A stretch of 64,000 nt of DNA from a marine gamma proteobacterium HTCC2080 (GTDB lineage: Bacteria > Pseudomonadota > Gammaproteobacteria > Pseudomonadales > Halieaceae): assembly GCA_000169115.1 (NCBI GenBank), contig AAVV01000011.1:1-64000 (forward strand), read 5' to 3'. Positions 1 through 64,000 of the stretch are shown here, one piece after another (the stretch's first letter is position 1; every line of letters starts with the position of its first letter). The notes below the pieces were generated by a model that saw nothing but the letters and a program-made list of their open reading frames with translations, was not told the origin of the DNA and did not search any database. The translations under genes were made by a program, and so were the position numbers.

Positions 1-256
<256 letters not shown>

Positions 257-348
257 CTAACCCTCTATTTTTTCAAAACCTGTTGCGGTCAATGTTGAAG
301 ATTTGGCCTGTTATCGATTAAATGCATCATCATCGCTAGATTTCAACC

Positions 349-386
349 ACAAAAAAACCCCACGACGTGCATCGCAGGGTTTTTCA
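349..386 (-). terminator. Probable Rho-independent terminator of the EF-G gene
   Basis: Read on the minus strand, AAAAACCC and GGGTTTTT flank an interrupted inner stem (CGA/TCG) and end in a run of seven T. It sits between the fusA stop at 429 and the tadA start at 253, so tadA probably has its own promoter. Confidence 0.6.
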
Positions 387-428
387 CTTTCAAGCCTCAA
401 GATTACGTCAGAGGCTAGATCACAGGCT

Positions 429-2516
429 TTATGCTTTAGCGGCTCGTCGCTCTTTCTCTTCCACGATCACCTTCTCCGAAACAGACGCTGGGCATGGAAG
501 GTAGTGAGAGAATTCCATAGAGAACTGTCCACGTCCCGAGGTTATCGTTCGAAGGTGTCCGATATACCCAAACATCTCTGCCAGCGGAACATCGGCCTTA
601 ATACGAATACCTGTTGGCGTCGAATCCTGATCTTTGATCATGCCACGACGTCGATTCAAGTCACCGATGACGTCGCCGACATTATCTTCAGGAGCAAAAA
701 CGTCTACCTTCATGACTGGCTCAATCAGCTGAGGGCTGGCCTTTGGCATTGACTGCCGGTATGCACCTTTGGCCGCCAATTCAAAGGCAATCGCCGAGGA
801 GTCTACCGCGTGGAAACCACCGTCATTGAGCTCAATGGTCACATCGAGTACTGGGAAACCAGCAAGAGGGCCCTCTTCCATCATGACCCGGAAGCCTTTT
901 TCAATGGCCGGGAAAAATTCTTTGGGTACGTTTCCGCCCACAACCGTCGAAGTAAACTGGTAACCACTGCCGGGTTCACCAGGCATGATTTTATAGTCGA
1001 TCTTACCAAATTGACCCGAGCCACCTGATTGCTTCTTGTGGGTGTAAGAATCTTCAATCGCGCTGGTAATCGTCTCACGGTACGCCACCTGTGGCTGACC
1101 GACATCCAGCTCAACACCATAGGTACGCTTCAAAATATCGACTTTAATGTCTAGGTGGAGTTCACCCATTCCCTTAAGAATGGTTTCTCCCGAATCTTCG
1201 TCGGTTTCTACTCGGAACGAAGGGTCCTCTGCGATCATCTTACCAATCGCCACGCCCATCTTTTCTGTGCCAGCCTTATCTTTAGGGGCAACGGCAATAG
1301 ATATAACCGGCTCTGGGAATACCATCGCCTCAAGGGTGCAGGGTTCTGATGTGCTGCACAGCGTGTGACCCGTCTGGACGTTCTTCATGCCTACGCAGGC
1401 AAAAATATCACCCGCTTGCGCCCTGTCAATTTCGTTGCGCTCATCGGCGTGCATTTCAACCATACGTCCGACGCGCTCAGTTTTTCCAGTCGCAGAGTTG
1501 AGGATGGTGTCGCCTTTCTTAATCTGTCCCGAGTAAATGCGGATAAAGGTGAGTGCACCAAAGCGATCATCCATAATTTTGAATGCTAGAGCTCGGAAGG
1601 GTTCCTCGGTCGAAACTATCGCCTTTTCACCGGTAGCATTACCCTCCTCGTCGGTCAGATCCTGTGGATCCACTTCCGTGGGGCTTGGCAGGTAGTCAAC
1701 AACCGCGTTGAGTACCAGCTGGATGCCCTTGTTCTTAAACGCCGAACCACAATAAGTGGGGAAGAAGTGCAGTCTTCGCGTACCCTCTCGGATGCAGCGC
1801 TTGATGTCGTCCATAGACGGCTCTTCGCCTTCCATGTAAGCCATCATCACATCATCATCCATTTCCACCGCGGCTTCGATGAGCTGTTCGCGATACATAG
1901 CAGCATCATCCACTAAATCAGCGGGGATATCGGTGACTTCGTAATTTTCAGGCAAGCCTGAGTCGTCCCAGATGTATGCCTTTTGGGATAGAATATCGAC
2001 CACACCGGTGAACTCGTCCTCAGTGCCGATAGGTAGCGTCATCACTAACGGGTTTGCACCCAAGACATTTCGTACCTGATCTACAACTCGGTAAAAGTCA
2101 GCACCGATACGATCAAGCTTGTTGACGAAGATAAGGCGGGAAACTTCAGAGTCATTAGCGTAACGCCAGTTAGTCTCTGATTGCGGCTCGACACCGCCCG
2201 ACCCACAAAATACTCCAACGCCGCCGTCTAGAACTTTCAGCGACCGGTAAACCTCTACCGTAAAATCAACGTGTCCGGGCGTATCGATAATGTTTAAGCG
2301 ATGATCATCCCAAAAGCAGGTAGTCGCTGCCGATTGAATGGTGATACCACGCTCTTGCTCCTGCTCCATGAAATCGGTGGTTGCCGCACCATCGTGAACT
2401 TCACCGGTCTTATGGATTTTACCGGTCAACTTTAAGATGCGCTCGGTGGTGGTGGTCTTACCGGCATCAACGTGCGCAAAGATGCCAATATTTCGGTAGA
2501 TGGATAAGTCTGTCAT
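429..2516 (-). CDS. fusA: Elongation factor G, probably a second (FusA2-like) paralogue
   Basis: Ribosomal translocase GTPase of 695 residues, the full EF-G length. The GTPase motifs are intact: P-loop AHVDAGKT at 14-21, RGITI near 56-60 (switch I), DTPGH at 78-82, NKLD at 132-135, and a later GSAFKNKG (G5). Domains II to V follow, with the domain IV signature in the last 200 residues. It stands alone, with no rpsL, rpsG or tuf beside it, whereas the main fusA of gammaproteobacteria sits in the str operon. This suggests the extra EF-G copy present in many marine gammaproteobacteria, although the main gene cannot be checked in this window. Such paralogues have been linked to stress translation or ribosome recycling; which role applies is not visible here. 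Confidence 0.93.
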
Positions 2517-3060
2517 GGTTTTTGTCGCCCAGTCGATATTAGTTCTCAGTTGCCTACACCCAAACCCCTAGGACGGTGCACCGCTCGATGCAGAAACACA
2601 TCGACAACGCTTGCGCGGTACAGTCACCAATAAGAGGCCGTAGACGTCGTCACAGAGTCGTGCCAGCAACCCGCTGCCGACTCATGTGCAATTCGTGGTG
2701 CGCTATGTACCACATCCAAGGTTTGAGCTGAAGGGGCTGCCGCTATTTAAGGTGGGCAAAGCGGAAAAAATACGGTTTTCTTTCCCAAAAATGCCCATTT
2801 TGTCTTTTTTGCCCCCCCAACTCTCTCACGTCCCAAAAAGCCTGCCATTTCTATTTTTTAGCCAATCCACCGAAGTAAATTTGAGCGCACACCCCAAAAA
2901 AAGACCTGATCGGCGACATTCCGCCGCTCCATAGGGGTCTCATGCATGCACTTTGCACATCAGCGCATTTATCTGCACTGCACAGATTTAGACAAAACTT
3001 GCTCGACCTCGTCACCTGCACTAGCGTGTCGGCAATGACCACAACCATCAAAGGACAGAC
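2517..3060. other. Divergent intergenic region between fusA and the amidase gene
   Basis: About 540 bases. Short open frames here have no coding character. Homopolymer-rich stretches (runs of C, T and A near 2760-2910) are notable, and it must hold the fusA promoter on the minus strand and an amidase promoter on the plus strand, but no clear -35/-10 pair stands out. Confidence 0.4.
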
Positions 3061-4521
3061 ATGACCACTCTCGCCTTCGAAAGCGGCCTTCAGCTGGCTG
3101 ATCGCCTGAAACGAAAAGACCTTAGTTCCGTTGAACTGCTCGATTATTTTTTGGACAGAGTACGGCGTTTTAACCCACAGCTAAACGCCGTCATAGAATT
3201 ACAAGAAGAAGAGGCTATGGGCTGGGCCCTCACCGCAGACAAAGCACAAGCTGAGCAAACCGCAGAGTCCCTTGCACCCTTTCACGGGGTACCAATGACC
3301 ATAAAAGAAAGTTTCGATGTAACAGGCATGCACACGACAAGAGGCAACCCAGCTTTTGAGCACCATGTCGCCGAAACCGATGCCCTCGCGGTGTCACGTC
3401 TCCGTAACGCCGGGGCCAATATTTTTGGCAAGACCAATGTACCTCTAGACCTAGCCGATTTTCAATCATATAACGCGATCTACGGCACCACGAACAACCC
3501 GTGGGATACCGGGCGCACCGCTGGGGGCTCCTCAGGCGGCTCCGCAGTCGCGATGGCTGCAGGCTTGTCAGGCATTGAAAACGGGTCAGATATTGGCGGC
3601 TCCATTCGAAATCCCGCTCACTATTGCGGCGTATTCGGCCACAAACCCACCTGGGGGCTGTTACCACCAAGAGGGCATGCAGCACCTAGCGTGCTTGCAC
3701 AACCTGATCTAGCCGTTATTGGTCCGATCGCGCGCAGTGCGCGGGATTTAGAGGCCTTACTGCTGGCAGAGGCAGGGCCTGATGAAATCATGGCTGGCGG
3801 CTATCGGCTGGATTTATCACAACCTACTTTTTCTCATCTCAAAGCGTTGCGGGTTGCCGCCATGGTCAACAGCCCACTAGCTCCCGTATCGCAAATTTGT
3901 GAAGCTCGAGTTGAAGGTGTTCTAGACCTTATTCGCCATGCTGGAGGACAGGTGAACTACGATGCCAGACCTGACTTTGAGTTGGGCGAGGGACATGCGG
4001 TTTACCAAAATCTGCTGTGGGCGGTCATGGCTTCCCGCTCAGATGACGCAACTTTTGCCCAATTGGCTGCCGAGGTTGCCGCACTCGCATCCGATGATCG
4101 GTCGGATCGAGCGCAAAATCTCAGGGCGCGGTTTGCTACCTACCGCGACTACAGCACCGCTAATGAGGCCAGAACGCATCAGCGGTGGGCGTGGCATCGG
4201 TTTTTTCAAGAATATGACGTTATGGTGACGCCGATCATGGCCACCCCGGCGTTTCCGCATGATCACCAACCCTTCGGGCAACGTACCGTAGACGTCGATG
4301 GCGCGCCACGGCCCTACTTCGAGCAATTATTTTGGGCCGGGCTTGCTATTAACAGCTACTTGCCTGCCACGATTGTGCCCACAGGCACCCTCGGCGGGGG
4401 TTTACCTGTAGGTGTTCAGATCATTGGTCCTGAGTTTGGCGATCTAAAGGTGCTGCACGTTGCCAAACTTTTGGAGCGAGAGGGCTTGGCGTTTGTACCC
4501 CCCTCAGGCTACGAGGATTAA
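3061..4521 (+). CDS. Amidase signature family hydrolase
   Basis: Hydrolyses C-N amide bonds with the Ser-cisSer-Lys triad of this family. The 486-residue protein has Lys82 in the IKES motif, the glycine/serine loop GGSSGGSA with Ser157/Ser158, and nucleophile Ser181 in GSDIGGSIR. Length and layout fit stand-alone amidases rather than GatA, as no gatC or gatB is adjacent. The ATG follows AAAGGA with about five bases of spacing. The natural substrate (aryl or aliphatic amide, or a polymer fragment) cannot be told from sequence. It stands alone between a divergent EF-G gene and a convergent glycine-zipper gene. No signal peptide is seen, so it should be cytoplasmic. Confidence 0.92.
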   Translation: MTTLAFESGLQLADRLKRKDLSSVELLDYFLDRVRRFNPQLNAVIELQEEEAMGWALTADKAQAEQTAESLAPFHGVPMTIKESFDVTGMHTTRGNPAFEHHVAETDALAVSRLRNAGANIFGKTNVPLDLADFQSYNAIYGTTNNPWDTGRTAGGSSGGSAVAMAAGLSGIENGSDIGGSIRNPAHYCGVFGHKPTWGLLPPRGHAAPSVLAQPDLAVIGPIARSARDLEALLLAEAGPDEIMAGGYRLDLSQPTFSHLKALRVAAMVNSPLAPVSQICEARVEGVLDLIRHAGGQVNYDARPDFELGEGHAVYQNLLWAVMASRSDDATFAQLAAEVAALASDDRSDRAQNLRARFATYRDYSTANEARTHQRWAWHRFFQEYDVMVTPIMATPAFPHDHQPFGQRTVDVDGAPRPYFEQLFWAGLAINSYLPATIVPTGTLGGGLPVGVQIIGPEFGDLKVLHVAKLLEREGLAFVPPSGYED

Positions 4522-4548
4522 AATTTGACATAGGGCCGACATGACCGA

Positions 4549-4581
4549 GGTCTACCCGTCTGGTACCCCGCTAGGTAGACC
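4549..4581. terminator. Hairpin between convergent genes
   Basis: GGTCTACC at 4549-4556 pairs perfectly with GGTAGACC at 4574-4581 around a 17-base loop. It lies between the amidase stop and the stop of the convergent gene, the position expected of a bidirectional terminator, but there is no T-run on either side. Confidence 0.35.
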
Positions 4582-4590
4582 ACCCCACTC

Positions 4591-5184
4591 TTAGTCATCA
4601 CACAACAATGACATTTTTGCCTTAGCAAACTCAAACTCTTGGGCAGTTGTTGCATCCACTACCATTTGCTTGGCTTGCAAGCACTCATCAGCATCTTCTG
4701 CTGAATCTTCTGCTACCGCCGCAACTGCTGCCGCGTTATCAGGCTGACAGTAGCCTGAAGAAATACGACGGACATTAGCAGTCTCTCCGGCTTTTTCCAC
4801 GGCTACGCAATCACCCCGCACAATTTCTGTCTGATCGGTGACCACCTGAGCCATCCCCATAGATCCCATGTCGATGGTGTACAACATGCCCTGCGTGCTT
4901 CCTTGGGAGCTCGAGGCGATTGCACCACCCGCTGCTGCACCGACAAGGGCATTACGCGCCTTCTTCTTCTTGCTTTTACCCCCGGCACTCGCCAATCCGA
5001 GAGCGCCACCGACAACAGCGCCGCGAGGCACCGCTCCGCTATTGAGGTTAACCTTCTCTTTTTGAATAACCGTCCCGTACTGAACGGTCACGTTTTGCCC
5101 CTTTTTTTGCGCCTGAGCACCCGGCGCAATGACTAAAAACGAAGCAAACAGGAGAGTCGTCATGAAAGAAAAGGTGCCGCGCAT
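4591..5184 (-). CDS. Exported glycine-zipper protein of unknown function
   Basis: 197 residues starting with a clear signal peptide (hydrophobic stretch to about residue 25, ending AQAQ). Two Gly/Ala-rich segments follow (about 57-68 and 81-92), separated by a lysine-rich loop, a pattern like the glycine-zipper 2TM module of SlyB/Pcp-type envelope proteins. The C-terminal half has paired cysteines and an acidic Ala/Glu linker. There is no lipobox Cys, so the mature protein is periplasmic or inserted in the outer membrane through the zipper. The family suggests an envelope stress or structural role; that is inference. It stands alone, convergent with the amidase gene. Confidence 0.75.
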   Translation of the reverse strand: MRGTFSFMTTLLFASFLVIAPGAQAQKKGQNVTVQYGTVIQKEKVNLNSGAVPRGAVVGGALGLASAGGKSKKKKARNALVGAAAGGAIASSSQGSTQGMLYTIDMGSMGMAQVVTDQTEIVRGDCVAVEKAGETANVRRISSGYCQPDNAAAVAAVAEDSAEDADECLQAKQMVVDATTAQEFEFAKAKMSLLCDD

Positions 5185-5538
5185 AGGTAATTCCCTAATT
5201 CTTAATCAACAAAAATAAAAGCTAAATTTAGCGTTAGCGGAGCAGCAGTTGGGCAGTCCAGCACGGTAAAACTGAGAAGTTATTAGGCTTCCACTTTAAA
5301 AAGCCCGAACACCGATACGCTTAACGCAAGACAGTGATTCAACTTGCGACGCATCTGCTAACTGCTGCAATGCCCGAAGCTACCATGCTTCCATAGGGTT
5401 TTTGAACTCAAAAAGTGACAGTTTAGACATCACGGGAGGCCTGTATCGTCGCGCAGAAGATGCCACCTTACTAGCTATTCGTCTTATACTAGCCGGCCTC
5501 ACCCGCACCGCTAACACGCTCACCACCTAGGCAAGTAA
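5185..5538. other. Divergent intergenic region upstream of dsbB
   Basis: About 350 bases with no convincing ORF or RNA. It should contain promoters for the glycine-zipper gene (minus) and dsbB (plus). No strong motif was seen. Confidence 0.4.
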
Positions 5539-6075
5539 ATGCACAGTTTGGTAACCTTCTTAAAATCTCGCGGCTATTGGCTAATGATGGCTGCGGCCAG
5601 TCTGGCCATGCTGGTCATCGCGCTTTACTACCAATACGCCCTTGGTGAGGAGCCCTGCCAGGTCTGTATTCAGGCTCGCCTTTGGGTGTTCGCCTTACTT
5701 CTGGTCAGCATGACTCTAGCGACATTCCCAAAAAATCGTCTCTGGAGACTCTCCGGCAACCTTTTAGCACTGGCCTGCGCCGTCGGGCTGGGAGAGCGCG
5801 CCTGGTTCCTTTACCAGTTAGAAAATGGCATTGGTAATGGCAGCTGCGAATTCCAGCTCGGAATGCCCGATTGGTTTGCCCTTGACCAGTGGTTCCCCTC
5901 TTTATTTGAGGTCCGAAATTTGTGTTCTTTTACCCCAGAAATGCTGCTCGGGTTGAGCATGGCAGAAGGGCTTCTGCTCATCGCAGGGCTGCTGGGCGTC
6001 GTCATCAGTTGCGCGCTCGTTAGCCATCAAGTAACGGGGCAAGGTGAGTCTAGATCGAGCCGCACCCCGCGATAG
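5539..6075 (+). CDS. dsbB: Disulfide bond formation protein DsbB
   Basis: Inner-membrane quinone reductase that reoxidises DsbA. It has 178 residues, four hydrophobic helices, and both redox pairs: CQVC with Cys40/Cys43 in the first periplasmic loop, and Cys103/Cys129 in the second. These positions are within one residue of Cys41/44/104/130 of E. coli DsbB. No dsbA is adjacent; a periplasmic isomerase, dsbC, is encoded elsewhere in the window (50812-51627). The stop codon is followed immediately, in the same frame, by a fragment of an unrelated amidohydrolase, so the C-terminal residues just before the stop may come from a deletion junction. Confidence 0.92.
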   Translation: MHSLVTFLKSRGYWLMMAAASLAMLVIALYYQYALGEEPCQVCIQARLWVFALLLVSMTLATFPKNRLWRLSGNLLALACAVGLGERAWFLYQLENGIGNGSCEFQLGMPDWFALDQWFPSLFEVRNLCSFTPEMLLGLSMAEGLLLIAGLLGVVISCALVSHQVTGQGESRSSRTPR

Positions 6076-6228
6076 GGCAGGAAAAATCGCCTCGAAGTGG
6101 GCAAACGAGCAGACCTAGTGATACTGGATAACAGTCTTTTCGAGCTGACGGCTCATGAAATTTCTGATGCGACTGTGGTTGAGACAATCTTCGCGGGTGA
6201 AACCGTCTACAAAAACGATGTTCACTGA
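6076..6228 (+). pseudogene. C-terminal remnant of an amidohydrolase (YtcJ/amidohydrolase 3 type)
   Basis: Directly after the dsbB stop, in the same reading frame, 50 codons encode a peptide containing LEVGKRADLVIL and later ETIFAGETVYKNDVH before a TGA. GxxEVGKxADLVxLD followed by xVxxTxxxGxxVY is the conserved C-terminal beta-sandwich end of metal-dependent amidohydrolases such as YtcJ-like proteins. No metal-binding HxH domain or start codon precedes it, so about nine tenths of the gene is missing. It is read as the scar of a deletion that fused the neighbourhood of dsbB to the tail of a lost gene. It is too short to be functional. Confidence 0.75.
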
Positions 6229-6268
6229 GCCTGAGATAATTCTCGCGGGGTAACGGCCTAAATAAGCA

Positions 6269-7666
6269 CTACGCCATTCTGGCGTAGACTTCTTTTATAA
6301 CAGCGTGCGCCAACATGACGTCTTCGTGAGTACAGTCAAACTGTCCAACTTGAAAACGAACCACCTTTTGATCCTGCCAAATACTCTGAGTCAAATAAAT
6401 ACGGCCATCATCGTTAATCGCGTCGACCAACTGCTGCTGCATACTGTCGTCACCCTCACAGCGAAAAGAGAACAAGCTGAGCACAGGTTCACTGGTAATA
6501 AAAAAACCGGGGGTTTGCCGTAAGCGCTCGCACAACTCCTGCGCCCAAACCACGTGGTTTCGTAGTCGAGTTCGCAACCCTTCCAAGCCATAGGATCGAA
6601 TTAAAAACCAGAGCTTGAGGGCTCGAAATCTGCGTCCCAAAGGAATTGTCCATTCCGAAAAATTAGTAATCTCCTCTTGGCTGGTGGTGAGGTACTCGGG
6701 CTGAATTTTCAGCGTATCAATCTGTATTTGCGCGTCTTTAAGAAACTGCACGGAGCAGTCGAACTGAGCACCAAGCCACTTATGTGGGTTGAATACAATG
6801 CTGTCAAATTCGCTGACGCCCTCCCATAACCCACCGCGCAACTCAGGACAAATCATGGCTGCACCAGCCCACGCCGCGTCGACATGAGTGTACAAATTCT
6901 CGTCTTTCGCGATGGCTGCAATCATCTCAAGATCGTCGCTGGCCCCGATACTTGTTCCCCCGGTTACCGCAATAATCCCAGCGGGATGGTATCCAGCCGC
7001 TCGATCGTCGCTGATAGCCCCACGCAGCGCGTCACCGTCTAAACCGTGAAGCGGACCTCGAGTGGGAATTTTTACCAGATTGGCCTGACCAATACCGGCA
7101 ATCCAGCACGCGCGATCAATCGACGAATGAACCTGGTCGGAGCAGTAAATACGAATTTTTCCTTGTTCTGAAAGCCCTTGTGCATTGCCAGTGAAACCCG
7201 TCGCTCGCTCTCGCATAGTTAGCACGGCAGAAAGGGTCGCCGATGATGCGCTGTCCTGAATCACACCGGTATAACCATTGGCGATTCCCAGAGCCTGTCG
7301 CAGCCAATCCACCATCACCTGCTCCATCTCGGTCGCCGCAGGAGATGTTTGCCAGAGCATGCACTGCGCCGCAATTGTAGAAACCAACATTTCCGCCAAC
7401 ATCGAAGGTGGCGCTGCGTTCGCTGGAAAATAAGCAAAAAATCGAGGGTGCTGCCAGTGGGTCATCCCAGGCATGACGATGCGCTCAAAGTCACCCATGA
7501 TAGTGTCCATGTCTTCGCCAGCTTCAGGCGGTGACACGGGAAGCTGTGCTGCTATGGCGCCCGGCGCTGTTTGAGCGCGCACCGGTAACGTTCGTAGTTT
7601 TTGATGATAATCTGAGGCCCACTCAGAAATTTTTCTACCCCATTCGGAAAACTCATCCCACAGCAC
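6269..7666 (-). CDS. Pyridoxal-phosphate group II decarboxylase (aromatic amino acid decarboxylase-like)
   Basis: 465 residues with the whole group II decarboxylase fold. Lys296 in the NPHKW motif forms the Schiff base, HVDAAW at 261-266 holds the Asp that contacts the pyridine nitrogen, and His180 in the VHSS motif stacks on the cofactor. The N-terminal segment HPRFFAYFPA is typical of aromatic L-amino-acid decarboxylases (DOPA, tyrosine, tryptophan or phenylalanine decarboxylases). Substrate choice cannot be settled from sequence. It stands alone, with no amine permease or amine oxidase beside it, which argues against a simple acid-resistance system. No signal peptide. Confidence 0.9.
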   Translation of the reverse strand: MLWDEFSEWGRKISEWASDYHQKLRTLPVRAQTAPGAIAAQLPVSPPEAGEDMDTIMGDFERIVMPGMTHWQHPRFFAYFPANAAPPSMLAEMLVSTIAAQCMLWQTSPAATEMEQVMVDWLRQALGIANGYTGVIQDSASSATLSAVLTMRERATGFTGNAQGLSEQGKIRIYCSDQVHSSIDRACWIAGIGQANLVKIPTRGPLHGLDGDALRGAISDDRAAGYHPAGIIAVTGGTSIGASDDLEMIAAIAKDENLYTHVDAAWAGAAMICPELRGGLWEGVSEFDSIVFNPHKWLGAQFDCSVQFLKDAQIQIDTLKIQPEYLTTSQEEITNFSEWTIPLGRRFRALKLWFLIRSYGLEGLRTRLRNHVVWAQELCERLRQTPGFFITSEPVLSLFSFRCEGDDSMQQQLVDAINDDGRIYLTQSIWQDQKVVRFQVGQFDCTHEDVMLAHAVIKEVYARMA

Positions 7667-7898
7667 GACAACTACTCCCAGAAAAATTTAGCGCATCAAC
7701 TTATAAGGGAACACCATAACCTGCCGATACCCCAATGGCTCCGTTGCCATAGAGCAGCGTTTCCCTCAACTTCTACCCATGCTGTCCTTCGGAATTAGGG
7801 CGCAGCCTTCCGCAAATTCAGCGCAATTAAGACGCTTAGTTGCCAATGAATCTCGTAAAATGGTGTTTTAGCGTATCGGGTATCCGGGGCGATGAATG

Positions 7899-8387
7899 TC
7901 AGTTTTTTAGAGGCTCAAAACGGTTCTTTTCAAGATTTTTTATAACGTTTTCCGGGGTAAACACGCGTCCGTTCATCACGATGTAACAGCCACTGGGCAA
8001 GGTTTGTACGGCTGCAACTGAGCCGCCAATATTGAAGACTGCGTCGTTATGTGCGAAGGCTGCGGGCTGCAAAGCGCCGGTCAAAACAATAGTTTTACCT
8101 TGAATCATAGACAGCGCTCTGGCGGTTTCGATCATACCGTCGGTCCCGTGAGTAATAAGAACACGGTCGCAAGAGGAGGCGTTAACGCACTCAACAATGT
8201 AACGCCGATCTTCGTCGGTCATATCGAGGCTATCAACCTTCATGAGCTCCTCAACCACAAAATCAAAACCCACCCCCATACTCTTAAGAAGTGGGCCAAC
8301 AACGGCATCGCCTATTTCGTAATTGCTCTTTTTATCGAAATAAATTTTATCGATAGTGCCGCCCGTGGTGAATACCGCGAGTTTCAT
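7899..8387 (-). CDS. Single-domain asparaginase-like protein (N-terminal asparaginase domain only)
   Basis: About 162 residues covering only the N-terminal domain of type I/II L-asparaginases. Both catalytic segments are present: TTGGTI near the N-terminus with Thr11 as the likely nucleophile, and ITHGTD with the second Thr-Asp pair. The C-terminal domain that normally completes the fold and dimer is absent, and the frame closes with a normal stop. Similar one-domain proteins occur as stand-alone genes in other bacteria, so this need not be a truncation. The ATG at 8387 has GGAG nine bases upstream and is preferred over the ATG at 8402. Asparaginase activity is unproven for this form. Confidence 0.8.
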   Translation of the reverse strand: MKLAVFTTGGTIDKIYFDKKSNYEIGDAVVGPLLKSMGVGFDFVVEELMKVDSLDMTDEDRRYIVECVNASSCDRVLITHGTDGMIETARALSMIQGKTIVLTGALQPAAFAHNDAVFNIGGSVAAVQTLPSGCYIVMNGRVFTPENVIKNLEKNRFEPLKN

Positions 8388-8519
8388 ACTTAACCACTCC
8401 ACATATTGAACGCTGACTTACCCAAATTCATATCAACCCAGAAGAGTCAGGCAATGTATTTTGCCGCCCGTAATCAAACTTATCTAAGGAGCTCGTAGCG
8501 CCTACCCTTAACCACTGTC

Positions 8520-9134
8520 CTAAGCTTTTACTTTTCTACTCCACCATACAATCACAGGTAGCATGAGAATTGTCGGTAAAATCCAGCCTAACCACGGTGG
8601 CGTTAGGCTAACGTTAACCACTAACACCGCGGTCATAACGGCTATGGTGCCGCCCAACATATTGACAAGATGCTTGGCGATTCTGATTTTACCCGTTGCA
8701 GCACGATCATGGTGGGACCTGGCATCTGCGAAACCCAGCGCAAGGGCAATAAAGCCAAAAACCGTCAAGGTCACTGATGTGCTGCTGAATTGCGGGAAGT
8801 CTTTAAACGCAAGAAACCACATCAAAAATCCCGACGACACCATGATGATAACCGCCAGCCAGTCCATCCATTGAGGCTCGCCGCTTCGGTTTCTAGCAAA
8901 ACGCCAACCCGAAAATGCAAGGTAAAAAGAAAACAGCGCCACGAGAAAAAGAAAGGTGTTGGACGTCAGCACGGCCATGACCACTGCAGTCAAAAAAATT
9001 ACTACCATTGAAAGAAAGAAGGAGCGCCCAGCCCACCTATGAGGTTGACCGCCTTTTTTGACCAGCAGCGCGGCGCCCGCCGAAACCAGGGCAAGAGATC
9101 CCGCAAAAATATGCAAAGCCAGCAAGCCACTCAT
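8520..9134 (-). CDS. Multi-pass inner membrane protein, DUF2306-like
   Basis: 204 residues with six or seven hydrophobic helices. The N-terminal HIFAGSLAL and the KGGQPHRWAGR motif resemble the DUF2306 group of small membrane proteins, where conserved His residues near helix ends have led to suggestions of haem or metal binding. No enzymatic function is known. It has no close operon partner: the esterase gene upstream on the same strand is 131 bases away. Confidence 0.7.
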   Translation of the reverse strand: MSGLLALHIFAGSLALVSAGAALLVKKGGQPHRWAGRSFFLSMVVIFLTAVVMAVLTSNTFLFLVALFSFYLAFSGWRFARNRSGEPQWMDWLAVIIMVSSGFLMWFLAFKDFPQFSSTSVTLTVFGFIALALGFADARSHHDRAATGKIRIAKHLVNMLGGTIAVMTAVLVVNVSLTPPWLGWILPTILMLPVIVWWSRKVKA

Positions 9135-9250
9135 CGTTTACTCCCGGCAAACGCTTTCAATTGTTCAATTTACCCTATCTCCCCGGCCAGAAGATAACAC
9201 CGGCGCGCAGGGCTCTCTCATGGGTTTTTTGCCTTAATTTAACCACCAAA

Positions 9251-9280
9251 TTACAGCAGCTCTGGTTACAGCAGCTCTGG
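9251..9280. repeat. 15-bp tandem duplication at the esterase stop codon
   Basis: TTACAGCAGCTCTGG occurs twice in a row at 9251-9265 and 9266-9280. On the coding (minus) strand it duplicates the codons for Pro-Glu-Leu-Leu-stop, so the last four codons and the stop of the esterase gene are repeated just after it. This is a recent slippage-type duplication that leaves the protein unchanged. Confidence 0.9.
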
Positions 9281-10873
9281 CTTGGCCATAATATCGAGTT
9301 GAGGCCTGCGCACACCCTGAACCGTCATCGGCACTTCGTTGATGACCTGAGTGCTTTGTAAAACAGGGTTAAAGGCGGGCCATAGAGGTACTTGATCGCC
9401 ATTAGGATCCCCTGAACGTGCAAAGTTGACCCAATAGCGCATCATATTTTTCGAGACCTTGCGGTCAACATCATTCCAGTCAAAACCAACCTTATCAGTA
9501 TTACCGAACACCAAGGCTAAATCGCCCGAATGGTAAGCACCCCCGCTTCGAGGTCCGCCCGGCAAACTTAATTCGGGCGGCTCAGACATATACAAATGAA
9601 ATGCAGGGGGAACATGATCCATAAAGTAGAAAAACGTCGGCTGACCAATAGCTTGCTGATATTCCGCCCAACGACGCATACCAAAGGCCATAAAATAATC
9701 GGTAACAACAGCATGGTGTATCTCCCCCGGAGTCAAACCAGGCTGAGAATAAAGCTGTTTCAACGCTTGCCCGTTATCACCCCACAACATAGTTAGAAAG
9801 CTATCTAAGCCTTCCTCAGTCAGGGCTGTATCAACGGGGAACAACTCCACTCCTTCATCAGCAAGAAAACCCAAAAGAAGAGGTACTTTCGCCTGCCGCC
9901 CAGTCCTAAACGTAGCATTCGGCAGCTCGGGTAATACCCAACCATCGACGGTAATGCGACTTGCGTCTGCCCACTGGGTCGACTCTGATGCTGCTAGTAC
10001 GGTCTCGGGCCCTTGTTGCCGTAGAGCTACCAGAGTCGTTGCATCTAAGGCATCAACTAATTTCCTACCGCGTTCGTAACCATTAGCATCTTGTTCCGGG
10101 ATGGTATTAACGCACGCCGCAGACTGACCGATTGCTTTACTAAACAGCCCCTCAGCTAAGGGTGATGCCATAAGCGCACAAACGCTTTGTGAACCCGCTG
10201 ATTGGCCAAAAATAGTGACGTTACTAGGGTCGCCACCAAATGCTGCAACATTATTTTGTACCCACCTCAGAGCTGCGATCTTGTCCAAAAGTCCATAGTT
10301 TCCCGCACTGCCATACAGTGATTCACCGGCTAATAGCGGGTGCGCGAGGAAACCAAAAGGACCCAAGCGATAATTGATGGTAACTAACACGACACCTTGT
10401 CCAGCCAACTCGGACCCATCGAAAATTGGAGAATGCCCCTGCCCACTGGTATGAGCTCCACCATGAAACCACACCATAACTGGCTGTTGCCTTTTGGTAT
10501 CCGACGTCCAAACATTGAGGTAGAGGCAGTCCTCAGATACCGGAAAGGCTTCTCTGCGCCAAACAAAATTCGACGTATGTTGTGGCTGGTAGCAACTATC
10601 AGAAAATGTATCGGCTTTACGCGCACCCTGCCAGGAAGCTGGGGCAACGGGTGGCTGCCAGCGCAATTCTCCCACCGGGGGCTGTGCATAGGGCAGGCCT
10701 CGAAAAACAGTGACCGAGGCCCCCGATGTGGGCGTGTAAGGCGACTGCACACCTTCCACGGCACCCTGGGAAACAATCACGGTTTGTGCCGACGACAACA
10801 TCTGCGCGGGCTCTATTTCGGACCCGCAACCCATGAACAACAGGAGGTAAAATATTACGGAGGTTCTAAGCAT
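9266..10873 (-). CDS. Carboxylesterase type B, lipoprotein
   Basis: 535-residue alpha/beta hydrolase of the carboxylesterase/cholinesterase family. An N-terminal signal ends in a lipobox-like LFMGC (Cys16), so the enzyme is probably anchored to an envelope membrane. Family marks are present in order: FRGLPYAQPP, EDCLYLNVW, the oxyanion-hole WFHGGAH, and the nucleophile elbow GQSAGS, with the acidic and His residues in the C-terminal half. Likely substrates are carboxylic esters of environmental lipids or esterified polymers. Monocistronic by position, with two TTACGTAA palindromes in its upstream region. Confidence 0.9.
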   Translation of the reverse strand: MLRTSVIFYLLLFMGCGSEIEPAQMLSSAQTVIVSQGAVEGVQSPYTPTSGASVTVFRGLPYAQPPVGELRWQPPVAPASWQGARKADTFSDSCYQPQHTSNFVWRREAFPVSEDCLYLNVWTSDTKRQQPVMVWFHGGAHTSGQGHSPIFDGSELAGQGVVLVTINYRLGPFGFLAHPLLAGESLYGSAGNYGLLDKIAALRWVQNNVAAFGGDPSNVTIFGQSAGSQSVCALMASPLAEGLFSKAIGQSAACVNTIPEQDANGYERGRKLVDALDATTLVALRQQGPETVLAASESTQWADASRITVDGWVLPELPNATFRTGRQAKVPLLLGFLADEGVELFPVDTALTEEGLDSFLTMLWGDNGQALKQLYSQPGLTPGEIHHAVVTDYFMAFGMRRWAEYQQAIGQPTFFYFMDHVPPAFHLYMSEPPELSLPGGPRSGGAYHSGDLALVFGNTDKVGFDWNDVDRKVSKNMMRYWVNFARSGDPNGDQVPLWPAFNPVLQSTQVINEVPMTVQGVRRPQLDIMAKPELL

Positions 10874-10941
10874 GCTCTACACCCTGCTGGTCGCGTTTAT
10901 CTCTCGCAGTCTCTTTCGCTCATACTAGGCGTGCCCTGCAA

Positions 10942-10989
10942 TTACGTAAATACACAGGCGTCACTTAAACCAACCTACTGATTACGTAA
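10942..10989. promoter_or_regulatory. Pair of TTACGTAA palindromes upstream of the esterase gene
   Basis: Perfect 8-bp palindromes TTACGTAA lie at 10942-10949 and 10982-10989, exactly 40 bp apart (about four helical turns), 69 to 116 bases upstream of the esterase start. The same-face spacing suits a pair of dimer-binding operators. No regulator can be named. Confidence 0.4.
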
Positions 10990-11045
10990 GTAGCACAGCA
11001 AGAGGGTCAAGCCCAATTCGTGAGAACACATTTCGACCACAGCGG

Positions 11046-11597
11046 TTATCCGAAGCACGCTCGCCAGCGCGCCTCGAGCTCAATAGCGCCCAGTTGATTT
11101 AACGTAGTCACATTTTGATCGCAAATCAGCACCGCATCGGCAGACGTCTCAACGGCACGATCAACGCTAGACTCACGCAATATGTGCAACATGGGATATG
11201 GCGAGCGATTGGTGTAATTTTCAGCGTCATCGACAGCAGTCCCGGCAAATTGATACCGCGGATGAAAACCCACCATTTGGTAGATGCCCACCCGATTCAT
11301 CAACTCAAGCAACCTCTGGATGACATCTTGAAAATCGTTAAAGTCTCTAAAATTTGGAAGTGCCGATGGCAGTATCAAGAAGCTGGTTTCAATACTTAGA
11401 TTGTCATCCAAAGTCACGATTGCATCCCGCAGTGCGTGGAGAATGCCCTCCTGATCGCTGCCTTCATAAACTCGAAAATCGATCGCGTTCCGAGTAACTT
11501 CCCGCTTAGCGAAGGGGCATAAATTTAGGTCAACAACAAATGACTGAATCCAGTGTTGCGTAATGGCAATCGGTGCTTTTATCGGCTCATCTCCCAT
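11046..11597 (-). CDS. DUF1415 family protein
   Basis: 183 residues matching the DUF1415 pattern: LNLCPFAK near the N-terminus, then FNDF, GFHPRYQFAGT, the strongly conserved NYTNRSPYPMLH, and RESSVDRA. The family is widespread in proteobacteria and uncharacterised. The conserved Cys, His and Arg residues suggest an enzyme or cofactor site, but no function is established. It is divergent from rlmA with a 121-base gap. No signal peptide or membrane segment. Confidence 0.85.
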   Translation of the reverse strand: MGDEPIKAPIAITQHWIQSFVVDLNLCPFAKREVTRNAIDFRVYEGSDQEGILHALRDAIVTLDDNLSIETSFLILPSALPNFRDFNDFQDVIQRLLELMNRVGIYQMVGFHPRYQFAGTAVDDAENYTNRSPYPMLHILRESSVDRAVETSADAVLICDQNVTTLNQLGAIELEARWRACFG

Positions 11598-11718
11598 TAA
11601 TATCAGTGCTATGGTGATCCCCTAGTCAGCAAACATCCTGTTTTGTGCTGGGGAATACAATAACAGGGGTTTCAACTGGCGCACTAGATTATCAACGAGA
11701 GAAGTGTAGAGCCTCATC

Positions 11719-12522
11719 ATGGTTTGGATATGTCCTATTTGTCAGTTTGGTCTCGAGAAAAACCAGCACAGTTGGTCTTGCGACAATCAGCACAGCTTTG
11801 ACCAAGCTAAAGAAGGCTATGTCAATTTACTGCCAGCTCACCAAAAACGCAGTAAAAATCCGGGAGACAATCTTGAGATGGTACTGGGGCGTAGGGCGAT
11901 TCATGAAGCACAGCTGTATCAGCCGTTAGCTGAGGCCTTAGCGAATGTCGTCGCAGGTTGTAAGCACATAAGCACCTTGCTCGATATTGGAAGTGGCGAG
12001 GGTTATTACGGTGGCTTCATCGCCCGGTCAGCTCCAGGAATTGCTATTTACGGAATTGATATCGCAAAGTCTGCGGTGAAATTGGCGGCCAAAACATACC
12101 CCGACCAGAAATTTGCCGTGGCGGGTGCCCGCCATCTGCCAGTGGCAACCTCAAGTGTTGACCTCGCCATGTGCATCTTCTCGCCCTCAACAGATAACGA
12201 GGTGGCTCGTGTGCTAAAACAAGGCGGTCATTATCTCGAGGTCGGGCCGGCACCTCGCCACCTGTGGCAACTCAAGACAGCGCTTTACGATCAACCCCGT
12301 GAGCACAGTGAGTTAAGACGCTCAATAGAGGGCAGCGCGCTCACGCAAGACGGAGAGGTGTGTTACGACAAGCGGTTGAATAACGCACAGCTTCAGGCCT
12401 TAGTGGCCGCGACCCCACTCGCGTTCCGCGGGCACCGTGAAAAAAAAGCCAAGCTTCAAGAGCAAGCAGCTTTAACGGTAACAATGGCATTTTCTTGGCG
12501 CTTGTTTACCCTCGGTGAATAG
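11719..12522 (+). CDS. rlmA: 23S rRNA (guanine-N1) methyltransferase RlmA
   Basis: SAM-dependent methyltransferase that modifies G745 (E. coli numbering) of 23S rRNA in the peptide exit tunnel. The 267-residue protein has the N-terminal zinc finger (Cys5, Cys8, Cys21, His25), the family stretch AKEGYVNLLP with KRSKNPGDN just after it, and the SAM motif LLDIGSGEGYYG near 88-99. The order and length match E. coli RlmA(I). Monocistronic. Confidence 0.92.
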   Translation: MVWICPICQFGLEKNQHSWSCDNQHSFDQAKEGYVNLLPAHQKRSKNPGDNLEMVLGRRAIHEAQLYQPLAEALANVVAGCKHISTLLDIGSGEGYYGGFIARSAPGIAIYGIDIAKSAVKLAAKTYPDQKFAVAGARHLPVATSSVDLAMCIFSPSTDNEVARVLKQGGHYLEVGPAPRHLWQLKTALYDQPREHSELRRSIEGSALTQDGEVCYDKRLNNAQLQALVAATPLAFRGHREKKAKLQEQAALTVTMAFSWRLFTLGE

Positions 12523-12736
12523 CTCGCCGGTAATCCGGGCTAAGCGTAGCGGGCGGACTTGCGTTTGGGCTTTGGGGCCTAGATCGCATACCTTTCTCTG
12601 CCTGACCTAAGTTGTTAAATCACATGTATAGCTGGCCTTCGCGATGCGGGCTTGTCTCTTAGAAAATATAGCCCGGGGGCCAAGAAATTTAGCCAACTTC
12701 AGCGCTACCAACCGACCGAAAAAGCCGTGCCAGCTG

Positions 12737-14134
12737 TTAACGCTGCGCTTTCATTCGGCGGACTTTAATCGCGCGCCCCTTAACCTTACCTTCGGCTAGA
12801 TAATTCATCGCCTGACGCAGCGCCGACCGTTCAATGGCCACATAACTGCCGTTGTCTAGAATTTTTATCTTACCAATCTGCCCCCCGGACAACCCTGCAT
12901 CTCCGGTCAAGGCGCCCAAGATATCTCCCGGACGTATTTTTTGTTTTCTTCCCGCATCGAGTTGTAAGGTCACCATCGCGCCTTGCAGTTGATAATTAGG
13001 ATCTCGATCTAGCGATGCTAGAACATCGCAAACGCAATGGGTTTTTAGGTAATCCTCAATAACGCGCATCCTTGGGGCTTCAGGAGGCGTCACAATACTA
13101 AAAGCCTTTCCTGATTCACCTGCTCGACCGGTGCGTCCAATCCGATGCACATAGGTATCTGCGTCTCGAGGCAGCTCAAAATTAACCACCATTTCTAAAG
13201 AGGGTATATCCAGACCTCTTGCCGCCACATCGCTAGCCACCAAAACGGGGCAGGAATTATTAGCGAACTGCAGCAGAACCTGATCGCGTTCTCGCTGCTC
13301 AAGGTCGCCGTGAATAGCCGCGGCCTCTATGTCGTGTTCGCGAAGGAAACGTGCCACCTCGGCGCATTGCTTTTTTGTATTACAAAAAACCATTGCGTTG
13401 GCCGGACGGTAGTGCTCAAAAAGCGCCAGCAAGGCCACATTGCGCTCATGCTTTTGAACCTCGAAAAAAACTTGCTCCAACACAACTTCGTCGTGAACAA
13501 CTTCGGCATCGACGGTAATCTGTATCGGATTTTTTTGTATCGATCGACTTATCTTTTTTATGTCATCAGGAAACGTCGCAGACAGCAAAAGCGTTTGTCG
13601 ATCGGCGGGCAATTTCGCCGTAATTTCTGCCATAACATCGGCGAAGCCCATATCTAGCATGCGGTCAGCCTCATCGAGTACAAAGGTCGTCACGCCCTTA
13701 AGCTCCAAAGTGCCACGCTGCAAATGATCCTGAATCCGCCCGGGGGTACCGACAACAATATGGGCACCGTGGTGCAGCGAGTCTCGCTGGGCACCAAAGG
13801 GCTTGCCTCCACACAGCATGACGACTTTCACGTTAGACATTCGGCTGGCCAACTGACGAGTGGCCTCACCTACCTGCTCTGCCAACTCCCGTGTGGGGCA
13901 CATCACCACCGCCTGAACACCGAAAAACCTTGGGTTTAAGTGGTGCAGCAAACCAATAGCAAACGCGGCTGTCTTACCGCTGCCGGTTTTTGCCTGAATA
14001 ATCACGTCCTGCCGCTTCAGTATTGGCGGCAAACTTTGGGCCTGAACCTGAGTCATATTGGCGTAACCCAAGCCGGTTAAAGCGTCGAGCTGTGCCGGAT
14101 TCAGCGGAAGCGAAGAAAAGAGTGTAGAGGTCAT
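12737..14134 (-). CDS. dbpA: ATP-dependent RNA helicase DbpA
   Basis: DEAD-box helicase activated by hairpin 92 of 23S rRNA and involved in 50S subunit assembly. It has 465 residues with Q motif, AKTGSGKT (Walker A), PTRELAEQ, VLDEADRMLDMGF (DEAD), SATF, and HRIGRTGRAG in the second RecA domain. The C-terminal 75 residues form the DbpA RNA-binding domain, including GALTGDAGLSGGQIGKI, which separates it from RhlE, SrmB and similar proteins. It stands alone. Confidence 0.93.
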   Translation of the reverse strand: MTSTLFSSLPLNPAQLDALTGLGYANMTQVQAQSLPPILKRQDVIIQAKTGSGKTAAFAIGLLHHLNPRFFGVQAVVMCPTRELAEQVGEATRQLASRMSNVKVVMLCGGKPFGAQRDSLHHGAHIVVGTPGRIQDHLQRGTLELKGVTTFVLDEADRMLDMGFADVMAEITAKLPADRQTLLLSATFPDDIKKISRSIQKNPIQITVDAEVVHDEVVLEQVFFEVQKHERNVALLALFEHYRPANAMVFCNTKKQCAEVARFLREHDIEAAAIHGDLEQRERDQVLLQFANNSCPVLVASDVAARGLDIPSLEMVVNFELPRDADTYVHRIGRTGRAGESGKAFSIVTPPEAPRMRVIEDYLKTHCVCDVLASLDRDPNYQLQGAMVTLQLDAGRKQKIRPGDILGALTGDAGLSGGQIGKIKILDNGSYVAIERSALRQAMNYLAEGKVKGRAIKVRRMKAQR

Positions 14135-14232
14135 TACATGTCACAGGCGCAAGCGGACGCAGACCATAGCAGACTGCAACCACCTGCAGGGCGGTATTGC
14201 ATCTGGATGCGAAGCAATACCATCAACAGCTG

Positions 14233-15480
14233 CTATGACGCGATGCGCTCGATGATAATAGCGGGGGCCATTCCACCTGCCGCGCACATAGTAACCAAAC
14301 CATACCGCTTTTGCTGGCGCTCCAACTCATCAAGGACGGTACCAATCAGAATAGATCCCGTGGCCCCAATGGGATGACCCAAGGCCATGGCACCGCCATT
14401 AACATTCACCTTATCGCGATCGAGATCCAAGTCACGAATAAACTTTTCCGCAACCACAGCAAAGGCCTCGTTAATCTCCCAAAGGTCTATATCAGCAATA
14501 TCCAGACCCGCCTTCGCCAAGACTTTTCGCGCGGCAGGTACGGGGGCGTTGAGCATCAGCGTAGGGCAATCACCCTGATTGGCTGTAGCGACCACTCGCG
14601 CCCTTGGTTTAAGGCCTGTTCGTTGAATGTAATCCTCGGAGGCGAGCAGCAAGGCCGCCGCCCCATCTACCACACCGGATGAGTTGCCCGCGTGGTGGAT
14701 GTGATTAAAGTTTTCCAAATCGGGGTATTTGCGCTGGATTAACTGACCATAAGTTGTCCCTGACGCTTCTACCGGCACATCGCGCACCACATCAAAAACC
14801 GTCTTCAGGCCGGACAAACTCTCGAGCGTTGTCTCGGGGCGAGGAAACTCTTCGTGATCCAGAGCGACAGACCCATCGGGATTGGTCACCGTTATCAGTG
14901 AACGACTAAAGCGCCCCTCAGCGATAGCTTGGGCCGCTCGTTGTTGACTCGTTAGCGCCAATTTATCAACTGAGGCTCTATCGATACCCTCCATTGTGGC
15001 TATGGCGTCGGCGCAGACGCCCTGCTGAGATTGCGGATGCATCGCGCGCAGATCTAAATTCCCCGAATCCAGCATTGGCGGCACACCTGGCTCACCAATT
15101 GAGGGGTAATAACTCATCATTTCTGTACCCCCCGCTACAACTAAATCTTCCATCCCAGACATCACCTGAGCCGCAGCCAAACTAACGCTGGTGATTCCTG
15201 AGCCGCAGTAGCGATCGAGGGTCACCCCAGAGGAACGAATGTCATAACCCGCGTTCAGCGCCGCCATACGGCCCAGATCGCCCGATTGTTTTCCGCTTTG
15301 GGAAGAAGTTCCCCAAATCACATCGTCAATCTCTGAAGTGTTTAATTGGTTGCGTTCCGCGAGTGCTTTGAGAACGGTAGAACCCAGATACGAGGGGTGA
15401 AGGTGAGCCAAGGCCCCCTTCCCGACCTTGCCAATACCTCGAGGTGTTCTGCAGGCGTCAACAATATAAGCGTTTGGCAT
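14233..15480 (-). CDS. Thiolase family acetyl-CoA acetyltransferase
   Basis: 415-residue thiolase. Cys92 in DRYCGSG is the acyl-carrying nucleophile, NEAFA holds the oxyanion-site Asn, GHPIGATG contains the active His, and the C-terminal CAAGGMAPA carries the second active Cys. The start at 15480 (MPNAYIV) has AGGAG seven bases upstream and is preferred over an ATG eleven codons earlier. Whether it works in beta-oxidation or in acetoacetyl-CoA formation is unclear: no fadB, phaB or atoDA partner lies next to it. The adjacent recQ is unrelated. Confidence 0.88.
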   Translation of the reverse strand: MPNAYIVDACRTPRGIGKVGKGALAHLHPSYLGSTVLKALAERNQLNTSEIDDVIWGTSSQSGKQSGDLGRMAALNAGYDIRSSGVTLDRYCGSGITSVSLAAAQVMSGMEDLVVAGGTEMMSYYPSIGEPGVPPMLDSGNLDLRAMHPQSQQGVCADAIATMEGIDRASVDKLALTSQQRAAQAIAEGRFSRSLITVTNPDGSVALDHEEFPRPETTLESLSGLKTVFDVVRDVPVEASGTTYGQLIQRKYPDLENFNHIHHAGNSSGVVDGAAALLLASEDYIQRTGLKPRARVVATANQGDCPTLMLNAPVPAARKVLAKAGLDIADIDLWEINEAFAVVAEKFIRDLDLDRDKVNVNGGAMALGHPIGATGSILIGTVLDELERQQKRYGLVTMCAAGGMAPAIIIERIAS

Positions 15481-15671
15481 AGGGGGCTCCTGAGTGTCAG
15501 TTGAAAATTTCATAATAACGAAACTACGTGGCTTTATGTCGTGGGGTCAAGCAGATGGATAGTGGCTCGGCATGATCGTCATAGCGTTTAGGGTAGACAA
15601 AACACGGGAAAAGCTAGTTCTTAATCGCTTAAGCCTATAGGCCCAAATGCACTGGCTAGCGCAGCACATTT

Positions 15672-17471
15672 TCAAGATGCTGGCGACGCATTGCGAATCG
15701 TTTGCAAAAACTTTTCTCCATACTTTTCCAGCTTGCGTTCCCCCACACCGCTGAGGCCCGCAAACTCTGTCATCGACTGAGGTAAAGATGAGCACATTTC
15801 CACCAACGTACTATCGTGGAAGATCACATAGGGCGGCACCCCCTGCTCTTCGGCGAGAACCCGACGGCATTCCCGCAGAGCTTCCCACAGCTCCACATTA
15901 ATATCATCGGGTAGCGCCGATTTGGTCTGACGCCGAGTGGTTTTCTGCAACTGATCTTGTCGAAGAGCAATAACTTCTTCGCCTTTTAGCAACGCTCTGC
16001 AGTGCTCTTCAAGCTTCAATGCACCAAACCTGTCGAGATCGACTGATAAATAGCCGCGACCCACTAGCTGACGAAAAACAGACCGCCACTGATTGCCATC
16101 GAGTCCTTTACCTACTCCATAAGTCGGTAAGTGGTGATGTTCAAATTGCCAAATTTTGTCGGTCTCGGCACCACGCAGAACATCGATTAAATGGTTTACC
16201 CCAAACCGCTGGCCTGTTCTAAAAACCGCGCTTAGCGCCATACGGCTGGCTTGGGTGCCGTCCCAGGTTTCTGCCGGCTCTAGGCAACTGTCACAGTTAC
16301 CGCAGGGGTTAGGGTAGACCTCGCCGAAATAATGTAAAAGCGCCACGCGCCGGCAACTGGTTAATTCACACAAGCCCAGCATGGCATTAAGCCTATGTTG
16401 CTCTGCCTGCTTGTGCAGCTCATTTCCCTGAGACTCAGACAACATCTGTCGAAGCTTTATGACATCCTGCAGCCCGTAAATCATCCAGGCCGTCGCAGGC
16501 TCGCCGTCACGACCAGCTCGCCCTGTCTCCTGATAATATGATTCGATAGTTTTGGGTAAATCAAGGTGCACAACAAAACGGACATCGGGTTTATCAATGC
16601 CCATTCCAAAAGCGATGGTGGCAACGACAATTACCCCCTCTTCCCGAAGAAACCGCGCCTGATGGGTCGCTCGGAGTTCCGCAGATAGTCCCGCATGATA
16701 AGGCAATGCCTTAAACCCCTGAGTAGTAAGCCACTGCGAGGTCTCTTCAGTTTTCTTTCGGGAGAGGCAATAAATAATGCCAGCGTCACCTGCATGCTCA
16801 TCTTTAAGAAATCGTAACAACTGATGCCTTGGATTGTTTTTTAATCCTATGCGGTAACGAATATTTGGGCGGTCGAAACCCACAATAAATTGCGCTGCCT
16901 CCCCTAGACCCAATCGAGCAATAATTTCCTTTTGTGTTCTTGGATCAGCAGTGGCCGTTAGCGCCACTCGGGGAACCCCGGGGAAATCATTTTGCAGCTG
17001 CTCCAGCAATAGATAGTCAGCTCTGAAATCATGTCCCCACTGGGAAACGCAGTGCGCCTCGTCAATTGCGAAAAGAGAAATGTTTGACCGCTGCAACAGC
17101 TCCCGTGTTCGCGTTTGACTGAGCCGCTCGGGAGCAAGATACAGCAAGTCGAGATCACCCCTGCTCAAAGCCTGTTCAACTTCAAGTGCACTGGCTGTAT
17201 CAAGGGTTGAGTTTAGGAAACTAGCCCGCACACCCAACTGCTGCATGGCCGAGACCTGATCTTGCATCAACGCAATGAGAGGCGAAATAACAATGCCACA
17301 GCCGGGGCGAACTAAGGCTGGAATCTGGTAACAAAGTGATTTACCCCCGCCGGTTGGCATTAAAACAAACGCGTCATCACCAGCAATAATCGCTTCGACA
17401 ATAGCCTGCTGAGGCTCGCGAAAATACGAAAACCCAAAGGTTGTCTGTAAGACCTGAAGCGCTGCACTCAT
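15672..17471 (-). CDS. recQ: ATP-dependent DNA helicase RecQ
   Basis: 3'-5' helicase of the RecF recombination pathway. The preferred 599-residue form starts at 17471 ([14 protein letters not shown]), matching the usual RecQ N-terminus; a frame extension to 17546 looks non-coding. Domains in order: Walker A MPTGGGKS at 38-45, DEAH box followed by the aromatic-rich [10 protein letters not shown], helicase C with [10 protein letters not shown], RecQ zinc domain (CELTSCRR, then CGNCDSC), winged helix, and a C-terminal HRDC domain near 520-590. All functional motifs are intact. Confidence 0.94.
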
Positions 17472-17768
17472 AACCCTAAATCCGAACGTTAAAATGAAGC
17501 ATCGATAGCTCTGCTCTAGGGCGTTACGGGCAAGACCTAGGGACATTAAGACAGCATATTATCGACAAAGCCTGACCCAGCCCATGAAAATGTAACATCA
17601 CTCGGGAACAATTAATGACTCCGCCGCCAGTCGCCGATATTGGCGCTCGCCTTCAACCAATCATTCGGCATATGATGAGGCCAGAATTAACACCTAATAA
17701 TTAAAAGCGGCCGCGGACGTCAGCAATATGCTCTACTCTGTGTGCGTGCTAGCCGCGGGGAGTTCTCT

Positions 17769-19046
17769 GTGAATCAAGCTATGAGTGATGTCTTTAAGTC
17801 TGGCCATGACTACGCCTACAACACCCCACTGGAAGATATCGATGTTTCTCATCCTCGGTTGTGGCCGAGTGAGGAAATGTGGGCGGTTTTTAAACGCCTG
17901 AGAGACGAGGACCCGCTGCATTATTGCCGAGCCGGATGGGATTCAGCCGCACGTACCCCCGATGATGAACCTGTCGGTCCGTATTGGTCTGTGACGCGCT
18001 TTGAGGACATCATGGCTATTGATACCGACCACCATCGCTTCTCCTCAGAACCAGCTATTGCCTTGCCGAACCCCGGTAAGGACTTTCCACTACCCATGTT
18101 CATTGCCATGGACCAGCCCAAACACGATGTACAGCGACGAACGGTGGGGCCCGTGGTTTCATCACCCAGTCTCGCAAGGATGTCTGAGCTCATCCGCGAA
18201 AGGACCCAGTTTGTTCTCGATCGCGTTCCTTTCGACGAAGAGTTCGACTGGGTCGACACAGTGTCTATTGAACTCACCACAATGATGCTCGCGACTTTGT
18301 TCGATTTTCCTTTTGAAGATCGGCGAAAATTAACTCGCTGGTCTGACGTCGCTACTGCAGGGCCGGAAACAGGCATTGTTGAAAGCGAAGAGCAGCGCCG
18401 TGCAGAGCTGATGGAATGCGTCGAGTATTTCATGAATTTGTGGCAGCAAAGAGTTGGTGGCGATGGCCATGATCTGATCACGCTACTGGCAAACGGTGAG
18501 GAAACCCGAAACATGGATACCATGGAGTATCTGGGGAATTTAGTCCTACTTATTGTTGGTGGTAACGATACGACCCGAAACTCGATGTCTGGCTCTGTTT
18601 ATGGCTCTCACCTGTTTCCTGCAGAGTGGGAAAAGGTGCGCGCCAACCGAGATCTTATTCCCAATACCGTCGCAGAGATTATTCGCTGGCAAACCCCGCT
18701 AGCCTATATGCGACGAACGGCCCTTGAGGATGTTGAACTACACGGAAAAACGATAAAACGCGGTGACAAAGTGGCCATGTGGTATGCGTCGGGGAATCGT
18801 GATGAACGAAAATTTGAAAGACCCGATGAATTAATCTTTGACCGCGACAACGCGCGAAACCACATCTCTTTTGGCTTCGGCATTCACCGCTGCTTTGGTA
18901 ATCGCTTGGCTGAGCTGCAATTACAGATTTTATGGGATGAAATGCTGAAGCGATTTTCCAAGATAGAAGTAATCGAAGAGCCGCTCAGAAATTTCTCGAG
19001 CTTTGTGAAGGGCTATACAAAAATGCACGTTATTTGTCGCCGCTGA
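17769..19046 (+). CDS. Cytochrome P450, CYP153-like
   Basis: About 425-residue haem monooxygenase. GGNDTTRNS is the I-helix oxygen-activating region, EIIRW the ExxR helix, and FGFGIHRCFGNR the haem-binding loop with its Cys ligand. RTALEDVEL, FDFPFEDRRKL and the I-helix text are like CYP153 alkane and fatty-acid terminal hydroxylases. That subfamily assignment comes from recalled motifs. GTG at 17769 is the preferred start because GGGGAG lies six bases upstream; ATG 17781 is possible. No ferredoxin or ferredoxin reductase gene adjoins it, although class I P450s need both, so the redox partners must be encoded elsewhere. Confidence 0.9.
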   Translation: MNQAMSDVFKSGHDYAYNTPLEDIDVSHPRLWPSEEMWAVFKRLRDEDPLHYCRAGWDSAARTPDDEPVGPYWSVTRFEDIMAIDTDHHRFSSEPAIALPNPGKDFPLPMFIAMDQPKHDVQRRTVGPVVSSPSLARMSELIRERTQFVLDRVPFDEEFDWVDTVSIELTTMMLATLFDFPFEDRRKLTRWSDVATAGPETGIVESEEQRRAELMECVEYFMNLWQQRVGGDGHDLITLLANGEETRNMDTMEYLGNLVLLIVGGNDTTRNSMSGSVYGSHLFPAEWEKVRANRDLIPNTVAEIIRWQTPLAYMRRTALEDVELHGKTIKRGDKVAMWYASGNRDERKFERPDELIFDRDNARNHISFGFGIHRCFGNRLAELQLQILWDEMLKRFSKIEVIEEPLRNFSSFVKGYTKMHVICRR

Positions 19047-19139
19047 GTCACCAAAGCAGCGCGCTTTACTGCAAATCTGCCCACGATTAACAGCTGAGAT
19101 TTTTCAGTCAAGGCTTACTGAACGGAAGCGTAACGATTG

Positions 19140-19502
19140 CTACACGTCGCGTTTAAAGGGCTGTTTGCGCGCAATAAATAAATAGATGCGACGAAGAAAA
19201 ACCAACGTCTTGTACAGCGCGGGCCCCACTATGGCTGCATCAAACAATCCTGCTACTCGCTTATAACCGAGCTGCACTAGTAGATAACTCATCGCTGCAT
19301 TTTCGAAAAGACGCTGCGCATTAGCTTCAACAACAAATGTGCGGTCAATATTGATGCCCTCAGCAAGAAAAGCACGTTGAAGATTGGGATGTTCTCGCAA
19401 ATCGATGAGTTCAACACGGGCTTGGGATTTGAGTTTTGATACCAGCGCAAAGTTTCGGCAAAACAAACAGCTGCCATCATAAAATAATTTCAAATCAGTC
19501 AT
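19140..19502 (-). CDS. DCC-family thiol-disulfide oxidoreductase (DUF393)
   Basis: 120 residues beginning MTDLKLFYDGSCLFCRNF. The DxxCxxC motif at the N-terminus (Asp-Gly-Ser-Cys-Leu-Phe-Cys) defines the DCC family, with a thioredoxin-like fold expected. The rest (RVELIDLREHP, AMSYLLVQLGY) agrees with family proteins of 115-140 residues. The ATG at 19502 is preferred; an in-frame extension to 19580 has no family similarity. Function beyond predicted thiol-disulfide exchange is unknown. It is convergent with the P450 gene. Confidence 0.85.
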   Translation of the reverse strand: MTDLKLFYDGSCLFCRNFALVSKLKSQARVELIDLREHPNLQRAFLAEGINIDRTFVVEANAQRLFENAAMSYLLVQLGYKRVAGLFDAAIVGPALYKTLVFLRRIYLFIARKQPFKRDV

Positions 19503-19979
19503 AAAAGTCGAACCCATTCCTAATAAGACACACTGCGCTTGTCGACGACCTTTAGCCTTGTTTGTAAATTTGTGCCGCAAGTGCTGGAGGTATCCAACAA
19601 ACTAAGCCCTACACTTTCTCACTTTTAGGTTACGTTATCTGCACCGAAAATTGGCGATAACCTGCAAGTTCGCCACAACAGGATCCTTGAATTTTTTTAG
19701 CCTCGGGGTCATGCCACGTTCGCTTCTACCCTGTTTACCGCATGCGCAACAGATGCATTAACACTTGAAGGTGCCACAAAGCCCTTTTGGTATATCTTTC
19801 ACCCGTATCGATGATAATGAATAGATGAGTGCATGATAAATGCTGCTAGCCTGCCCAACCTGAGGGCAAATATCTTTGCCAATATTTTCAAAAATTGCAC
19901 AACCAGCAACGTGACTCTAGGTTCCTTCACCCAGCGATTAGCTTGGTACTCTTTCCGAAACGCATTTGCAGCGCACTTT
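19503..19979. other. Intergenic region with no gene seen
   Basis: About 475 bases between two minus-strand genes. No ORF with coding character, RNA or strong repeat was found. Promoters for the DCC gene must lie at its left end. Confidence 0.4.
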
Positions 19980-21176
19980 TTACCTCGTTAAAGCTTTAAA
20001 AAAAGCAAGGCTCTCAAATTCACTTTGAGCGCTCGCTTCTTCACTCAAACCATAAGCAGAATTAGCCGAGAGCTTCACAATCACCATGCCACGCTTTGGA
20101 GCCACATAGATAAACTGGTTGTAAACTCCAATCGCAGAATAATCACCACTAGTGTCCGGGATCCACCACTGATACCCATACCCTAGGGGGAAATCAGACA
20201 GTGGATTATCGCCAGGTAGCAGGTGCGGGGCGTCTGGCGTGATAGACGCCTGAATCCACGAACTTGGCACTACCTCCCGGCCGTTTACCTTACCCTTTTG
20301 GCGATATAGCTCCCCCAGCTTGGCGTAGTCCCGTGCTGTTGCATTAAGGCCGCCATAAGCCATCTCTACGCCCTCCGAATCGAGCAACCAGAAAGCGTCG
20401 CTTTCAGCACCCATAGGATCCCAAAGTTGTTGTTGCATATATTCACTCACAGAGGTTCCTGCAACTTCACGCAGTAACATACCCAAGACCTGAGTATCCG
20501 TAGAGTTGTACCGATTGTAAGTGCCAGGCTCCAACTCATTGACGAGGCTTGCAGAAAACTCATCTAAGGAACCTCCCACCGCAAGGATTCTGGCAGATCG
20601 ATTTATATCTGATTCGGGATCGCCATAGTCCTCATTCCATGAAGCACCGGAGGACATTTGCAAAATATTTTTAATCGATACATTGTTATAGGCAGACCCA
20701 TTCAGCTGCGGAACATATTTAGTAACAGGGTCTTCTATACTCTCTATAAAACCCTGATTCACAGCAATACCTACCAGAGCTGAAATGAAGCTTTTAGCTA
20801 CTGACATGGAAATCCACTGAACATCTGGCCCTCCAGTTAACCAATAACTCTCGTAGGCTATTTGGCCTTCCTTAAGAATGAGAAGCGCACTGGTATCGGT
20901 ACGTTCGAGAAACTCATCGACCTGAACCTGCTGACCGGAAAAATCAAAACTTTTAGGCAGTGTTACAGGAGATCCAACTTGAAAAGCCCTTGGGGTGGTT
21001 GCAGCACGTAAACGGCTTGTTGGAAACACGCTGTAGGCCCTATCAAAATTTTGAGCCTGTTCAGCACCGGTAAACAGCGAAGACACCCAACTTAATCGCC
21101 CCTTCTGCTGATCCTGTGAGCAAGCCAGTACAAAAATCGACGACATCAGAAGAAACAACCATAAACGAACTTTCAT
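19980..21176 (-). CDS. Serine beta-lactamase-fold hydrolase, lipoprotein
   Basis: 398 residues with a lipoprotein signal (VLACS, Cys19 as the lipidated residue). The class C beta-lactamase/esterase motifs are visible: SVAK with Ser125 nucleophile and Lys128, and YNS as the YxN box, followed by the AYGGLNATARDYAKLGELY stretch typical of the beta-lactamase-related family. Such proteins act as esterases, D-amino-acid peptidases or 6-aminohexanoate-dimer hydrolases more often than as antibiotic-resistance enzymes; the substrate is unknown. It stands alone. Confidence 0.88.
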   Translation of the reverse strand: MKVRLWLFLLMSSIFVLACSQDQQKGRLSWVSSLFTGAEQAQNFDRAYSVFPTSRLRAATTPRAFQVGSPVTLPKSFDFSGQQVQVDEFLERTDTSALLILKEGQIAYESYWLTGGPDVQWISMSVAKSFISALVGIAVNQGFIESIEDPVTKYVPQLNGSAYNNVSIKNILQMSSGASWNEDYGDPESDINRSARILAVGGSLDEFSASLVNELEPGTYNRYNSTDTQVLGMLLREVAGTSVSEYMQQQLWDPMGAESDAFWLLDSEGVEMAYGGLNATARDYAKLGELYRQKGKVNGREVVPSSWIQASITPDAPHLLPGDNPLSDFPLGYGYQWWIPDTSGDYSAIGVYNQFIYVAPKRGMVIVKLSANSAYGLSEEASAQSEFESLAFFKALTR

Positions 21177-21418
21177 AATAATTGACCTGCCTCATGTCAA
21201 AGCATTTATATCCAGTGATTTCACTTCCTTGGTCAAGACTTTAACAACCCAGAAAGGCAACTGTCACCAGTCCCAAAAACCAAAATAACAACACTAATCG
21301 GCAAATGCTTAAAAACAGGCGTCACGGCATTACGATGATGAAAGGTAACCTTTACTTCTCTTTTTAGGAAATCCTGATATGATACGTAAACGTTACATGC
21401 AAAAGGACGCGTTATCAC

Positions 21419-21808
21419 GTGGAATCATTAATCCCCATCTTAGGGATACTCACAGGTATCATTATTCCAGTCTCCGTTTTCGTTTGGCTCTACTACGATG
21501 CAAAGGGCAAACGAGATGCCGTAGTAGAAATCGCCAAACACATGGACGATCCAGCAAACACCGAAAAATTATTAACGCTTTTCGATGAGCGAAAAAAAGA
21601 GCCCATCGACTACCGGAGAGGCGGCGTTATCACCATATTCGTTGGTATTGGCTTGTACCTTTTGGGAGTAACAGCGCTAGGCGCACTGTTTAAGGGTGTT
21701 GGGCTTTTAGTGGGTGTCATCGGTCTGGGCACGCTCATTGCGGGCTACCTATACCCCAACACTGGCCAGGAGATTACCAACGCCGTGGAACGGTTCGAAG
21801 GCGACTAG
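21419..21808 (+). CDS. Small membrane protein, DUF6249-like
   Basis: 129 residues with an N-terminal transmembrane helix (about 5-25), a cytoplasmic linker (KGKRDAVVEIAKHMDD...), and two further hydrophobic segments (about 70-110). The layout matches the DUF6249 group, often encoded beside a small HTH regulator as here. The start is GTG at 21419 with AAGGA upstream at 11 bases. Three bases separate its stop from the XRE gene, so the two are co-transcribed and probably translationally coupled. Function unknown; a membrane-linked signal for the regulator is an inference from the pairing. Confidence 0.75.
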   Translation: MESLIPILGILTGIIIPVSVFVWLYYDAKGKRDAVVEIAKHMDDPANTEKLLTLFDERKKEPIDYRRGGVITIFVGIGLYLLGVTALGALFKGVGLLVGVIGLGTLIAGYLYPNTGQEITNAVERFEGD

Positions 21809-21811
21809 GCG

Positions 21812-22024
21812 TTGGGAAAACACCACAAAAATTTGCTAAACAATCTTGAGCAATTGAGAAAAGCTGCAGGCTTCACTCAGCAACAACTCTCTGACAGTGC
21901 CGGCGTCTCCAGAAAGAGCATTAATGCGATTGAGAACGGCATCTATGTACCTTCGACGGTGCTCGCCCTAAAAATCTCTCAAACGCTAAAATGCACAGTA
22001 GATGACTTGTTTCAGCTGCCCTAG
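21812..22024 (+). CDS. Small XRE-family HTH regulator
   Basis: 70-residue protein that is almost only a Cro/C1-type HTH domain: LRKAAGFTQQQLSDSAGVS forms helices 1-3, with RKSINAIENG as recognition helix and turn, and CTVDDLFQL at the end. The start is TTG, three bases after the stop of the DUF6249 gene. Short regulators of this type normally bind as dimers next to their own promoter, so autoregulation of the pair is likely. A GC-rich hairpin follows the stop. Confidence 0.88.
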   Translation: MGKHHKNLLNNLEQLRKAAGFTQQQLSDSAGVSRKSINAIENGIYVPSTVLALKISQTLKCTVDDLFQLP

Positions 22025-22355
22025 ATGTCAACGTAACGGGAGGGGAAAACCCTCCCCTATTTCCACGCACAAGCCGATATTTGCCGCCACCCTATTCTTG
22101 CAGCCAGTCACTGCCATGAAGTTTAAGGCGGATATCTGAAGTGCAGAAACCTGGCTTGGATGCCTCTAAGTCCGATTGACACCGCGCTTTTGTATTCTGA
22201 CCTTATGCGCTTCACCACGTGTGTCTTTGGCATTTTTAAAAAAAGTTTCCGCAGGTATCGTACAGTGGTGGGAGTGGGCTATCGCCGTTATTACCCTTGA
22301 ACTTAAACTGAACCGCTTCGCCTTATGGAATAAGGCTGTAATGGAGATCTTCAAC
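22025..22355. other. Intergenic region upstream of mscS
   Basis: About 330 bases. The left end holds a terminator-like hairpin (22038-22056). An in-frame upstream extension of mscS from 22176 exists but lacks family similarity. No other gene is seen. Confidence 0.4.
22038..22060 (+). terminator. GC-rich hairpin after the XRE gene
   Basis: GGGAGGG and CCCTCCC pair around a five-base GAAAA loop, 14 bases after the XRE stop. The following CTATTTCC is only weakly T-rich, so a terminator is likely but not certain. Confidence 0.5.
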
Positions 22356-23177
22356 ATGGAAGAAGAATTAGCACAAGCCTCTGCGATCTATGATCTGGTC
22401 TTCACGTTCCTCGTTAACTACAGCTTTCAAATCGTCGGTGCGATCCTTGTCTTCGTCGTCGGAATTGTCGTAGCCAGTAAAGTTTCAAACTGGCTATTCA
22501 GATTTTGTCAGTCAAAGGGCCTCGACGTCACCCTCAGCAAGTTCATAGCGAACGTTGTAAAACTGCTGTTTATTCTCATGGTGGGTATCATTGCCTTGGG
22601 GAACTTAGGGATCAGTGTGACGCCTTTTGTGGCGGCAATTGGCGCCTTATCTCTGGGTGCCGGCCTAGCGTTGCAAGGGCTGCTTTCAAACTATGGGGCG
22701 GGACTCAATATCATTCTGACCCGTCCCTTTATTGTGGGCGACACGGTTCTCGTACAAGGCGTTAGCGGTATCGTTCAGGACATCACGCTGTCTACCACCA
22801 TATTGATAGATGAAGATGATGTGCGGATAACCATTCCTAACCGACACATCGTCGGCGAAATTATTCATAACTCCGGCGCGATGTCACTGGTAGAGACTCA
22901 TTTCTTCGTCTGTTCGAACAGCAATATTCAAGACGTGATTGATGACAGTCTTCAGGCGGTGTTAGCAATTGACGGCCTTGGTAATAACACTAGGGCTCTT
23001 TTTGGAGTGAGCCAGCTCAGTGCCTTAGGTGTCGAGATCACTGGCAGAATTTGGGTGCCAACTGCGCAGTACTTTTACTACAAGTTTGCAATTAACCAAT
23101 CAGTCCAAGACCGTCTAACACAGGCTGGCGTTGAACTTGCCACGCCTGCCCAGACAATACGGTTGCAGCAAGATTGA
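22356..23177 (+). CDS. mscS: Small-conductance mechanosensitive channel, MscS family
   Basis: About 273 residues, close to the 286 of E. coli MscS. Three transmembrane helices are followed by the pore-lining TM3 pattern GALSLGAGLALQGLLSN and the beta domain (PFIVGDTVLVQGVSGIVQDI, then TTILIDEDDVRITIPN). This protein acts as an emergency release valve on hypo-osmotic shock. ATG 22356 has GGAG nine bases upstream; ATG 22341 with AAGG five bases upstream is equally possible. It stands alone. Confidence 0.9.
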   Translation: MEEELAQASAIYDLVFTFLVNYSFQIVGAILVFVVGIVVASKVSNWLFRFCQSKGLDVTLSKFIANVVKLLFILMVGIIALGNLGISVTPFVAAIGALSLGAGLALQGLLSNYGAGLNIILTRPFIVGDTVLVQGVSGIVQDITLSTTILIDEDDVRITIPNRHIVGEIIHNSGAMSLVETHFFVCSNSNIQDVIDDSLQAVLAIDGLGNNTRALFGVSQLSALGVEITGRIWVPTAQYFYYKFAINQSVQDRLTQAGVELATPAQTIRLQQD

Positions 23178-23337
23178 GTAATGCCAAAAGCCATAGCTGA
23201 GGACCCAAGTTTTAGAAAGGCCGTCTTTTATAGTGCCGTTTCTAAACACAGAGCCGGGTAAAAACTTTGGTTCGTGCCAATACCCCATTTGACCTGCCAT
23301 TTTTTGGGTCAATACCTTTGCCAGCAGCATAAGCCGG

Positions 23338-23874
23338 TCAAACACTGACCAGAGATGGCCGCCTCGAGAGAAATGCGGCTCTCGACAGCAAATATACCGA
23401 CTTGCCCTCTTCTGCCTTCTGCCAAAAGACAGCACCCAATTTTTCTGTTGCCTTGATAGACCGCAAGTTAGATTCGCCAATATCAAAATAGACGGACTCA
23501 ACGTATTTAAAGCTATAGTCGAGCAACACTCTTTTTATCAATTGGTTAGCCCCGGTGCCCCAGTACTGTCTAGCCAGAAAGGTGTAGCCCAATCGAACGG
23601 ATACATCTAATGGGTCGTGGGCGTAAAATCGCGTGGAGCCGATAACTTTGCTCGTCCGAGAATCTGCAATCGTAAAACAACCCAATTCATTTTGAAGGGC
23701 AAGCTGAAAAAACTCATAAAACACGGGCCGTTTCCAGCGATCGCTTGCTGGATGCTGCGTCCAAATATTCGGGTCACGGGCGACGTCGTACAACGCTGCA
23801 AAATGATCTTCTTCAGTTTCCACCAACGAAAAATATTTTGCCTTGAGCTCTACTGAAGGACTCTTAAACAACAT
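23338..23874 (-). CDS. GNAT family N-acetyltransferase (RimJ/RimL type)
   Basis: About 178 residues. The order of elements fits the RimJ/RimL-like acetyltransferase_3 group: early WTQHPASDR, then VIGSTRFY, RLGYTFLARQYWGTGANQ (acetyl-CoA pyrophosphate loop region), and NLRSIKATEKLGAV (the N-S/A-K motif of helix 4). It may acetylate a protein N-terminus or a small amine; the substrate is unknown. GTG at 23877 and ATG at 23874 are both possible starts, with AAGG upstream. It is convergent with mscS. Confidence 0.85.
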   Translation of the reverse strand: MLFKSPSVELKAKYFSLVETEEDHFAALYDVARDPNIWTQHPASDRWKRPVFYEFFQLALQNELGCFTIADSRTSKVIGSTRFYAHDPLDVSVRLGYTFLARQYWGTGANQLIKRVLLDYSFKYVESVYFDIGESNLRSIKATEKLGAVFWQKAEEGKSVYLLSRAAFLSRRPSLVSV

Positions 23875-24114
23875 CACTGAGACCAACCTTTTTCTGCATA
23901 GCCAGTATCCAATGTGAATTTAGCAATTTCCACAGGCTTGACCACATAAAGGCAGCATGGCCGCCCACGGCTTTATTCTGCTACTCGCAGCCACATGCGT
24001 TCTTGGGACTGAACCAAGCAAAATCAAGCCGCTCCACTTGTAAGACGATCCAGCAGATCCGCCGGAAAAAACGAGTGAAAGGTCATACACGCAATATAGA
24101 AACTAAACGATTAT

Positions 24115-25419
24115 TTAAGAGCGAACCAGAAGGTTTGGTTTGATATCAAACGCGAGCGTCACTCTCCGCTCTGTGGCATTAAAAGGTACCGTTTTATGAA
24201 AAATCGAGGAGGGGAAAAGCACAATGTCGCCCTCTTCAATATTGAGTTCTTTACTCGGAAAAACCCTGCCGTCGGTAGGATAACTCCCTCCATCAAGATC
24301 AAAAATGATATTTCCTTCACTAGAGCCTTCAGGCTTGCTTAACTTCAGGTAGAGACTTCCGCTCAACCACCCCTCCTTGTGCATATGCGAACCTAAGCTG
24401 CCACCCTTTTTTAAATCAATGAACCAGCCATGCAGCGTCGTCTGCGACGGCCACTTCGATATGAGCCCGGCCTGAGATTGCAGGTATTTTTCTCTGTAAT
24501 GCGTGATTCTCGACTCAATAATGCCCTTGATCTTATTAATATCAGGATCATTCAGTAGGAATAAATTACCCGCTGACTGGCCACCCTTATCAATTAAAGC
24601 CTGCGGTGAGGATTCAAGCTCATGCGCAAGCGCAAGTAACCTATCTATCAGGCCACGGTCAAATCCTTCTGAGGCGGAAAGCTTTGACTGGCTGATATAG
24701 CGAAATGAATCGGTGCAAAAGGCATTTCTGTCCTGAAAACCATATCGGATCGACGCATGGGTTTGAACCGTCGCTATTAGTGGGTCAATGTGCCCCAGCT
24801 CACTCAGCGCCGCCGCTTCTTGAACGTAGACCGCCTCGATTTTCGATCGGTATATGCATTCCAAACGATGGGACAGGCTAAGGCGCTCATTACTCAACCC
24901 GTAATGCTTGATGGCAGCATCGAAATGCTCCTCACCGCCTTTTCTATAAATCTCAGCCACTCTGTAGTTAATTTTTTGAAGCTGCTCTATAGGTATGTCT
25001 CTCACCTCCGTCTGCATCTTTTCGTAAAGTCGGAGGGCCAAATCATTTTTCGCTTGCATCACATACACGTTGCCCAATCCTAAGTAGGCGTTAATGTGAT
25101 TGGCATCAACACTCAAAACTTTTTCGAAAAGCTCTCGAGCCTTTGTCAAGCGCCCTTGGTCGGAATAAATATTGCCTAAATTTGCTAAAAACATGGTGTT
25201 GCTTGGATTGTTGGTCAGAAGGTTTTCATAAATCTCGATTGACCGATCAATTTCGCCAAGTCGCTTATGCGCTAGTGCCAGGATGTTGACGGCGGTTGCA
25301 CTCTGGTGATCTTTTATTACTTTCTTGGCCTCTGTTATTGCGAGACCGAAATCACCCCGTTGAAATATGGCCGTCAACGCTTGAAGGCTTTTTTCTCGAC
25401 TATCTTCTTCTTTTTTCAT
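24115..25419 (-). CDS. TPR protein with C-terminal 2-oxoglutarate/Fe(II) oxygenase-like domain
   Basis: 434 residues. The first half is a row of tetratricopeptide repeats (AVNILALAHKRLGEIDRSIE, LANLGNIYSDQGRLTKAREL, YLGLGNVYVMQAKNDLALRL). The second half resembles the putative 2OG-Fe(II) oxygenase family of PF13759: HMHKEGWLSGSLYL gives the first iron His and the next region, and LFPSSIFHKTVPF with a later Arg gives the distal His and the 2OG-binding residue. A protein hydroxylase role is a family-based guess. It stands alone, with AT content somewhat above that of its neighbours. Confidence 0.8.
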   Translation of the reverse strand: MKKEEDSREKSLQALTAIFQRGDFGLAITEAKKVIKDHQSATAVNILALAHKRLGEIDRSIEIYENLLTNNPSNTMFLANLGNIYSDQGRLTKARELFEKVLSVDANHINAYLGLGNVYVMQAKNDLALRLYEKMQTEVRDIPIEQLQKINYRVAEIYRKGGEEHFDAAIKHYGLSNERLSLSHRLECIYRSKIEAVYVQEAAALSELGHIDPLIATVQTHASIRYGFQDRNAFCTDSFRYISQSKLSASEGFDRGLIDRLLALAHELESSPQALIDKGGQSAGNLFLLNDPDINKIKGIIESRITHYREKYLQSQAGLISKWPSQTTLHGWFIDLKKGGSLGSHMHKEGWLSGSLYLKLSKPEGSSEGNIIFDLDGGSYPTDGRVFPSKELNIEEGDIVLFPSSIFHKTVPFNATERRVTLAFDIKPNLLVRS

Positions 25420-25556
25420 AAGAACGTACGTCGTGGCCAGGAAGGTATTTGGGGTGACTCGCTGATGCTACAACCGACCAGTGAGCACAGTCTACCCAAG
25501 ATTACCTCCCAACCCCTCCCTCCGAGCTAGGTTATGCTCAAACGGGAACTAAACCC

Positions 25557-26693
25557 CTACCTTTGAGGGTTTACGAGATACTTCTCGCCCGTAGCTTGCT
25601 TTGCGTAGCCTCGAATAATTTCCGGCTGCATCATTTCTGCTAGGGAAATTTCCTGTGTGTAATGGCTGGCAAAGGTGGTGTTGATATCACGTGCCACTCG
25701 CTCACGCATCTGCTGGAACCTCTCCATACCGATACGGCCAATCATTGGTGTCAATAACCAACCCCCGAGACCCCACTGCAAACCAAAGGAGCGATTTAAA
25801 ATAGTCGGCGACATATCTAGGCCACCGTAAATGTACACCTGCTTGTAAATATCAGAACCGTAACGGCTGTACTCCGTCGCTGTCTTATTGGCTGCAATCT
25901 CCATCGCTGCCAGTATTTGGCCCGGCAGCTTTCCGCCATTGCCACCACCGGTGGCATCGAACCCTAACGTCGCGCCCGTTGCAACCAGCGCATCTACGAG
26001 ATCAGCCATAAAACTATCGGCACTGGTATCGCAAATGTATTCTGCTCCCAGCTTTTTAAGCACTTCTACCTGCTCAGGCTTTCTCACTACGTTAATGAGG
26101 GGGACCCCATCTTCCTGACAGATCTTCACCAACATTTGGCCCAGATTTGAGGCAGCAGCAGTGTTGAGAATCGCGCTGTGATTTTCCAACCGCATGGTTT
26201 CAATAAAGGCCAAAGCAGTCAGTGGGTTTACAAAAGAAGACGCCGCTTCAGTCGGGGTGGTGCCTTCATTCATTACTAGACAGCTATGTGCTGGTAAGCA
26301 GCGGTACTCGCTATACATAGCGCCCCCTGCGGCCCCAACGGTTTTACCGATCAAGTGCTTGGCATTAACACCTGCGTCAACAACAACGCCACCACCTTCG
26401 TTCCCCACCGACATAGATTCACCCATGCGGGGCTTCAGCGCACCCATCATCGCCGGGTGCAATTCCATGGAAGTCACGGTTTGATCACCCGAGCCAGAGA
26501 CCGACAGTGTGTCTAGGTTAGCGGCAAAGCTGATCAGAAGCGCCAGATCAGAGGGGTTTATAGGAGCCGCCCCTACCTCGAGAAGCACCTCATTATCACC
26601 CGGGACAGGGCGTTCTTGGACTGCGATGGACAGTTCTAATGTCCCTTCACTGGTGACTGTGGAACGTATTTCTCTCGAGCTATTCGCTGACAT
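25557..26693 (-). CDS. MDR-family zinc-free oxidoreductase (quinone oxidoreductase or enoyl reductase-like)
   Basis: 378-residue medium-chain dehydrogenase/reductase. PINPSDLALL and GNEGGGVVVDAG are typical N-terminal elements, and the Rossmann region runs from AILNTAAASNLGQMLVKI to INVVRKPEQVEVLKKLGA, as in quinone oxidoreductases and mitochondrial-type enoyl reductases. The zinc-ligand pattern of alcohol dehydrogenases is missing. It probably uses NADPH. It is divergent from an HxlR regulator with a 138-base gap containing an inverted repeat, suggesting that regulator controls it. Confidence 0.85.
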   Translation of the reverse strand: MSANSSREIRSTVTSEGTLELSIAVQERPVPGDNEVLLEVGAAPINPSDLALLISFAANLDTLSVSGSGDQTVTSMELHPAMMGALKPRMGESMSVGNEGGGVVVDAGVNAKHLIGKTVGAAGGAMYSEYRCLPAHSCLVMNEGTTPTEAASSFVNPLTALAFIETMRLENHSAILNTAAASNLGQMLVKICQEDGVPLINVVRKPEQVEVLKKLGAEYICDTSADSFMADLVDALVATGATLGFDATGGGNGGKLPGQILAAMEIAANKTATEYSRYGSDIYKQVYIYGGLDMSPTILNRSFGLQWGLGGWLLTPMIGRIGMERFQQMRERVARDINTTFASHYTQEISLAEMMQPEIIRGYAKQATGEKYLVNPQR

Positions 26694-26760
26694 GGAGTCT
26701 CTCTCTCTTAAGTGACAGGTACTAGAAATGGCGTTGGTATTGGGTCGACCCCAAACTTTA

Positions 26761-26813
26761 GGTATGATATTGGTTGTTAGTATTTTTATTCAAGTAGGCA
26801 ATAAAATCATACC
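26761..26813. promoter_or_regulatory. Inverted repeat in the MDR-HxlR divergent promoter region
   Basis: GGTATGAT at 26761-26768 and ATCATACC at 26806-26813 are perfect inverted copies 37 bases apart; both arms extend to GGTATGATNTT when read outward. The arms flank the likely promoters of the two divergent genes, as expected for an HxlR dimer operator. Confidence 0.55.
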
Positions 26814-26831
26814 AATACAGAAGCGCACACC

Positions 26832-27173
26832 ATGAGCGAATGCAAAAGTCCTGTGAGCACCGCCCTGAGCCTAATCGGCGGTAAGTGGAAGATAGCGATC
26901 ATCTATAATCTAAGGCTAGAACCGGTGCGCTTTGGGGAACTGAAACGAATCCTCGCGCCGATTACCCAGCAAATGCTGACCAAACAGCTGCGCGAAATGG
27001 AGCGCGACTGTTTAATAAATCGAAAAGTTTACGAAGTGATTCCACCAAAGGTTGAATACTCCCTGACCGACTTCGGGCAATCCTTCATGCCAGTGATGGA
27101 GTCACTGTGCAAATGGAGCACCGAAAACAAAGAGCTGATGCAATCGATTTCTAAAGATAGTCGAGTAGGCTAG
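26832..27173 (+). CDS. HxlR-family transcriptional regulator
   Basis: 113-residue winged-helix regulator. LIGGKWKIAIIYNL, RFGELKRILAPITQQMLTKQ and LREMERDCLINRKVYEVIPPKVEYSLTD-type text define the HxlR/DUF24 family (quoted here in short form). It carries the family Cys close to the N-terminus (Cys4), which in YodB, HypR and QorR senses quinones, disulfide stress or hypochlorite. Together with the divergent quinone oxidoreductase-like gene this suggests a redox-responsive repressor with its target; that is inferred from family and position. Confidence 0.9.
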   Translation: MSECKSPVSTALSLIGGKWKIAIIYNLRLEPVRFGELKRILAPITQQMLTKQLREMERDCLINRKVYEVIPPKVEYSLTDFGQSFMPVMESLCKWSTENKELMQSISKDSRVG

Positions 27174-27335
27174 ATACTAGAGCCAAAAAATTCATCATTA
27201 GATAACGCACTCGCAAACTTGATTCTAACCAAGTTACACAAAACGCGTCGCGTGCAGAGCTTGCCACAGGCGCCCAGAATCGCAGCTCTTCATCTATGCG
27301 CGTGAGCAAAAAACAGCCGTGCCCGGCTCCCCTTG

Positions 27336-28229
27336 TCACAGCATATCGAGCTTCTGATCTACCAGGTGCTGTAACAAGGGACTTTTACCCGCATTAACAA
27401 AGGCCTGATCAATGCGCGCAGACCGATACTGCACCACTTGTCGGTAATTTGGATGGGTGAAAATATAGAGCTCGCCGTCGTTAAGCGCCTCAACAACCCG
27501 CTTGCCGACCAGCGCCACATCTATACCGTTTTGAACCATTTCCCGCGCCCTCTTCGAGAAGCTGCTTTCGTCTCCGGGACTAAGCGTTTTGGATTTATAT
27601 TGCGCCGGGCGATTTCTTTCTGAATCGTAGATGCGTGTCTGGACAAACGCCGGGCACAGCACAGCCACATGAACGCTCTTGGACTTTAATTCTTCGGACC
27701 AGGCCTCAGATAAGGCAACAACGGCCGCCTTAGTCGCATTGTAGGCGCCACTGTAGGGAACGCCGCCCATGCCCGCCATCGACGCGACATTGATAATCCA
27801 TCCGCCCTCACCGTGCTCTTTAATCAGGGGCACGACAACCTTAGCACCGTAGACCACTCCCATTAGGTTAACGTCGAGCGCCCACTGCCAACCCTCTTTT
27901 TCCTGGCTTTCTATCGGCCCAGAATCACCACCTACACCGGCGTTATTGACCACCATATGAATTTTGCCAAAGCGCTCTACGGCCGCCTCGGCAGCTAATT
28001 GCCACTGCCCTTCATCAGCCACGTCCAAAGACACTGCCAGTACGGGTACCCCAAGTGACTGCAGCTCTAATCGCGCGCGCTCCAGATTGTCTTTATCAAT
28101 ATCTGCCAAGACAACATTCATCTGTTGCTCGCCTAAGGCCTTTGCAATAGAAAGACCGATACCCTCGGCCCCTCCACTGATAATTGCGGTCTTTCCTTGA
28201 AATTGCGACGTGCTATTTTCTTGGGGCAA
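27336..28229 (-). CDS. Short-chain dehydrogenase/reductase (SDR)
   Basis: 297-residue classical SDR. The cofactor loop GGAEGIG is at 19-25, acidic Asp follows beta-2 (LADID, favouring NAD(H)), NNAG at 95-98, and the catalytic Ser150-Tyr163-Lys167 has the usual spacing. A C-terminal extension with helices around 265-297 may form a substrate lid. The start is TTG at 28229 with GGAGAG nine bases upstream. The substrate is unknown; its neighbours do not form a pathway with it. Confidence 0.9.
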   Translation of the reverse strand: MPQENSTSQFQGKTAIISGGAEGIGLSIAKALGEQQMNVVLADIDKDNLERARLELQSLGVPVLAVSLDVADEGQWQLAAEAAVERFGKIHMVVNNAGVGGDSGPIESQEKEGWQWALDVNLMGVVYGAKVVVPLIKEHGEGGWIINVASMAGMGGVPYSGAYNATKAAVVALSEAWSEELKSKSVHVAVLCPAFVQTRIYDSERNRPAQYKSKTLSPGDESSFSKRAREMVQNGIDVALVGKRVVEALNDGELYIFTHPNYRQVVQYRSARIDQAFVNAGKSPLLQHLVDQKLDML

Positions 28230-28354
28230 TTTTGAAAACTCTCCAACTCAATGTTCGATTGGCTTTACCAGCCGCGAAAGTGGCAGTGCAAGATGATGCA
28301 GCGTAAAACCACAGCGTGTTAAAAACTTCGTAGCACGGACGGCTGACTTACCTA

Positions 28355-28873
28355 TTATTCATTCAGCAACTCAACCATTGCATCTTCGAGGGTTGTGGCA
28401 GGCTTTTCTATAATTCTGCCAACCTCTTCTTGTTCCCGGAAAAAAATAAAGGTAGGGGTAAACTCAACGCCATTAGCTACGGCGAGGCCCCCCGGGTCTG
28501 TTTTAGAAAAATCCAGGGGCACCATTTGAATATTGTCTTCAGGGACGCCAACAGCCTCCAAAATTTTCAGCATTCTTGGTACCTCACGCTGGCTGTCGTG
28601 GCACCAAGTTCCAAAAAATATCAGCAGGCTGACATCGGCAGGCATCCTCTCAGCACTGTCGAGTACCTCGTACCGATTATAATTTTCTTCAAAGGTTGGG
28701 TGCCTCAAAAAAAGCTCTTGCTTGCTGATATCCCGCAAATGCAGGGCAGAATCTGAAGCACCAATAACATTCAAAGAAAGCATCAAAACTGCAACACAAG
28801 TGATACCGCGGTTACCAATTAACAACACTAAGCATGCTCTCCAAGAGGCTATGACTTTCTTAAGGACCTTCAT
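28355..28873 (-). CDS. Thioredoxin-fold protein with an atypical CxxS site
   Basis: About 172 residues with an N-terminal hydrophobic segment (about 18-42) that could be a signal anchor. A thioredoxin-like domain follows, with IFFGTWCHDSQREVPR where thioredoxins have WCxxC, and a later cis-Pro region EFTPTFIFF. The second active Cys is replaced by Ser (Cys-His-Asp-Ser), so simple dithiol exchange is not possible; monothiol chemistry or binding is more likely. The start is uncertain (28873 or 28888). No operon partner. Confidence 0.75.
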   Translation of the reverse strand: MKVLKKVIASWRACLVLLIGNRGITCVAVLMLSLNVIGASDSALHLRDISKQELFLRHPTFEENYNRYEVLDSAERMPADVSLLIFFGTWCHDSQREVPRMLKILEAVGVPEDNIQMVPLDFSKTDPGGLAVANGVEFTPTFIFFREQEEVGRIIEKPATTLEDAMVELLNE

Positions 28874-29070
28874 TGGCTCAAATTCCATTCACCAATTTTT
28901 AACCGAATCAATTTCCGTCTCCACCAATGCCTCTGCTATTAATACACTGCTAGAGATGGAATTTACTCGGGTCTGGCAGTCTGGGGCTCGATCGCTTCAA
29001 CTAAGACGAGCGGCAGCATTGCATGCCAGGTCACGTTCTGGCTCCGCCTAGCATACCGAGTTGAAGCCGC

Positions 29071-29568
29071 TCAATTTACCCTAAAAAACATGGTTCTAAT
29101 GAAAGCCACAGAACTTTGCACTAGGTATAACATTAAGCAAACGACATATATTTGGATCGGCTCAAATAAGGGACTAGTGATCATAACTAACGACAGCACA
29201 AATATAGTTGCAAGAAGTCCTGTCTGAAATAAATACAACTTAATTGGGAAAATATCCTTATGTCCCAATGATCGAAGAAGAAGCATTTTTCGTGGAAAGA
29301 TTATCAACCCTACTACAGCGTACGTGCTCATAATCCAAAAACAAATCAACCATGCAACTTCAAAGTTGTTCCCACTGAATATGGCGAATGGAATGACAGA
29401 TCCAAACATTGCGCCAAAGGCGGAATACGTTAACAGCTGCACTCTGAAGTTATCTGGCGCGGAAAACCCTTCGGAGGTTCTACTTAGACCAATCAAAATG
29501 GCAGAAAAGCCGATAATACCAAGGGCAATCTCGCCTATCAGCTGAAATGCTTCAAAGTTAGGTTCCAT
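29071..29568 (-). CDS. Hypothetical four-helix membrane protein
   Basis: 165 residues with four hydrophobic helices (about 8-28, 45-85, 112-132 and 136-156) joined by short charged loops. No family is recognised. Base composition is visibly more AT-rich than the surrounding genes, which could point to recent acquisition. It stands alone between a thioredoxin-fold gene and a DUF2141 gene. Confidence 0.65.
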   Translation of the reverse strand: MEPNFEAFQLIGEIALGIIGFSAILIGLSRTSEGFSAPDNFRVQLLTYSAFGAMFGSVIPFAIFSGNNFEVAWLICFWIMSTYAVVGLIIFPRKMLLLRSLGHKDIFPIKLYLFQTGLLATIFVLSLVMITSPLFEPIQIYVVCLMLYLVQSSVAFIRTMFFRVN

Positions 29569-29754
29569 TGTGGGAGTCTATACTTTTAAGCCGGCTCGAT
29601 ATATCCATTTTTGGCTGATCTTGCGGGCCTGTACTCAAGGGTTATCCTTAGTTAAAAGTTTGAGCTCATCTCAACCGTCGGACCGCTTGAAAAAATACCG
29701 TGCATGACCAAAGCCTTTTACGTGCACCAAAGACGACCACCGGCAGCGCTTACC

Positions 29755-30195
29755 TCAATCAAGCAATTTTATGGGTATTTCCAAATCTTCATCACCCACA
29801 CGAAACGCGGCGTCTTTATACTTTGGGGGACCAAACTTGGGGATAGCACCGTTGGACGAGCCCGTGGGCTCTTTAGGTATACCGATGAAGTTGGTGTCCA
29901 TCTTGCCGTTATCATTGTCATCATGATGAACCGAGATCGCATATTCTCCGGGTTCAACGTCAAAGCTTGTCGTAACCACACCGCCCACATTGTGTTCTCG
30001 CACGGTCAGGCTACGCTTCTGCACCGTACTGCCGCCCAGCCAGTCATTCTTGTTGTCATAAATTCCGATGTTGAGCGCACCGACATCCGAGTGAAAGTCA
30101 CTGATGACGACGGTTAAAGTAGCGCCACTGACCTGAGAGCCAGCCAACAACACAGCGCCAACCAAAAAAGCTTTACACCCTGCCACACGGCCCAT
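29755..30195 (-). CDS. Exported DUF2141 family protein
   Basis: 146 residues with a signal peptide to about residue 24. The mature part matches DUF2141: GALNIGIYDNKNDW, GEYAISVHHDDNDNGKMD (an Asp/Asn-rich loop that looks calcium-binding), NFIGIPKEPTGSSN and GPPKYKDAAF. AGGAG lies seven bases before the ATG. Family function is unknown; the beta-sandwich-like sequence and export suggest a periplasmic binding role. Confidence 0.85.
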   Translation of the reverse strand: MGRVAGCKAFLVGAVLLAGSQVSGATLTVVISDFHSDVGALNIGIYDNKNDWLGGSTVQKRSLTVREHNVGGVVTTSFDVEPGEYAISVHHDDNDNGKMDTNFIGIPKEPTGSSNGAIPKFGPPKYKDAAFRVGDEDLEIPIKLLD

Positions 30196-30359
30196 TCAGC
30201 GTCTCCTATGTGGTAAAAATGCGGCAAGTGCTACAAACGCTGATGCCAAAAGTAAGATCTCTGTTCTTTGTATCTGTTTCGCCAAGCCGCCTAAACTGCC
30301 CAGTGTCCCAAGCAACTTTCACACCCACTCACCTGTTAAACGCGACCTTTTCGCCGTTT

Positions 30360-31340
30360 CTAATCTGACTTCTTGCCCACATTCAGCTCGGGATAGGTAG
30401 GCTTCCACTTCTGTAACCACTTCGGCTCGGACAGGAGCTGAACACGCTCACTTACGGTATAAGCGACGGGATACATTCCATTGGATTTTAATGCCCCTGA
30501 CTGAATAGCCTCCAGTGCATCCTGAAGCTGAACAACGGTTTCAAAAGTGAGCTCAGGAACGCCCAAAGCGTCATCTCTATGCGCTCCAAATACCCGAAGA
30601 TCGATACCGCTAACAGAATCAATGGTTTGCGCACCCTGCAAATAATCGCCCATATTGCTGTTTGGAAGAAATCCATACAGTTGCCCCGGATACAAAAAAT
30701 CTCCAGCAAATAAGTAGCCTGCTTCCTGATCGAACAACGAAATTGAATCCTGCGTATGCCCCGGTGTGTAGAGCACTCTCAGAGGGCGACCACCTAAGTC
30801 GATCGTTTCATTGGGCTTCAACCATTCACTTACCGTCAATTCAGGCAGTGGATAGCCCTCGACCTCACCCAAGTGCTCAAATCGAGTCAGCTGCAACTTA
30901 CTATTTTCCGCTCGCGCTCTCAGGTGTGGCAGGTCAACAAGTGCCGTGCGATCAAACACCACATCATTGCCAATATGATCGTAATGTAAATGTGAAGGGA
31001 TAAACGTTATCGGAAGATCCGTTAGGCTCGCGACGACCGCACCAATATCGCGCTGACCGGTACCCGCATCGAAGACAACAGCCCTGCTGTCACCCAGTAT
31101 CAAGTAATTAAAGTTGAGCTGATAATATCTCGTCTCACCTATCGCAAATGTCCTTTCATCAATTTTGTGAATCGTGTAGTAATCATCGAACCAAACAGCC
31201 CCATCTCCCTCATCACGCGGATCGAGTAGCTGGGGTAATTCTGTTGAGGTCATCGAATAAATGAGGATGTTAGCGCGCTGATAGATAATGATTGAAGTGA
31301 CAACCAATAGAGCTACTACGACAAGACTGATCGCTTTCAA
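30360..31340 (-). CDS. MBL-fold metallo-hydrolase with N-terminal membrane anchor
   Basis: About 326 residues. An N-terminal hydrophobic helix (residues 5-22) anchors or exports a metallo-beta-lactamase fold domain carrying the HLHYDH metal motif, followed by TPGHTQDSISLF and LFAGDFLYPG with the further His and bridging Asp. This is a two-metal hydrolase of unknown substrate. The preferred start is TTG at 31340, with AAGGAG eight bases upstream; the GTG at 31349 overlaps that site. TTACGTAG just upstream recalls the palindromes before the esterase gene. Confidence 0.85.
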   Translation of the reverse strand: MKAISLVVVALLVVTSIIIYQRANILIYSMTSTELPQLLDPRDEGDGAVWFDDYYTIHKIDERTFAIGETRYYQLNFNYLILGDSRAVVFDAGTGQRDIGAVVASLTDLPITFIPSHLHYDHIGNDVVFDRTALVDLPHLRARAENSKLQLTRFEHLGEVEGYPLPELTVSEWLKPNETIDLGGRPLRVLYTPGHTQDSISLFDQEAGYLFAGDFLYPGQLYGFLPNSNMGDYLQGAQTIDSVSGIDLRVFGAHRDDALGVPELTFETVVQLQDALEAIQSGALKSNGMYPVAYTVSERVQLLSEPKWLQKWKPTYPELNVGKKSD

Positions 31341-31658
31341 TGTCCTCACTCCTTAATTACGTAGTGGTGTACCACCGGCGCTCAAACGCGCACCTTTGCG
31401 CCAATGGACAGCCATTTGTCTGCCTAGGGAAGCTATGACCGACACTCACTGTCAAGTATGGCACCCGAACCAAGGCCATAGACCATGACTCGATAATTTG
31501 TGATTTACATTGATATTTACACAGAAAAATTCGAGATTGAAGCTAAAAGCATGCATCACCCACATGAAACATCTTCAAAAAATTATAACATTTCGATACC
31601 TTGCTTAGATTATGTGGACCCCTCATCAGATAAAGATGCCGATTTAAAGGAAGAAAAT
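31341..31658. other. AT-rich divergent intergenic region
   Basis: About 318 bases between the MBL and crotonase genes. The right part (31490-31658) is very AT-rich and happens to be open in the crotonase frame, but it has no family similarity and is read as promoter DNA. Confidence 0.45.
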
Positions 31659-32459
31659 ATGGCTGTTAGGATCGAAAAAAACTCCAACGTTTGGACGATC
31701 ATTCACGATCGACCTGAAGCCAAAAATGCCATGGATCCTGATTCTGCTGATGCGCTAGTTGAGGCTTTTGAGGCCTTTGAAAAAAGCGATGCCAGGGTTG
31801 GGGTGCTGTGGGGGGCTGGTGGCAGTTTTTGCGCCGGATGGGACCTCAAGTACGCCGCCTCAATGTCAGCAGATGAACGCGCGAACATCCGTGAATTTGA
31901 TTTTCCAATCGGGTCAGCCCCGGCACCGCGCGGCAGCCTTGGACCCACTCGAATGGAGTTAACAAAGCCTGTCATTGCAGCCGTAGAGGGGCCGGCGGTT
32001 GCAGGGGGTATGGAGCTGGCGATGTGGTGTGACATCAGGGTGATGTCGGAGGCTGCCTACTTTGGTGTTTTTTGCCGACGCTGGGGCATCCCACTTCAAG
32101 ATGGAGGGGCCGTTCGCTTGCCACGCCTGGTGGGTCAGGGGAAAGCCTTGGAAATCGCCATGACAGGCCGCAAAGTACCAGCCGATGAATGCTACCGCAT
32201 TGGCCTGTGTGAAAAAGTGGTTGCCGAGGGTGAAGCGCTTGGAGCCGCTGAAGCTATGGCGCATGAAATTGCCAAATTTCCTCAACAAGCCATGTTGGCC
32301 GACCGTCGTTCGATCGTCGAAACCCATGGCCTCACCGTGCGAGAAGCGCTAAAAATTGAATGGGCCAATGGCCTAGCAGCAGTTAGTAATGAAGGCTTCG
32401 ACGGCGCGGCTCGCTTCACCGGCGGTTTAGGTCGGCACGGAGACTTTGAGGAAATTTGA
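31659..32459 (+). CDS. Crotonase / enoyl-CoA hydratase family protein
   Basis: 266 residues. The oxyanion-hole elements are present (GSFCAGWDL near 55-63; GPAVAGGMELAMWCD). However, the first catalytic Glu of true enoyl-CoA hydratases falls in VFCRRWGIPLQDGG and is replaced (Cys by alignment), while the second Glu is kept in ALEIAMTG. It may therefore catalyse a different crotonase reaction. ATG 31659 has AAGGA seven bases upstream. An in-frame extension upstream is rejected. Monocistronic. Confidence 0.88.
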   Translation: MAVRIEKNSNVWTIIHDRPEAKNAMDPDSADALVEAFEAFEKSDARVGVLWGAGGSFCAGWDLKYAASMSADERANIREFDFPIGSAPAPRGSLGPTRMELTKPVIAAVEGPAVAGGMELAMWCDIRVMSEAAYFGVFCRRWGIPLQDGGAVRLPRLVGQGKALEIAMTGRKVPADECYRIGLCEKVVAEGEALGAAEAMAHEIAKFPQQAMLADRRSIVETHGLTVREALKIEWANGLAAVSNEGFDGAARFTGGLGRHGDFEEI

Positions 32460-32631
32460 CGCCAAAAGAACCCTACGGTATCGGTAACCGAAAAAGTTAG
32501 AAGCAGGTTATGGGGGGTAAAAATCGGCAGAACAGGGATTGGGGGTTACTAGCCTAGTTTCACTCAACAGTAGTTTTAGAAAAACTCTAGAATATTAAAA
32601 CTTTATCAGATGCTGCGTTACAAAAATTGCA

Positions 32632-32661
32632 ACGCTCATTGAATATCTTTTGGATGAGCGT
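32632..32661. terminator. Hairpin across the end of the GFA-family gene
   Basis: ACGCTCAT at 32632-32639 pairs with ATGAGCGT at 32654-32661 around a 14-base loop. The stem includes the stop codon of the minus-strand GFA gene. No T-run follows directly. Confidence 0.35.
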
Positions 32662-33013
32662 CTCTTCCATCTAAGTACTCGATGTTCAAATAATCTTCAA
32701 TTTTGATACCTTCAACACAAGCAATGTTGAAGCCATATTCTGATGGAACTGAACGCCTCTGATGATGAGTGTAAATACCGCATATTGAACAGAAATAGTG
32801 TTTAGCTGTGTGAGTATTAAAAGTGTATTGCTTTAACTCAGCTGAACCCTTCACTACTTTCAAATTGTCGATGGTAACTGAGGCAACTACCGCATTCCTT
32901 CTGCTACAAATTGAACAATTACACCTTCGAAGATTTTCAAGCCCATTTGGTAAAGTTAATTCAAGTTCGACTGAACCACAGTGACATTTTGAAATTGCAG
33001 CGCCCATCATCAT
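32636..33013 (-). CDS. GFA-family (glutathione-dependent formaldehyde-activating-like) zinc protein
   Basis: About 125 residues with the GFA/CENP-V cysteine pattern: [21 protein letters not shown] and [11 protein letters not shown], enough for two zinc sites. The family includes proteins that bind glutathione adducts, but most members have no proven activity. Its start overlaps the guaA stop as ATGA, with two more ATG codons following, so it can be translated by coupling to guaA. Base composition is clearly more AT-rich than guaA, suggesting that it was added to the end of the operon. Confidence 0.85.
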
Positions 33014-34587
33014 TCCCACTCAATAGTGGCTGGTGGCTTCCCTGAAATATCGTAGGTGACTCTGGAAATACCCGAGATCTCATTGATGATGCGATTGGAA
33101 ACAACCTCTAGTAACTCATAGGGCAGATGTGCCCAGCGCGCGGTCATGAAATCAACGGTTTGCACTGCACGAATCGCGATAACGTATTCATAGCGGCGAC
33201 CATCGCCCACGACTCCCACAGATTTCACAGGTAGAAAAACCGCAAAGGCTTGACTGGTTTTGTCGTACCACCCCGACCGGTGCAACTCTTCGATAAAAAT
33301 TGCATCAGCTTGGCGCAGTAAGTCGGCGTATTCTTTTTTCACTTCCCCCAGAATGCGCACACCCAAACCAGGCCCGGGGAAAGGATGGCGAAAGACCATG
33401 TCTTTAGGTAAGCCCAGCTCTAGCCCAATACGACGAACCTCATCTTTAAACAATTCGCGCAGGGGCTCTACGAGTTCAAGGGCCATGTCGTCAGGGAGTC
33501 CACCCACATTGTGATGTGACTTGATAACGTGAGCCTTGCCAGTTTTTGACCCAGCCGACTCAATCACATCGGGGTAAATTGTGCCCTGCGCAAGCCACTT
33601 CACACCGGTAATTTTCGTCGCCTCTTCGTCAAAGACTTCAATGAAAGTATTACCAATAGCTTTGCGCTTAGCCTCGGGATCACTCACCCCTTTCAGCTTT
33701 CCTAGAAAGCGCGCTTCGGCATTGGCGCGGATCACACGCACTCCCATATTTTGCGCAAACATAGCCATCACCTGTTCGCCCTCATCGAGGCGTAACAAGC
33801 CGTTATCTACAAACACACAAGTGAGCTGATCACCAATAGCACGATGCAACATTGCAGCCACAACGGAAGAATCGACACCGCCCGACAACCCCAGTAGTAC
33901 GCGATCGGTGCCCACCTGCGTACGCACGCGCTGTATGGCGTCTTCTACAATATTTGCGGGGGTCCAAAGCGCCTCACAGCCGCAAATCTCCAAGACAAAA
34001 TGCTCAAAGATTCGCTCGCCTTGCGTCGTGTGGGTCACCTCAGGGTGAAACTGAATACCGAACCATGGCTTGGCGTTATGAGCAATACCCGCAAGAGGGC
34101 AGCTGTCGGTTTCAGCAATACATTGGAAATTGGGCGGTAAAGAAACAACCTTGTCGCCGTGGCTCATCCAGACATCGAGCAGTGCTTGACCACTGTCATC
34201 ATGATGATCGCTAATATCCTGAAGAAGCCCACCGTCTGCGCTGCGTCGTATCTGGGCGTAGCCGAACTCAGACGTTTCTGAACCTTGAACTTCCCCACCC
34301 ATTTGCACGGCCATGGTTTGCATGCCATAGCAGATGCCCAATACTGGTACCTCCAGCTCAAACACTACCTCGGGGGCTCTGGGAGAGTCAGCCTCAGTCA
34401 CCGACTCGGGTCCACCCGACAGCACAATACCACTGGGATTAAAGGCGCGAATATCGGCCTCAGTTATATCCCAGGCGTAAATCTCACTGTACACCCCAGC
34501 TTCCCGAACACGTCGTGCGATCAGCTGGGTGTATTGCGAACCAAAATCTAATATAAGAATGCGGTGCTGATGAATATCTGCAGTCAC
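33010..34587 (-). CDS. guaA: GMP synthase (glutamine-hydrolysing)
   Basis: Converts XMP to GMP using ATP and glutamine. The 525 residues have the class I amidotransferase domain with Cys86 in GICYGMQ and a His-Glu pair (QFHPEV), then the ATP pyrophosphatase P-loop LSGGVDSS, and the C-terminal dimerisation domain. The start is GTG with GAGG five bases upstream. It lies 23 bases after guaB and forms the guaBA operon, extended by the GFA gene. Confidence 0.96.
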
Positions 34588-34610
34588 AAAAGCCTCGTGG
34601 TCAGAACCGT

Positions 34611-36080
34611 TTAACGAACGGGGTAGTTGGGCGCTTCCTTGGTAATGGAGACGTCATGTACGTGCGACTCTGACATACCAGCTGTCGTCACACGGACAAA
34701 GGTAGGTCGGGTGCGCATATCGGGGATAGCGGCACAGCCCGCATAACCCATGGCCGAGCGAACGCCCCCCATTAGCTGCTGAATAATCGCGGAAACAGGA
34801 CCTTTGTATGGCACGCGACCCTCGATGCCCTCAGGTACAAGCTTCTCGGCACCCACACTAGAGTCTTGGAAATACCGGTCGGAGGAACCTTGTTTTTGCG
34901 CCATAGCCCCAATCGAGCCCATGCCACGGTAGGCCTTGTAGGTTCGACCCTGATAAAGCTCTACCTCACCCGGCGCTTCTTCGGTACCGGCAAACATAGA
35001 CCCCATCATGACCGCGTGCGCGCCCGCCACGATAGCTTTAGCAATATCACCTGAGAAACGAATACCGCCATCAGCAATAATGGGGATGTCACGGTCCCCC
35101 AATGCCTCGGCAACGTTCGAGATTGCCGTGATCTGCGGAACCCCCGTACCTGTAACAATTCGAGTGGTGCAAATCGAGCCTGGGCCAATGCCCACTTTCA
35201 CACCGTCGGCACCCGCCTCGTAAAGCGCCAGAGCCGCCTCACCGGTAGCAATGTTGCCCCCAATAACATCAACGCCTCGATACTGATTTTTAATCCATTG
35301 GACCCGCTCGATCACATTTTTGGAGTGACCATGGGCTGTATCAACCACCAGCACATCAACTCCAGCAGTTACCAAGGCTTCAATGCGTTCGTCAGTATCA
35401 GGGCTCGTGCCCACCGACGCACCCACGCGCAAACGCCCCAAATGATCTTTACAAGCGAGAGGGAAGCTTTCCGCTTTGTCGAAGTCCTTGACGGTAATCA
35501 TGCCGCAAAGGTCAAAGTCGTCGTTCACCACTAGGATTTTTTCAATACGGTGCTGATGCAGAAGTTGCTGAACTTCGTCAGAGGGTGCGCCCTCGCGAAC
35601 CGTCACCAAACGCTCACGCGGCGTCATAATGGCGGAGATGGGCTTGGTTAGATCGATTTCAAAGCGCACATCCCTACGGGTGACGATGCCCACAAGATCA
35701 CTACCTCGCAGTACAGGCACGCCTGAAATACCGTAGGCACGAGTGAGCTCATAAAGTTCGTTAATGGTCGCGCTTTCCTGAATGGTAATGGGGTCTTTAA
35801 CCACCCCACTCTCATATTTCTTGACGCGTCTGACTTCGTCGGCCTGCTCAGCGACGGTCATATTTTTATGAATGATACCCACCCCACCGTCCTGAGCCAG
35901 GGCAATGGCTAAGCGCGCTTCGGTTACGGTATCCATGGCGGCTGACAACAGGGGAATATTCATGGCAATGTTGCGGGTCAGATGGGTCGCAAGAGACACA
36001 TCCTTCGCCGTTACCTCTGAGTAACCCGGCTGCAGAAGTACATCATCAAATGTCAGTGCTTCCTGGGCGATTCGCAGCAT
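34611..36080 (-). CDS. guaB: Inosine-5'-monophosphate dehydrogenase
   Basis: NAD-dependent oxidation of IMP to XMP, the committed step to GMP. It has 489 residues with the TIM barrel interrupted by a pair of CBS domains (about 93-200) and the catalytic Cys304 in GPGSICTTR. The start ATG has GAGG five bases upstream. First gene of guaBA; divergent from xseA, the arrangement typical of gammaproteobacteria. Confidence 0.96.
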
Positions 36081-36182
36081 AAAATCCTCGATAGCAACCG
36101 GACATTACGGTCCGGTGTCTGGTAAACAGGGTAGTATAACGTTTGCAGCCAAACTCGGTAAATAAGGTCGAGCATAAGAACT

Positions 36183-37559
36183 TTGATCGATATCAACGAA
36201 AAATCGACGACTATCAGCGTCAGCGAGCTCACCCAACGCGCGAAAAGCCTTCTAGAGGGTCACTTTGCCCGTGTCGATGTTGAGGGTGAGATCAGCGATT
36301 TCACCGCCGCGAGCTCAGGACACTGGTATTTCACCCTCAAAGACAGCGAATCTCAGGTGCGCTGCGCGATGTTTCGCTCAGCTAATGCCAAACTCCGTTT
36401 TAAGCCCAGCAGGGGCGATCGCGTTCAAATCAGGGCCAGAGTGAGCCTGTATACCAATCGAGGGGAATTTCAGCTCATTGCGCAACACATACAGCCCGCG
36501 GGCGACGGCGCACTGCAACAGGCCTTTGAAAAACTAAAAACAAAACTTTTCGAAGAGGGGCTTTTTGGCGTCGACCGCAAGCAGCCGGTTCCCAATAGTG
36601 CGAGGCGTATTGGCGTCATTACTTCAGCGAGCGGCGCAGCGCTTCATGACATCCTTGCGGTTTTAGAGCGTCGAAGCCCAATGACGGAGATTTTCCTGTT
36701 TCCAGTACCCGTTCAGGGAACAGATGCCCCGGGGGCATTAGTCCGCGCCGTTGATCAGGCTAATGCCTTGCATCAGCAACATACACTGCCGCTGGATGTT
36801 TTGATTATTGGTCGTGGCGGGGGCTCTGCAGAAGACCTATGGGCATTCAATGACGAGACCCTTGCCAGGGCCATCGCAAATTCAGACCTCCCCACCGTTT
36901 CTGCAGTAGGCCATGAAGTCGATTTCAGCATCTCAGACTTTGTGGCAGACCAGCGCGCTGCAACACCCTCTGCTGCCGCCGAACTGGTCAGTCTTGACCA
37001 ATCTGAGTGGAGCCAACGCCTTGATGATGCTCAACGAATTCTGCAGGGTCTCATGGTTCGACGCCTAAAACAGGAACGCGCAGTCTTGGGGCACTGGCGA
37101 GCCCGGTTGCGTCACCCTGGAACCACTTTAAAACAGCAGCGCCAGTTACTCGACAGTCGAATTCAGCAGCTCGCTCTATCAATGCAGAACCGTTTAAAGT
37201 TTCAACGCTCGACGCTTACGAACCTCGCTAAGCAGGTTGAATCGCGCCACCCCGGTCGAAGCATTGAGCATCACGCGTCACTCCTTGCACAACGCAAGCG
37301 CGAATTGCAGCAACTGGTTCAAGGCAGCATGCGCAGGTTTCGAACGACACTAGCGCAACACGAACAGCTATTGCGGTCGCTGGGACCAGAAAATACCTTA
37401 GCGAGAGGATACGCCCTCGTTACTGGGCCTGATGGTCAAATCATTCGCAACGCGAAAGACGCACCCGCTAAATCCGAGCTTCGAATACGATTGGCTGAAG
37501 GCGAGCTTGCTGCAGAGGTTATTGACGTGGACACCCCGAAAGACGGGGTGTCAGACTAG
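36183..37559 (+). CDS. xseA: Exodeoxyribonuclease VII large subunit
   Basis: Catalytic subunit of ExoVII, which degrades single-stranded DNA with XseB. It has 458 residues: OB-fold domain (VEGEISDFTAASSGHWYF and on), then the nuclease core with VITSASGAALHD, the GRGGGS motif, and PTVSAVGHEVDFSISDFVAD, and a coiled-coil C-terminal half. The start is taken as TTG at 36183, since the N-terminus aligns from there. The xseB gene is not nearby. Divergent from guaB. Confidence 0.94.
   Translation: MIDINEKSTTISVSELTQRAKSLLEGHFARVDVEGEISDFTAASSGHWYFTLKDSESQVRCAMFRSANAKLRFKPSRGDRVQIRARVSLYTNRGEFQLIAQHIQPAGDGALQQAFEKLKTKLFEEGLFGVDRKQPVPNSARRIGVITSASGAALHDILAVLERRSPMTEIFLFPVPVQGTDAPGALVRAVDQANALHQQHTLPLDVLIIGRGGGSAEDLWAFNDETLARAIANSDLPTVSAVGHEVDFSISDFVADQRAATPSAAAELVSLDQSEWSQRLDDAQRILQGLMVRRLKQERAVLGHWRARLRHPGTTLKQQRQLLDSRIQQLALSMQNRLKFQRSTLTNLAKQVESRHPGRSIEHHASLLAQRKRELQQLVQGSMRRFRTTLAQHEQLLRSLGPENTLARGYALVTGPDGQIIRNAKDAPAKSELRIRLAEGELAAEVIDVDTPKDGVSD
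37530..37552. terminator. Perfect hairpin inside the end of xseA
   Basis: GACACCCCG at 37530-37538 pairs perfectly with CGGGGTGTC at 37544-37552 around an AAAGA loop. It lies within the last ten codons of xseA, seven bases before the stop, facing the convergent crp-like gene whose stop is at 37567. It lacks T-runs but could end or protect both transcripts. Confidence 0.45.
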
Positions 37560-37566
37560 ACCAAAA

Positions 37567-38214
37567 TCAGTACTTAGCGGGTAGCCGAGTATTGATAATA
37601 ATATGGCGACCTTCAAAGCGGATGTATTCTCCGATCGTCAGATCTTTAAGAATTCGAGCCACCATTTCACGGGATGCTCCCACGCGGTCAGCAATATCTT
37701 GCTGAGTGAGCTTCTCGGGTATGTACAAGGTACCGTCACCGCGCTCTTCAGACAGGTCCATCAGCACATTGGCCACCCTGCCATACACATCTTGCAGCGC
37801 CAGGCTCTTTACATCGGCCGTTAGCTTCCGGACTCGACCCGCCAAATTGCTAATTAGCTGGCGCGCAATGTTGGGATGCTCGTCGAGGACGCCGTTGAAG
37901 TCTTCCTTCATGACGACACGGAATTCACACTTCTCTACTGTGCGCACTGAGGCCGAACGCGTTGAGTCATCAAGTAAGGCCAGCTCACCGAAGTAATCTC
38001 CGGGACCTAACGTGTTCATAATAAATTCTTTACCGTTCTTATCGGAGCAGTAAACTTTGACCTTGCCACTTTCGATCACAAAAAGTGAATCCGCAGGATC
38101 GTTCTCATGAATCACGACGGTATTTTTAGGGAACGAGCGCGTACTCGAACTACTTTCCAGCGCTTGAAGCTCGCCGTCGTTGAGTCCATGAAAGATTTCC
38201 ACTTGGTTCAGCAT
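37567..38214 (-). CDS. CRP/FNR-family cyclic-nucleotide-type transcriptional regulator
   Basis: 215 residues: N-terminal cNMP-binding beta barrel with the phosphate-binding cassette FGELALLDDSTRSASV (Glu77, Arg86, Ser87 corresponding to Glu72, Arg82, Ser83 of E. coli CRP), a long C-helix, and an HTH (LTQQDIADRVGASREMVARI, 169-188). No FNR-type Cys cluster. Where CRP contacts adenine with Thr127/Ser128, this protein has Leu131/Thr132, so base preference may differ. It is divergent, 148 bases away, from a nucleotide cyclase operon, which suggests they form one circuit. Whether this organism also has a canonical Crp or Vfr elsewhere is unknown. Confidence 0.9.
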   Translation of the reverse strand: MLNQVEIFHGLNDGELQALESSSSTRSFPKNTVVIHENDPADSLFVIESGKVKVYCSDKNGKEFIMNTLGPGDYFGELALLDDSTRSASVRTVEKCEFRVVMKEDFNGVLDEHPNIARQLISNLAGRVRKLTADVKSLALQDVYGRVANVLMDLSEERGDGTLYIPEKLTQQDIADRVGASREMVARILKDLTIGEYIRFEGRHIIINTRLPAKY

Positions 38215-38324
38215 TTATATTCTTTCCTTGAAAACGGCTTAATGTTGCAATATTACCGCAAACAGTTAGTAATCCACCATCCCTAAGACACAGGAATGCA
38301 TTGAAATGCCGCTAGCTTTATCAT

Positions 38325-38344
38325 GTGACGTGAAATGAGCTCAC
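38325..38344. promoter_or_regulatory. CRP-like half sites ahead of the cyclase gene
   Basis: TGTGA at 38324-38328, GTGA at 38330-38333 and TCAC at 38341-38344 form an imperfect dyad GTGA-N7-TCAC. The consensus CRP site has GTGA-N6-TCAC, so the spacing is one base too long. It lies about 20 bases before the cyclase start codon, a position that would suit repression. Confidence 0.25.
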
Positions 38345-38362
38345 CAAAAACGAGGTGGCACG

Positions 38363-39811
38363 GTGGTTAAGCACTCCAATACTGAAGATCCATGGGCGTT
38401 AAAAGTGCTGGCTGCCGTCGCAGAACTGGGACCACAAAGATATTACGACCCCGTTATAACCAGCGAGGTTGTCAAAAATGACCTAGTTTCTCTAATCAGA
38501 GCCAGCCAAAAGCTGAAAGAGAAAGTCGCAATAGCGTCCCCTGAAGCCCGTCATGATCGCCGCAACATCATTGGTGCAATTCGAGGCTACTCCGAGATGT
38601 TGCTGGAAGATAGCGAGGTGCTACCCGCCGCCGTCAGAGCTCATTTGCTTCAAATATTGGCCGCAGCTAAAAATGAGCCGAAACCTGCGTCTGAATCAGC
38701 GACACCAACGAAATCTGTGACCCTACTACCCAGTGAGGAGCCCGGAGTCATTCTTGCCGTTGACGACCTCCCGGAGAATCGCGAGTTGGTATCACGACTG
38801 CTGCAGAAAACCGGCCATACGGTCATTTCGGCCGAGTCGGGTGAAGAAGCGCTTGAACTTCTCGATACCATGGGGGTCGACGTAGTGCTGCTCGACCTTG
38901 TCATGCCAGGAATTGGTGGGGCAGAGGTGCTAAAGCGTCTCAAAGAAGACGAGCGTCTGCGCGCAACACCGGTGGTGATGATCAGCGGGCAACAAGACAT
39001 GGACCAAATTGTCATGTGCATTGAGGCTGGCGCAGACGACTACCTACTAAAGCCTTTCAATCCCGTCTTGCTGCAAGCCAGAATCTCCGCAGGTATCGAA
39101 CGAAAGCGCTGGCATGACCGAGAAGAGCTTTACCGTGAACAGCTTGAGCGACGAGAGCAATTTATTCGCGCCACCTTTGGCCGCTACCTGTCGGACGATA
39201 TCGTCGACGAAATTCTCGAGCGACCCGAGGGGCTGGAACTTGGTGGTGACCTTCGTGAGGTCACAATCATGATGTCTGATATTCGCGGCTTTACGACGCT
39301 TGTAGAACACCTGCCACCGCAACAAGTCGTGACACTCCTCAATCGCTACCTTGGCCGTATGACCGAAATTATCCTTGAATTTGGTGGCACTATCGACGAA
39401 TTTCTTGGCGATGCAGTGCTCGCGGTATTTGGTGCTCCCCGCCGAAATGACGATGATCCAGATCGAGCCGTTCGTTGTGCCCTAGTGATGCAAGAAGCGA
39501 TGGCAGACATCAATATCGCAAACAGTGCCGATGGCCTTCCCGAAGTAGAAATGGCCATTGCCCTAAACACAGGATCGGTGGTCGCTGGTAATATTGGTAG
39601 TGAAAGACGTTCAAAATATGGATTTGTCGGTCATGCCATGAACGTCACCTCCCGTATCGAAGATGTTGCCAAGCCTGGCGAAATTCTCATCTCACAGACT
39701 ACCTATGAGAAGCTGGAAAGTGACTATAAGTTCGGCAACTCACGCTCCCTATCTGTGAAGGGCATTGAGGCAGAACTTCGGGTTCACGCCGTATTGGGAG
39801 GCATTCAATGA
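38363..39811 (+). CDS. Response regulator with C-terminal class III nucleotide cyclase domain
   Basis: 482 residues. An N-terminal helix pair with His64 in HDRRNIIGAIRGYSEMLLED resembles a histidine-kinase dimerisation helix but has no ATPase domain. A receiver domain follows (about 128-245; phospho-acceptor Asp178 in LLDLVMPG), then a coiled linker, then a class III cyclase (about 295-480). The metal Asp residues (Asp306 in SDIRGF, Asp350 in GD) and transition-state Asn427 and Arg431 are intact, so it should be active. The purine-selecting Lys is Glu346 and the partner position is Gly420, so ATP versus GTP use is uncertain. GTG start with GAGG upstream; its stop overlaps the next gene as ATGA. 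Confidence 0.9.
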   Translation: MVKHSNTEDPWALKVLAAVAELGPQRYYDPVITSEVVKNDLVSLIRASQKLKEKVAIASPEARHDRRNIIGAIRGYSEMLLEDSEVLPAAVRAHLLQILAAAKNEPKPASESATPTKSVTLLPSEEPGVILAVDDLPENRELVSRLLQKTGHTVISAESGEEALELLDTMGVDVVLLDLVMPGIGGAEVLKRLKEDERLRATPVVMISGQQDMDQIVMCIEAGADDYLLKPFNPVLLQARISAGIERKRWHDREELYREQLERREQFIRATFGRYLSDDIVDEILERPEGLELGGDLREVTIMMSDIRGFTTLVEHLPPQQVVTLLNRYLGRMTEIILEFGGTIDEFLGDAVLAVFGAPRRNDDDPDRAVRCALVMQEAMADINIANSADGLPEVEMAIALNTGSVVAGNIGSERRSKYGFVGHAMNVTSRIEDVAKPGEILISQTTYEKLESDYKFGNSRSLSVKGIEAELRVHAVLGGIQ

Positions 39812-40188
39812 CAACAAATATGAGCCGGCATTTACTGTTAGTAGAGGACAACGAGGTCAATCGCGAGATGCTACAGCGCCGACTACAGAGAGTCGGATAC
39901 ACCCTAGATTGCGCAGCTGATGGTCAGGAAGCACTCGACAAAATGCGCGATGTAAAACCTGCCCTTGTCTTATTAGATATCAATCTGCCCATCAAAGATG
40001 GTTGGACAGTCGTCAAGGAGGCTCGCTCAGATTCCGACATTCAAGACATTCCCATTATTGCCCTGACAGCACACGCCATGGAGAGCGATCGGCAGCAAGC
40101 ACTGGCGTCGGGGTGTCGAGATTATGCGACAAAACCTATCGACTTCCCCGAGCTGGTCATCAAAATAGAAAACTTGCTCACAGCATGA
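39808..40188 (+). CDS. Single-domain response regulator
   Basis: 126-residue receiver with no output domain. The acidic pocket is VEDN, the phospho-acceptor is Asp57 in LLDINLP, then ALTAHA with the switch Thr, and the Lys of TKPI. It resembles DivK/Spo0F-type phosphotransfer receivers. It is joined by ATGA overlaps to the cyclase gene before it and the kinase gene after it, so the three products are probably made in fixed proportion and pass phosphate among themselves. Confidence 0.92.
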   Translation: MTTNMSRHLLLVEDNEVNREMLQRRLQRVGYTLDCAADGQEALDKMRDVKPALVLLDINLPIKDGWTVVKEARSDSDIQDIPIIALTAHAMESDRQQALASGCRDYATKPIDFPELVIKIENLLTA

Positions 40189-41732
40189 AGCTTTCCCAAA
40201 CATCACTAAGCTTAAGAGCCCGCCTGTACCTGTTTTCAATGGCGATTCTGACACTGTTTGTGGTGAACGTGGCGACCCACCTGTGGGGAAGTTTTGCTCG
40301 CAGCGAGAGTTTAGTGGCTTATCGCGATGCCGCAGTAGCGGCTCAACTGGTTAACGACCTTCAGCAAGGCCTCGAATCAGCTCGTCAACAAACCCTTGTA
40401 TTAGCAACGCTTCGAGAGACCACTGACGAACCTTTGGGAGATGCCGAACGGGAAACAGCGACGGCCGAGCTCGACACCCTGCGGCAAAGACTGGGAAAGT
40501 TAGGTGCACTGGGAGGCGAGTCGACTGAGGACTACTACCGCAGGCTGTTTGACAGCGGTTCGCAACTTCTTGATGAATGGCAGGCCTTCTATAACAACTA
40601 CAATCGTTCAAGCAGCGAATCATCCGTAGAATCACCAGTTCAATATAACGACACCTGGCAAAAGCTCAACGAACTCGAGCAACGCCAGGAAGCGCTTGCT
40701 ATCGAGCGTTCCCGTACCATTGACGGCACCATCACGCTGACAGATCAGATTACCGTTATCGGCTTTATTACTACTATCGCGGTCACCATGCTGCTCGTTA
40801 TATTGCTGATTCGATCAACCAACTCCAGCCTTTTGCGGCTAAAAACCGGGGTTCAACGATTCGGCTCGGGTGACTTAAGCTACCGTATTGATGAGAACCG
40901 TGATGCCGGTGAAATACAGGATTTAGCACGAACCTTTAATGACATGTCTGGCAAGCTGTCGACGGCGATTGAAGAAGTTAATAGCTCTAAAGCCGATGCC
41001 GATGCCGCGAACGCTGCAAAATCAATGTTTTTAGCCAATGTTAGCCATGAACTGAGGACACCTCTCAACGCCATTATTGGCTACAGTGAGATGTTGCAAG
41101 ACGAGCTCGGCGACCCTGGAGAAGTTAACCGCGAACAAGTACAACACGATCTAGGCACCATTATTATTTCCGGACGGCAGCTGCTTGGTTTGATCAACGA
41201 GATTCTTGACCTGTCTAAAATAGAAACTGGAAAGATGCAGATCAACCTGGAGTCTTTTCAGCCAGCGGCGCATATCTTACAGGTGTGTGACGCGCTATCG
41301 CCCTTGTTGTCACAACATAAAAATACGCTAGAACTCAATCTCGTGGGTGCTGAGGGCCACACCATGCACAGTGACCCCGGTAAGTTGCAGCAAATTGTGA
41401 CCAACCTATTTAGCAACGCCTGTAAGTTTACCGACAACGGTACCATCGTTGTGGCTGCTGAGATCAGCCAAGACCAACTCACATTGACGGTAACTGATGA
41501 CGGTATCGGCATGACCGCCGAGCAACAGGGGCGAGTCTTTGACACCTTCGTTCAGGCGGAGGCTACAACAGGTACGAAATACGGTGGCACTGGCCTGGGG
41601 TTATCAATCGTTAAGGATTTTTGCGCAATGTTAGGTGGAGAGATCAGCTTGACCAGCGCGCCCGATGCCGGGTCGTGCTTCACTGTAACGCTTCCGACTA
41701 TTGGCCCAGCGTCAAATCTCGAAGCCGCTTAA
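40185..41732 (+). CDS. Membrane sensor histidine kinase
   Basis: 515 residues starting at the ATG that overlaps the previous stop. TM1 is at about 13-35, a roughly 150-residue mostly helical periplasmic sensor region follows, then TM2 at about 190-210, HAMP (to about 265), the dimerisation helix with His288 in SHELRTPLNAIIGYSEML, and an HATPase domain with N box (NLFSNACKFT), DDGIGM and GTGLGLSIV. Last gene of the operon. Its natural partners are the two receivers encoded just upstream. Its 3' end overlaps the convergent lipoprotein gene by 35 bases. Confidence 0.93.
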   Translation: MKLSQTSLSLRARLYLFSMAILTLFVVNVATHLWGSFARSESLVAYRDAAVAAQLVNDLQQGLESARQQTLVLATLRETTDEPLGDAERETATAELDTLRQRLGKLGALGGESTEDYYRRLFDSGSQLLDEWQAFYNNYNRSSSESSVESPVQYNDTWQKLNELEQRQEALAIERSRTIDGTITLTDQITVIGFITTIAVTMLLVILLIRSTNSSLLRLKTGVQRFGSGDLSYRIDENRDAGEIQDLARTFNDMSGKLSTAIEEVNSSKADADAANAAKSMFLANVSHELRTPLNAIIGYSEMLQDELGDPGEVNREQVQHDLGTIIISGRQLLGLINEILDLSKIETGKMQINLESFQPAAHILQVCDALSPLLSQHKNTLELNLVGAEGHTMHSDPGKLQQIVTNLFSNACKFTDNGTIVVAAEISQDQLTLTVTDDGIGMTAEQQGRVFDTFVQAEATTGTKYGGTGLGLSIVKDFCAMLGGEISLTSAPDAGSCFTVTLPTIGPASNLEAA

Positions 41733-42222
41733 GCGCCTCTTCGCGCTTTTCTAAATCTTCTGAGATCGCCTTATTTAACGCATCGAGTGCCTCAAGACGC
41801 CCTTCAAGAGTCTGCACTGCAGCCAACGCTAAAATCATCACCTCAGCACGCTCATCAACACCACTCGCTGCACTATCGGCCGTCGCAATGCTCGCCTCAC
41901 TCATCAACGTCACAAAGGCAATGCCAACATCAGCCTCACGCTGAGCCTCAGAGCCTGCCGAATCACGATGCCGTTCAAAGTAGGTGGCGGCCTGATCGTA
42001 GTCCCGCGCAGCTAAGGCGCGAACACCCCGGTCAAAATAATTTTCCGCCACGACAACCATCGCTTCGCAATCACAGCCAACAGCGAGAGGGTCAGGAAGG
42101 TTAAGCTCAACAGCAGAGACTTCGGGCTCGGGCTCAGGGGCCGCAGATTCAGGGCTCACACAGCCGGAAACAACGAGTAACGCGAAAATTACTATGGCAA
42201 AGCGTGAGCAGGTATGAGGCAA
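41698..42222 (-). CDS. Hypothetical lipoprotein
   Basis: About 174 residues. The signal ends in LLVVSGC, a strong lipobox, followed by a Pro/Glu-rich linker and a helical domain (VVAENYFDRGVRALAARDYDQAATYFERH) that looks like a single TPR-like repeat, and a C-terminal helix. The start is uncertain: TTG at 42222 gives a compact signal peptide (MPHTCSRF), while TTG at 42270 adds 16 residues. It is just downstream of lysS on the same strand. No function is recognised; it may belong to an envelope assembly. Confidence 0.7.
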   Translation of the reverse strand: MPHTCSRFAIVIFALLVVSGCVSPESAAPEPEPEVSAVELNLPDPLAVGCDCEAMVVVAENYFDRGVRALAARDYDQAATYFERHRDSAGSEAQREADVGIAFVTLMSEASIATADSAASGVDERAEVMILALAAVQTLEGRLEALDALNKAISEDLEKREEALKRLRDLTLGQ

Positions 42223-42284
42223 AACAGTCAGGCTCTTAAATTTTGTGTTTTGAGAATAGCACCCGCTCAACCCAGCGACCAGCG

Positions 42285-43796
42285 CTAATCTTCTGGTCGC
42301 ATGTGAGGGAAGAGTAATACGTCGCGAATAGAGGCTGCGTCAGTGAGAAGCATCACCAATCGGTCGATACCGATACCCTCCCCGGCCGTAGGTGGCATGC
42401 CGTACTCTAAGGCACGCACGTAATCGTGATCAAAATGCATGGCCTCCTCATCGCCACTGTCTTTTTCCGCGGCCTGAGCTCTGAAGCGCTCGGCTTGATC
42501 TTCTGGGTCATTAAGCTCGCTAAAACCATTGGCAATCTCGCGGCCACCAACAAAAAACTCAAAGCGATCTGTGATGAAGGGGTTGTCGTCATTACGCCGC
42601 GCCAGTGGCGACACTTCGGTTGGATAAGCTGTGATAAAGGTGGGCTGTTCCAAGCGGTGCTCCGCCGTAGCCTCAAATATTTCGATTTGTATTTTACCCA
42701 AGCCCCAGCTCGGCTTTACTTCGATCCCTAGTTCGTGAGCTACCGCAGCAGCCGCCTCTCGGGAAGCGATTTGCTCCGGTGTAATATCTGGGTTGTACTT
42801 ATAAATTGCGTCTAACACCGACAATCGTGCGAAGGGCTGGGAAAAATCAAGCTGCAACTCGCCGTAAGGTACTGTCATCGTACCCAAAAGGTTTTGAGTT
42901 AACTCACGCAACAACGCCTCGGTGAGATCCATGGCATCGTTGTAATCGGCATAAGCCCAATAAAACTCGAGCATCGTGAACTCAGGATTGTGCCGCGTCG
43001 ATAATCCTTCATTACGAAAATTGCGGTTTATCTCATAGACCTTTTCGAATCCGCCAACGGTCAAGCGCTTCAAATAAAGCTCTGGCGCAATACGCAGGTA
43101 CATAGGCATATCAAGGGCGTTGTGATGGGTCTCAAAGGGCTTGGCGGCTGCACCACCCGGTATAGGGTGAAGCATCGGAGTTTCTACCTCCATAAAGCCC
43201 CGGTCATCGAGAAAACGACGAATGAAGCTCACAGCCGCCGAGCGCATCCGAAACACAGCCCGGCTATCTGGGTTTACGATGAGATCGACATAACGCTGCC
43301 GGTAGCGCATTTCTTGATCTGACAAGCCATGATATTTGTCAGGCAAAGGGCGCAGCGCCTTGGTCAACAGACGCGCACTCTCCATATTGATATAGAGATC
43401 ACCTTTACCACTGCGATTAATGGGGCCTGATGCAGCGACGATGTCACCCAAATCCCAAGTTTTTATGGCCTCTAGGGTGGTGGCGTCTAACACTTTTCGA
43501 TTGATGTACAGCTGAATAGTCGAGGTGCCGTCCTGAATGAGGAGGAATGCCCCTCGATTACGAATCAGGCGTCCGGCTACAGCGAAGACCTCGTGCTTTT
43601 CTTCAAGATCTTCCTTGCTTATCGCTTCAAAGTCTTGCTGCAGCGCCTCTGCTTCCGCCGTGCGCCGAAAATCGTTGGGGAACGGCTGTACGCCGGCCTC
43701 ACGTAACGATGCCAGCTTCGATCGCCGCTCAGCGATCAACTTATTTTCCTCTGCGGGGTCTACCCCCCCTGCTTCGGTTAATTCCGAGTCACTCAT
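42285..43796 (-). CDS. lysS: Lysyl-tRNA synthetase, class II
   Basis: Charges tRNA-Lys. It has 503 residues: N-terminal OB-fold anticodon-binding domain, then class II motif 1 ([15 protein letters not shown]), motif 2 ([18 protein letters not shown]) and motif 3 ([12 protein letters not shown]). AGGA lies eight bases before the ATG. It lies 21 bases downstream of prfB, the common prfB-lysS pair of proteobacteria. Confidence 0.96.
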
Positions 43797-43817
43797 AAGG
43801 CTGTTCCTGAGGTTTCA

Positions 43818-44913
43818 TCACAATCCCTTTTTAAGAGATGCTTCAATAAATTTATCCAAATCCCCATCCAAAACCGCTTGGGTATTGCGCGTTTCAACCT
43901 GCGTACGCAGGTCTTTAATTCGCGCATCATCCAAAACATAGGATCGAATCTGGCTACCCCAACCGATATCAGCCTTGCTGTCTTCGAGGGCTTGCTTGTC
44001 TGCGGAACGCTTCAACACCTCAAGCTCATAAAGCTTGGCTCGCAACTGTTTCATCGCATTGTCTTTATTTTGGTGCTGGGAACGTTCGGTCTGGCAACTC
44101 ACCACCGTATTGGTCGGCTCGTGGGTAATACGCACCGCAGAATCGGTTGTATTCACGTGCTGACCGCCAGCGCCAGAGGAGCGGTAGGTATCTACCCGGA
44201 GGTCGGCTGGATTAATGTCAATTTCAATATTGTCATCAATTTCGGGAGAGACAAAAATCGATGCAAACGACGTATGACGTCTACCGCCACTGTCAAAGGG
44301 CGACTTGCGTACCAGCCGGTGTACACCCGTTTCGGTGCGCAGCCAACCAAAAGCGTACTCTCCTTCAAATTGAACCGTTGCGCTCTTGAGGCCCGCGACT
44401 TCACCTGCCGACGCTTCAACCACCCGGGCTTTGAAGCCTTTACTCTCACCCCAACGCAGATACATTCTGAGCAGCATTTCAGTCCAATCCTGAGCCTCTG
44501 TACCCCCAGAGCCAGACTGAACATCGAGATAGGCATTATTGGGGTCCATCTCACCAGAGAACATGCGACGAAATTCCAGCTTTTCTAGCTGCGCAATCAA
44601 ATCGCTGGTATCTGAGGCCACCATGTCCGCTGTGTCGATATCGTCCTCGGCAACGGCCATTTCCAGAAGATCATGGGAGTCGGTACTGCCGCGATCTAGG
44701 TCATCAATAGTTTTTACCACCAACTCTAAAGAGGCGCGCTCCTTGCCTAGAGCCTGTGCACGCTCAGGTTCATCCCAAACGCTGGGCTCAGCAAGTTCCA
44801 ACTCTACTTCGGCGAGGCGATCTTTTTTTTCTGCGTAGTCAAAGATACCCCCGGAGCACATCTGTACGCTCACGAATGTCTTTAATCTGGTTAAAAATGG
44901 GGGCGACTTCCAC
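43818..44913 (-). CDS. prfB: Peptide chain release factor 2 with programmed +1 frameshift
   Basis: Recognises UGA and UAA stops. The first 24 codons run from GTG 44913 ([20 protein letters not shown]...) to an in-frame TGA at 44839-44841; translation must then shift +1 at CTT-T to continue DYAEKKDRL. The joined product is 364 residues (E. coli RF2 has 365). The codon-reading SPF is at about 204-206 and the catalytic GGQ at about 249-251. The GTG has a GAG about six bases upstream. Calling the downstream frame alone from 44873 would give a false N-terminus. Confidence 0.95.
44838..44853 (-). promoter_or_regulatory. prfB autoregulatory frameshift signal
   Basis: On the coding strand CGG-GGG-TAT-CTT-TGA-C: an internal Shine-Dalgarno-like G-run three bases before CTT, then the slow UGA stop followed by C. 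This is the conserved RF2 feedback element: low RF2 lets ribosomes pause at UGA and slip +1. Confidence 0.93.
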
Positions 44914-44959
44914 AGGAATCTCGCGAATCAGCTCAAGGGGGCGAAAGTTTATCGGAGGC

Positions 44960-45086
44960 TAACCCCAAGCGCCATAGCGGAATCCAGCGACCGCTTTAAT
45001 TTACCCCTAGGTGCTGAAGGCGTCTTAAGGTGCAATGCCTAGGTATTATTTGAAATGACCAAGTAACGACACACGGCTTGGGGTTA
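44960..45086. repeat. 11-bp inverted repeat between recJ and prfB
   Basis: TAACCCCAAGC at 44960-44970 and GCTTGGGGTTA at 45076-45086 are perfect inverted copies 105 bases apart, bracketing most of the gap between recJ (stop at 45110) and prfB (start at 44913). CCTAGGT occurs twice inside. Purpose unknown. Confidence 0.5.
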
Positions 45087-45109
45087 CAAAATGGCGCTAA
45101 AAACTGCAA

Positions 45110-46837
45110 TCATGCTTCGGGCCAAAGATGCCGAATCATAAGCTGCAGATTTCGCTCACCGCGATAGGTATTGATATCAGGCTGAAACGCTATGCGTACC
45201 CGCGATATCTGATCGTCGGGCCAGCACTCGCGGTCAACATTAAATGCAATAGCCTCAAATTTTTCGCCCCCCGCCTCCAGCCTAAATTTTAGGTGCTTAT
45301 CTTTCAATAACCGTTGCTCCACTATCGCGAAAACACCCTCAAACACCGGCTCGGGAAAGTGCTGCCCCCATGGGCCCGCAGCTGCGATCATTTCAGCACT
45401 ATTTAAGGTTAGGTCCTCCAGTGCCAGCTCGCCATCAGTCATCACAACAGGCTCCGGAGGAACGTGCTCAAGGGCCACCGCTACAGCAGTATCAAAGGCC
45501 TCCTGAAACTGATCCAAATCTTTACGACCTAGACTTAAGCCGGCGGCCATAGCGTGACCACCAAACTTACCGATTAAATCTGGATGCATCGTCGCCACGT
45601 GGTCTAGCACATCACGAATATGTACCCCGGGGATAGAACGCCCGGAACCCTTCAACTCGTCATCGCCCGCATCAGCAAAGACAATAGTGGGCCGGTGGTA
45701 TCGTTCTCTTAGACGCGCTGCAACAATACCAACAACCCCTTGGTGAAAAGTCTTGTTGTACACACACAACCCAAACTTCAGCGTTTTATCGTCCACTTCC
45801 AAAGCGCTGAGTTGGGACAACGCCTCCTCTTGCATATTGGATTCAATGTCACGCCGCTCGCGATTGAGGTCATCCAACTGTTGCGCAAGCGGTCTAGCCT
45901 CGAAAGCACTCTCGGCCAACAAACACTCAATACCAATAGCCATGTCCTCAAGCCGCCCCGCCGCGTTGAGACGCGGGCCAAGAATGAATCCTAGGTCGCT
46001 GCTGCTCAACTCACTCGCGCTGCGGCCGGCAACCTCCAGCAGCGCATCGATCCCGGGGCGGCCACGCCCAGCACGGATACGCGCCAGACCCGCAGCAACC
46101 AAAATACGATTGTTACGATCAAGTGACACAACATCCGCGATAGTACCTAGAGCGACCAAATCGAGCGCATCACCCAGATTAGGCATGGCCATACCGCAAC
46201 GCTCAAACCATTCTCGATCACGAAGTTCGGCACGCAGGGCGGTTAGCACGTAGAACATGACACCCACCCCAGCAAGAGACTTGCTGGGAAACGGACACCC
46301 GGGCTGATTGGGATTCACAATGACATCTGCCGCTGGCAGTTCATCACCCGGTAAATGATGGTCAGTGATAAGCACACTGATGCCAAGGCCCTGCGCCGTT
46401 GCTACGCCTGCAAGACTGGAGATACCGTTATCAACGGTGACAATTAGATCGGGTTCGCGTTCCGCCGCCAAAGCCACGATCTCTGGAGACAGCCCGTAGC
46501 CATATTCAAAACGGTTTGGAACGAGGTAAGAGACTTCCTTGAGCCCCATTTGCCGTAAGACTGAGACCGCCAGTGCTGAACTCGTGGCTCCATCGGCGTC
46601 AAAATCGCCCACAATAACAACTCTCGCCTCACCCTCGATGGCGTCTGCCAACAGCTCCGCCGCCTCGGCTACACCCCGTAATTGTTGCGGGGGCAGTAAT
46701 CCTTTCAGTGCGAGGTCGATCTCGTCTGCAGTCGTCACGCCGCGGTTCGCATACAAACGCTGCATAAGCGGCGACAAACCTGACGACGCTAAAGCTGGAG
46801 TCACCGGCTTAGCGCGCTGCTTAAGCTCGGGCAACAT
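45110..46837 (-). CDS. recJ: Single-stranded-DNA-specific exonuclease RecJ
   Basis: 5'-3' ssDNA exonuclease of the RecF pathway and mismatch repair. It has 575 residues of the DHH superfamily: GDFDADGATSSAL (motif I), TVDNG, ITDHHLPG (DHH motif), NPN, and later GGHAMAAGLS of the DHHA1 part. Its ATG overlaps the thrC stop as TAATG, so it is coupled to thrC. Confidence 0.94.
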   Translation of the reverse strand: MLPELKQRAKPVTPALASSGLSPLMQRLYANRGVTTADEIDLALKGLLPPQQLRGVAEAAELLADAIEGEARVVIVGDFDADGATSSALAVSVLRQMGLKEVSYLVPNRFEYGYGLSPEIVALAAEREPDLIVTVDNGISSLAGVATAQGLGISVLITDHHLPGDELPAADVIVNPNQPGCPFPSKSLAGVGVMFYVLTALRAELRDREWFERCGMAMPNLGDALDLVALGTIADVVSLDRNNRILVAAGLARIRAGRGRPGIDALLEVAGRSASELSSSDLGFILGPRLNAAGRLEDMAIGIECLLAESAFEARPLAQQLDDLNRERRDIESNMQEEALSQLSALEVDDKTLKFGLCVYNKTFHQGVVGIVAARLRERYHRPTIVFADAGDDELKGSGRSIPGVHIRDVLDHVATMHPDLIGKFGGHAMAAGLSLGRKDLDQFQEAFDTAVAVALEHVPPEPVVMTDGELALEDLTLNSAEMIAAAGPWGQHFPEPVFEGVFAIVEQRLLKDKHLKFRLEAGGEKFEAIAFNVDRECWPDDQISRVRIAFQPDINTYRGERNLQLMIRHLWPEA

Positions 46838-48240
46838 TACTTAGCAATACCATCAACCATGTGTTGCTGAACGGTAGCAAGATCGTTGGGCAGCACGGTG
46901 AACCGTTCGGAGCGATCGAAGAGATCCGATAAATGCGCCGGTAATTCAGCCGGCTGTTGAATACCACTGGCCTCAATTGCCGCTGGAAACTTGGCTGGGT
47001 GGGCGGTCGCAAGCGTTACCATGGGCTGAGTGGTATCTCGCTGACAAGCCCGTGCAGCAAGCGTACCGATAGCGCTGTGGGGATCGAGTAAGTAGCCACA
47101 TTGCGCAGAAATTGCGGCGATTTCCTCGCAAGTCTCGTCATCAGACACGCAGTAACTACTAAATAGCTCTCTAGCTTTGGACATGGCTGTGTCAGACAGT
47201 TGAATAGACCCCTTTTGAAAGTCGTCCATCAGCTGACTAACAACGGCACCATCACGATCGTAGAGGTCGAACATCAGGCGCTCAAAATTTGAGGACACCG
47301 TAATATCCATGCTCGGAGAGATAGACTGCTCTAGCTGCAACTTAGCGTATTCTCCGGAAGTCAGTAGGCGATGAAGAACATCATTACGATTTGTCGCGAT
47401 CACCAACTGATCTATCGGCAGCCCCATACTGCGGGCCAAATACCCTGCAAAAATATCGCCAAAGTTACCCGTAGGCACTGAAAAATTGACGGTTCTCTCT
47501 GGCGCACCCAGAGCGAGGGCCGCATAAAAATAATACACAATCTGCGCCATAATTCTGGCCCAGTTTATTGAATTTACGGCAACTAACGCCCGCCCATCAG
47601 GCAGAAAGGGCTCGGCCACAAAGCTAGCTTTCACCATTGCCTGACAGTCGTCAAAATTACCTTCAATGGCAAGGTTGTGAATATTCTCACCCAGAACTGT
47701 GGTCATCTGGCGCCGCTGCACCTCTGATACACGGTCGTTGGGATGCAGGATAAAAATATCGATAAATTCACAGTGTCGGCACCCCTCAATGGCGGCAGAG
47801 CCGGTATCCCCCGAAGTGGCGCCCATAATCACAACACGCTCTTGCCGACGTTCCAGAACGTGATCTAAGAGCCGTCCTAACAGCTGCAGCGCAAAGTCTT
47901 TGAAGGCAAGAGTGGGACCATGAAAGAGCTCAAGAACCCATTGATTTTGTTCAAGCTGCACGAGTGGCGCTATGGCGTCATGGCGAAAGGTTCCATAGGC
48001 TTCGTCAATTAATCGACGTAAATCATCAAACTCAATCGACCCCTCAACGAAGGGCTTCAGAATTTCAAAGGCCAGCGAGGGATAGTCCATACCCCGCATG
48101 GACTTTATCTGCTCGCTAGAAAACGTCGGTAACTGCTCAGGCACATACAACCCCCCATCGGCGGCAAGCCCCGCGAGAAGTACACCCTCAAAATCGAGGG
48201 CAGGTGCGCCGCCACGAGTGCTAATGTAATTGATGGGCAA
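46837..48240 (-). CDS. thrC: Threonine synthase
   Basis: Final step of threonine synthesis, from O-phosphohomoserine. It has 467 residues with the PLP lysine in HGPTLAFKDFALQ and the phosphate loop GATSGDTGSAA. The start is almost certainly TTG at 48240, with a perfect AAGGAGG six bases upstream formed by the last codons of hom; a longer ATG form reaching 48339 would overlap hom by about 100 bases and has no family similarity there. Operon hom-thrC-recJ. Confidence 0.94.
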   Translation of the reverse strand: MPINYISTRGGAPALDFEGVLLAGLAADGGLYVPEQLPTFSSEQIKSMRGMDYPSLAFEILKPFVEGSIEFDDLRRLIDEAYGTFRHDAIAPLVQLEQNQWVLELFHGPTLAFKDFALQLLGRLLDHVLERRQERVVIMGATSGDTGSAAIEGCRHCEFIDIFILHPNDRVSEVQRRQMTTVLGENIHNLAIEGNFDDCQAMVKASFVAEPFLPDGRALVAVNSINWARIMAQIVYYFYAALALGAPERTVNFSVPTGNFGDIFAGYLARSMGLPIDQLVIATNRNDVLHRLLTSGEYAKLQLEQSISPSMDITVSSNFERLMFDLYDRDGAVVSQLMDDFQKGSIQLSDTAMSKARELFSSYCVSDDETCEEIAAISAQCGYLLDPHSAIGTLAARACQRDTTQPMVTLATAHPAKFPAAIEASGIQQPAELPAHLSDLFDRSERFTVLPNDLATVQQHMVDGIAK

Positions 48241-48241
48241 T

Positions 48242-49552
48242 TCAGACCTCCTTAAAGCTCTCAACTCGCAGCCGCACCACCGAGCCACTGAGTGCGGGCA
48301 GAGATTCCATATCACAGATTGCAGCATCGAGCCGACCACACGCCACAGAGTCAGTAAGTATTACGACCGTGACCTGGCTAGATCCGGCGACCGGGGGACG
48401 CTGAATAAGCGACTCAATGCTGATGCCGCGCTCACTCAGTAAGCCGGTTATGTCCGCCATGACACCCGGGCGATCCTCGACGACTAGGCGCAGATACCAA
48501 ACACCAGAAACCTCATCTCTAGGTACTAACGGCAGAGCCTGAAGCTGATCGCTGGGCACTCCTAGTATCGGCGCAGGATCGATTTTAGTGTGGTTGAGAA
48601 CCTTACCCAAATCCATTAGGTCGCTGCATACCGACGATGCTGTTGGCAATGATCCCGCTCCGGGCCCTGTCAGTACAATTTCGCCCACAGCGTCAGCCTC
48701 AATCATAACGGCATTTAAAACGCCATCGACCCGAGCTATTTGGCGATTCGACGGAATCAACGTGGGGTGAACCCGCAAATCAATCGCGTCTCCGCAGCGC
48801 CTGGCAATCCCCAAATGCTTAACGCAGAAGCCCAGCTCTTTGGCAAAATTAAGATCTTCAGGGGTCACGGTGTCAATGCCTTCCATAATGGGAGCATTGG
48901 CGTCCAGCGGTATACCGAAGGCAATGGATGCCAATATAACCAGCTTATGGGCAGCATCGGTTCCATCAACATCGAAGGTTGGATCAGCTTCTGCGTACCC
49001 CAGCGCCTGCGCTTCTGCCAGTACATCATCAAAGCTACGGCCTGCATTGGCCATTTCGGTCAAAATGAAATTGCCTGTGCCGTTGATAATGCCTGCCACA
49101 CCACTAACAACATTAGCCGCCAGAGATTCGCGAAGCACTTTAATCACCGGTATGCCACCGGCAACAGCTGCTTCGAATCTCAGTGCGACTTGGGCTTGCT
49201 CTGCCAAGGCGATCAGTTCATTTCCAAATTCGGCAATAAGCGCTTTATTGGCTGTAACCACATGCTTACCCGCTTGAATCGCCTGGGTAACTAGATCGCG
49301 TGCCACCGTGGTGCCACCGATTAATTCCACCACGATATCCACTTCAGGGTCACGCACGACCTCGAAAATATCCCGGCTAACGCGATACCTGCTTGTGTCA
49401 CAACCAGCGTTATCGCGGCGGGCACCAATATGCACTAACTGTAAATCAGCGTTACAGCGCTGCTGAATAAGACCTTGATGATTATTAAAGAGCTTGATGA
49501 CACCGCTTCCAACGGTACCCAAGCCACAAACTCCAATTTTTAGACTCGTCAT
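48242..49552 (-). CDS. hom: Homoserine dehydrogenase
   Basis: NAD(P)H-dependent reduction of aspartate semialdehyde to homoserine. It has 436 residues: N-terminal Rossmann fold with GLGTVGSGV, catalytic domain with the Glu/Lys segments around GIINGTGNF and YAEADPTFDVDG, and a C-terminal ACT domain (about 355-430, DRPGVMADITGLLSERGISI) that normally gives threonine feedback. It is monofunctional, without aspartokinase. It lies five bases downstream of alaC; the thrC start follows after one base. Confidence 0.95.
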   Translation of the reverse strand: MTSLKIGVCGLGTVGSGVIKLFNNHQGLIQQRCNADLQLVHIGARRDNAGCDTSRYRVSRDIFEVVRDPEVDIVVELIGGTTVARDLVTQAIQAGKHVVTANKALIAEFGNELIALAEQAQVALRFEAAVAGGIPVIKVLRESLAANVVSGVAGIINGTGNFILTEMANAGRSFDDVLAEAQALGYAEADPTFDVDGTDAAHKLVILASIAFGIPLDANAPIMEGIDTVTPEDLNFAKELGFCVKHLGIARRCGDAIDLRVHPTLIPSNRQIARVDGVLNAVMIEADAVGEIVLTGPGAGSLPTASSVCSDLMDLGKVLNHTKIDPAPILGVPSDQLQALPLVPRDEVSGVWYLRLVVEDRPGVMADITGLLSERGISIESLIQRPPVAGSSQVTVVILTDSVACGRLDAAICDMESLPALSGSVVRLRVESFKEV

Positions 49553-49557
49553 AGTCT

Positions 49558-50757
49558 TTAAACCCCACTGCTGTGTGGGGGACCGCTACGAAGAACCTTT
49601 TTGATACCCCGCAGCGCTTGACGCGTTCGGTGCTCATTTTCAATGAGACCAAACCGCACATAACCTTCACCGTATTCACCAAAACCGATTCCGGGAGACA
49701 CCGCAACCCCAGCTTCAGCGAGCAGTAACTTGCTGAATTCGAGGGACCCCATAGCCCTGAAAGACTCGGGGATTTCTGCCCATACAAACATTGTTGCCTT
49801 GGGGGGGGTTACCGGCCAACCCGCCTCATTGAGCCCCTGACAAAGAACATCTCTGCGACTGCGGTACATGTCACAAATATCTGAGACACACTGTTGGTCA
49901 CCCTCGAGTGCTGCGATAGCGGCCACCTGCACGGGAGTAAAAATACCGTAATCTAAATAGGATTTAATACGAGTAAGTGCGGCAATAAGCTCGGGATTGC
50001 CACAGCAAAATCCCACCCTCCAACCGGGCATATTGTAGCTTTTAGACAACGTAAAAAACTCAACCGCAATATCTCGAGCACCCTCAACTTGAAGAATACT
50101 GGGGGCCACGTAACCATCGAAGCATAAATCCGCATAGGCGAGATCGTGCACAACCCAAATGCCAGCTTCACGAGCGACAGCAATTACTTTCTCGAAAAAA
50201 CTCAACTCCACACAGTGCCCCGTGGGATTTGATGGGAAATTAAGCACCAGCATCTTCGGCTTCGGATAACTGTTGCGAATCGCCCGCTCTAGCTCCTCAA
50301 AAAAGGTGGCCTCGTCGGACATGGGCACATGACGTAGATCTGCACCAGAAATCACAAAACCGTAGGGGTGAATAGGATAAGAGGGATTGGGCACCAAAAT
50401 CGAATCACCCGTACTGGTCGTCGCCAACGCCAGATGAGCTAGCCCCTCCTTCGATCCCATAGTGACAATAGCTTCACTGTTAGGATCGAGCACCACATCA
50501 TAGCGACGCTGATACCAGTCGCAGATCGCTTTGCGCAAACGGGGAATACCTTTTGACTGCGAGTAACGGTGGGTGTCCCCGCGATGGATGGTATCAGCGA
50601 GTTTATCCACAATATGACTGGGCGTTGGTTGATCGGGATTACCCATACCAAAGTCGATGATATCTTCGCCGCGAGCACGCGCTGAAGTTTTTAATTCACC
50701 AATAATATTAAAAACGTACGGCGGTAGCCGATCGATGCGTTGGAAGTTGTGGTTCAA
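49558..50757 (-). CDS. alaC: Alanine/valine-type aminotransferase AlaC
   Basis: 399-residue class I PLP aminotransferase. [11 protein letters not shown] near the N-terminus, [18 protein letters not shown] and the PLP lysine in [12 protein letters not shown] match AlaC (YfdZ), a main glutamate-pyruvate aminotransferase. It is placed between dsbC and hom in a same-strand run. Supply or removal of alanine, or an amino acid made from the threonine pathway, is possible. Confidence 0.9.
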
Positions 50758-50811
50758 CGTTTCGGTACTCCGGATTCCATTGCTGTCAGACCTTAAAGTA
50801 TTTGGCGTTTG

Positions 50812-51627
50812 CTATTGCAGACCCAGCACAGCGGCAAGCTCAGCTGCCGGCTTGTACCCCGGAATCATTTGTCCGCTGCTGGTAATAATGGCGGGTGTTC
50901 CCCGCACGCCCATCGCTGCACCCAATTGGAACTGGGCGGTGACTGGCGAACTATCACAATCTGCCATCGGTAGTGCCACACCGGCCTTCATCTGAGTCAA
51001 AGTTTTTTGCGGATCATCGGCACACCATGCAGTCGTTAACTTGAGCGCACCCTCCGAATCAGGACCGCCCCGCGGATAGGCCAAGTAACGCACTTCAATG
51101 CCCATGGCATTTAAGTCGGCAACTTCCTGATGTAATTTTTGGCAATAAAAACAAGTCACATCAGTGAAGACCGTGATGTAGTCACGGGTATCACCTTCGG
51201 GGGTAAAGACAATCATTTGAGCCAAGTCGACGCCATCAATCAGTGCTACGCGATCGAGTTCACGCTTTTCCTCGGCAAGATTCACAAGGCCATCGGCGCG
51301 TACCGCGTAGAGATCGCCGACCACAAAGTGATCACCCTGCTCGGTGGCATACAATACCAAGCCATTGTCCAGGGTTACCTCAACTAATCCTGCCGCCGGA
51401 GTTTTTTTGACATTTTGAACTTGCACCGGGGCACCGCCGCCGCTAAGAGCCGCGCTAATTTTCTCTTCCAGACCTTTGTGCGGGTTCGAGCTGTAGGTCT
51501 CTGCGTTAACGAAAGCAGCTGTTAATACTGAAATCAGCACTAGCAGCGCAGCGCTGACACCAACCGAGGCTCTAGATACCTGTGCGTTCGAGGTTTTACC
51601 GCTGCGAGCCACTTTACTCATATTCAT
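50812..51627 (-). CDS. dsbC: Thiol:disulfide interchange protein DsbC
   Basis: Periplasmic disulfide isomerase. An N-terminal signal/anchor (about 20-42), a dimerisation domain with LVEVTLDNGLVLYAT and DHFVVGDLY, a linker, and a thioredoxin domain with active site CFYC and cis-Pro in RGTPAII. A second Cys pair (WCADD and MADCDS) matches the structural disulfide of DsbC. The start is set at ATG 51627. The xerD-dsbC order is shared with Pseudomonas-like genomes. Confidence 0.92.
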   Translation of the reverse strand: MNMSKVARSGKTSNAQVSRASVGVSAALLVLISVLTAAFVNAETYSSNPHKGLEEKISAALSGGGAPVQVQNVKKTPAAGLVEVTLDNGLVLYATEQGDHFVVGDLYAVRADGLVNLAEEKRELDRVALIDGVDLAQMIVFTPEGDTRDYITVFTDVTCFYCQKLHQEVADLNAMGIEVRYLAYPRGGPDSEGALKLTTAWCADDPQKTLTQMKAGVALPMADCDSSPVTAQFQLGAAMGVRGTPAIITSSGQMIPGYKPAAELAAVLGLQ

Positions 51628-51668
51628 TGCATTCCATTCTCTGGGTGGGAACCGTGAAACGATGACCA

Positions 51669-52562
51669 CTAACCTCTTGGATGGTGGTGTTCGTGTAACT
51701 CTTGCATGCGCTGCTTAGCCACATGGGTGTAAATTTGCGTTGTCGAAAGGTCGCTGTGCCCCAACAGCATCTGTACCACCCTAAGATCAGCACCGTGATT
51801 TAACAGGTGCGTGGCAAAGGCGTGCCTTAGCGTGTGGGGTGACAGATGGCTTTGTATGCCAGCGCGCTCGCCATACAGTTTAATACGATACCAGAAGGTC
51901 TGGCGAGTCATCTCCCGGGATCGATTAGATGGAAAAAGAACATTGCTAGACTGGCCCTTAAGCAGTTCGATTCGCGGCCCACGCATATACTGAATCAGCC
52001 AATCCAGCGCCTCTTCGCCCATGGGAACAAGCCGCTCTTTGCCACCTTTACCCAATACTCGGACGATGCCTTGGTTAAGACCCACCTGCTCCACCTGCAG
52101 GCCCACCAATTCTGAGACCCGCAAACCACAGGCATAAAGCATTTCAAGCATGGTTCTGTCGCGAAATTCCAGCGCCAATTCAAGGTCGGGGGCGCCAAGT
52201 AACCGTTCAACATCGGTTTCTGATAGCGACTTGGGCAGTGGACGCCCTTGCTTGGGGCTTTCTATGCGTAAGGTGGGGTCTTCAACGATATGACCCTCGC
52301 GGAGAGCCCACCGATAAAAGCTTCGAGCGGCAGATAAAAACCTTGCACTAGATCGAGGTGATGCACCCTGCCGAAGTTTTAGGCCTAAGTAAGATTGTAT
52401 CTGGCTTGAACCCGCTGTCAGTAAGGACTCTGCAGTCTGTTCAGCTAGCCATTCGTCATACAACGAGAGGTCGCGACGATAGGCCGCGAGGGTATTTTCG
52501 CTCAACCCTCGCTCCATCCATAGATTATCGAGATAACGCTCTAATGCAGAGGACGCGGGCAC
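51669..52562 (-). CDS. xerD: Site-specific tyrosine recombinase XerD
   Basis: Acts with XerC at dif to resolve chromosome dimers. It has 297 residues with an SAM-like core-binding domain (1-100) and catalytic domain with the complete set Arg148, Lys172, His243, Arg246, His269, Tyr278. The conserved chromosomal setting (rplS upstream, dsbC downstream) supports housekeeping XerD rather than a mobile-element integrase. Confidence 0.94.
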   Translation of the reverse strand: MPASSALERYLDNLWMERGLSENTLAAYRRDLSLYDEWLAEQTAESLLTAGSSQIQSYLGLKLRQGASPRSSARFLSAARSFYRWALREGHIVEDPTLRIESPKQGRPLPKSLSETDVERLLGAPDLELALEFRDRTMLEMLYACGLRVSELVGLQVEQVGLNQGIVRVLGKGGKERLVPMGEEALDWLIQYMRGPRIELLKGQSSNVLFPSNRSREMTRQTFWYRIKLYGERAGIQSHLSPHTLRHAFATHLLNHGADLRVVQMLLGHSDLSTTQIYTHVAKQRMQELHEHHHPRG

Positions 52563-52589
52563 TTCAAATCACCCCGTCTTGCAACAAAA

Positions 52590-52949
52590 TCAACGAGAGA
52601 GCTTTTCCTTAATACGCGCTGCCTTGCCACTGCGCTCGCGCAAGTAGTAGAGCTTAGCTTGCCGCACATCACCACGACGCTTTACGGAAATGCTGTCTAG
52701 CAGGGGGCTGTAGGTTTGAAACGTTCGCTCAACACCAACACCGTGTGAAATCTTGCGCAGCGTAAAGGCAGAGTTCAAGCCACGGTTGCGCTTTCCGATA
52801 CAAACGCCCTCAAAAGCCTGCAAACGCTCTCGAGTCCCTTCTTTCACCTTGACCTGCACAACGACTGTATCCCCAGGGGCGAAGTCGGTAATTTCCTTGG
52901 TCATTTGTTCGGCATTAATTTCCGAAATGATTTTATTGGTGCTCATCAC
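52590..52949 (-). CDS. rplS: Ribosomal protein L19
   Basis: 119-residue 50S protein at the 30S/50S interface. [27 protein letters not shown] and [12 protein letters not shown] are the family marks. Last gene of the rpsP-rimM-trmD-rplS operon. Confidence 0.97.
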
Positions 52950-53019
52950 ACTCTCCCATTGAGCTGCGCAATTTGCGCGGCGGCGGCCACTGCCGCATAG
53001 TTTTCAATACTGCTCGTTT

Positions 53020-53766
53020 TCAGTCCAGCCCCCATTCTTTAAGGAGCTGCCAATCCTCGGCCAAAACCCCATCGGGGTTCAGCAAATCCGGTCGTCGATC
53101 CAATGTTCGTCGAACCGACTGAGCCCTGCGCCAGCGTGCAATCGCACCATGATCACCGCTCAATAGCACCGCAGGCACCGCCCGCCCCTCATAAGTCTCA
53201 GGTCGGGTGTAGTGAGGACAGTCCAACAAACCATCTGCAAAAGAATCTTCTTCAGCAGAGTCATTGTGGCCGAGCACACCGGGAATCAATCGCACCATAG
53301 CGTCGATAACCAGCATGGTCGGTAACTCTCCACCACTTACCACAAAATCTCCCACGGAAATTTCGTGATCAACCGAGCGCTCAATAAAGCGCTCATCTAT
53401 TCCTTCGTAACGCCCCGATACGAAAATCGTTGCATCATCAACCAGTAGCTCTCTCGCCAAGCTGTCTGTGAACCGCCGACCTTGAGGCGTCATAGCGACC
53501 ACTTTGACCCTTCCTCCCAGCGAGGCTTTGGCCGATTGCACTGCCTGGTCAAGCAACGGCGCCTGCATGACCATACCGGGACCACCTCCGTAAGGTCGGT
53601 CGTCTACTGTTCCGTGACGATCCATTGCCAGGTCTCGCGGATTGTGCAACGACAAAGACCAAAGATCATCTCGCAGTCCTCTACCTGTCACACCCCAGTC
53701 GCTAATGGCGCTAAACATTTCTGGAAACAGCGTCACTACGGCAAAGTGGTGTTGAGCCTCAGACAT
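53020..53766 (-). CDS. trmD: tRNA (guanine37-N1)-methyltransferase
   Basis: Makes m1G37 in tRNAs reading CNN and some GNN codons, preventing frameshifts. It has 248 residues with the SPOUT knot: LFPEMF near the N-terminus, DRPYGGGPGMVMQ, VFVSGRYEGIDERF-type text, and GDFVVSGGELP. Its start overlaps the rimM stop by eight bases. Confidence 0.96.
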   Translation of the reverse strand: MSEAQHHFAVVTLFPEMFSAISDWGVTGRGLRDDLWSLSLHNPRDLAMDRHGTVDDRPYGGGPGMVMQAPLLDQAVQSAKASLGGRVKVVAMTPQGRRFTDSLARELLVDDATIFVSGRYEGIDERFIERSVDHEISVGDFVVSGGELPTMLVIDAMVRLIPGVLGHNDSAEEDSFADGLLDCPHYTRPETYEGRAVPAVLLSGDHGAIARWRRAQSVRRTLDRRPDLLNPDGVLAEDWQLLKEWGLD

Positions 53767-54301
53767 CGGTGTACCAAATCACACGGACAGTGCCCGCATC
53801 CATATCCACCGAGTGGACAACTTCGTCGACTAACCACGGTATCAAACGCTCTTTATCGTCCATGCTGCCTTCACAAGGCCGCACCACTAGGACATCGTTT
53901 GCACCGGTCTCCAGTAAATGGTCTATCTCTCCCAGCAGGCAAAGTCCCTCAGGGGCTTCGCACCAAACACGCAATCCTTCAAGATCACGCCAATAAAAGT
54001 CTCCATCTTCTAGATCAGGTAAAAGCGCTGCAGATCCGCGCAATACCATCCCCCTTAAAGCTTCAGCTTGGGTTCGATCATCGACCCCCGAAACCTGTAT
54101 TACCCACCCTCGGCCTTGAGGCCTAAGGTTGGTAACTTTTACGCCACGCGAATCCGCCTGTCGCATTTTTGGCCCAGAAGCCAGAACTAAACCTTCTAGC
54201 CCTTCCAAAAAAGTTGGATCCTCTACCAGAGGCCTTATCTTCAACCAACCCTTAATGCCATGGGCACCCAAGACCTCCGCCAGTACCAGTGACTCAGTCA
54301 C
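53759..54301 (-). CDS. rimM: Ribosome maturation factor RimM
   Basis: Assists assembly of the 30S head around S19. It has 180 residues: the N-terminal domain with GAHGIKGWLKI and the C-terminal PRC barrel (DFYWRDLEGLRV to LIPWLVDEVV). Between rpsP and trmD, overlapping the latter. Confidence 0.95.
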   Translation of the reverse strand: MTESLVLAEVLGAHGIKGWLKIRPLVEDPTFLEGLEGLVLASGPKMRQADSRGVKVTNLRPQGRGWVIQVSGVDDRTQAEALRGMVLRGSAALLPDLEDGDFYWRDLEGLRVWCEAPEGLCLLGEIDHLLETGANDVLVVRPCEGSMDDKERLIPWLVDEVVHSVDMDAGTVRVIWYTDV

Positions 54302-54328
54302 GGGACTGCCGCTCGGGCAAAGCCAACC

Positions 54329-54595
54329 TTAGGCAGCTGCGGCCTCAGACTGAGTTGCAGCGGCGTCCTTCATCAGTGCTTTAACCCTAGGCGATACCTG
54401 CGCACCTTTAGCAACCCAAGCAGCAATCTTTTCTAGATCCAGTCTCAGGCGCTCTTCTTGGCCCCGAGCAACCGGATTAAAGAAACCGACGCGCTCAATA
54501 AAGCGCCCATCGCGTGAACGGCGATGATCCGTAACGGTGACTTGATAAAATGGCCGCTTTTTGGACCCGCCTCGTGACAGTCGAATAACTACCAT
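54329..54595 (-). CDS. rpsP: Ribosomal protein S16
   Basis: 88-residue 30S assembly protein. [17 protein letters not shown] is the universal N-terminus, followed by [13 protein letters not shown] and an Ala-rich tail. First gene of the operon; its promoter should lie in the gap to ffh (54596-54713). Confidence 0.97.
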
Positions 54596-54713
54596 CTTGT
54601 TGATTCCTCAGTAAAATTTTTTACAGGAGCTCAGACCAAAGTGCCCTGTTCCTGAAATATAAGGGTGCGGAGAATACAGCAAACTCTTAGCCATTACTAG
54701 GCCAGAAAACACC

Positions 54714-56096
54714 TCAACGGGGTGGAAAACCGCCCCCCGACATGCCGCCGCCCGGGGGCATCATACCCCCCAGACCGCGCATCATTTTCTGCATACCACC
54801 GCCTTTCATTTTCTTCATCATTTTTTGCATTTGCTTGTGCTGTTTCAGCAGTCGATTTAAATCCTGTACCTGAGTGCCCGAGCCTAGGGTTATTCGCCGT
54901 TTGCGCCCTCCAGAGATAACCTCAGGCTTGCGGCGCTCTAAAGGTGTCATGGAGTCAATCATCGCTTCCATCCGCGCAAACTGTTTGAGATCAACGTTCT
55001 GCTGCGCCATGGCGGCCATGTTGCCGATACCCGGCATTTTTTCCATCATCGCTCCAATGCCGCCCATATTTTTCATTTGCTGCAGCTGCTCACGAAAGTC
55101 CTCGAGGTCGAATCGACCACCTTTCTGTACCTTTTTGGCCAGTCGCTGAGCCTTTTTCTGATCAACCTTCCGCTCAGCATCTTCAATAAGGGACAACAAG
55201 TCCCCCATACCCAAAATACGAGAGGCCAATCGATCGGGGTGAAACGGATCGAGAGCATCGGTTTTTTCACCGACACCTAAAAATTTAATGGGCTTGCCGG
55301 TAACTGACCGCACCGATAATGCCGCACCTCCTCGGGTATCAGCATCGACCTTGGTCAAAATGACCCCTGTCAGCGGCAGCGTCTCACCAAAGGCCCTAGC
55401 CGTCATTACAGCGTCTTGCCCCATCATGGCGTCAACGACAAACAGCGTCTCAATGGGGTTGACCGCGGCATGGAGCTCACGGATTTCGGCCATCATGGCG
55501 TCATCAACCGCCAGTCGCCCTGCTGTGTCTACCAGCAGGACATCGGTGAAATTAAGCCGAGCATTTTCCAGAGCACGGTTCACAATGGCGACGGGCTTCT
55601 CCTCCACCGAGGAGGGTTCAAAACGCGCGCCCACTTCAGACGCCAAAGTTTCCAGTTGCTTTATCGCGGCGGGGCGGTACACATCTGCCGACACCACAGC
55701 GACCGACTTTTTCTCACGCTCCATCAAGTAACGCGCTAACTTGGCGATTGAGGTCGTTTTACCCGCCCCTTGCAGACCTGCCACCATGACCACGGCAGGA
55801 GGCTGCGCATTCAAAGTCAGCGCCTCATTAGCACTGCCCATAGTTTGAGTGAGCTCTGCCTGAACTATCTTCAAAAACTCCTGACCAGGCGTCAAGCTTT
55901 GTGCCACTTCAGCCCCGACAGCACGCGTCTTGACCGCTTCAGTGAAGGACTTTACGACCTCCAACGCCACGTCGGCCTCTAGCAGCGCCATACGTACTTC
56001 GCGTAGGGTGTCCCGAATATTGTCCTCAGTCAGCCTAGACTTGCCAGACATGCTCTTCAGACTGGCCGATAGACGATCGCTTAATCCTTCAAACAT
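54714..56096 (-). CDS. ffh: Signal recognition particle protein Ffh
   Basis: SRP54 GTPase that with 4.5S RNA targets inner-membrane proteins to FtsY. It has 460 residues: N helices, G domain with GLQGAGKTT, DTAGR, TKVD and the SRP insertion, and a methionine-rich M domain ending in a Gly/Met-rich tail. It is divergent from ypjD, the usual layout. Confidence 0.96.
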   Translation of the reverse strand: MFEGLSDRLSASLKSMSGKSRLTEDNIRDTLREVRMALLEADVALEVVKSFTEAVKTRAVGAEVAQSLTPGQEFLKIVQAELTQTMGSANEALTLNAQPPAVVMVAGLQGAGKTTSIAKLARYLMEREKKSVAVVSADVYRPAAIKQLETLASEVGARFEPSSVEEKPVAIVNRALENARLNFTDVLLVDTAGRLAVDDAMMAEIRELHAAVNPIETLFVVDAMMGQDAVMTARAFGETLPLTGVILTKVDADTRGGAALSVRSVTGKPIKFLGVGEKTDALDPFHPDRLASRILGMGDLLSLIEDAERKVDQKKAQRLAKKVQKGGRFDLEDFREQLQQMKNMGGIGAMMEKMPGIGNMAAMAQQNVDLKQFARMEAMIDSMTPLERRKPEVISGGRKRRITLGSGTQVQDLNRLLKQHKQMQKMMKKMKGGGMQKMMRGLGGMMPPGGGMSGGGFPPR

Positions 56097-56205
56097 GGGA
56101 CCTCAAATAGCGCCCTTAGAGGCGCCTCAAACGGTGATAAAGAGCGTAGTATACGTGCTGAAGCAAATGCACCCAATCACCAAGTCGGTACAAAGCGAGG
56201 ATTTT

Positions 56206-57015
56206 TTGACGACCACCCCCGATTTACTCCAGTCTGCACTGGCGGTGACAACCGCGTTGATCTACGTGGGTGCAGCCGCGAGACAACTCTTGACCCTCGA
56301 TGGTAGACGTCACCGGGCACCTTGGGATGTGACTGCGTTGGCAGTGTTAGCGGTATCTTGTCACCTCGCTATATTTCTATTGGACTTGGAAAAGGGTGTA
56401 CTAGACCTCGGGTTTTATAAAATATCCTCCCTCATATTTCTCGTCATGGGCATGATTACTGTCGTTAGCCTGCTAGTTAGGCCGCTGCAGATGGTAATTA
56501 TCGCCACGTTTCCTTTCTCGGCTCTGGCCGTGCTGGTTAGCGCCTTTGCGCCGCCGACAGGCCAACCATTGGCAGGACTTGAGAGCGGCCTTCTTGCACA
56601 TATTGTCAGCTCACTGCTCGCCTTCGGAGTACTTACCTTAACCTCACTACAAGGTGCCCTACTCTCGGTACAAACCCAGCGTTTACGGAGCCACAATACC
56701 CGCGGAATCGTACGGCTGCTCCCCGCCCTGGACACTATGGGACAAATGTTTTTCGAATTGCTCGCCGCAGGTGTACTTTGGTTAACGGTGGCAGTCGTAT
56801 CGGGCGGATTGTTTGTCGATGACCTTCTCGGCCAACAGCTGGTACACAAAACGGTACTCACAACACTATCCTGGGCCTTACTTACCATGACACTCGTCGT
56901 TCATTGGCAACGAGGCCTACGAATCAGCACAGCTTTATCTCTTGTTTTTTTAGGCTACGGTCTGATGGCGATAGGTTTCTTTGGCTCCAAACTGGTTGTT
57001 GAATTGTTGCTCTAG
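56206..57015 (+). CDS. ypjD: YpjD/CcsA-like inner membrane protein
   Basis: About 269 residues with eight hydrophobic helices of the cytochrome c assembly (CcsA/HemX) superfamily, corresponding to E. coli YpjD. Features include LAHIVSSLLAFGVLTL, PALDTMGQMFFELLAAGV and the C-terminal VHWQRGLRI with a conserved His. TTG at 56206 is the preferred start, with GAGG five bases upstream and the family N-terminus from there. Open frame farther upstream overlaps ffh and is not coding. Confidence 0.88.
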   Translation: MTTTPDLLQSALAVTTALIYVGAAARQLLTLDGRRHRAPWDVTALAVLAVSCHLAIFLLDLEKGVLDLGFYKISSLIFLVMGMITVVSLLVRPLQMVIIATFPFSALAVLVSAFAPPTGQPLAGLESGLLAHIVSSLLAFGVLTLTSLQGALLSVQTQRLRSHNTRGIVRLLPALDTMGQMFFELLAAGVLWLTVAVVSGGLFVDDLLGQQLVHKTVLTTLSWALLTMTLVVHWQRGLRISTALSLVFLGYGLMAIGFFGSKLVVELLL

Positions 57016-57096
57016 GCAATAAAAGCATCAGCCGCGGCTAAATGCTTGTCAGCAGCGCTATTTTTCTCCAACATGGAGAACCTAACCTTTGACTGA

Positions 57097-58386
57097 ATGC
57101 CCCCTTTGAACGACGCCCCGCTGGGACTGCTTTTTACGCTACTCGCTGCTTTGATTCTGATCTCGGCTTTTTTCTCGAGCTCAGAGACCAGCATGCTGTC
57201 GCTCAACCGCTACCGGTTAAAGCATCTAATTGGCAATGGCCATAAAGGCGCGCGTAGAGCCAGCAAGCTGCTGGAGCGCCCCGATCAACTGATCAGCATC
57301 ATCCTCATTGGCAACAATCTGGTCAATATACTGGCCTCAGCTATCGCGACGGTGATCGCAATACGCCTGTACGGCGATGCAGGTATCGCAGTGGCAACGG
57401 TTGCTCTCACCCTTATCATTCTTATATTTGCAGAGATCACACCAAAAACAGTGGCCGCGTTGCATCCAGAGAAACTGGCATTTCCCTTCAGCCTAATTTT
57501 ACTGCCTCTGCTCAAGTTATTCATGCCTTTGGTTTGGGCTATCAACAGCGTTACCAACGGTTTACTTAAATTGATGGGGTTCAGACCCGATTTACAAAAT
57601 GATGAGGCACTATCACAGGAAGAATTAAGAACCATTGTGACTGAGTCGGGCACCAGAATACCCAGCCGGCATCGACGCATGCTGACTAATATTCTTGATC
57701 TTGAGCAGGTCACCGTTGACGATATCATGGTGCCGCGCAGCGAGGTCTTCGGCATTGATCTTGATGACAGTGATGAACTTATTCTAGAGCACCTGCAAAA
57801 CAGCACCCACACATTACTCCCCGTTTGGCATGAAGATATCAACAACTTGCAGGGCGTACTGCATATGCGCGACTTATCTCGCGTGCTGGTATCGGGCGGA
57901 TTGTGTCGAGACACACTGGAAAAAGAGCTCCAGACACCTTACTTCGTGCCTGAAAACACACCATTACACACTCAGCTCAGGCAGTTTCAACTCAAAAAAC
58001 TACGTCTAGGTATTGTCGTCGATGAGTACGGTGACCTTTTAGGCTTAGTCACGCTAGAGGATATTCTTGAAGAGATTGTGGGGGAGTTCACGTCAAACCT
58101 CATAGAAGACAGCGAAGAGATGCATACCGACCCCGACGGCGGTACCGTCTGCTCTGGAACGGTACACATAAGGGAACTCAATCGACACCGTAATTGGGCT
58201 TTGCCGACAGACGGGCCCAAGACCATTAGCGGGCTAGCTCTCGAGGCTTTGGAAGCGTTTCCTGCAGGAGAAGTGGCTGTGCAAATTCCGGGCTATGTTA
58301 TTCAGGTGCTGGCGATTGAGGGGCGAACACTCAGCAAGGTAAAAATCATCCCTGTTGATTATCCAGAACCCGAACCTGCAGATTGA
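57097..58386 (+). CDS. yfjD: CNNM/CorB-type transporter protein YfjD
   Basis: 429 residues: DUF21 transmembrane domain with FFSSSETSMLSLNRYR and TPKTVAAL, a CBS pair (about 200-340, MVPRSEVFGID; VVDEYGDLLGLVTLEDILEE), and a C-terminal CorC/HlyC-associated domain. The family is linked to Mg2+ and Co2+ efflux or resistance. It follows ypjD, as in other gammaproteobacteria. The exact start is uncertain: no strong ribosome site precedes the ATG. Confidence 0.9.
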   Translation: MPPLNDAPLGLLFTLLAALILISAFFSSSETSMLSLNRYRLKHLIGNGHKGARRASKLLERPDQLISIILIGNNLVNILASAIATVIAIRLYGDAGIAVATVALTLIILIFAEITPKTVAALHPEKLAFPFSLILLPLLKLFMPLVWAINSVTNGLLKLMGFRPDLQNDEALSQEELRTIVTESGTRIPSRHRRMLTNILDLEQVTVDDIMVPRSEVFGIDLDDSDELILEHLQNSTHTLLPVWHEDINNLQGVLHMRDLSRVLVSGGLCRDTLEKELQTPYFVPENTPLHTQLRQFQLKKLRLGIVVDEYGDLLGLVTLEDILEEIVGEFTSNLIEDSEEMHTDPDGGTVCSGTVHIRELNRHRNWALPTDGPKTISGLALEALEAFPAGEVAVQIPGYVIQVLAIEGRTLSKVKIIPVDYPEPEPAD

Positions 58387-58467
58387 GCCTAACGTGAACA
58401 CAAAACAGCTCCTATAACCGCTGCACTAGGGCGTTTCGGGACAGTACCAGAACGCCAGCAGCACCCC

Positions 58468-58665
58468 TCAGAGCAGCTGGATGTTACTAGACTCGCTTCG
58501 TCGCACCTCAGCGTTGCGCAAAATTTCACGCTTGCGGGTATCGTCGGCAATAAACCAGTCCGTGATTTCATCACCTGTCCGATAACAGCCCAGACAGGTT
58601 CCGTCTGCGTCTAAGGCGCATATAGACACGCAAGGAGAGGCTGGCGCTGGTATTTCCATGGGCAA
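58468..58665 (-). CDS. Small DUF1289 cysteine protein
   Basis: About 65 residues containing SPCVSICALD, CLGCYRTGDEI and W, the DUF1289 pattern, a probable small metal-binding module with four Cys. TTG at 58665 with AAGG seven bases upstream is preferred, with ATG at 58659 as an alternative; the longer reading from 58743 overlaps tgt. It is 34 bases downstream of tgt, so it is probably co-transcribed. Confidence 0.8.
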   Translation of the reverse strand: MPMEIPAPASPCVSICALDADGTCLGCYRTGDEITDWFIADDTRKREILRNAEVRRSESSNIQLL

Positions 58666-58699
58666 ATCTAATACCTTAAGTGTTTCGTTCGTGTACGCA

Positions 58700-60879
<2,180 letters not shown>

Positions 60880-60913
60880 AGCCCTTACTCCCAAGCGCCC
60901 GCAAATTTGGGCA

Positions 60914-60940
60914 CAAAAAAACCGGCCACAGCCGGTTTTC
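60914..60940 (-). terminator. Rho-independent terminator of the acidic-protein gene
   Basis: On the minus strand AAAACCGGC and GCCGGTTTT pair around TGTG and end in seven T. It lies 17 bases past the stop of the upstream small gene (60957) and before queA. Confidence 0.88.
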
Positions 60941-60956
60941 TGTCGCAACCTCGCAA

Positions 60957-61220
60957 TTAGGCGTCTGCAACCTCTTCATCTGCTGGTGCTTCATCTTCCC
61001 CGCTTGCCTCAACCGCTGCTTCTTCCTCGGCGGGAGCCTCTTCAACTGGCTCTGGCTCAGCACCGGGCAACGTGACCTTTATCAGCTCTTCTGCCAATAA
61101 AATGTTAACTTTTTCTTCACCATTAACGGGCTTGCCAGTCGCGTCTTGCACTGCGAAGCGCTCGTCGCCGCGCTTAAAGATTTTGTACTCACTGGTTTTT
61201 TTAATCAGGTTCATCGCCAT
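60957..61220 (-). CDS. Small hypothetical protein with acidic tail
   Basis: About 87 residues: a basic/aromatic N-terminal half ([20 protein letters not shown], then [17 protein letters not shown]), and a Glu/Ala/Pro-rich tail. Similar small proteins with an N-terminal domain of this type and an acidic tail occur in other gammaproteobacteria, but the function is unknown. Two starts (61220 and 61214) both have good ribosome sites. A strong terminator follows; it is expressed as a single gene, divergent from tRNA-Leu. Confidence 0.75.
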
Positions 61221-61369
61221 GCCTTTTCTCCACTTGAGATACTCAGTCGCGGATGCTTTTATAACGCTAGCTGTCCGAATTGCCACGGAGGATAACGTAA
61301 TAACACAACCTTCGCAGCATTTTATTGCCGTTTGCTCTGGCCTTGCTATACTCCGTCCGCTTGATTTAA

Positions 61370-61456
61370 GCCGGTGTGGTGGAATTGGTAGACACAGGGG
61401 ATTCAAAATCCCCCGCCCTTAAAAGCTTGACGGTTCGAGTCCGTCCTCCGGTACCA
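61370..61456 (+). tRNA. tRNA-Leu (anticodon CAA)
   Basis: 87 bases with an encoded CCA end. The anticodon stem GGGGA/TCCCC encloses TTCAAAA (anticodon CAA, reads UUG). A long variable arm with stem is present, as in Leu tRNAs, and the T arm is GACGG-TTCGAGT-CCGTC. The acceptor stem GCCGGTG/CTCCGGT shows a U6-U67 mismatch and G1-U72. A UUCG-loop terminator follows. Confidence 0.93.
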
Positions 61457-61472
61457 CTATATTCATAGACTC

Positions 61473-61494
61473 AAACGGCCTTCGGGCCGTTTTT
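61473..61494 (+). terminator. Terminator after tRNA-Leu
   Basis: AAACGGCC and GGCCGTTT pair around a TTCG tetraloop and run into five T. Confidence 0.92.
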
Positions 61495-61500
61495 GCGTTA

Positions 61501-61548
61501 TGGGCCATAAAATCTCGGTGCACGCACGGTGCACGCAGGAGAGGCCCA
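61501..61548. repeat. Two 11-bp direct repeats enclosed by an inverted repeat, 3' of tRNA-Leu
   Basis: CGGTGCACGCA is repeated head to tail at 61516-61526 and 61527-61537, each with the palindrome GTGCAC. TGGGCC at 61501-61506 and GGCCCA at 61543-61548 enclose the pair. The position next to a tRNA 3' end and the pattern recall arm or accessory sites of integrative elements; this is inference. Confidence 0.55.
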
Positions 61549-61675
61549 GAACCCGTAAACCATCCCTCCCCAAGTCTCACCCTTTTAAAGTGACAAACTC
61601 AGCGCTCAGTTAGTCACCCGTTGCCTGATTTATTGTTGCAATCTTTCCTCCGTCGAAACGAAAACGGAGCTAAAG

Positions 61676-61936
61676 ATGCCTTCTAAGAGCAACACTCGCA
61701 GAGCAACAATGAGTCATTCAGAAACGACTGAATACCTCTCTGAGATGCGGGAACACGCCAACCCTGATGTGCGCGAATTCTTTGCCGACAAAGTAAGCGA
61801 AGAGGAAGCCTGTCAAATTCTGCACTGCGCTATAAGCACGCTTCGCGGTAATCGCAGTCGCGGCATTTGGAAGCTGAACACCACCTATATCAACAGACAG
61901 CCCGTGCTGTTTAGTCACGAGGTTGTGGCTCTGTAA
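61676..61936 (+). CDS. Small HTH protein, excisionase-like
   Basis: 86 residues. The C-terminal half (EEEACQILHCAISTLRGNRS, then GIWKLNTTYINRQPVLFSHE) resembles MerR-like HTH_17/excisionase proteins that use a winged helix: a helix pair with STLRxxR recognition and a wing leading to an acidic end. Start ATG 61676 has GGAG six bases upstream. The first gene after tRNA-Leu. The frame appears to continue, shifted by +1, into the next ORF, so this gene might be broken or frameshifted. Confidence 0.6.
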   Translation: MPSKSNTRRATMSHSETTEYLSEMREHANPDVREFFADKVSEEEACQILHCAISTLRGNRSRGIWKLNTTYINRQPVLFSHEVVAL

Positions 61937-62096
61937 GAACGGGAAGCTTCAACCGGCTTACTTCAGCACCCTGAAAGTGTTCGGGATCAAGGCTCCATTT
62001 AACTGGCAGCAACTCCCACCAATGAAGGCGTCACCCGAGGTTATGAGGTGGCGGCAGTACGACCTGATTCGGTGGAAGAAGATGCGTCGAGCCTAA
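61923..62096 (+). CDS. Short ORF overlapping the HTH gene (57 codons)
   Basis: Reads from a possible TTG at 61923 to TAA at 62094. The peptide has coding-like composition (STLKVFGIKAPFNWQQLPPM, then VMRWRQYDLIRWKKMRRA). It lacks a spaced ribosome site (GAGG directly touches the TTG), and joins smoothly to the HTH product if that frame is shifted +1. No family is recognised. It is either a small phage-type gene or the shifted tail of the HTH gene. Confidence 0.4.
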   Translation: MWLCKNGKLQPAYFSTLKVFGIKAPFNWQQLPPMKASPEVMRWRQYDLIRWKKMRRA

Positions 62097-62109
62097 CTCG
62101 CTCTAAGGA

Positions 62110-62155
62110 GTGACACAGGTGACCCAGTGGTGCAGCACAGGGTTAGGTGTGTCAC
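62110..62155. repeat. Long imperfect hairpin
   Basis: GTGACACA at 62110-62117 pairs with TGTGTCAC at 62148-62155; inside, ACCC pairs with GGGT and GTGC with GCAC around a single A. The arms are nested with small internal loops, giving a stem of about 16 pairs. It lies between the short ORFs of the tRNA-linked region; it may be a terminator, RNA structure or recombination/replication site. Confidence 0.6.
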
Positions 62156-62209
62156 TACCCCCTTTAACCAGCATAAACACTGGGCCAAAAACATCAAATT
62201 TGGAGGGTA

Positions 62210-62296
62210 ATGCCATCAGCAAAAGGAAATGCAACGAACTCTGGAAGCAACAACGACCAAGGGCGATTAGCACGGAGGCTATGGGAGCGAAAATGA
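62210..62296 (+). CDS. Very short ORF (28 codons)
   Basis: ATG 62210 follows GGAGGG closely. The peptide is MPSAKGNATNSGSNNDQGRL and then ARRLWERK. Its TGA overlaps the next ATG as ATGA. Low certainty on its own; the coupling and ribosome site support it. Confidence 0.3.
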   Translation: MPSAKGNATNSGSNNDQGRLARRLWERK

Positions 62297-62400
62297 GAGC
62301 GATGAAGAAACTGGCACACAGAACGGCAAAGGCCATCAGGGACAAGATCGAGCGAGATGTGAGGATTGCGATAAGGAGCTCAGCCAATGACGACCACTAG
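62293..62400 (+). CDS. Very short basic ORF (35 codons)
   Basis: Starts within the previous stop (ATGA). The peptide MRAMKKLAHRTAKAIRDKIE followed by RDVRIAIRSSANDDH is a single basic amphipathic helix. The frame is open farther upstream to a GTG at 62110, so a longer 96-codon reading is possible. Confidence 0.35.
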   Translation: MRAMKKLAHRTAKAIRDKIERDVRIAIRSSANDDH

Positions 62401-62494
62401 CAACGGTAATGTTGTCGAGCGTGACGCGTTCCATCGGTCACGCAGGGAAGCTCAGGTCCTCATTGCACCGAAGTATTTCAATCAACGGATCTGA
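62387..62494 (+). CDS. Very short ORF (35 codons)
   Basis: ATG 62387 has AAGGAG eight bases upstream, the best ribosome site in this cluster, and overlaps the previous ORF by 14 bases. The peptide is MTTTSNGNVVERDAFHRSRR then EAQVLIAPKYFNQRI. No family is recognised. It ends 34 bases before the stop of the convergent surface-protein gene. Confidence 0.4.
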   Translation: MTTTSNGNVVERDAFHRSRREAQVLIAPKYFNQRI

Positions 62495-62527
62495 TGGGAT
62501 ACCGGTCGCTTTCTTAACGCAAGCGAT

Positions 62528-64000
62528 CTACCCATTTGATAAACCATCGACGTAAGTTTTAGCTGCGGTCACCGATGCGTCGGTTGAATCAACGTTTGCC
62601 ACTGCTTCAATTGCTTCCGCTTTGACGTAGGTCGTATAATTGTTCGTATAGTAAGCGGCGACGGTGGCTTTGTTAACAAGCGTCTTCGCGTCGGTGCACC
62701 CCGCGCCGTTGATCAATGCGAGCACTAATTTATCAATTTTCACGGTCGCACCGCCACCTGACAACCAGTACGCCAGGCCCGTGTCATCTGTGGGCGGCGT
62801 TCTACTGAACAAATTCTGGTAGAACCTCGGAACCAAGTTGGCTCTTGTCAGAAGACCTAAATCTTGGAGGTATTCGGGTTGGGAGTTAACGACATTCTCT
62901 CTGAGCTTTTCGATCGTGAAGCCAGATTGTATGTCGTTTATCCAATAAGCCAGCCCGTCACGATCCGCACCCCGCTTCAAGAGTCCGACATAGACCAGCT
63001 GGATCTGTTGCTCCAGCGTCAGCGTGTTAAGGACAGGCTCGGTTGGGCAACCCGTTTGAGTGAACGTCGCCACGACCGTGCAATCGCTGGTCACCGGATT
63101 AGTCCGGTATATCCTATTATCAAGAGTGCCGCCGCAGGTGCCTGCGACGGTTGCGGTATATCCAGCATCCGGCGTCACAACGAAAACCGCTGTCTGATTC
63201 TGCGCAACCGATCTCTCCCCATCCTGGATAATGGTGCCGTTGGCGCCACCTGAAGCGGTGACACTGTAGTTCGGGCCGGCCGCTGTCGCTGCACTGGCTA
63301 GTGACGCACCTGAGTTGCCTCGGATATTGCCTGCAGTGACCGTCACCGTGTAGTCCGTGCCATTTGTCAGCCCAGTAATGGTGCAGGAGGTTCCGGTAGG
63401 CGATGGAGGAGTAATCGTGCACGTCGCGCCACCCGGCGCGGCGGTCGCGGTATAACCGGTGATACTCGAGCCGCCATCTGCGATTGACCCGTCATTCGCA
63501 GTGGGCGCACTCCATGAGACCAGTAAACTGGACTCGCCATTAGTGGTGGTCACTGACGTCGGCGGTTGTGGCTCCGCAAGCAAACGAATCAAGTTGTCAC
63601 GGGTCGGATCACCTCCTACATCCTCGAGCTTGCCACCAACAAGGTAGGTGCCATCGCTGGCCTCGACAAACCAGAAAACGCTCTGTGCATTTCCCCCAAC
63701 AAGCGTCTCAGGGAGGGTGAAGCGCGTGTCGAGGCTACCACCGGTGTCCAAGCGTATCAGCGAGCCGAGGGTTGCATCACCCCCTACATTGCTGAAGGAC
63801 CCCCCGATCAGGTACTGGCCATTGCGCAGTTCGCTCACTTTATAAACGGTGCTGCTAAGATCTTCAGGTGGGGTGAAGCTCGTGTCGAGGGTGCCATTGG
63901 TGTTCAGGCGTATCAGCTTATCGCGAGTTGCAATCCCATCAACATCTGTGAAGGAGCCGCCAATCAGATACTGGCCATTGCTGAGTTCAGCCACTGACCA
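62528..64000 (-). CDS. Delta-60 repeat / FN3 / DUF4214 surface protein (C-terminal part, cut by window edge)
   Basis: At least 490 residues, open to the right edge: Trp-Ser-Val precedes the first in-window start-like codon and continues the repeat pattern. The order is: about three delta-60 repeats of roughly 52 residues (NGQYLIGGSF..., LIRLNTNGTLDTSF), a fibronectin type III domain (PPTSVTTTNGESSLLVSWSA), an InlB-B-repeat-like domain (YSVTASGGANGTI), and two DUF4214 units (LVYVGLLKRGADRDGLAYWI; FYQNLFSRTPPTDDTGLAYW). Such proteins are large secreted or surface proteins, often carrying propeller-like repeats. Its export signal lies outside the window. Confidence 0.88.
   Translation of the reverse strand, partial: WSVAELSNGQYLIGGSFTDVDGIATRDKLIRLNTNGTLDTSFTPPEDLSSTVYKVSELRNGQYLIGGSFSNVGGDATLGSLIRLDTGGSLDTRFTLPETLVGGNAQSVFWFVEASDGTYLVGGKLEDVGGDPTRDNLIRLLAEPQPPTSVTTTNGESSLLVSWSAPTANDGSIADGGSSITGYTATAAPGGATCTITPPSPTGTSCTITGLTNGTDYTVTVTAGNIRGNSGASLASAATAAGPNYSVTASGGANGTIIQDGERSVAQNQTAVFVVTPDAGYTATVAGTCGGTLDNRIYRTNPVTSDCTVVATFTQTGCPTEPVLNTLTLEQQIQLVYVGLLKRGADRDGLAYWINDIQSGFTIEKLRENVVNSQPEYLQDLGLLTRANLVPRFYQNLFSRTPPTDDTGLAYWLSGGGATVKIDKLVLALINGAGCTDAKTLVNKATVAAYYTNNYTTYVKAEAIEAVANVDSTDASVTAAKTYVDGLSNG

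Follow-up and report, generated by a model that had tools for sequence, protein, structure and literature searches.

The window, a stretch of 64,000 nucleotides of contig AAVV01000011.1 from the marine gamma proteobacterium HTCC2080, carries a CRP-like regulator gene back to back with genes for a cyclase protein, a lone receiver and a membrane histidine kinase, and domain matches place all four where an earlier note on this DNA had put them. The regulator (37567–38214, minus strand; 215 aa) matches Pfam cNMP_binding (7.2e-28) and HTH_Crp_2, and a divergent intergenic region of 148 bp (38215–38362) separates it from the cyclase gene (38363–39811, plus strand; 482 aa). The product of the latter had been described as a receiver/cyclase fusion. 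Both domains are there, but a His-bearing N-terminal domain had been overlooked, and the chain consists of three parts rather than two: a DHp-like helical hairpin (residues 36–104; 38468–38674, plus strand) containing His64 (codon 38552–38554), a receiver (residues 130–241; 38750–39085, plus strand; Pfam Response_reg, 3e-29) whose phosphoacceptor Asp178 (codon 38894–38896) is kept in 89/89 loci, and a class III cyclase catalytic domain (39254–39784, plus strand) with Glu346 (codon 39398–39400) and Gly420 (codon 39620–39622). The lone receiver (39808–40188, plus strand; 126 aa) has Asp57 and Lys109 in all 70 family loci. The kinase (40185–41732, plus strand; 515 aa) contains a periplasmic sensor, a HAMP domain, HisKA with His288, and HATPase; its start is most likely the ATG at 40185, because a start at 40002, where the frame opens, would place it over the receiver gene and because the homologues of most loci begin to align within the first eight residues counted from 40185. 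The 3' ends of the kinase gene and of a small gene for a TPR-like lipoprotein (41698–42270, minus strand) overlap, and 37 of 40 long family loci have a homologue of the latter in this position. The domain search assigned this lipoprotein to no known family above cut-off, and QseG was rejected as a model for it, there being no match; a role as partner of the sensor is conceivable.

We searched 140 genomes of the family (Halieaceae), 123 of which have a cyclase match at threshold, and read 70 loci. Every one of the 78 near-complete family genomes has the cyclase, at a constant position amid housekeeping genes, and the regulator and cyclase genes are adjacent and divergent in 69 of the 70 loci, lying ~9 kb apart on one contig in the exception. 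Across a sample of 293 genomes of the order, counted by hand with a cyclase threshold of E below 1e-70, the regulator occurs in 52/52 genomes with a full-length cyclase versus 17/241 without it. The two genes are divergent neighbours in 37 of the 52 and unlinked in 14 (13 of family f21 and one of f8, several being draft assemblies), with one locus at a contig end. The earlier note had looked to conservation of this neighbourhood in relatives, which both samples bear out. In the f21 loci L135, L136 and L138, the regulator stays beside lysS (and xseA in L135), and the cyclase-receiver-kinase operon is elsewhere. Judged by its sequence conservation, this is a real, deeply conserved signalling locus.

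The N-terminal domain of the cyclase protein is predicted to form a helical hairpin over residues 36–104, with block-mean pLDDT values of 75–87 from residue 31 to 100. Searched with a profile of 39 such domains at an E limit of 10, the PDB gave eight matching sequences, one at 3.5e-05 and the rest between 0.03 and 0.6; seven are histidine kinases or sensor proteins by name and one is an 'ATP-binding protein' with the same H-box, and His is aligned on His in all four alignments shown. In addition, HisKA matched 21 and SPOB_a matched three of 29 N-terminal domains at E up to 5. Only four columns do not vary among the 39 domains, those of His64, Asn68, Gly75, and Glu78, against a mean column identity of 37%, and the conserved phosphoacceptor His of a Spo0-type His carrier is, by sequence alone, present. 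The box of His64 and Asn68 is intact in all 87 loci with the lone receiver (89 loci were scored), residue 65 being Asp in 75, Glu in 11, and Asn in one; the kinase was also found in 86 of these 87, and in the remaining one the contig ends. All four genomes read without the lone receiver and kinase have a broken box, and three of them have no His at this place. These four represent two lineages, f29 (G167 and G419) and f39 (G207 and G177). Positions 64, 65, and 68 of f29 are Leu, Arg, and Lys in G167 and His, Arg, and Arg in G419, with the surrounding region still aligning, and in both f39 genomes the N-terminal box region is missing. Beside the cyclase, none of the four genomes gave a receiver match of the lone type, and a genome-wide search found no full-length kinase orthologue in them, giving kinase-core matches only (1.9e-49 or weaker, from residue 138 at the earliest); the same search found full-length orthologues in 7/7 operon-bearing genomes (from residue 8 or before to at least residue 505, E 2e-84 or better). 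The fused receiver of f39 is without the acidic pair and Ser208, whereas f29 keeps these residues, and phospho-control appears to be lost in f39. The f39 loci L122 and L288 have neither lone receiver nor kinase, yet their cyclase keeps Glu-Gly and the divergent CRP.

These data bear on the route by which phosphate would reach Asp178. In a Spo0-like relay it would pass from the kinase through the lone receiver and His64. It is also quite possible that the kinase phosphorylates Asp178 directly, the hairpin only dimerizing the cyclase and the lone receiver acting as a phosphate sink. Direct transfer from kinase to receiver is the commoner arrangement, cyclases act as dimers, and the catalytic residues are intact in the kinase as well as in the two receivers. 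G419 has His at position 64 without the kinase and lone receiver, and we have lowered our estimate of the relay because of this retained His. What counts against a direct transfer is that His64 and Asn68 are invariant within an otherwise fast-changing domain, and that the region still aligns in f29 but its box has decayed where the receiver and kinase are gone. The persistence of the region while the box decays speaks against a mere dimerization role of the box residues, the decay alongside receiver and kinase loss being seen in two lineages only, with one of the four genomes retaining the His. What one would least expect of this locus is the proposed His carrier within the cyclase chain.

The C-terminal domain is a class III cyclase with the two metal Asp residues (Asp306 and Asp350), the transition-state residues Asn427 and Arg431, and a PF00211 match above cut-off. 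These four residues and the base-selecting pair Glu346 and Gly420 are as first noted, and all are invariant in the 70 family loci read, the window among them. In 19 genomes from other families of the order, the pair has Glu in 19/19 and Gly in 17/19, with Ala in the other two, and both Glu and Gly are present in two further genomes of other families. We read 35 further class III enzymes from the order, a chosen part of the matches in the order and family (37 loci were fetched, and L273 and L282 were dropped as unreadable); 30 have Lys, one has Arg, four have Glu-Ala, and none has Glu-Gly, position 420 being Thr in most. The best solved matches by sequence are the Cya2 phytochrome fusion (6fht) and Cya2 (2w01). 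The cyclase domain shares 46% identity with Cya2 over 183 residues, and the fold match to 2w01, with an rmsd of 1.1 Å over 190 columns at 45% identity, is ahead of CyaC and CyaB. Cya2 fell among the linked clade in the first tree; in the maximum-likelihood tree, rooted on CyaB, it is placed beside the linked clade with a moderate ultrafast bootstrap of 80, the linked clade alone having 66 (L122 was left out of the cyclase trees). The window cyclase thus has both the Glu-Gly pair and the grouping with Cya2 that mark the Cya2 type. The "non-standard base selectivity" proposed before has to be given up: Glu-Gly is not an odd pair, because Synechocystis Cya2, a proven bacterial guanylyl cyclase and the nearest solved relative in the structure-based comparison with characterized cyclases, has the same one. 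Cya2 is reported to carry the E-G pair and a Tyr that boosts GTP use (PMC4215837); the latter is Ser or Ala in these cyclases. The E488K change is described as conferring adenylyl cyclase activity on Cya2, with the wild-type fusion converting ATP only slightly (PMC5995499), and cya2 as contributing to cellular cGMP, not cAMP, levels (PMC4284465). Guanylyl cyclase activity of the window cyclase is likely, and cGMP is the likely messenger of the circuit.

We consider it somewhat unlikely, but with a sizeable chance, that the same circuit runs on cAMP, or on cAMP and cGMP together, serving both the linked CRP-like protein and a canonical CRP. The window genome has this cyclase as its sole class III enzyme, and no class I cyclase was found in it; in hand counts of the 78 near-complete family genomes, 44 have one class III cyclase only and none has class I. 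A canonical CRP (E up to 1e-40) is found in 68 of the 78; among the 44 with a sole class III cyclase, 36 have one. ATP use is possible, as the earlier note had cautioned, because the canonical CRP is kept in these 36 genomes and class I cyclases are absent from all 78; moreover, Cya2 itself is reported to have about equal affinity for both substrates (PMC4215837). Either cAMP would therefore come from this cyclase or from another enzyme, or the canonical CRP would have moved to cGMP. The Glu-Gly pair and Cya2 as tree neighbour argue against cAMP, as do the ten family genomes without a canonical CRP match, eight of which have the linked cyclase as their only class III cyclase; the linked cyclase is thus kept once the canonical CRP is gone. 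The canonical CRP of the window genome, P0001, scores 287.4 bits against the NF008732 cut-off of 266. This second CRP (L033:1171–1833, minus strand, genome contig C25) has Thr83 (RTA for RSA) and Thr-Thr at 127–128, and a third cNMP-binding protein of the genome, a 286-aa frame in L034, lies near a topoisomerase-like frame. Canonical CRPs were aligned in 31 rows, drawn from the 30 genomes with the best scores, with two rows for the window genome; all rows read Thr-Thr at 127–128, and at position 83 there are 13 with Thr and 18 with Ser. Thr at CRP position 83 is a change known from cGMP-binding domains. Thr-Thr is given as the motif by which Clr accepts both nucleotides (PMC10127613).

The linked regulator is the most conserved of eight neighbouring proteins, with a median identity to the window of 87.4%, compared with 80.8% for GuaB, 74.7% for LysS, and 59.7% for the cyclase (40 family loci, L035–L074, with 37 to 40 loci per protein). 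It scores 136.6 bits in the canonical CRP model NCBIfam NF008732, far below the cut-off of 266. Alignment with E. coli CRP confirms that the phosphate cassette is kept and that Leu131 stands in place of Thr127. Gly76, Glu77, Arg86, and Ser87, which make the phosphate and ribose contacts, are invariant in 69/69 family loci, and so are Leu131 (codon 37822–37824) and Thr132 at the positions of E. coli Thr127 and Ser128. Outside the family, all of 22 genomes, with duplicate loci counted once, have the Thr, and 21 have the Leu, which is Met in the other. The regulator is also Leu-Thr in the three read of the 17 genomes that have it without the linked cyclase. The cyclase was read in five of these 17 and is Lys-Thr in one (L145) and Glu-Ala in four (L144, L148, L158, and L160); the Glu-Ala enzymes are membrane class III cyclases. 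The Thr-Thr that Clr has in helix alpha5 is replaced by Leu-Thr, and the second Thr, described in Clr as contacting the N2-amine of cGMP across the dimer (PMC10127613), is kept. Leu131 had been taken as a hint of cGMP, but taken singly it does not show cGMP binding. T127L and T127I are reported as frequent among E. coli CRP* alleles, presumably with less cAMP needed (PMC2743635). A solved CRP structure with T127L/S128A is on record.

Nor was the suggested likeness to CgrA or Clr found, the gene order being divergent, with neither a TGTGA-N6-TCACA site nor Thr-Thr; CgrA was compared by gene order and promoter site. We scored 96 regulator/cyclase intergenic stretches, several genomes being represented twice, against the E. 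coli-type consensus, and judged by eye a conserved TGTGA-N6-TCACA site is absent from them, with best scores of 5 to 9 of 10 and the sole 9/10 in L041. The window shows no excess of such sites (20 matches versus 24.6 expected). A CRP site in the spacer was rejected, no position or sequence being constant across the stretches, and autoregulation is not claimed because there is neither a constant site nor an excess in the window. A link from cGMP to the regulator is plausible. It is improbable that the CRP-like protein works without a ligand or with a different one and is linked to the cyclase only incidentally: the frequency of T127L/T127I in CRP* alleles and the f21 regulators sitting away from the cyclase would fit, but the Gly, Glu, Arg, and Ser contacts are invariant in 69/69 loci and the regulator accompanies the cyclase in 52/52 genomes. 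An anti-phage Pycsar system, in which a cyclase has a dedicated toxic effector, can be dismissed as extremely improbable, for although the PycC model matches the cyclase (1.8e-22) and the PycTIR model the cNMP domain (1.4e-14), as expected because the folds are shared, no effector domain is seen, a DNA-binding regulator stands in its stead, and the cyclase is in 78/78 near-complete family genomes in a fixed housekeeping context.

The phospho-regulated cGMP circuit of the earlier note therefore survives as a well supported hypothesis through the Glu-Gly pair shared with Cya2, the linkage, and the co-occurrence, although not through CgrA likeness or the Leu131 argument. Our own reading, to which we give a little less than an even chance, is a Spo0-like relay running from the kinase through the lone receiver and His64 to Asp178 and the cyclase, with cGMP as the most probable messenger sensed by the CRP-like regulator. 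The membrane kinase would autophosphorylate at His288 on a periplasmic signal, and the phosphate would pass to Asp57 of the lone receiver, from there to His64 of the DHp-like domain in the cyclase protein, and then to Asp178 in that protein's own receiver; we infer this order of the phosphotransfer steps. The phosphorylated receivers would bring the cyclase domains into an active dimer that cyclizes GTP, and cGMP would switch the divergently encoded CRP-like protein, which would control genes elsewhere.

Bacterial cGMP signalling rests on few cases. It is an unlikely outcome when taken as a whole that many members of the family use cGMP, not cAMP, as the core cyclic mononucleotide, with a guanylyl cyclase ending a four-step relay that has a His carrier in the chain, and with the near-invariant CRP paralogue as a global regulator. 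If so, a cyclase in 78/78 near-complete genomes with its probable receptor adjoining in 69/70 loci would be a core pathway, testable in cultured strains, and the DHp/receiver/cyclase chain would be a new way of joining a phosphorelay to a cyclic nucleotide. For the genomes that have this cyclase as their sole class III enzyme, whether cAMP is missing can be asked sharply and easily. In a limited open-access literature, covered by titles and the starts of abstracts, we found no paper on Halieaceae cyclic GMP, a Luminiphilus adenylate cyclase, or a phosphorelay-guanylyl cyclase system, and absence from print is not claimed.

The Bacillus Spo0 phosphorelay consists of a kinase, a lone receiver, a DHp-like His carrier, and a receiver-output protein in the order His-Asp-His-Asp. 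The relay proposed here would have the same parts in the same order, but the window protein fuses the Spo0B-like carrier and the output in one chain, and its output is a cyclase. Cyanobacterial CyaC, a kinase/receiver fusion, is likewise a class III cyclase but makes cAMP as an adenylyl cyclase. A kinase-like protein is purported to phosphorylate and activate it (PMC4284465). Synechocystis Cya2 (2w01) shares the Glu-Gly base-selecting pair and is similar in the sequence and fold of the catalytic domain; however, it is described as a CHASE2-membrane-cyclase protein (PMC5995499), whereas the window protein has a DHp-like/receiver input, and the window cyclase has Ser where Cya2 has Tyr. In the case of Rhodospirillum centenum, CgrA is also a CRP homologue with linked cyclase genes, those of GcyB and GcyC, and cGMP, but cgrA is reported to share a promoter unit with gcyB-gcyC that follows a TGTGA-N6-TCACA site (PMC4681086), whereas the window genes are divergent and the site was not found between them. 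Compared with Sinorhizobium Clr, the window regulator keeps the Gly, Glu, Arg, and Ser contacts and the second Thr (T141), but has Leu for the first (T140), and in its recognition helix it has REMVAR, which is similar to the RE(T/M)VGR given for the main cluster (PMC10127613). Xanthomonas XC_0250/XC_0249 similarly links a guanylate cyclase to a cGMP-binding protein, but the effector there is described as a GGDEF protein and the transition-state Asn/Arg as replaced (PMC3770947), residues that the window cyclase keeps.
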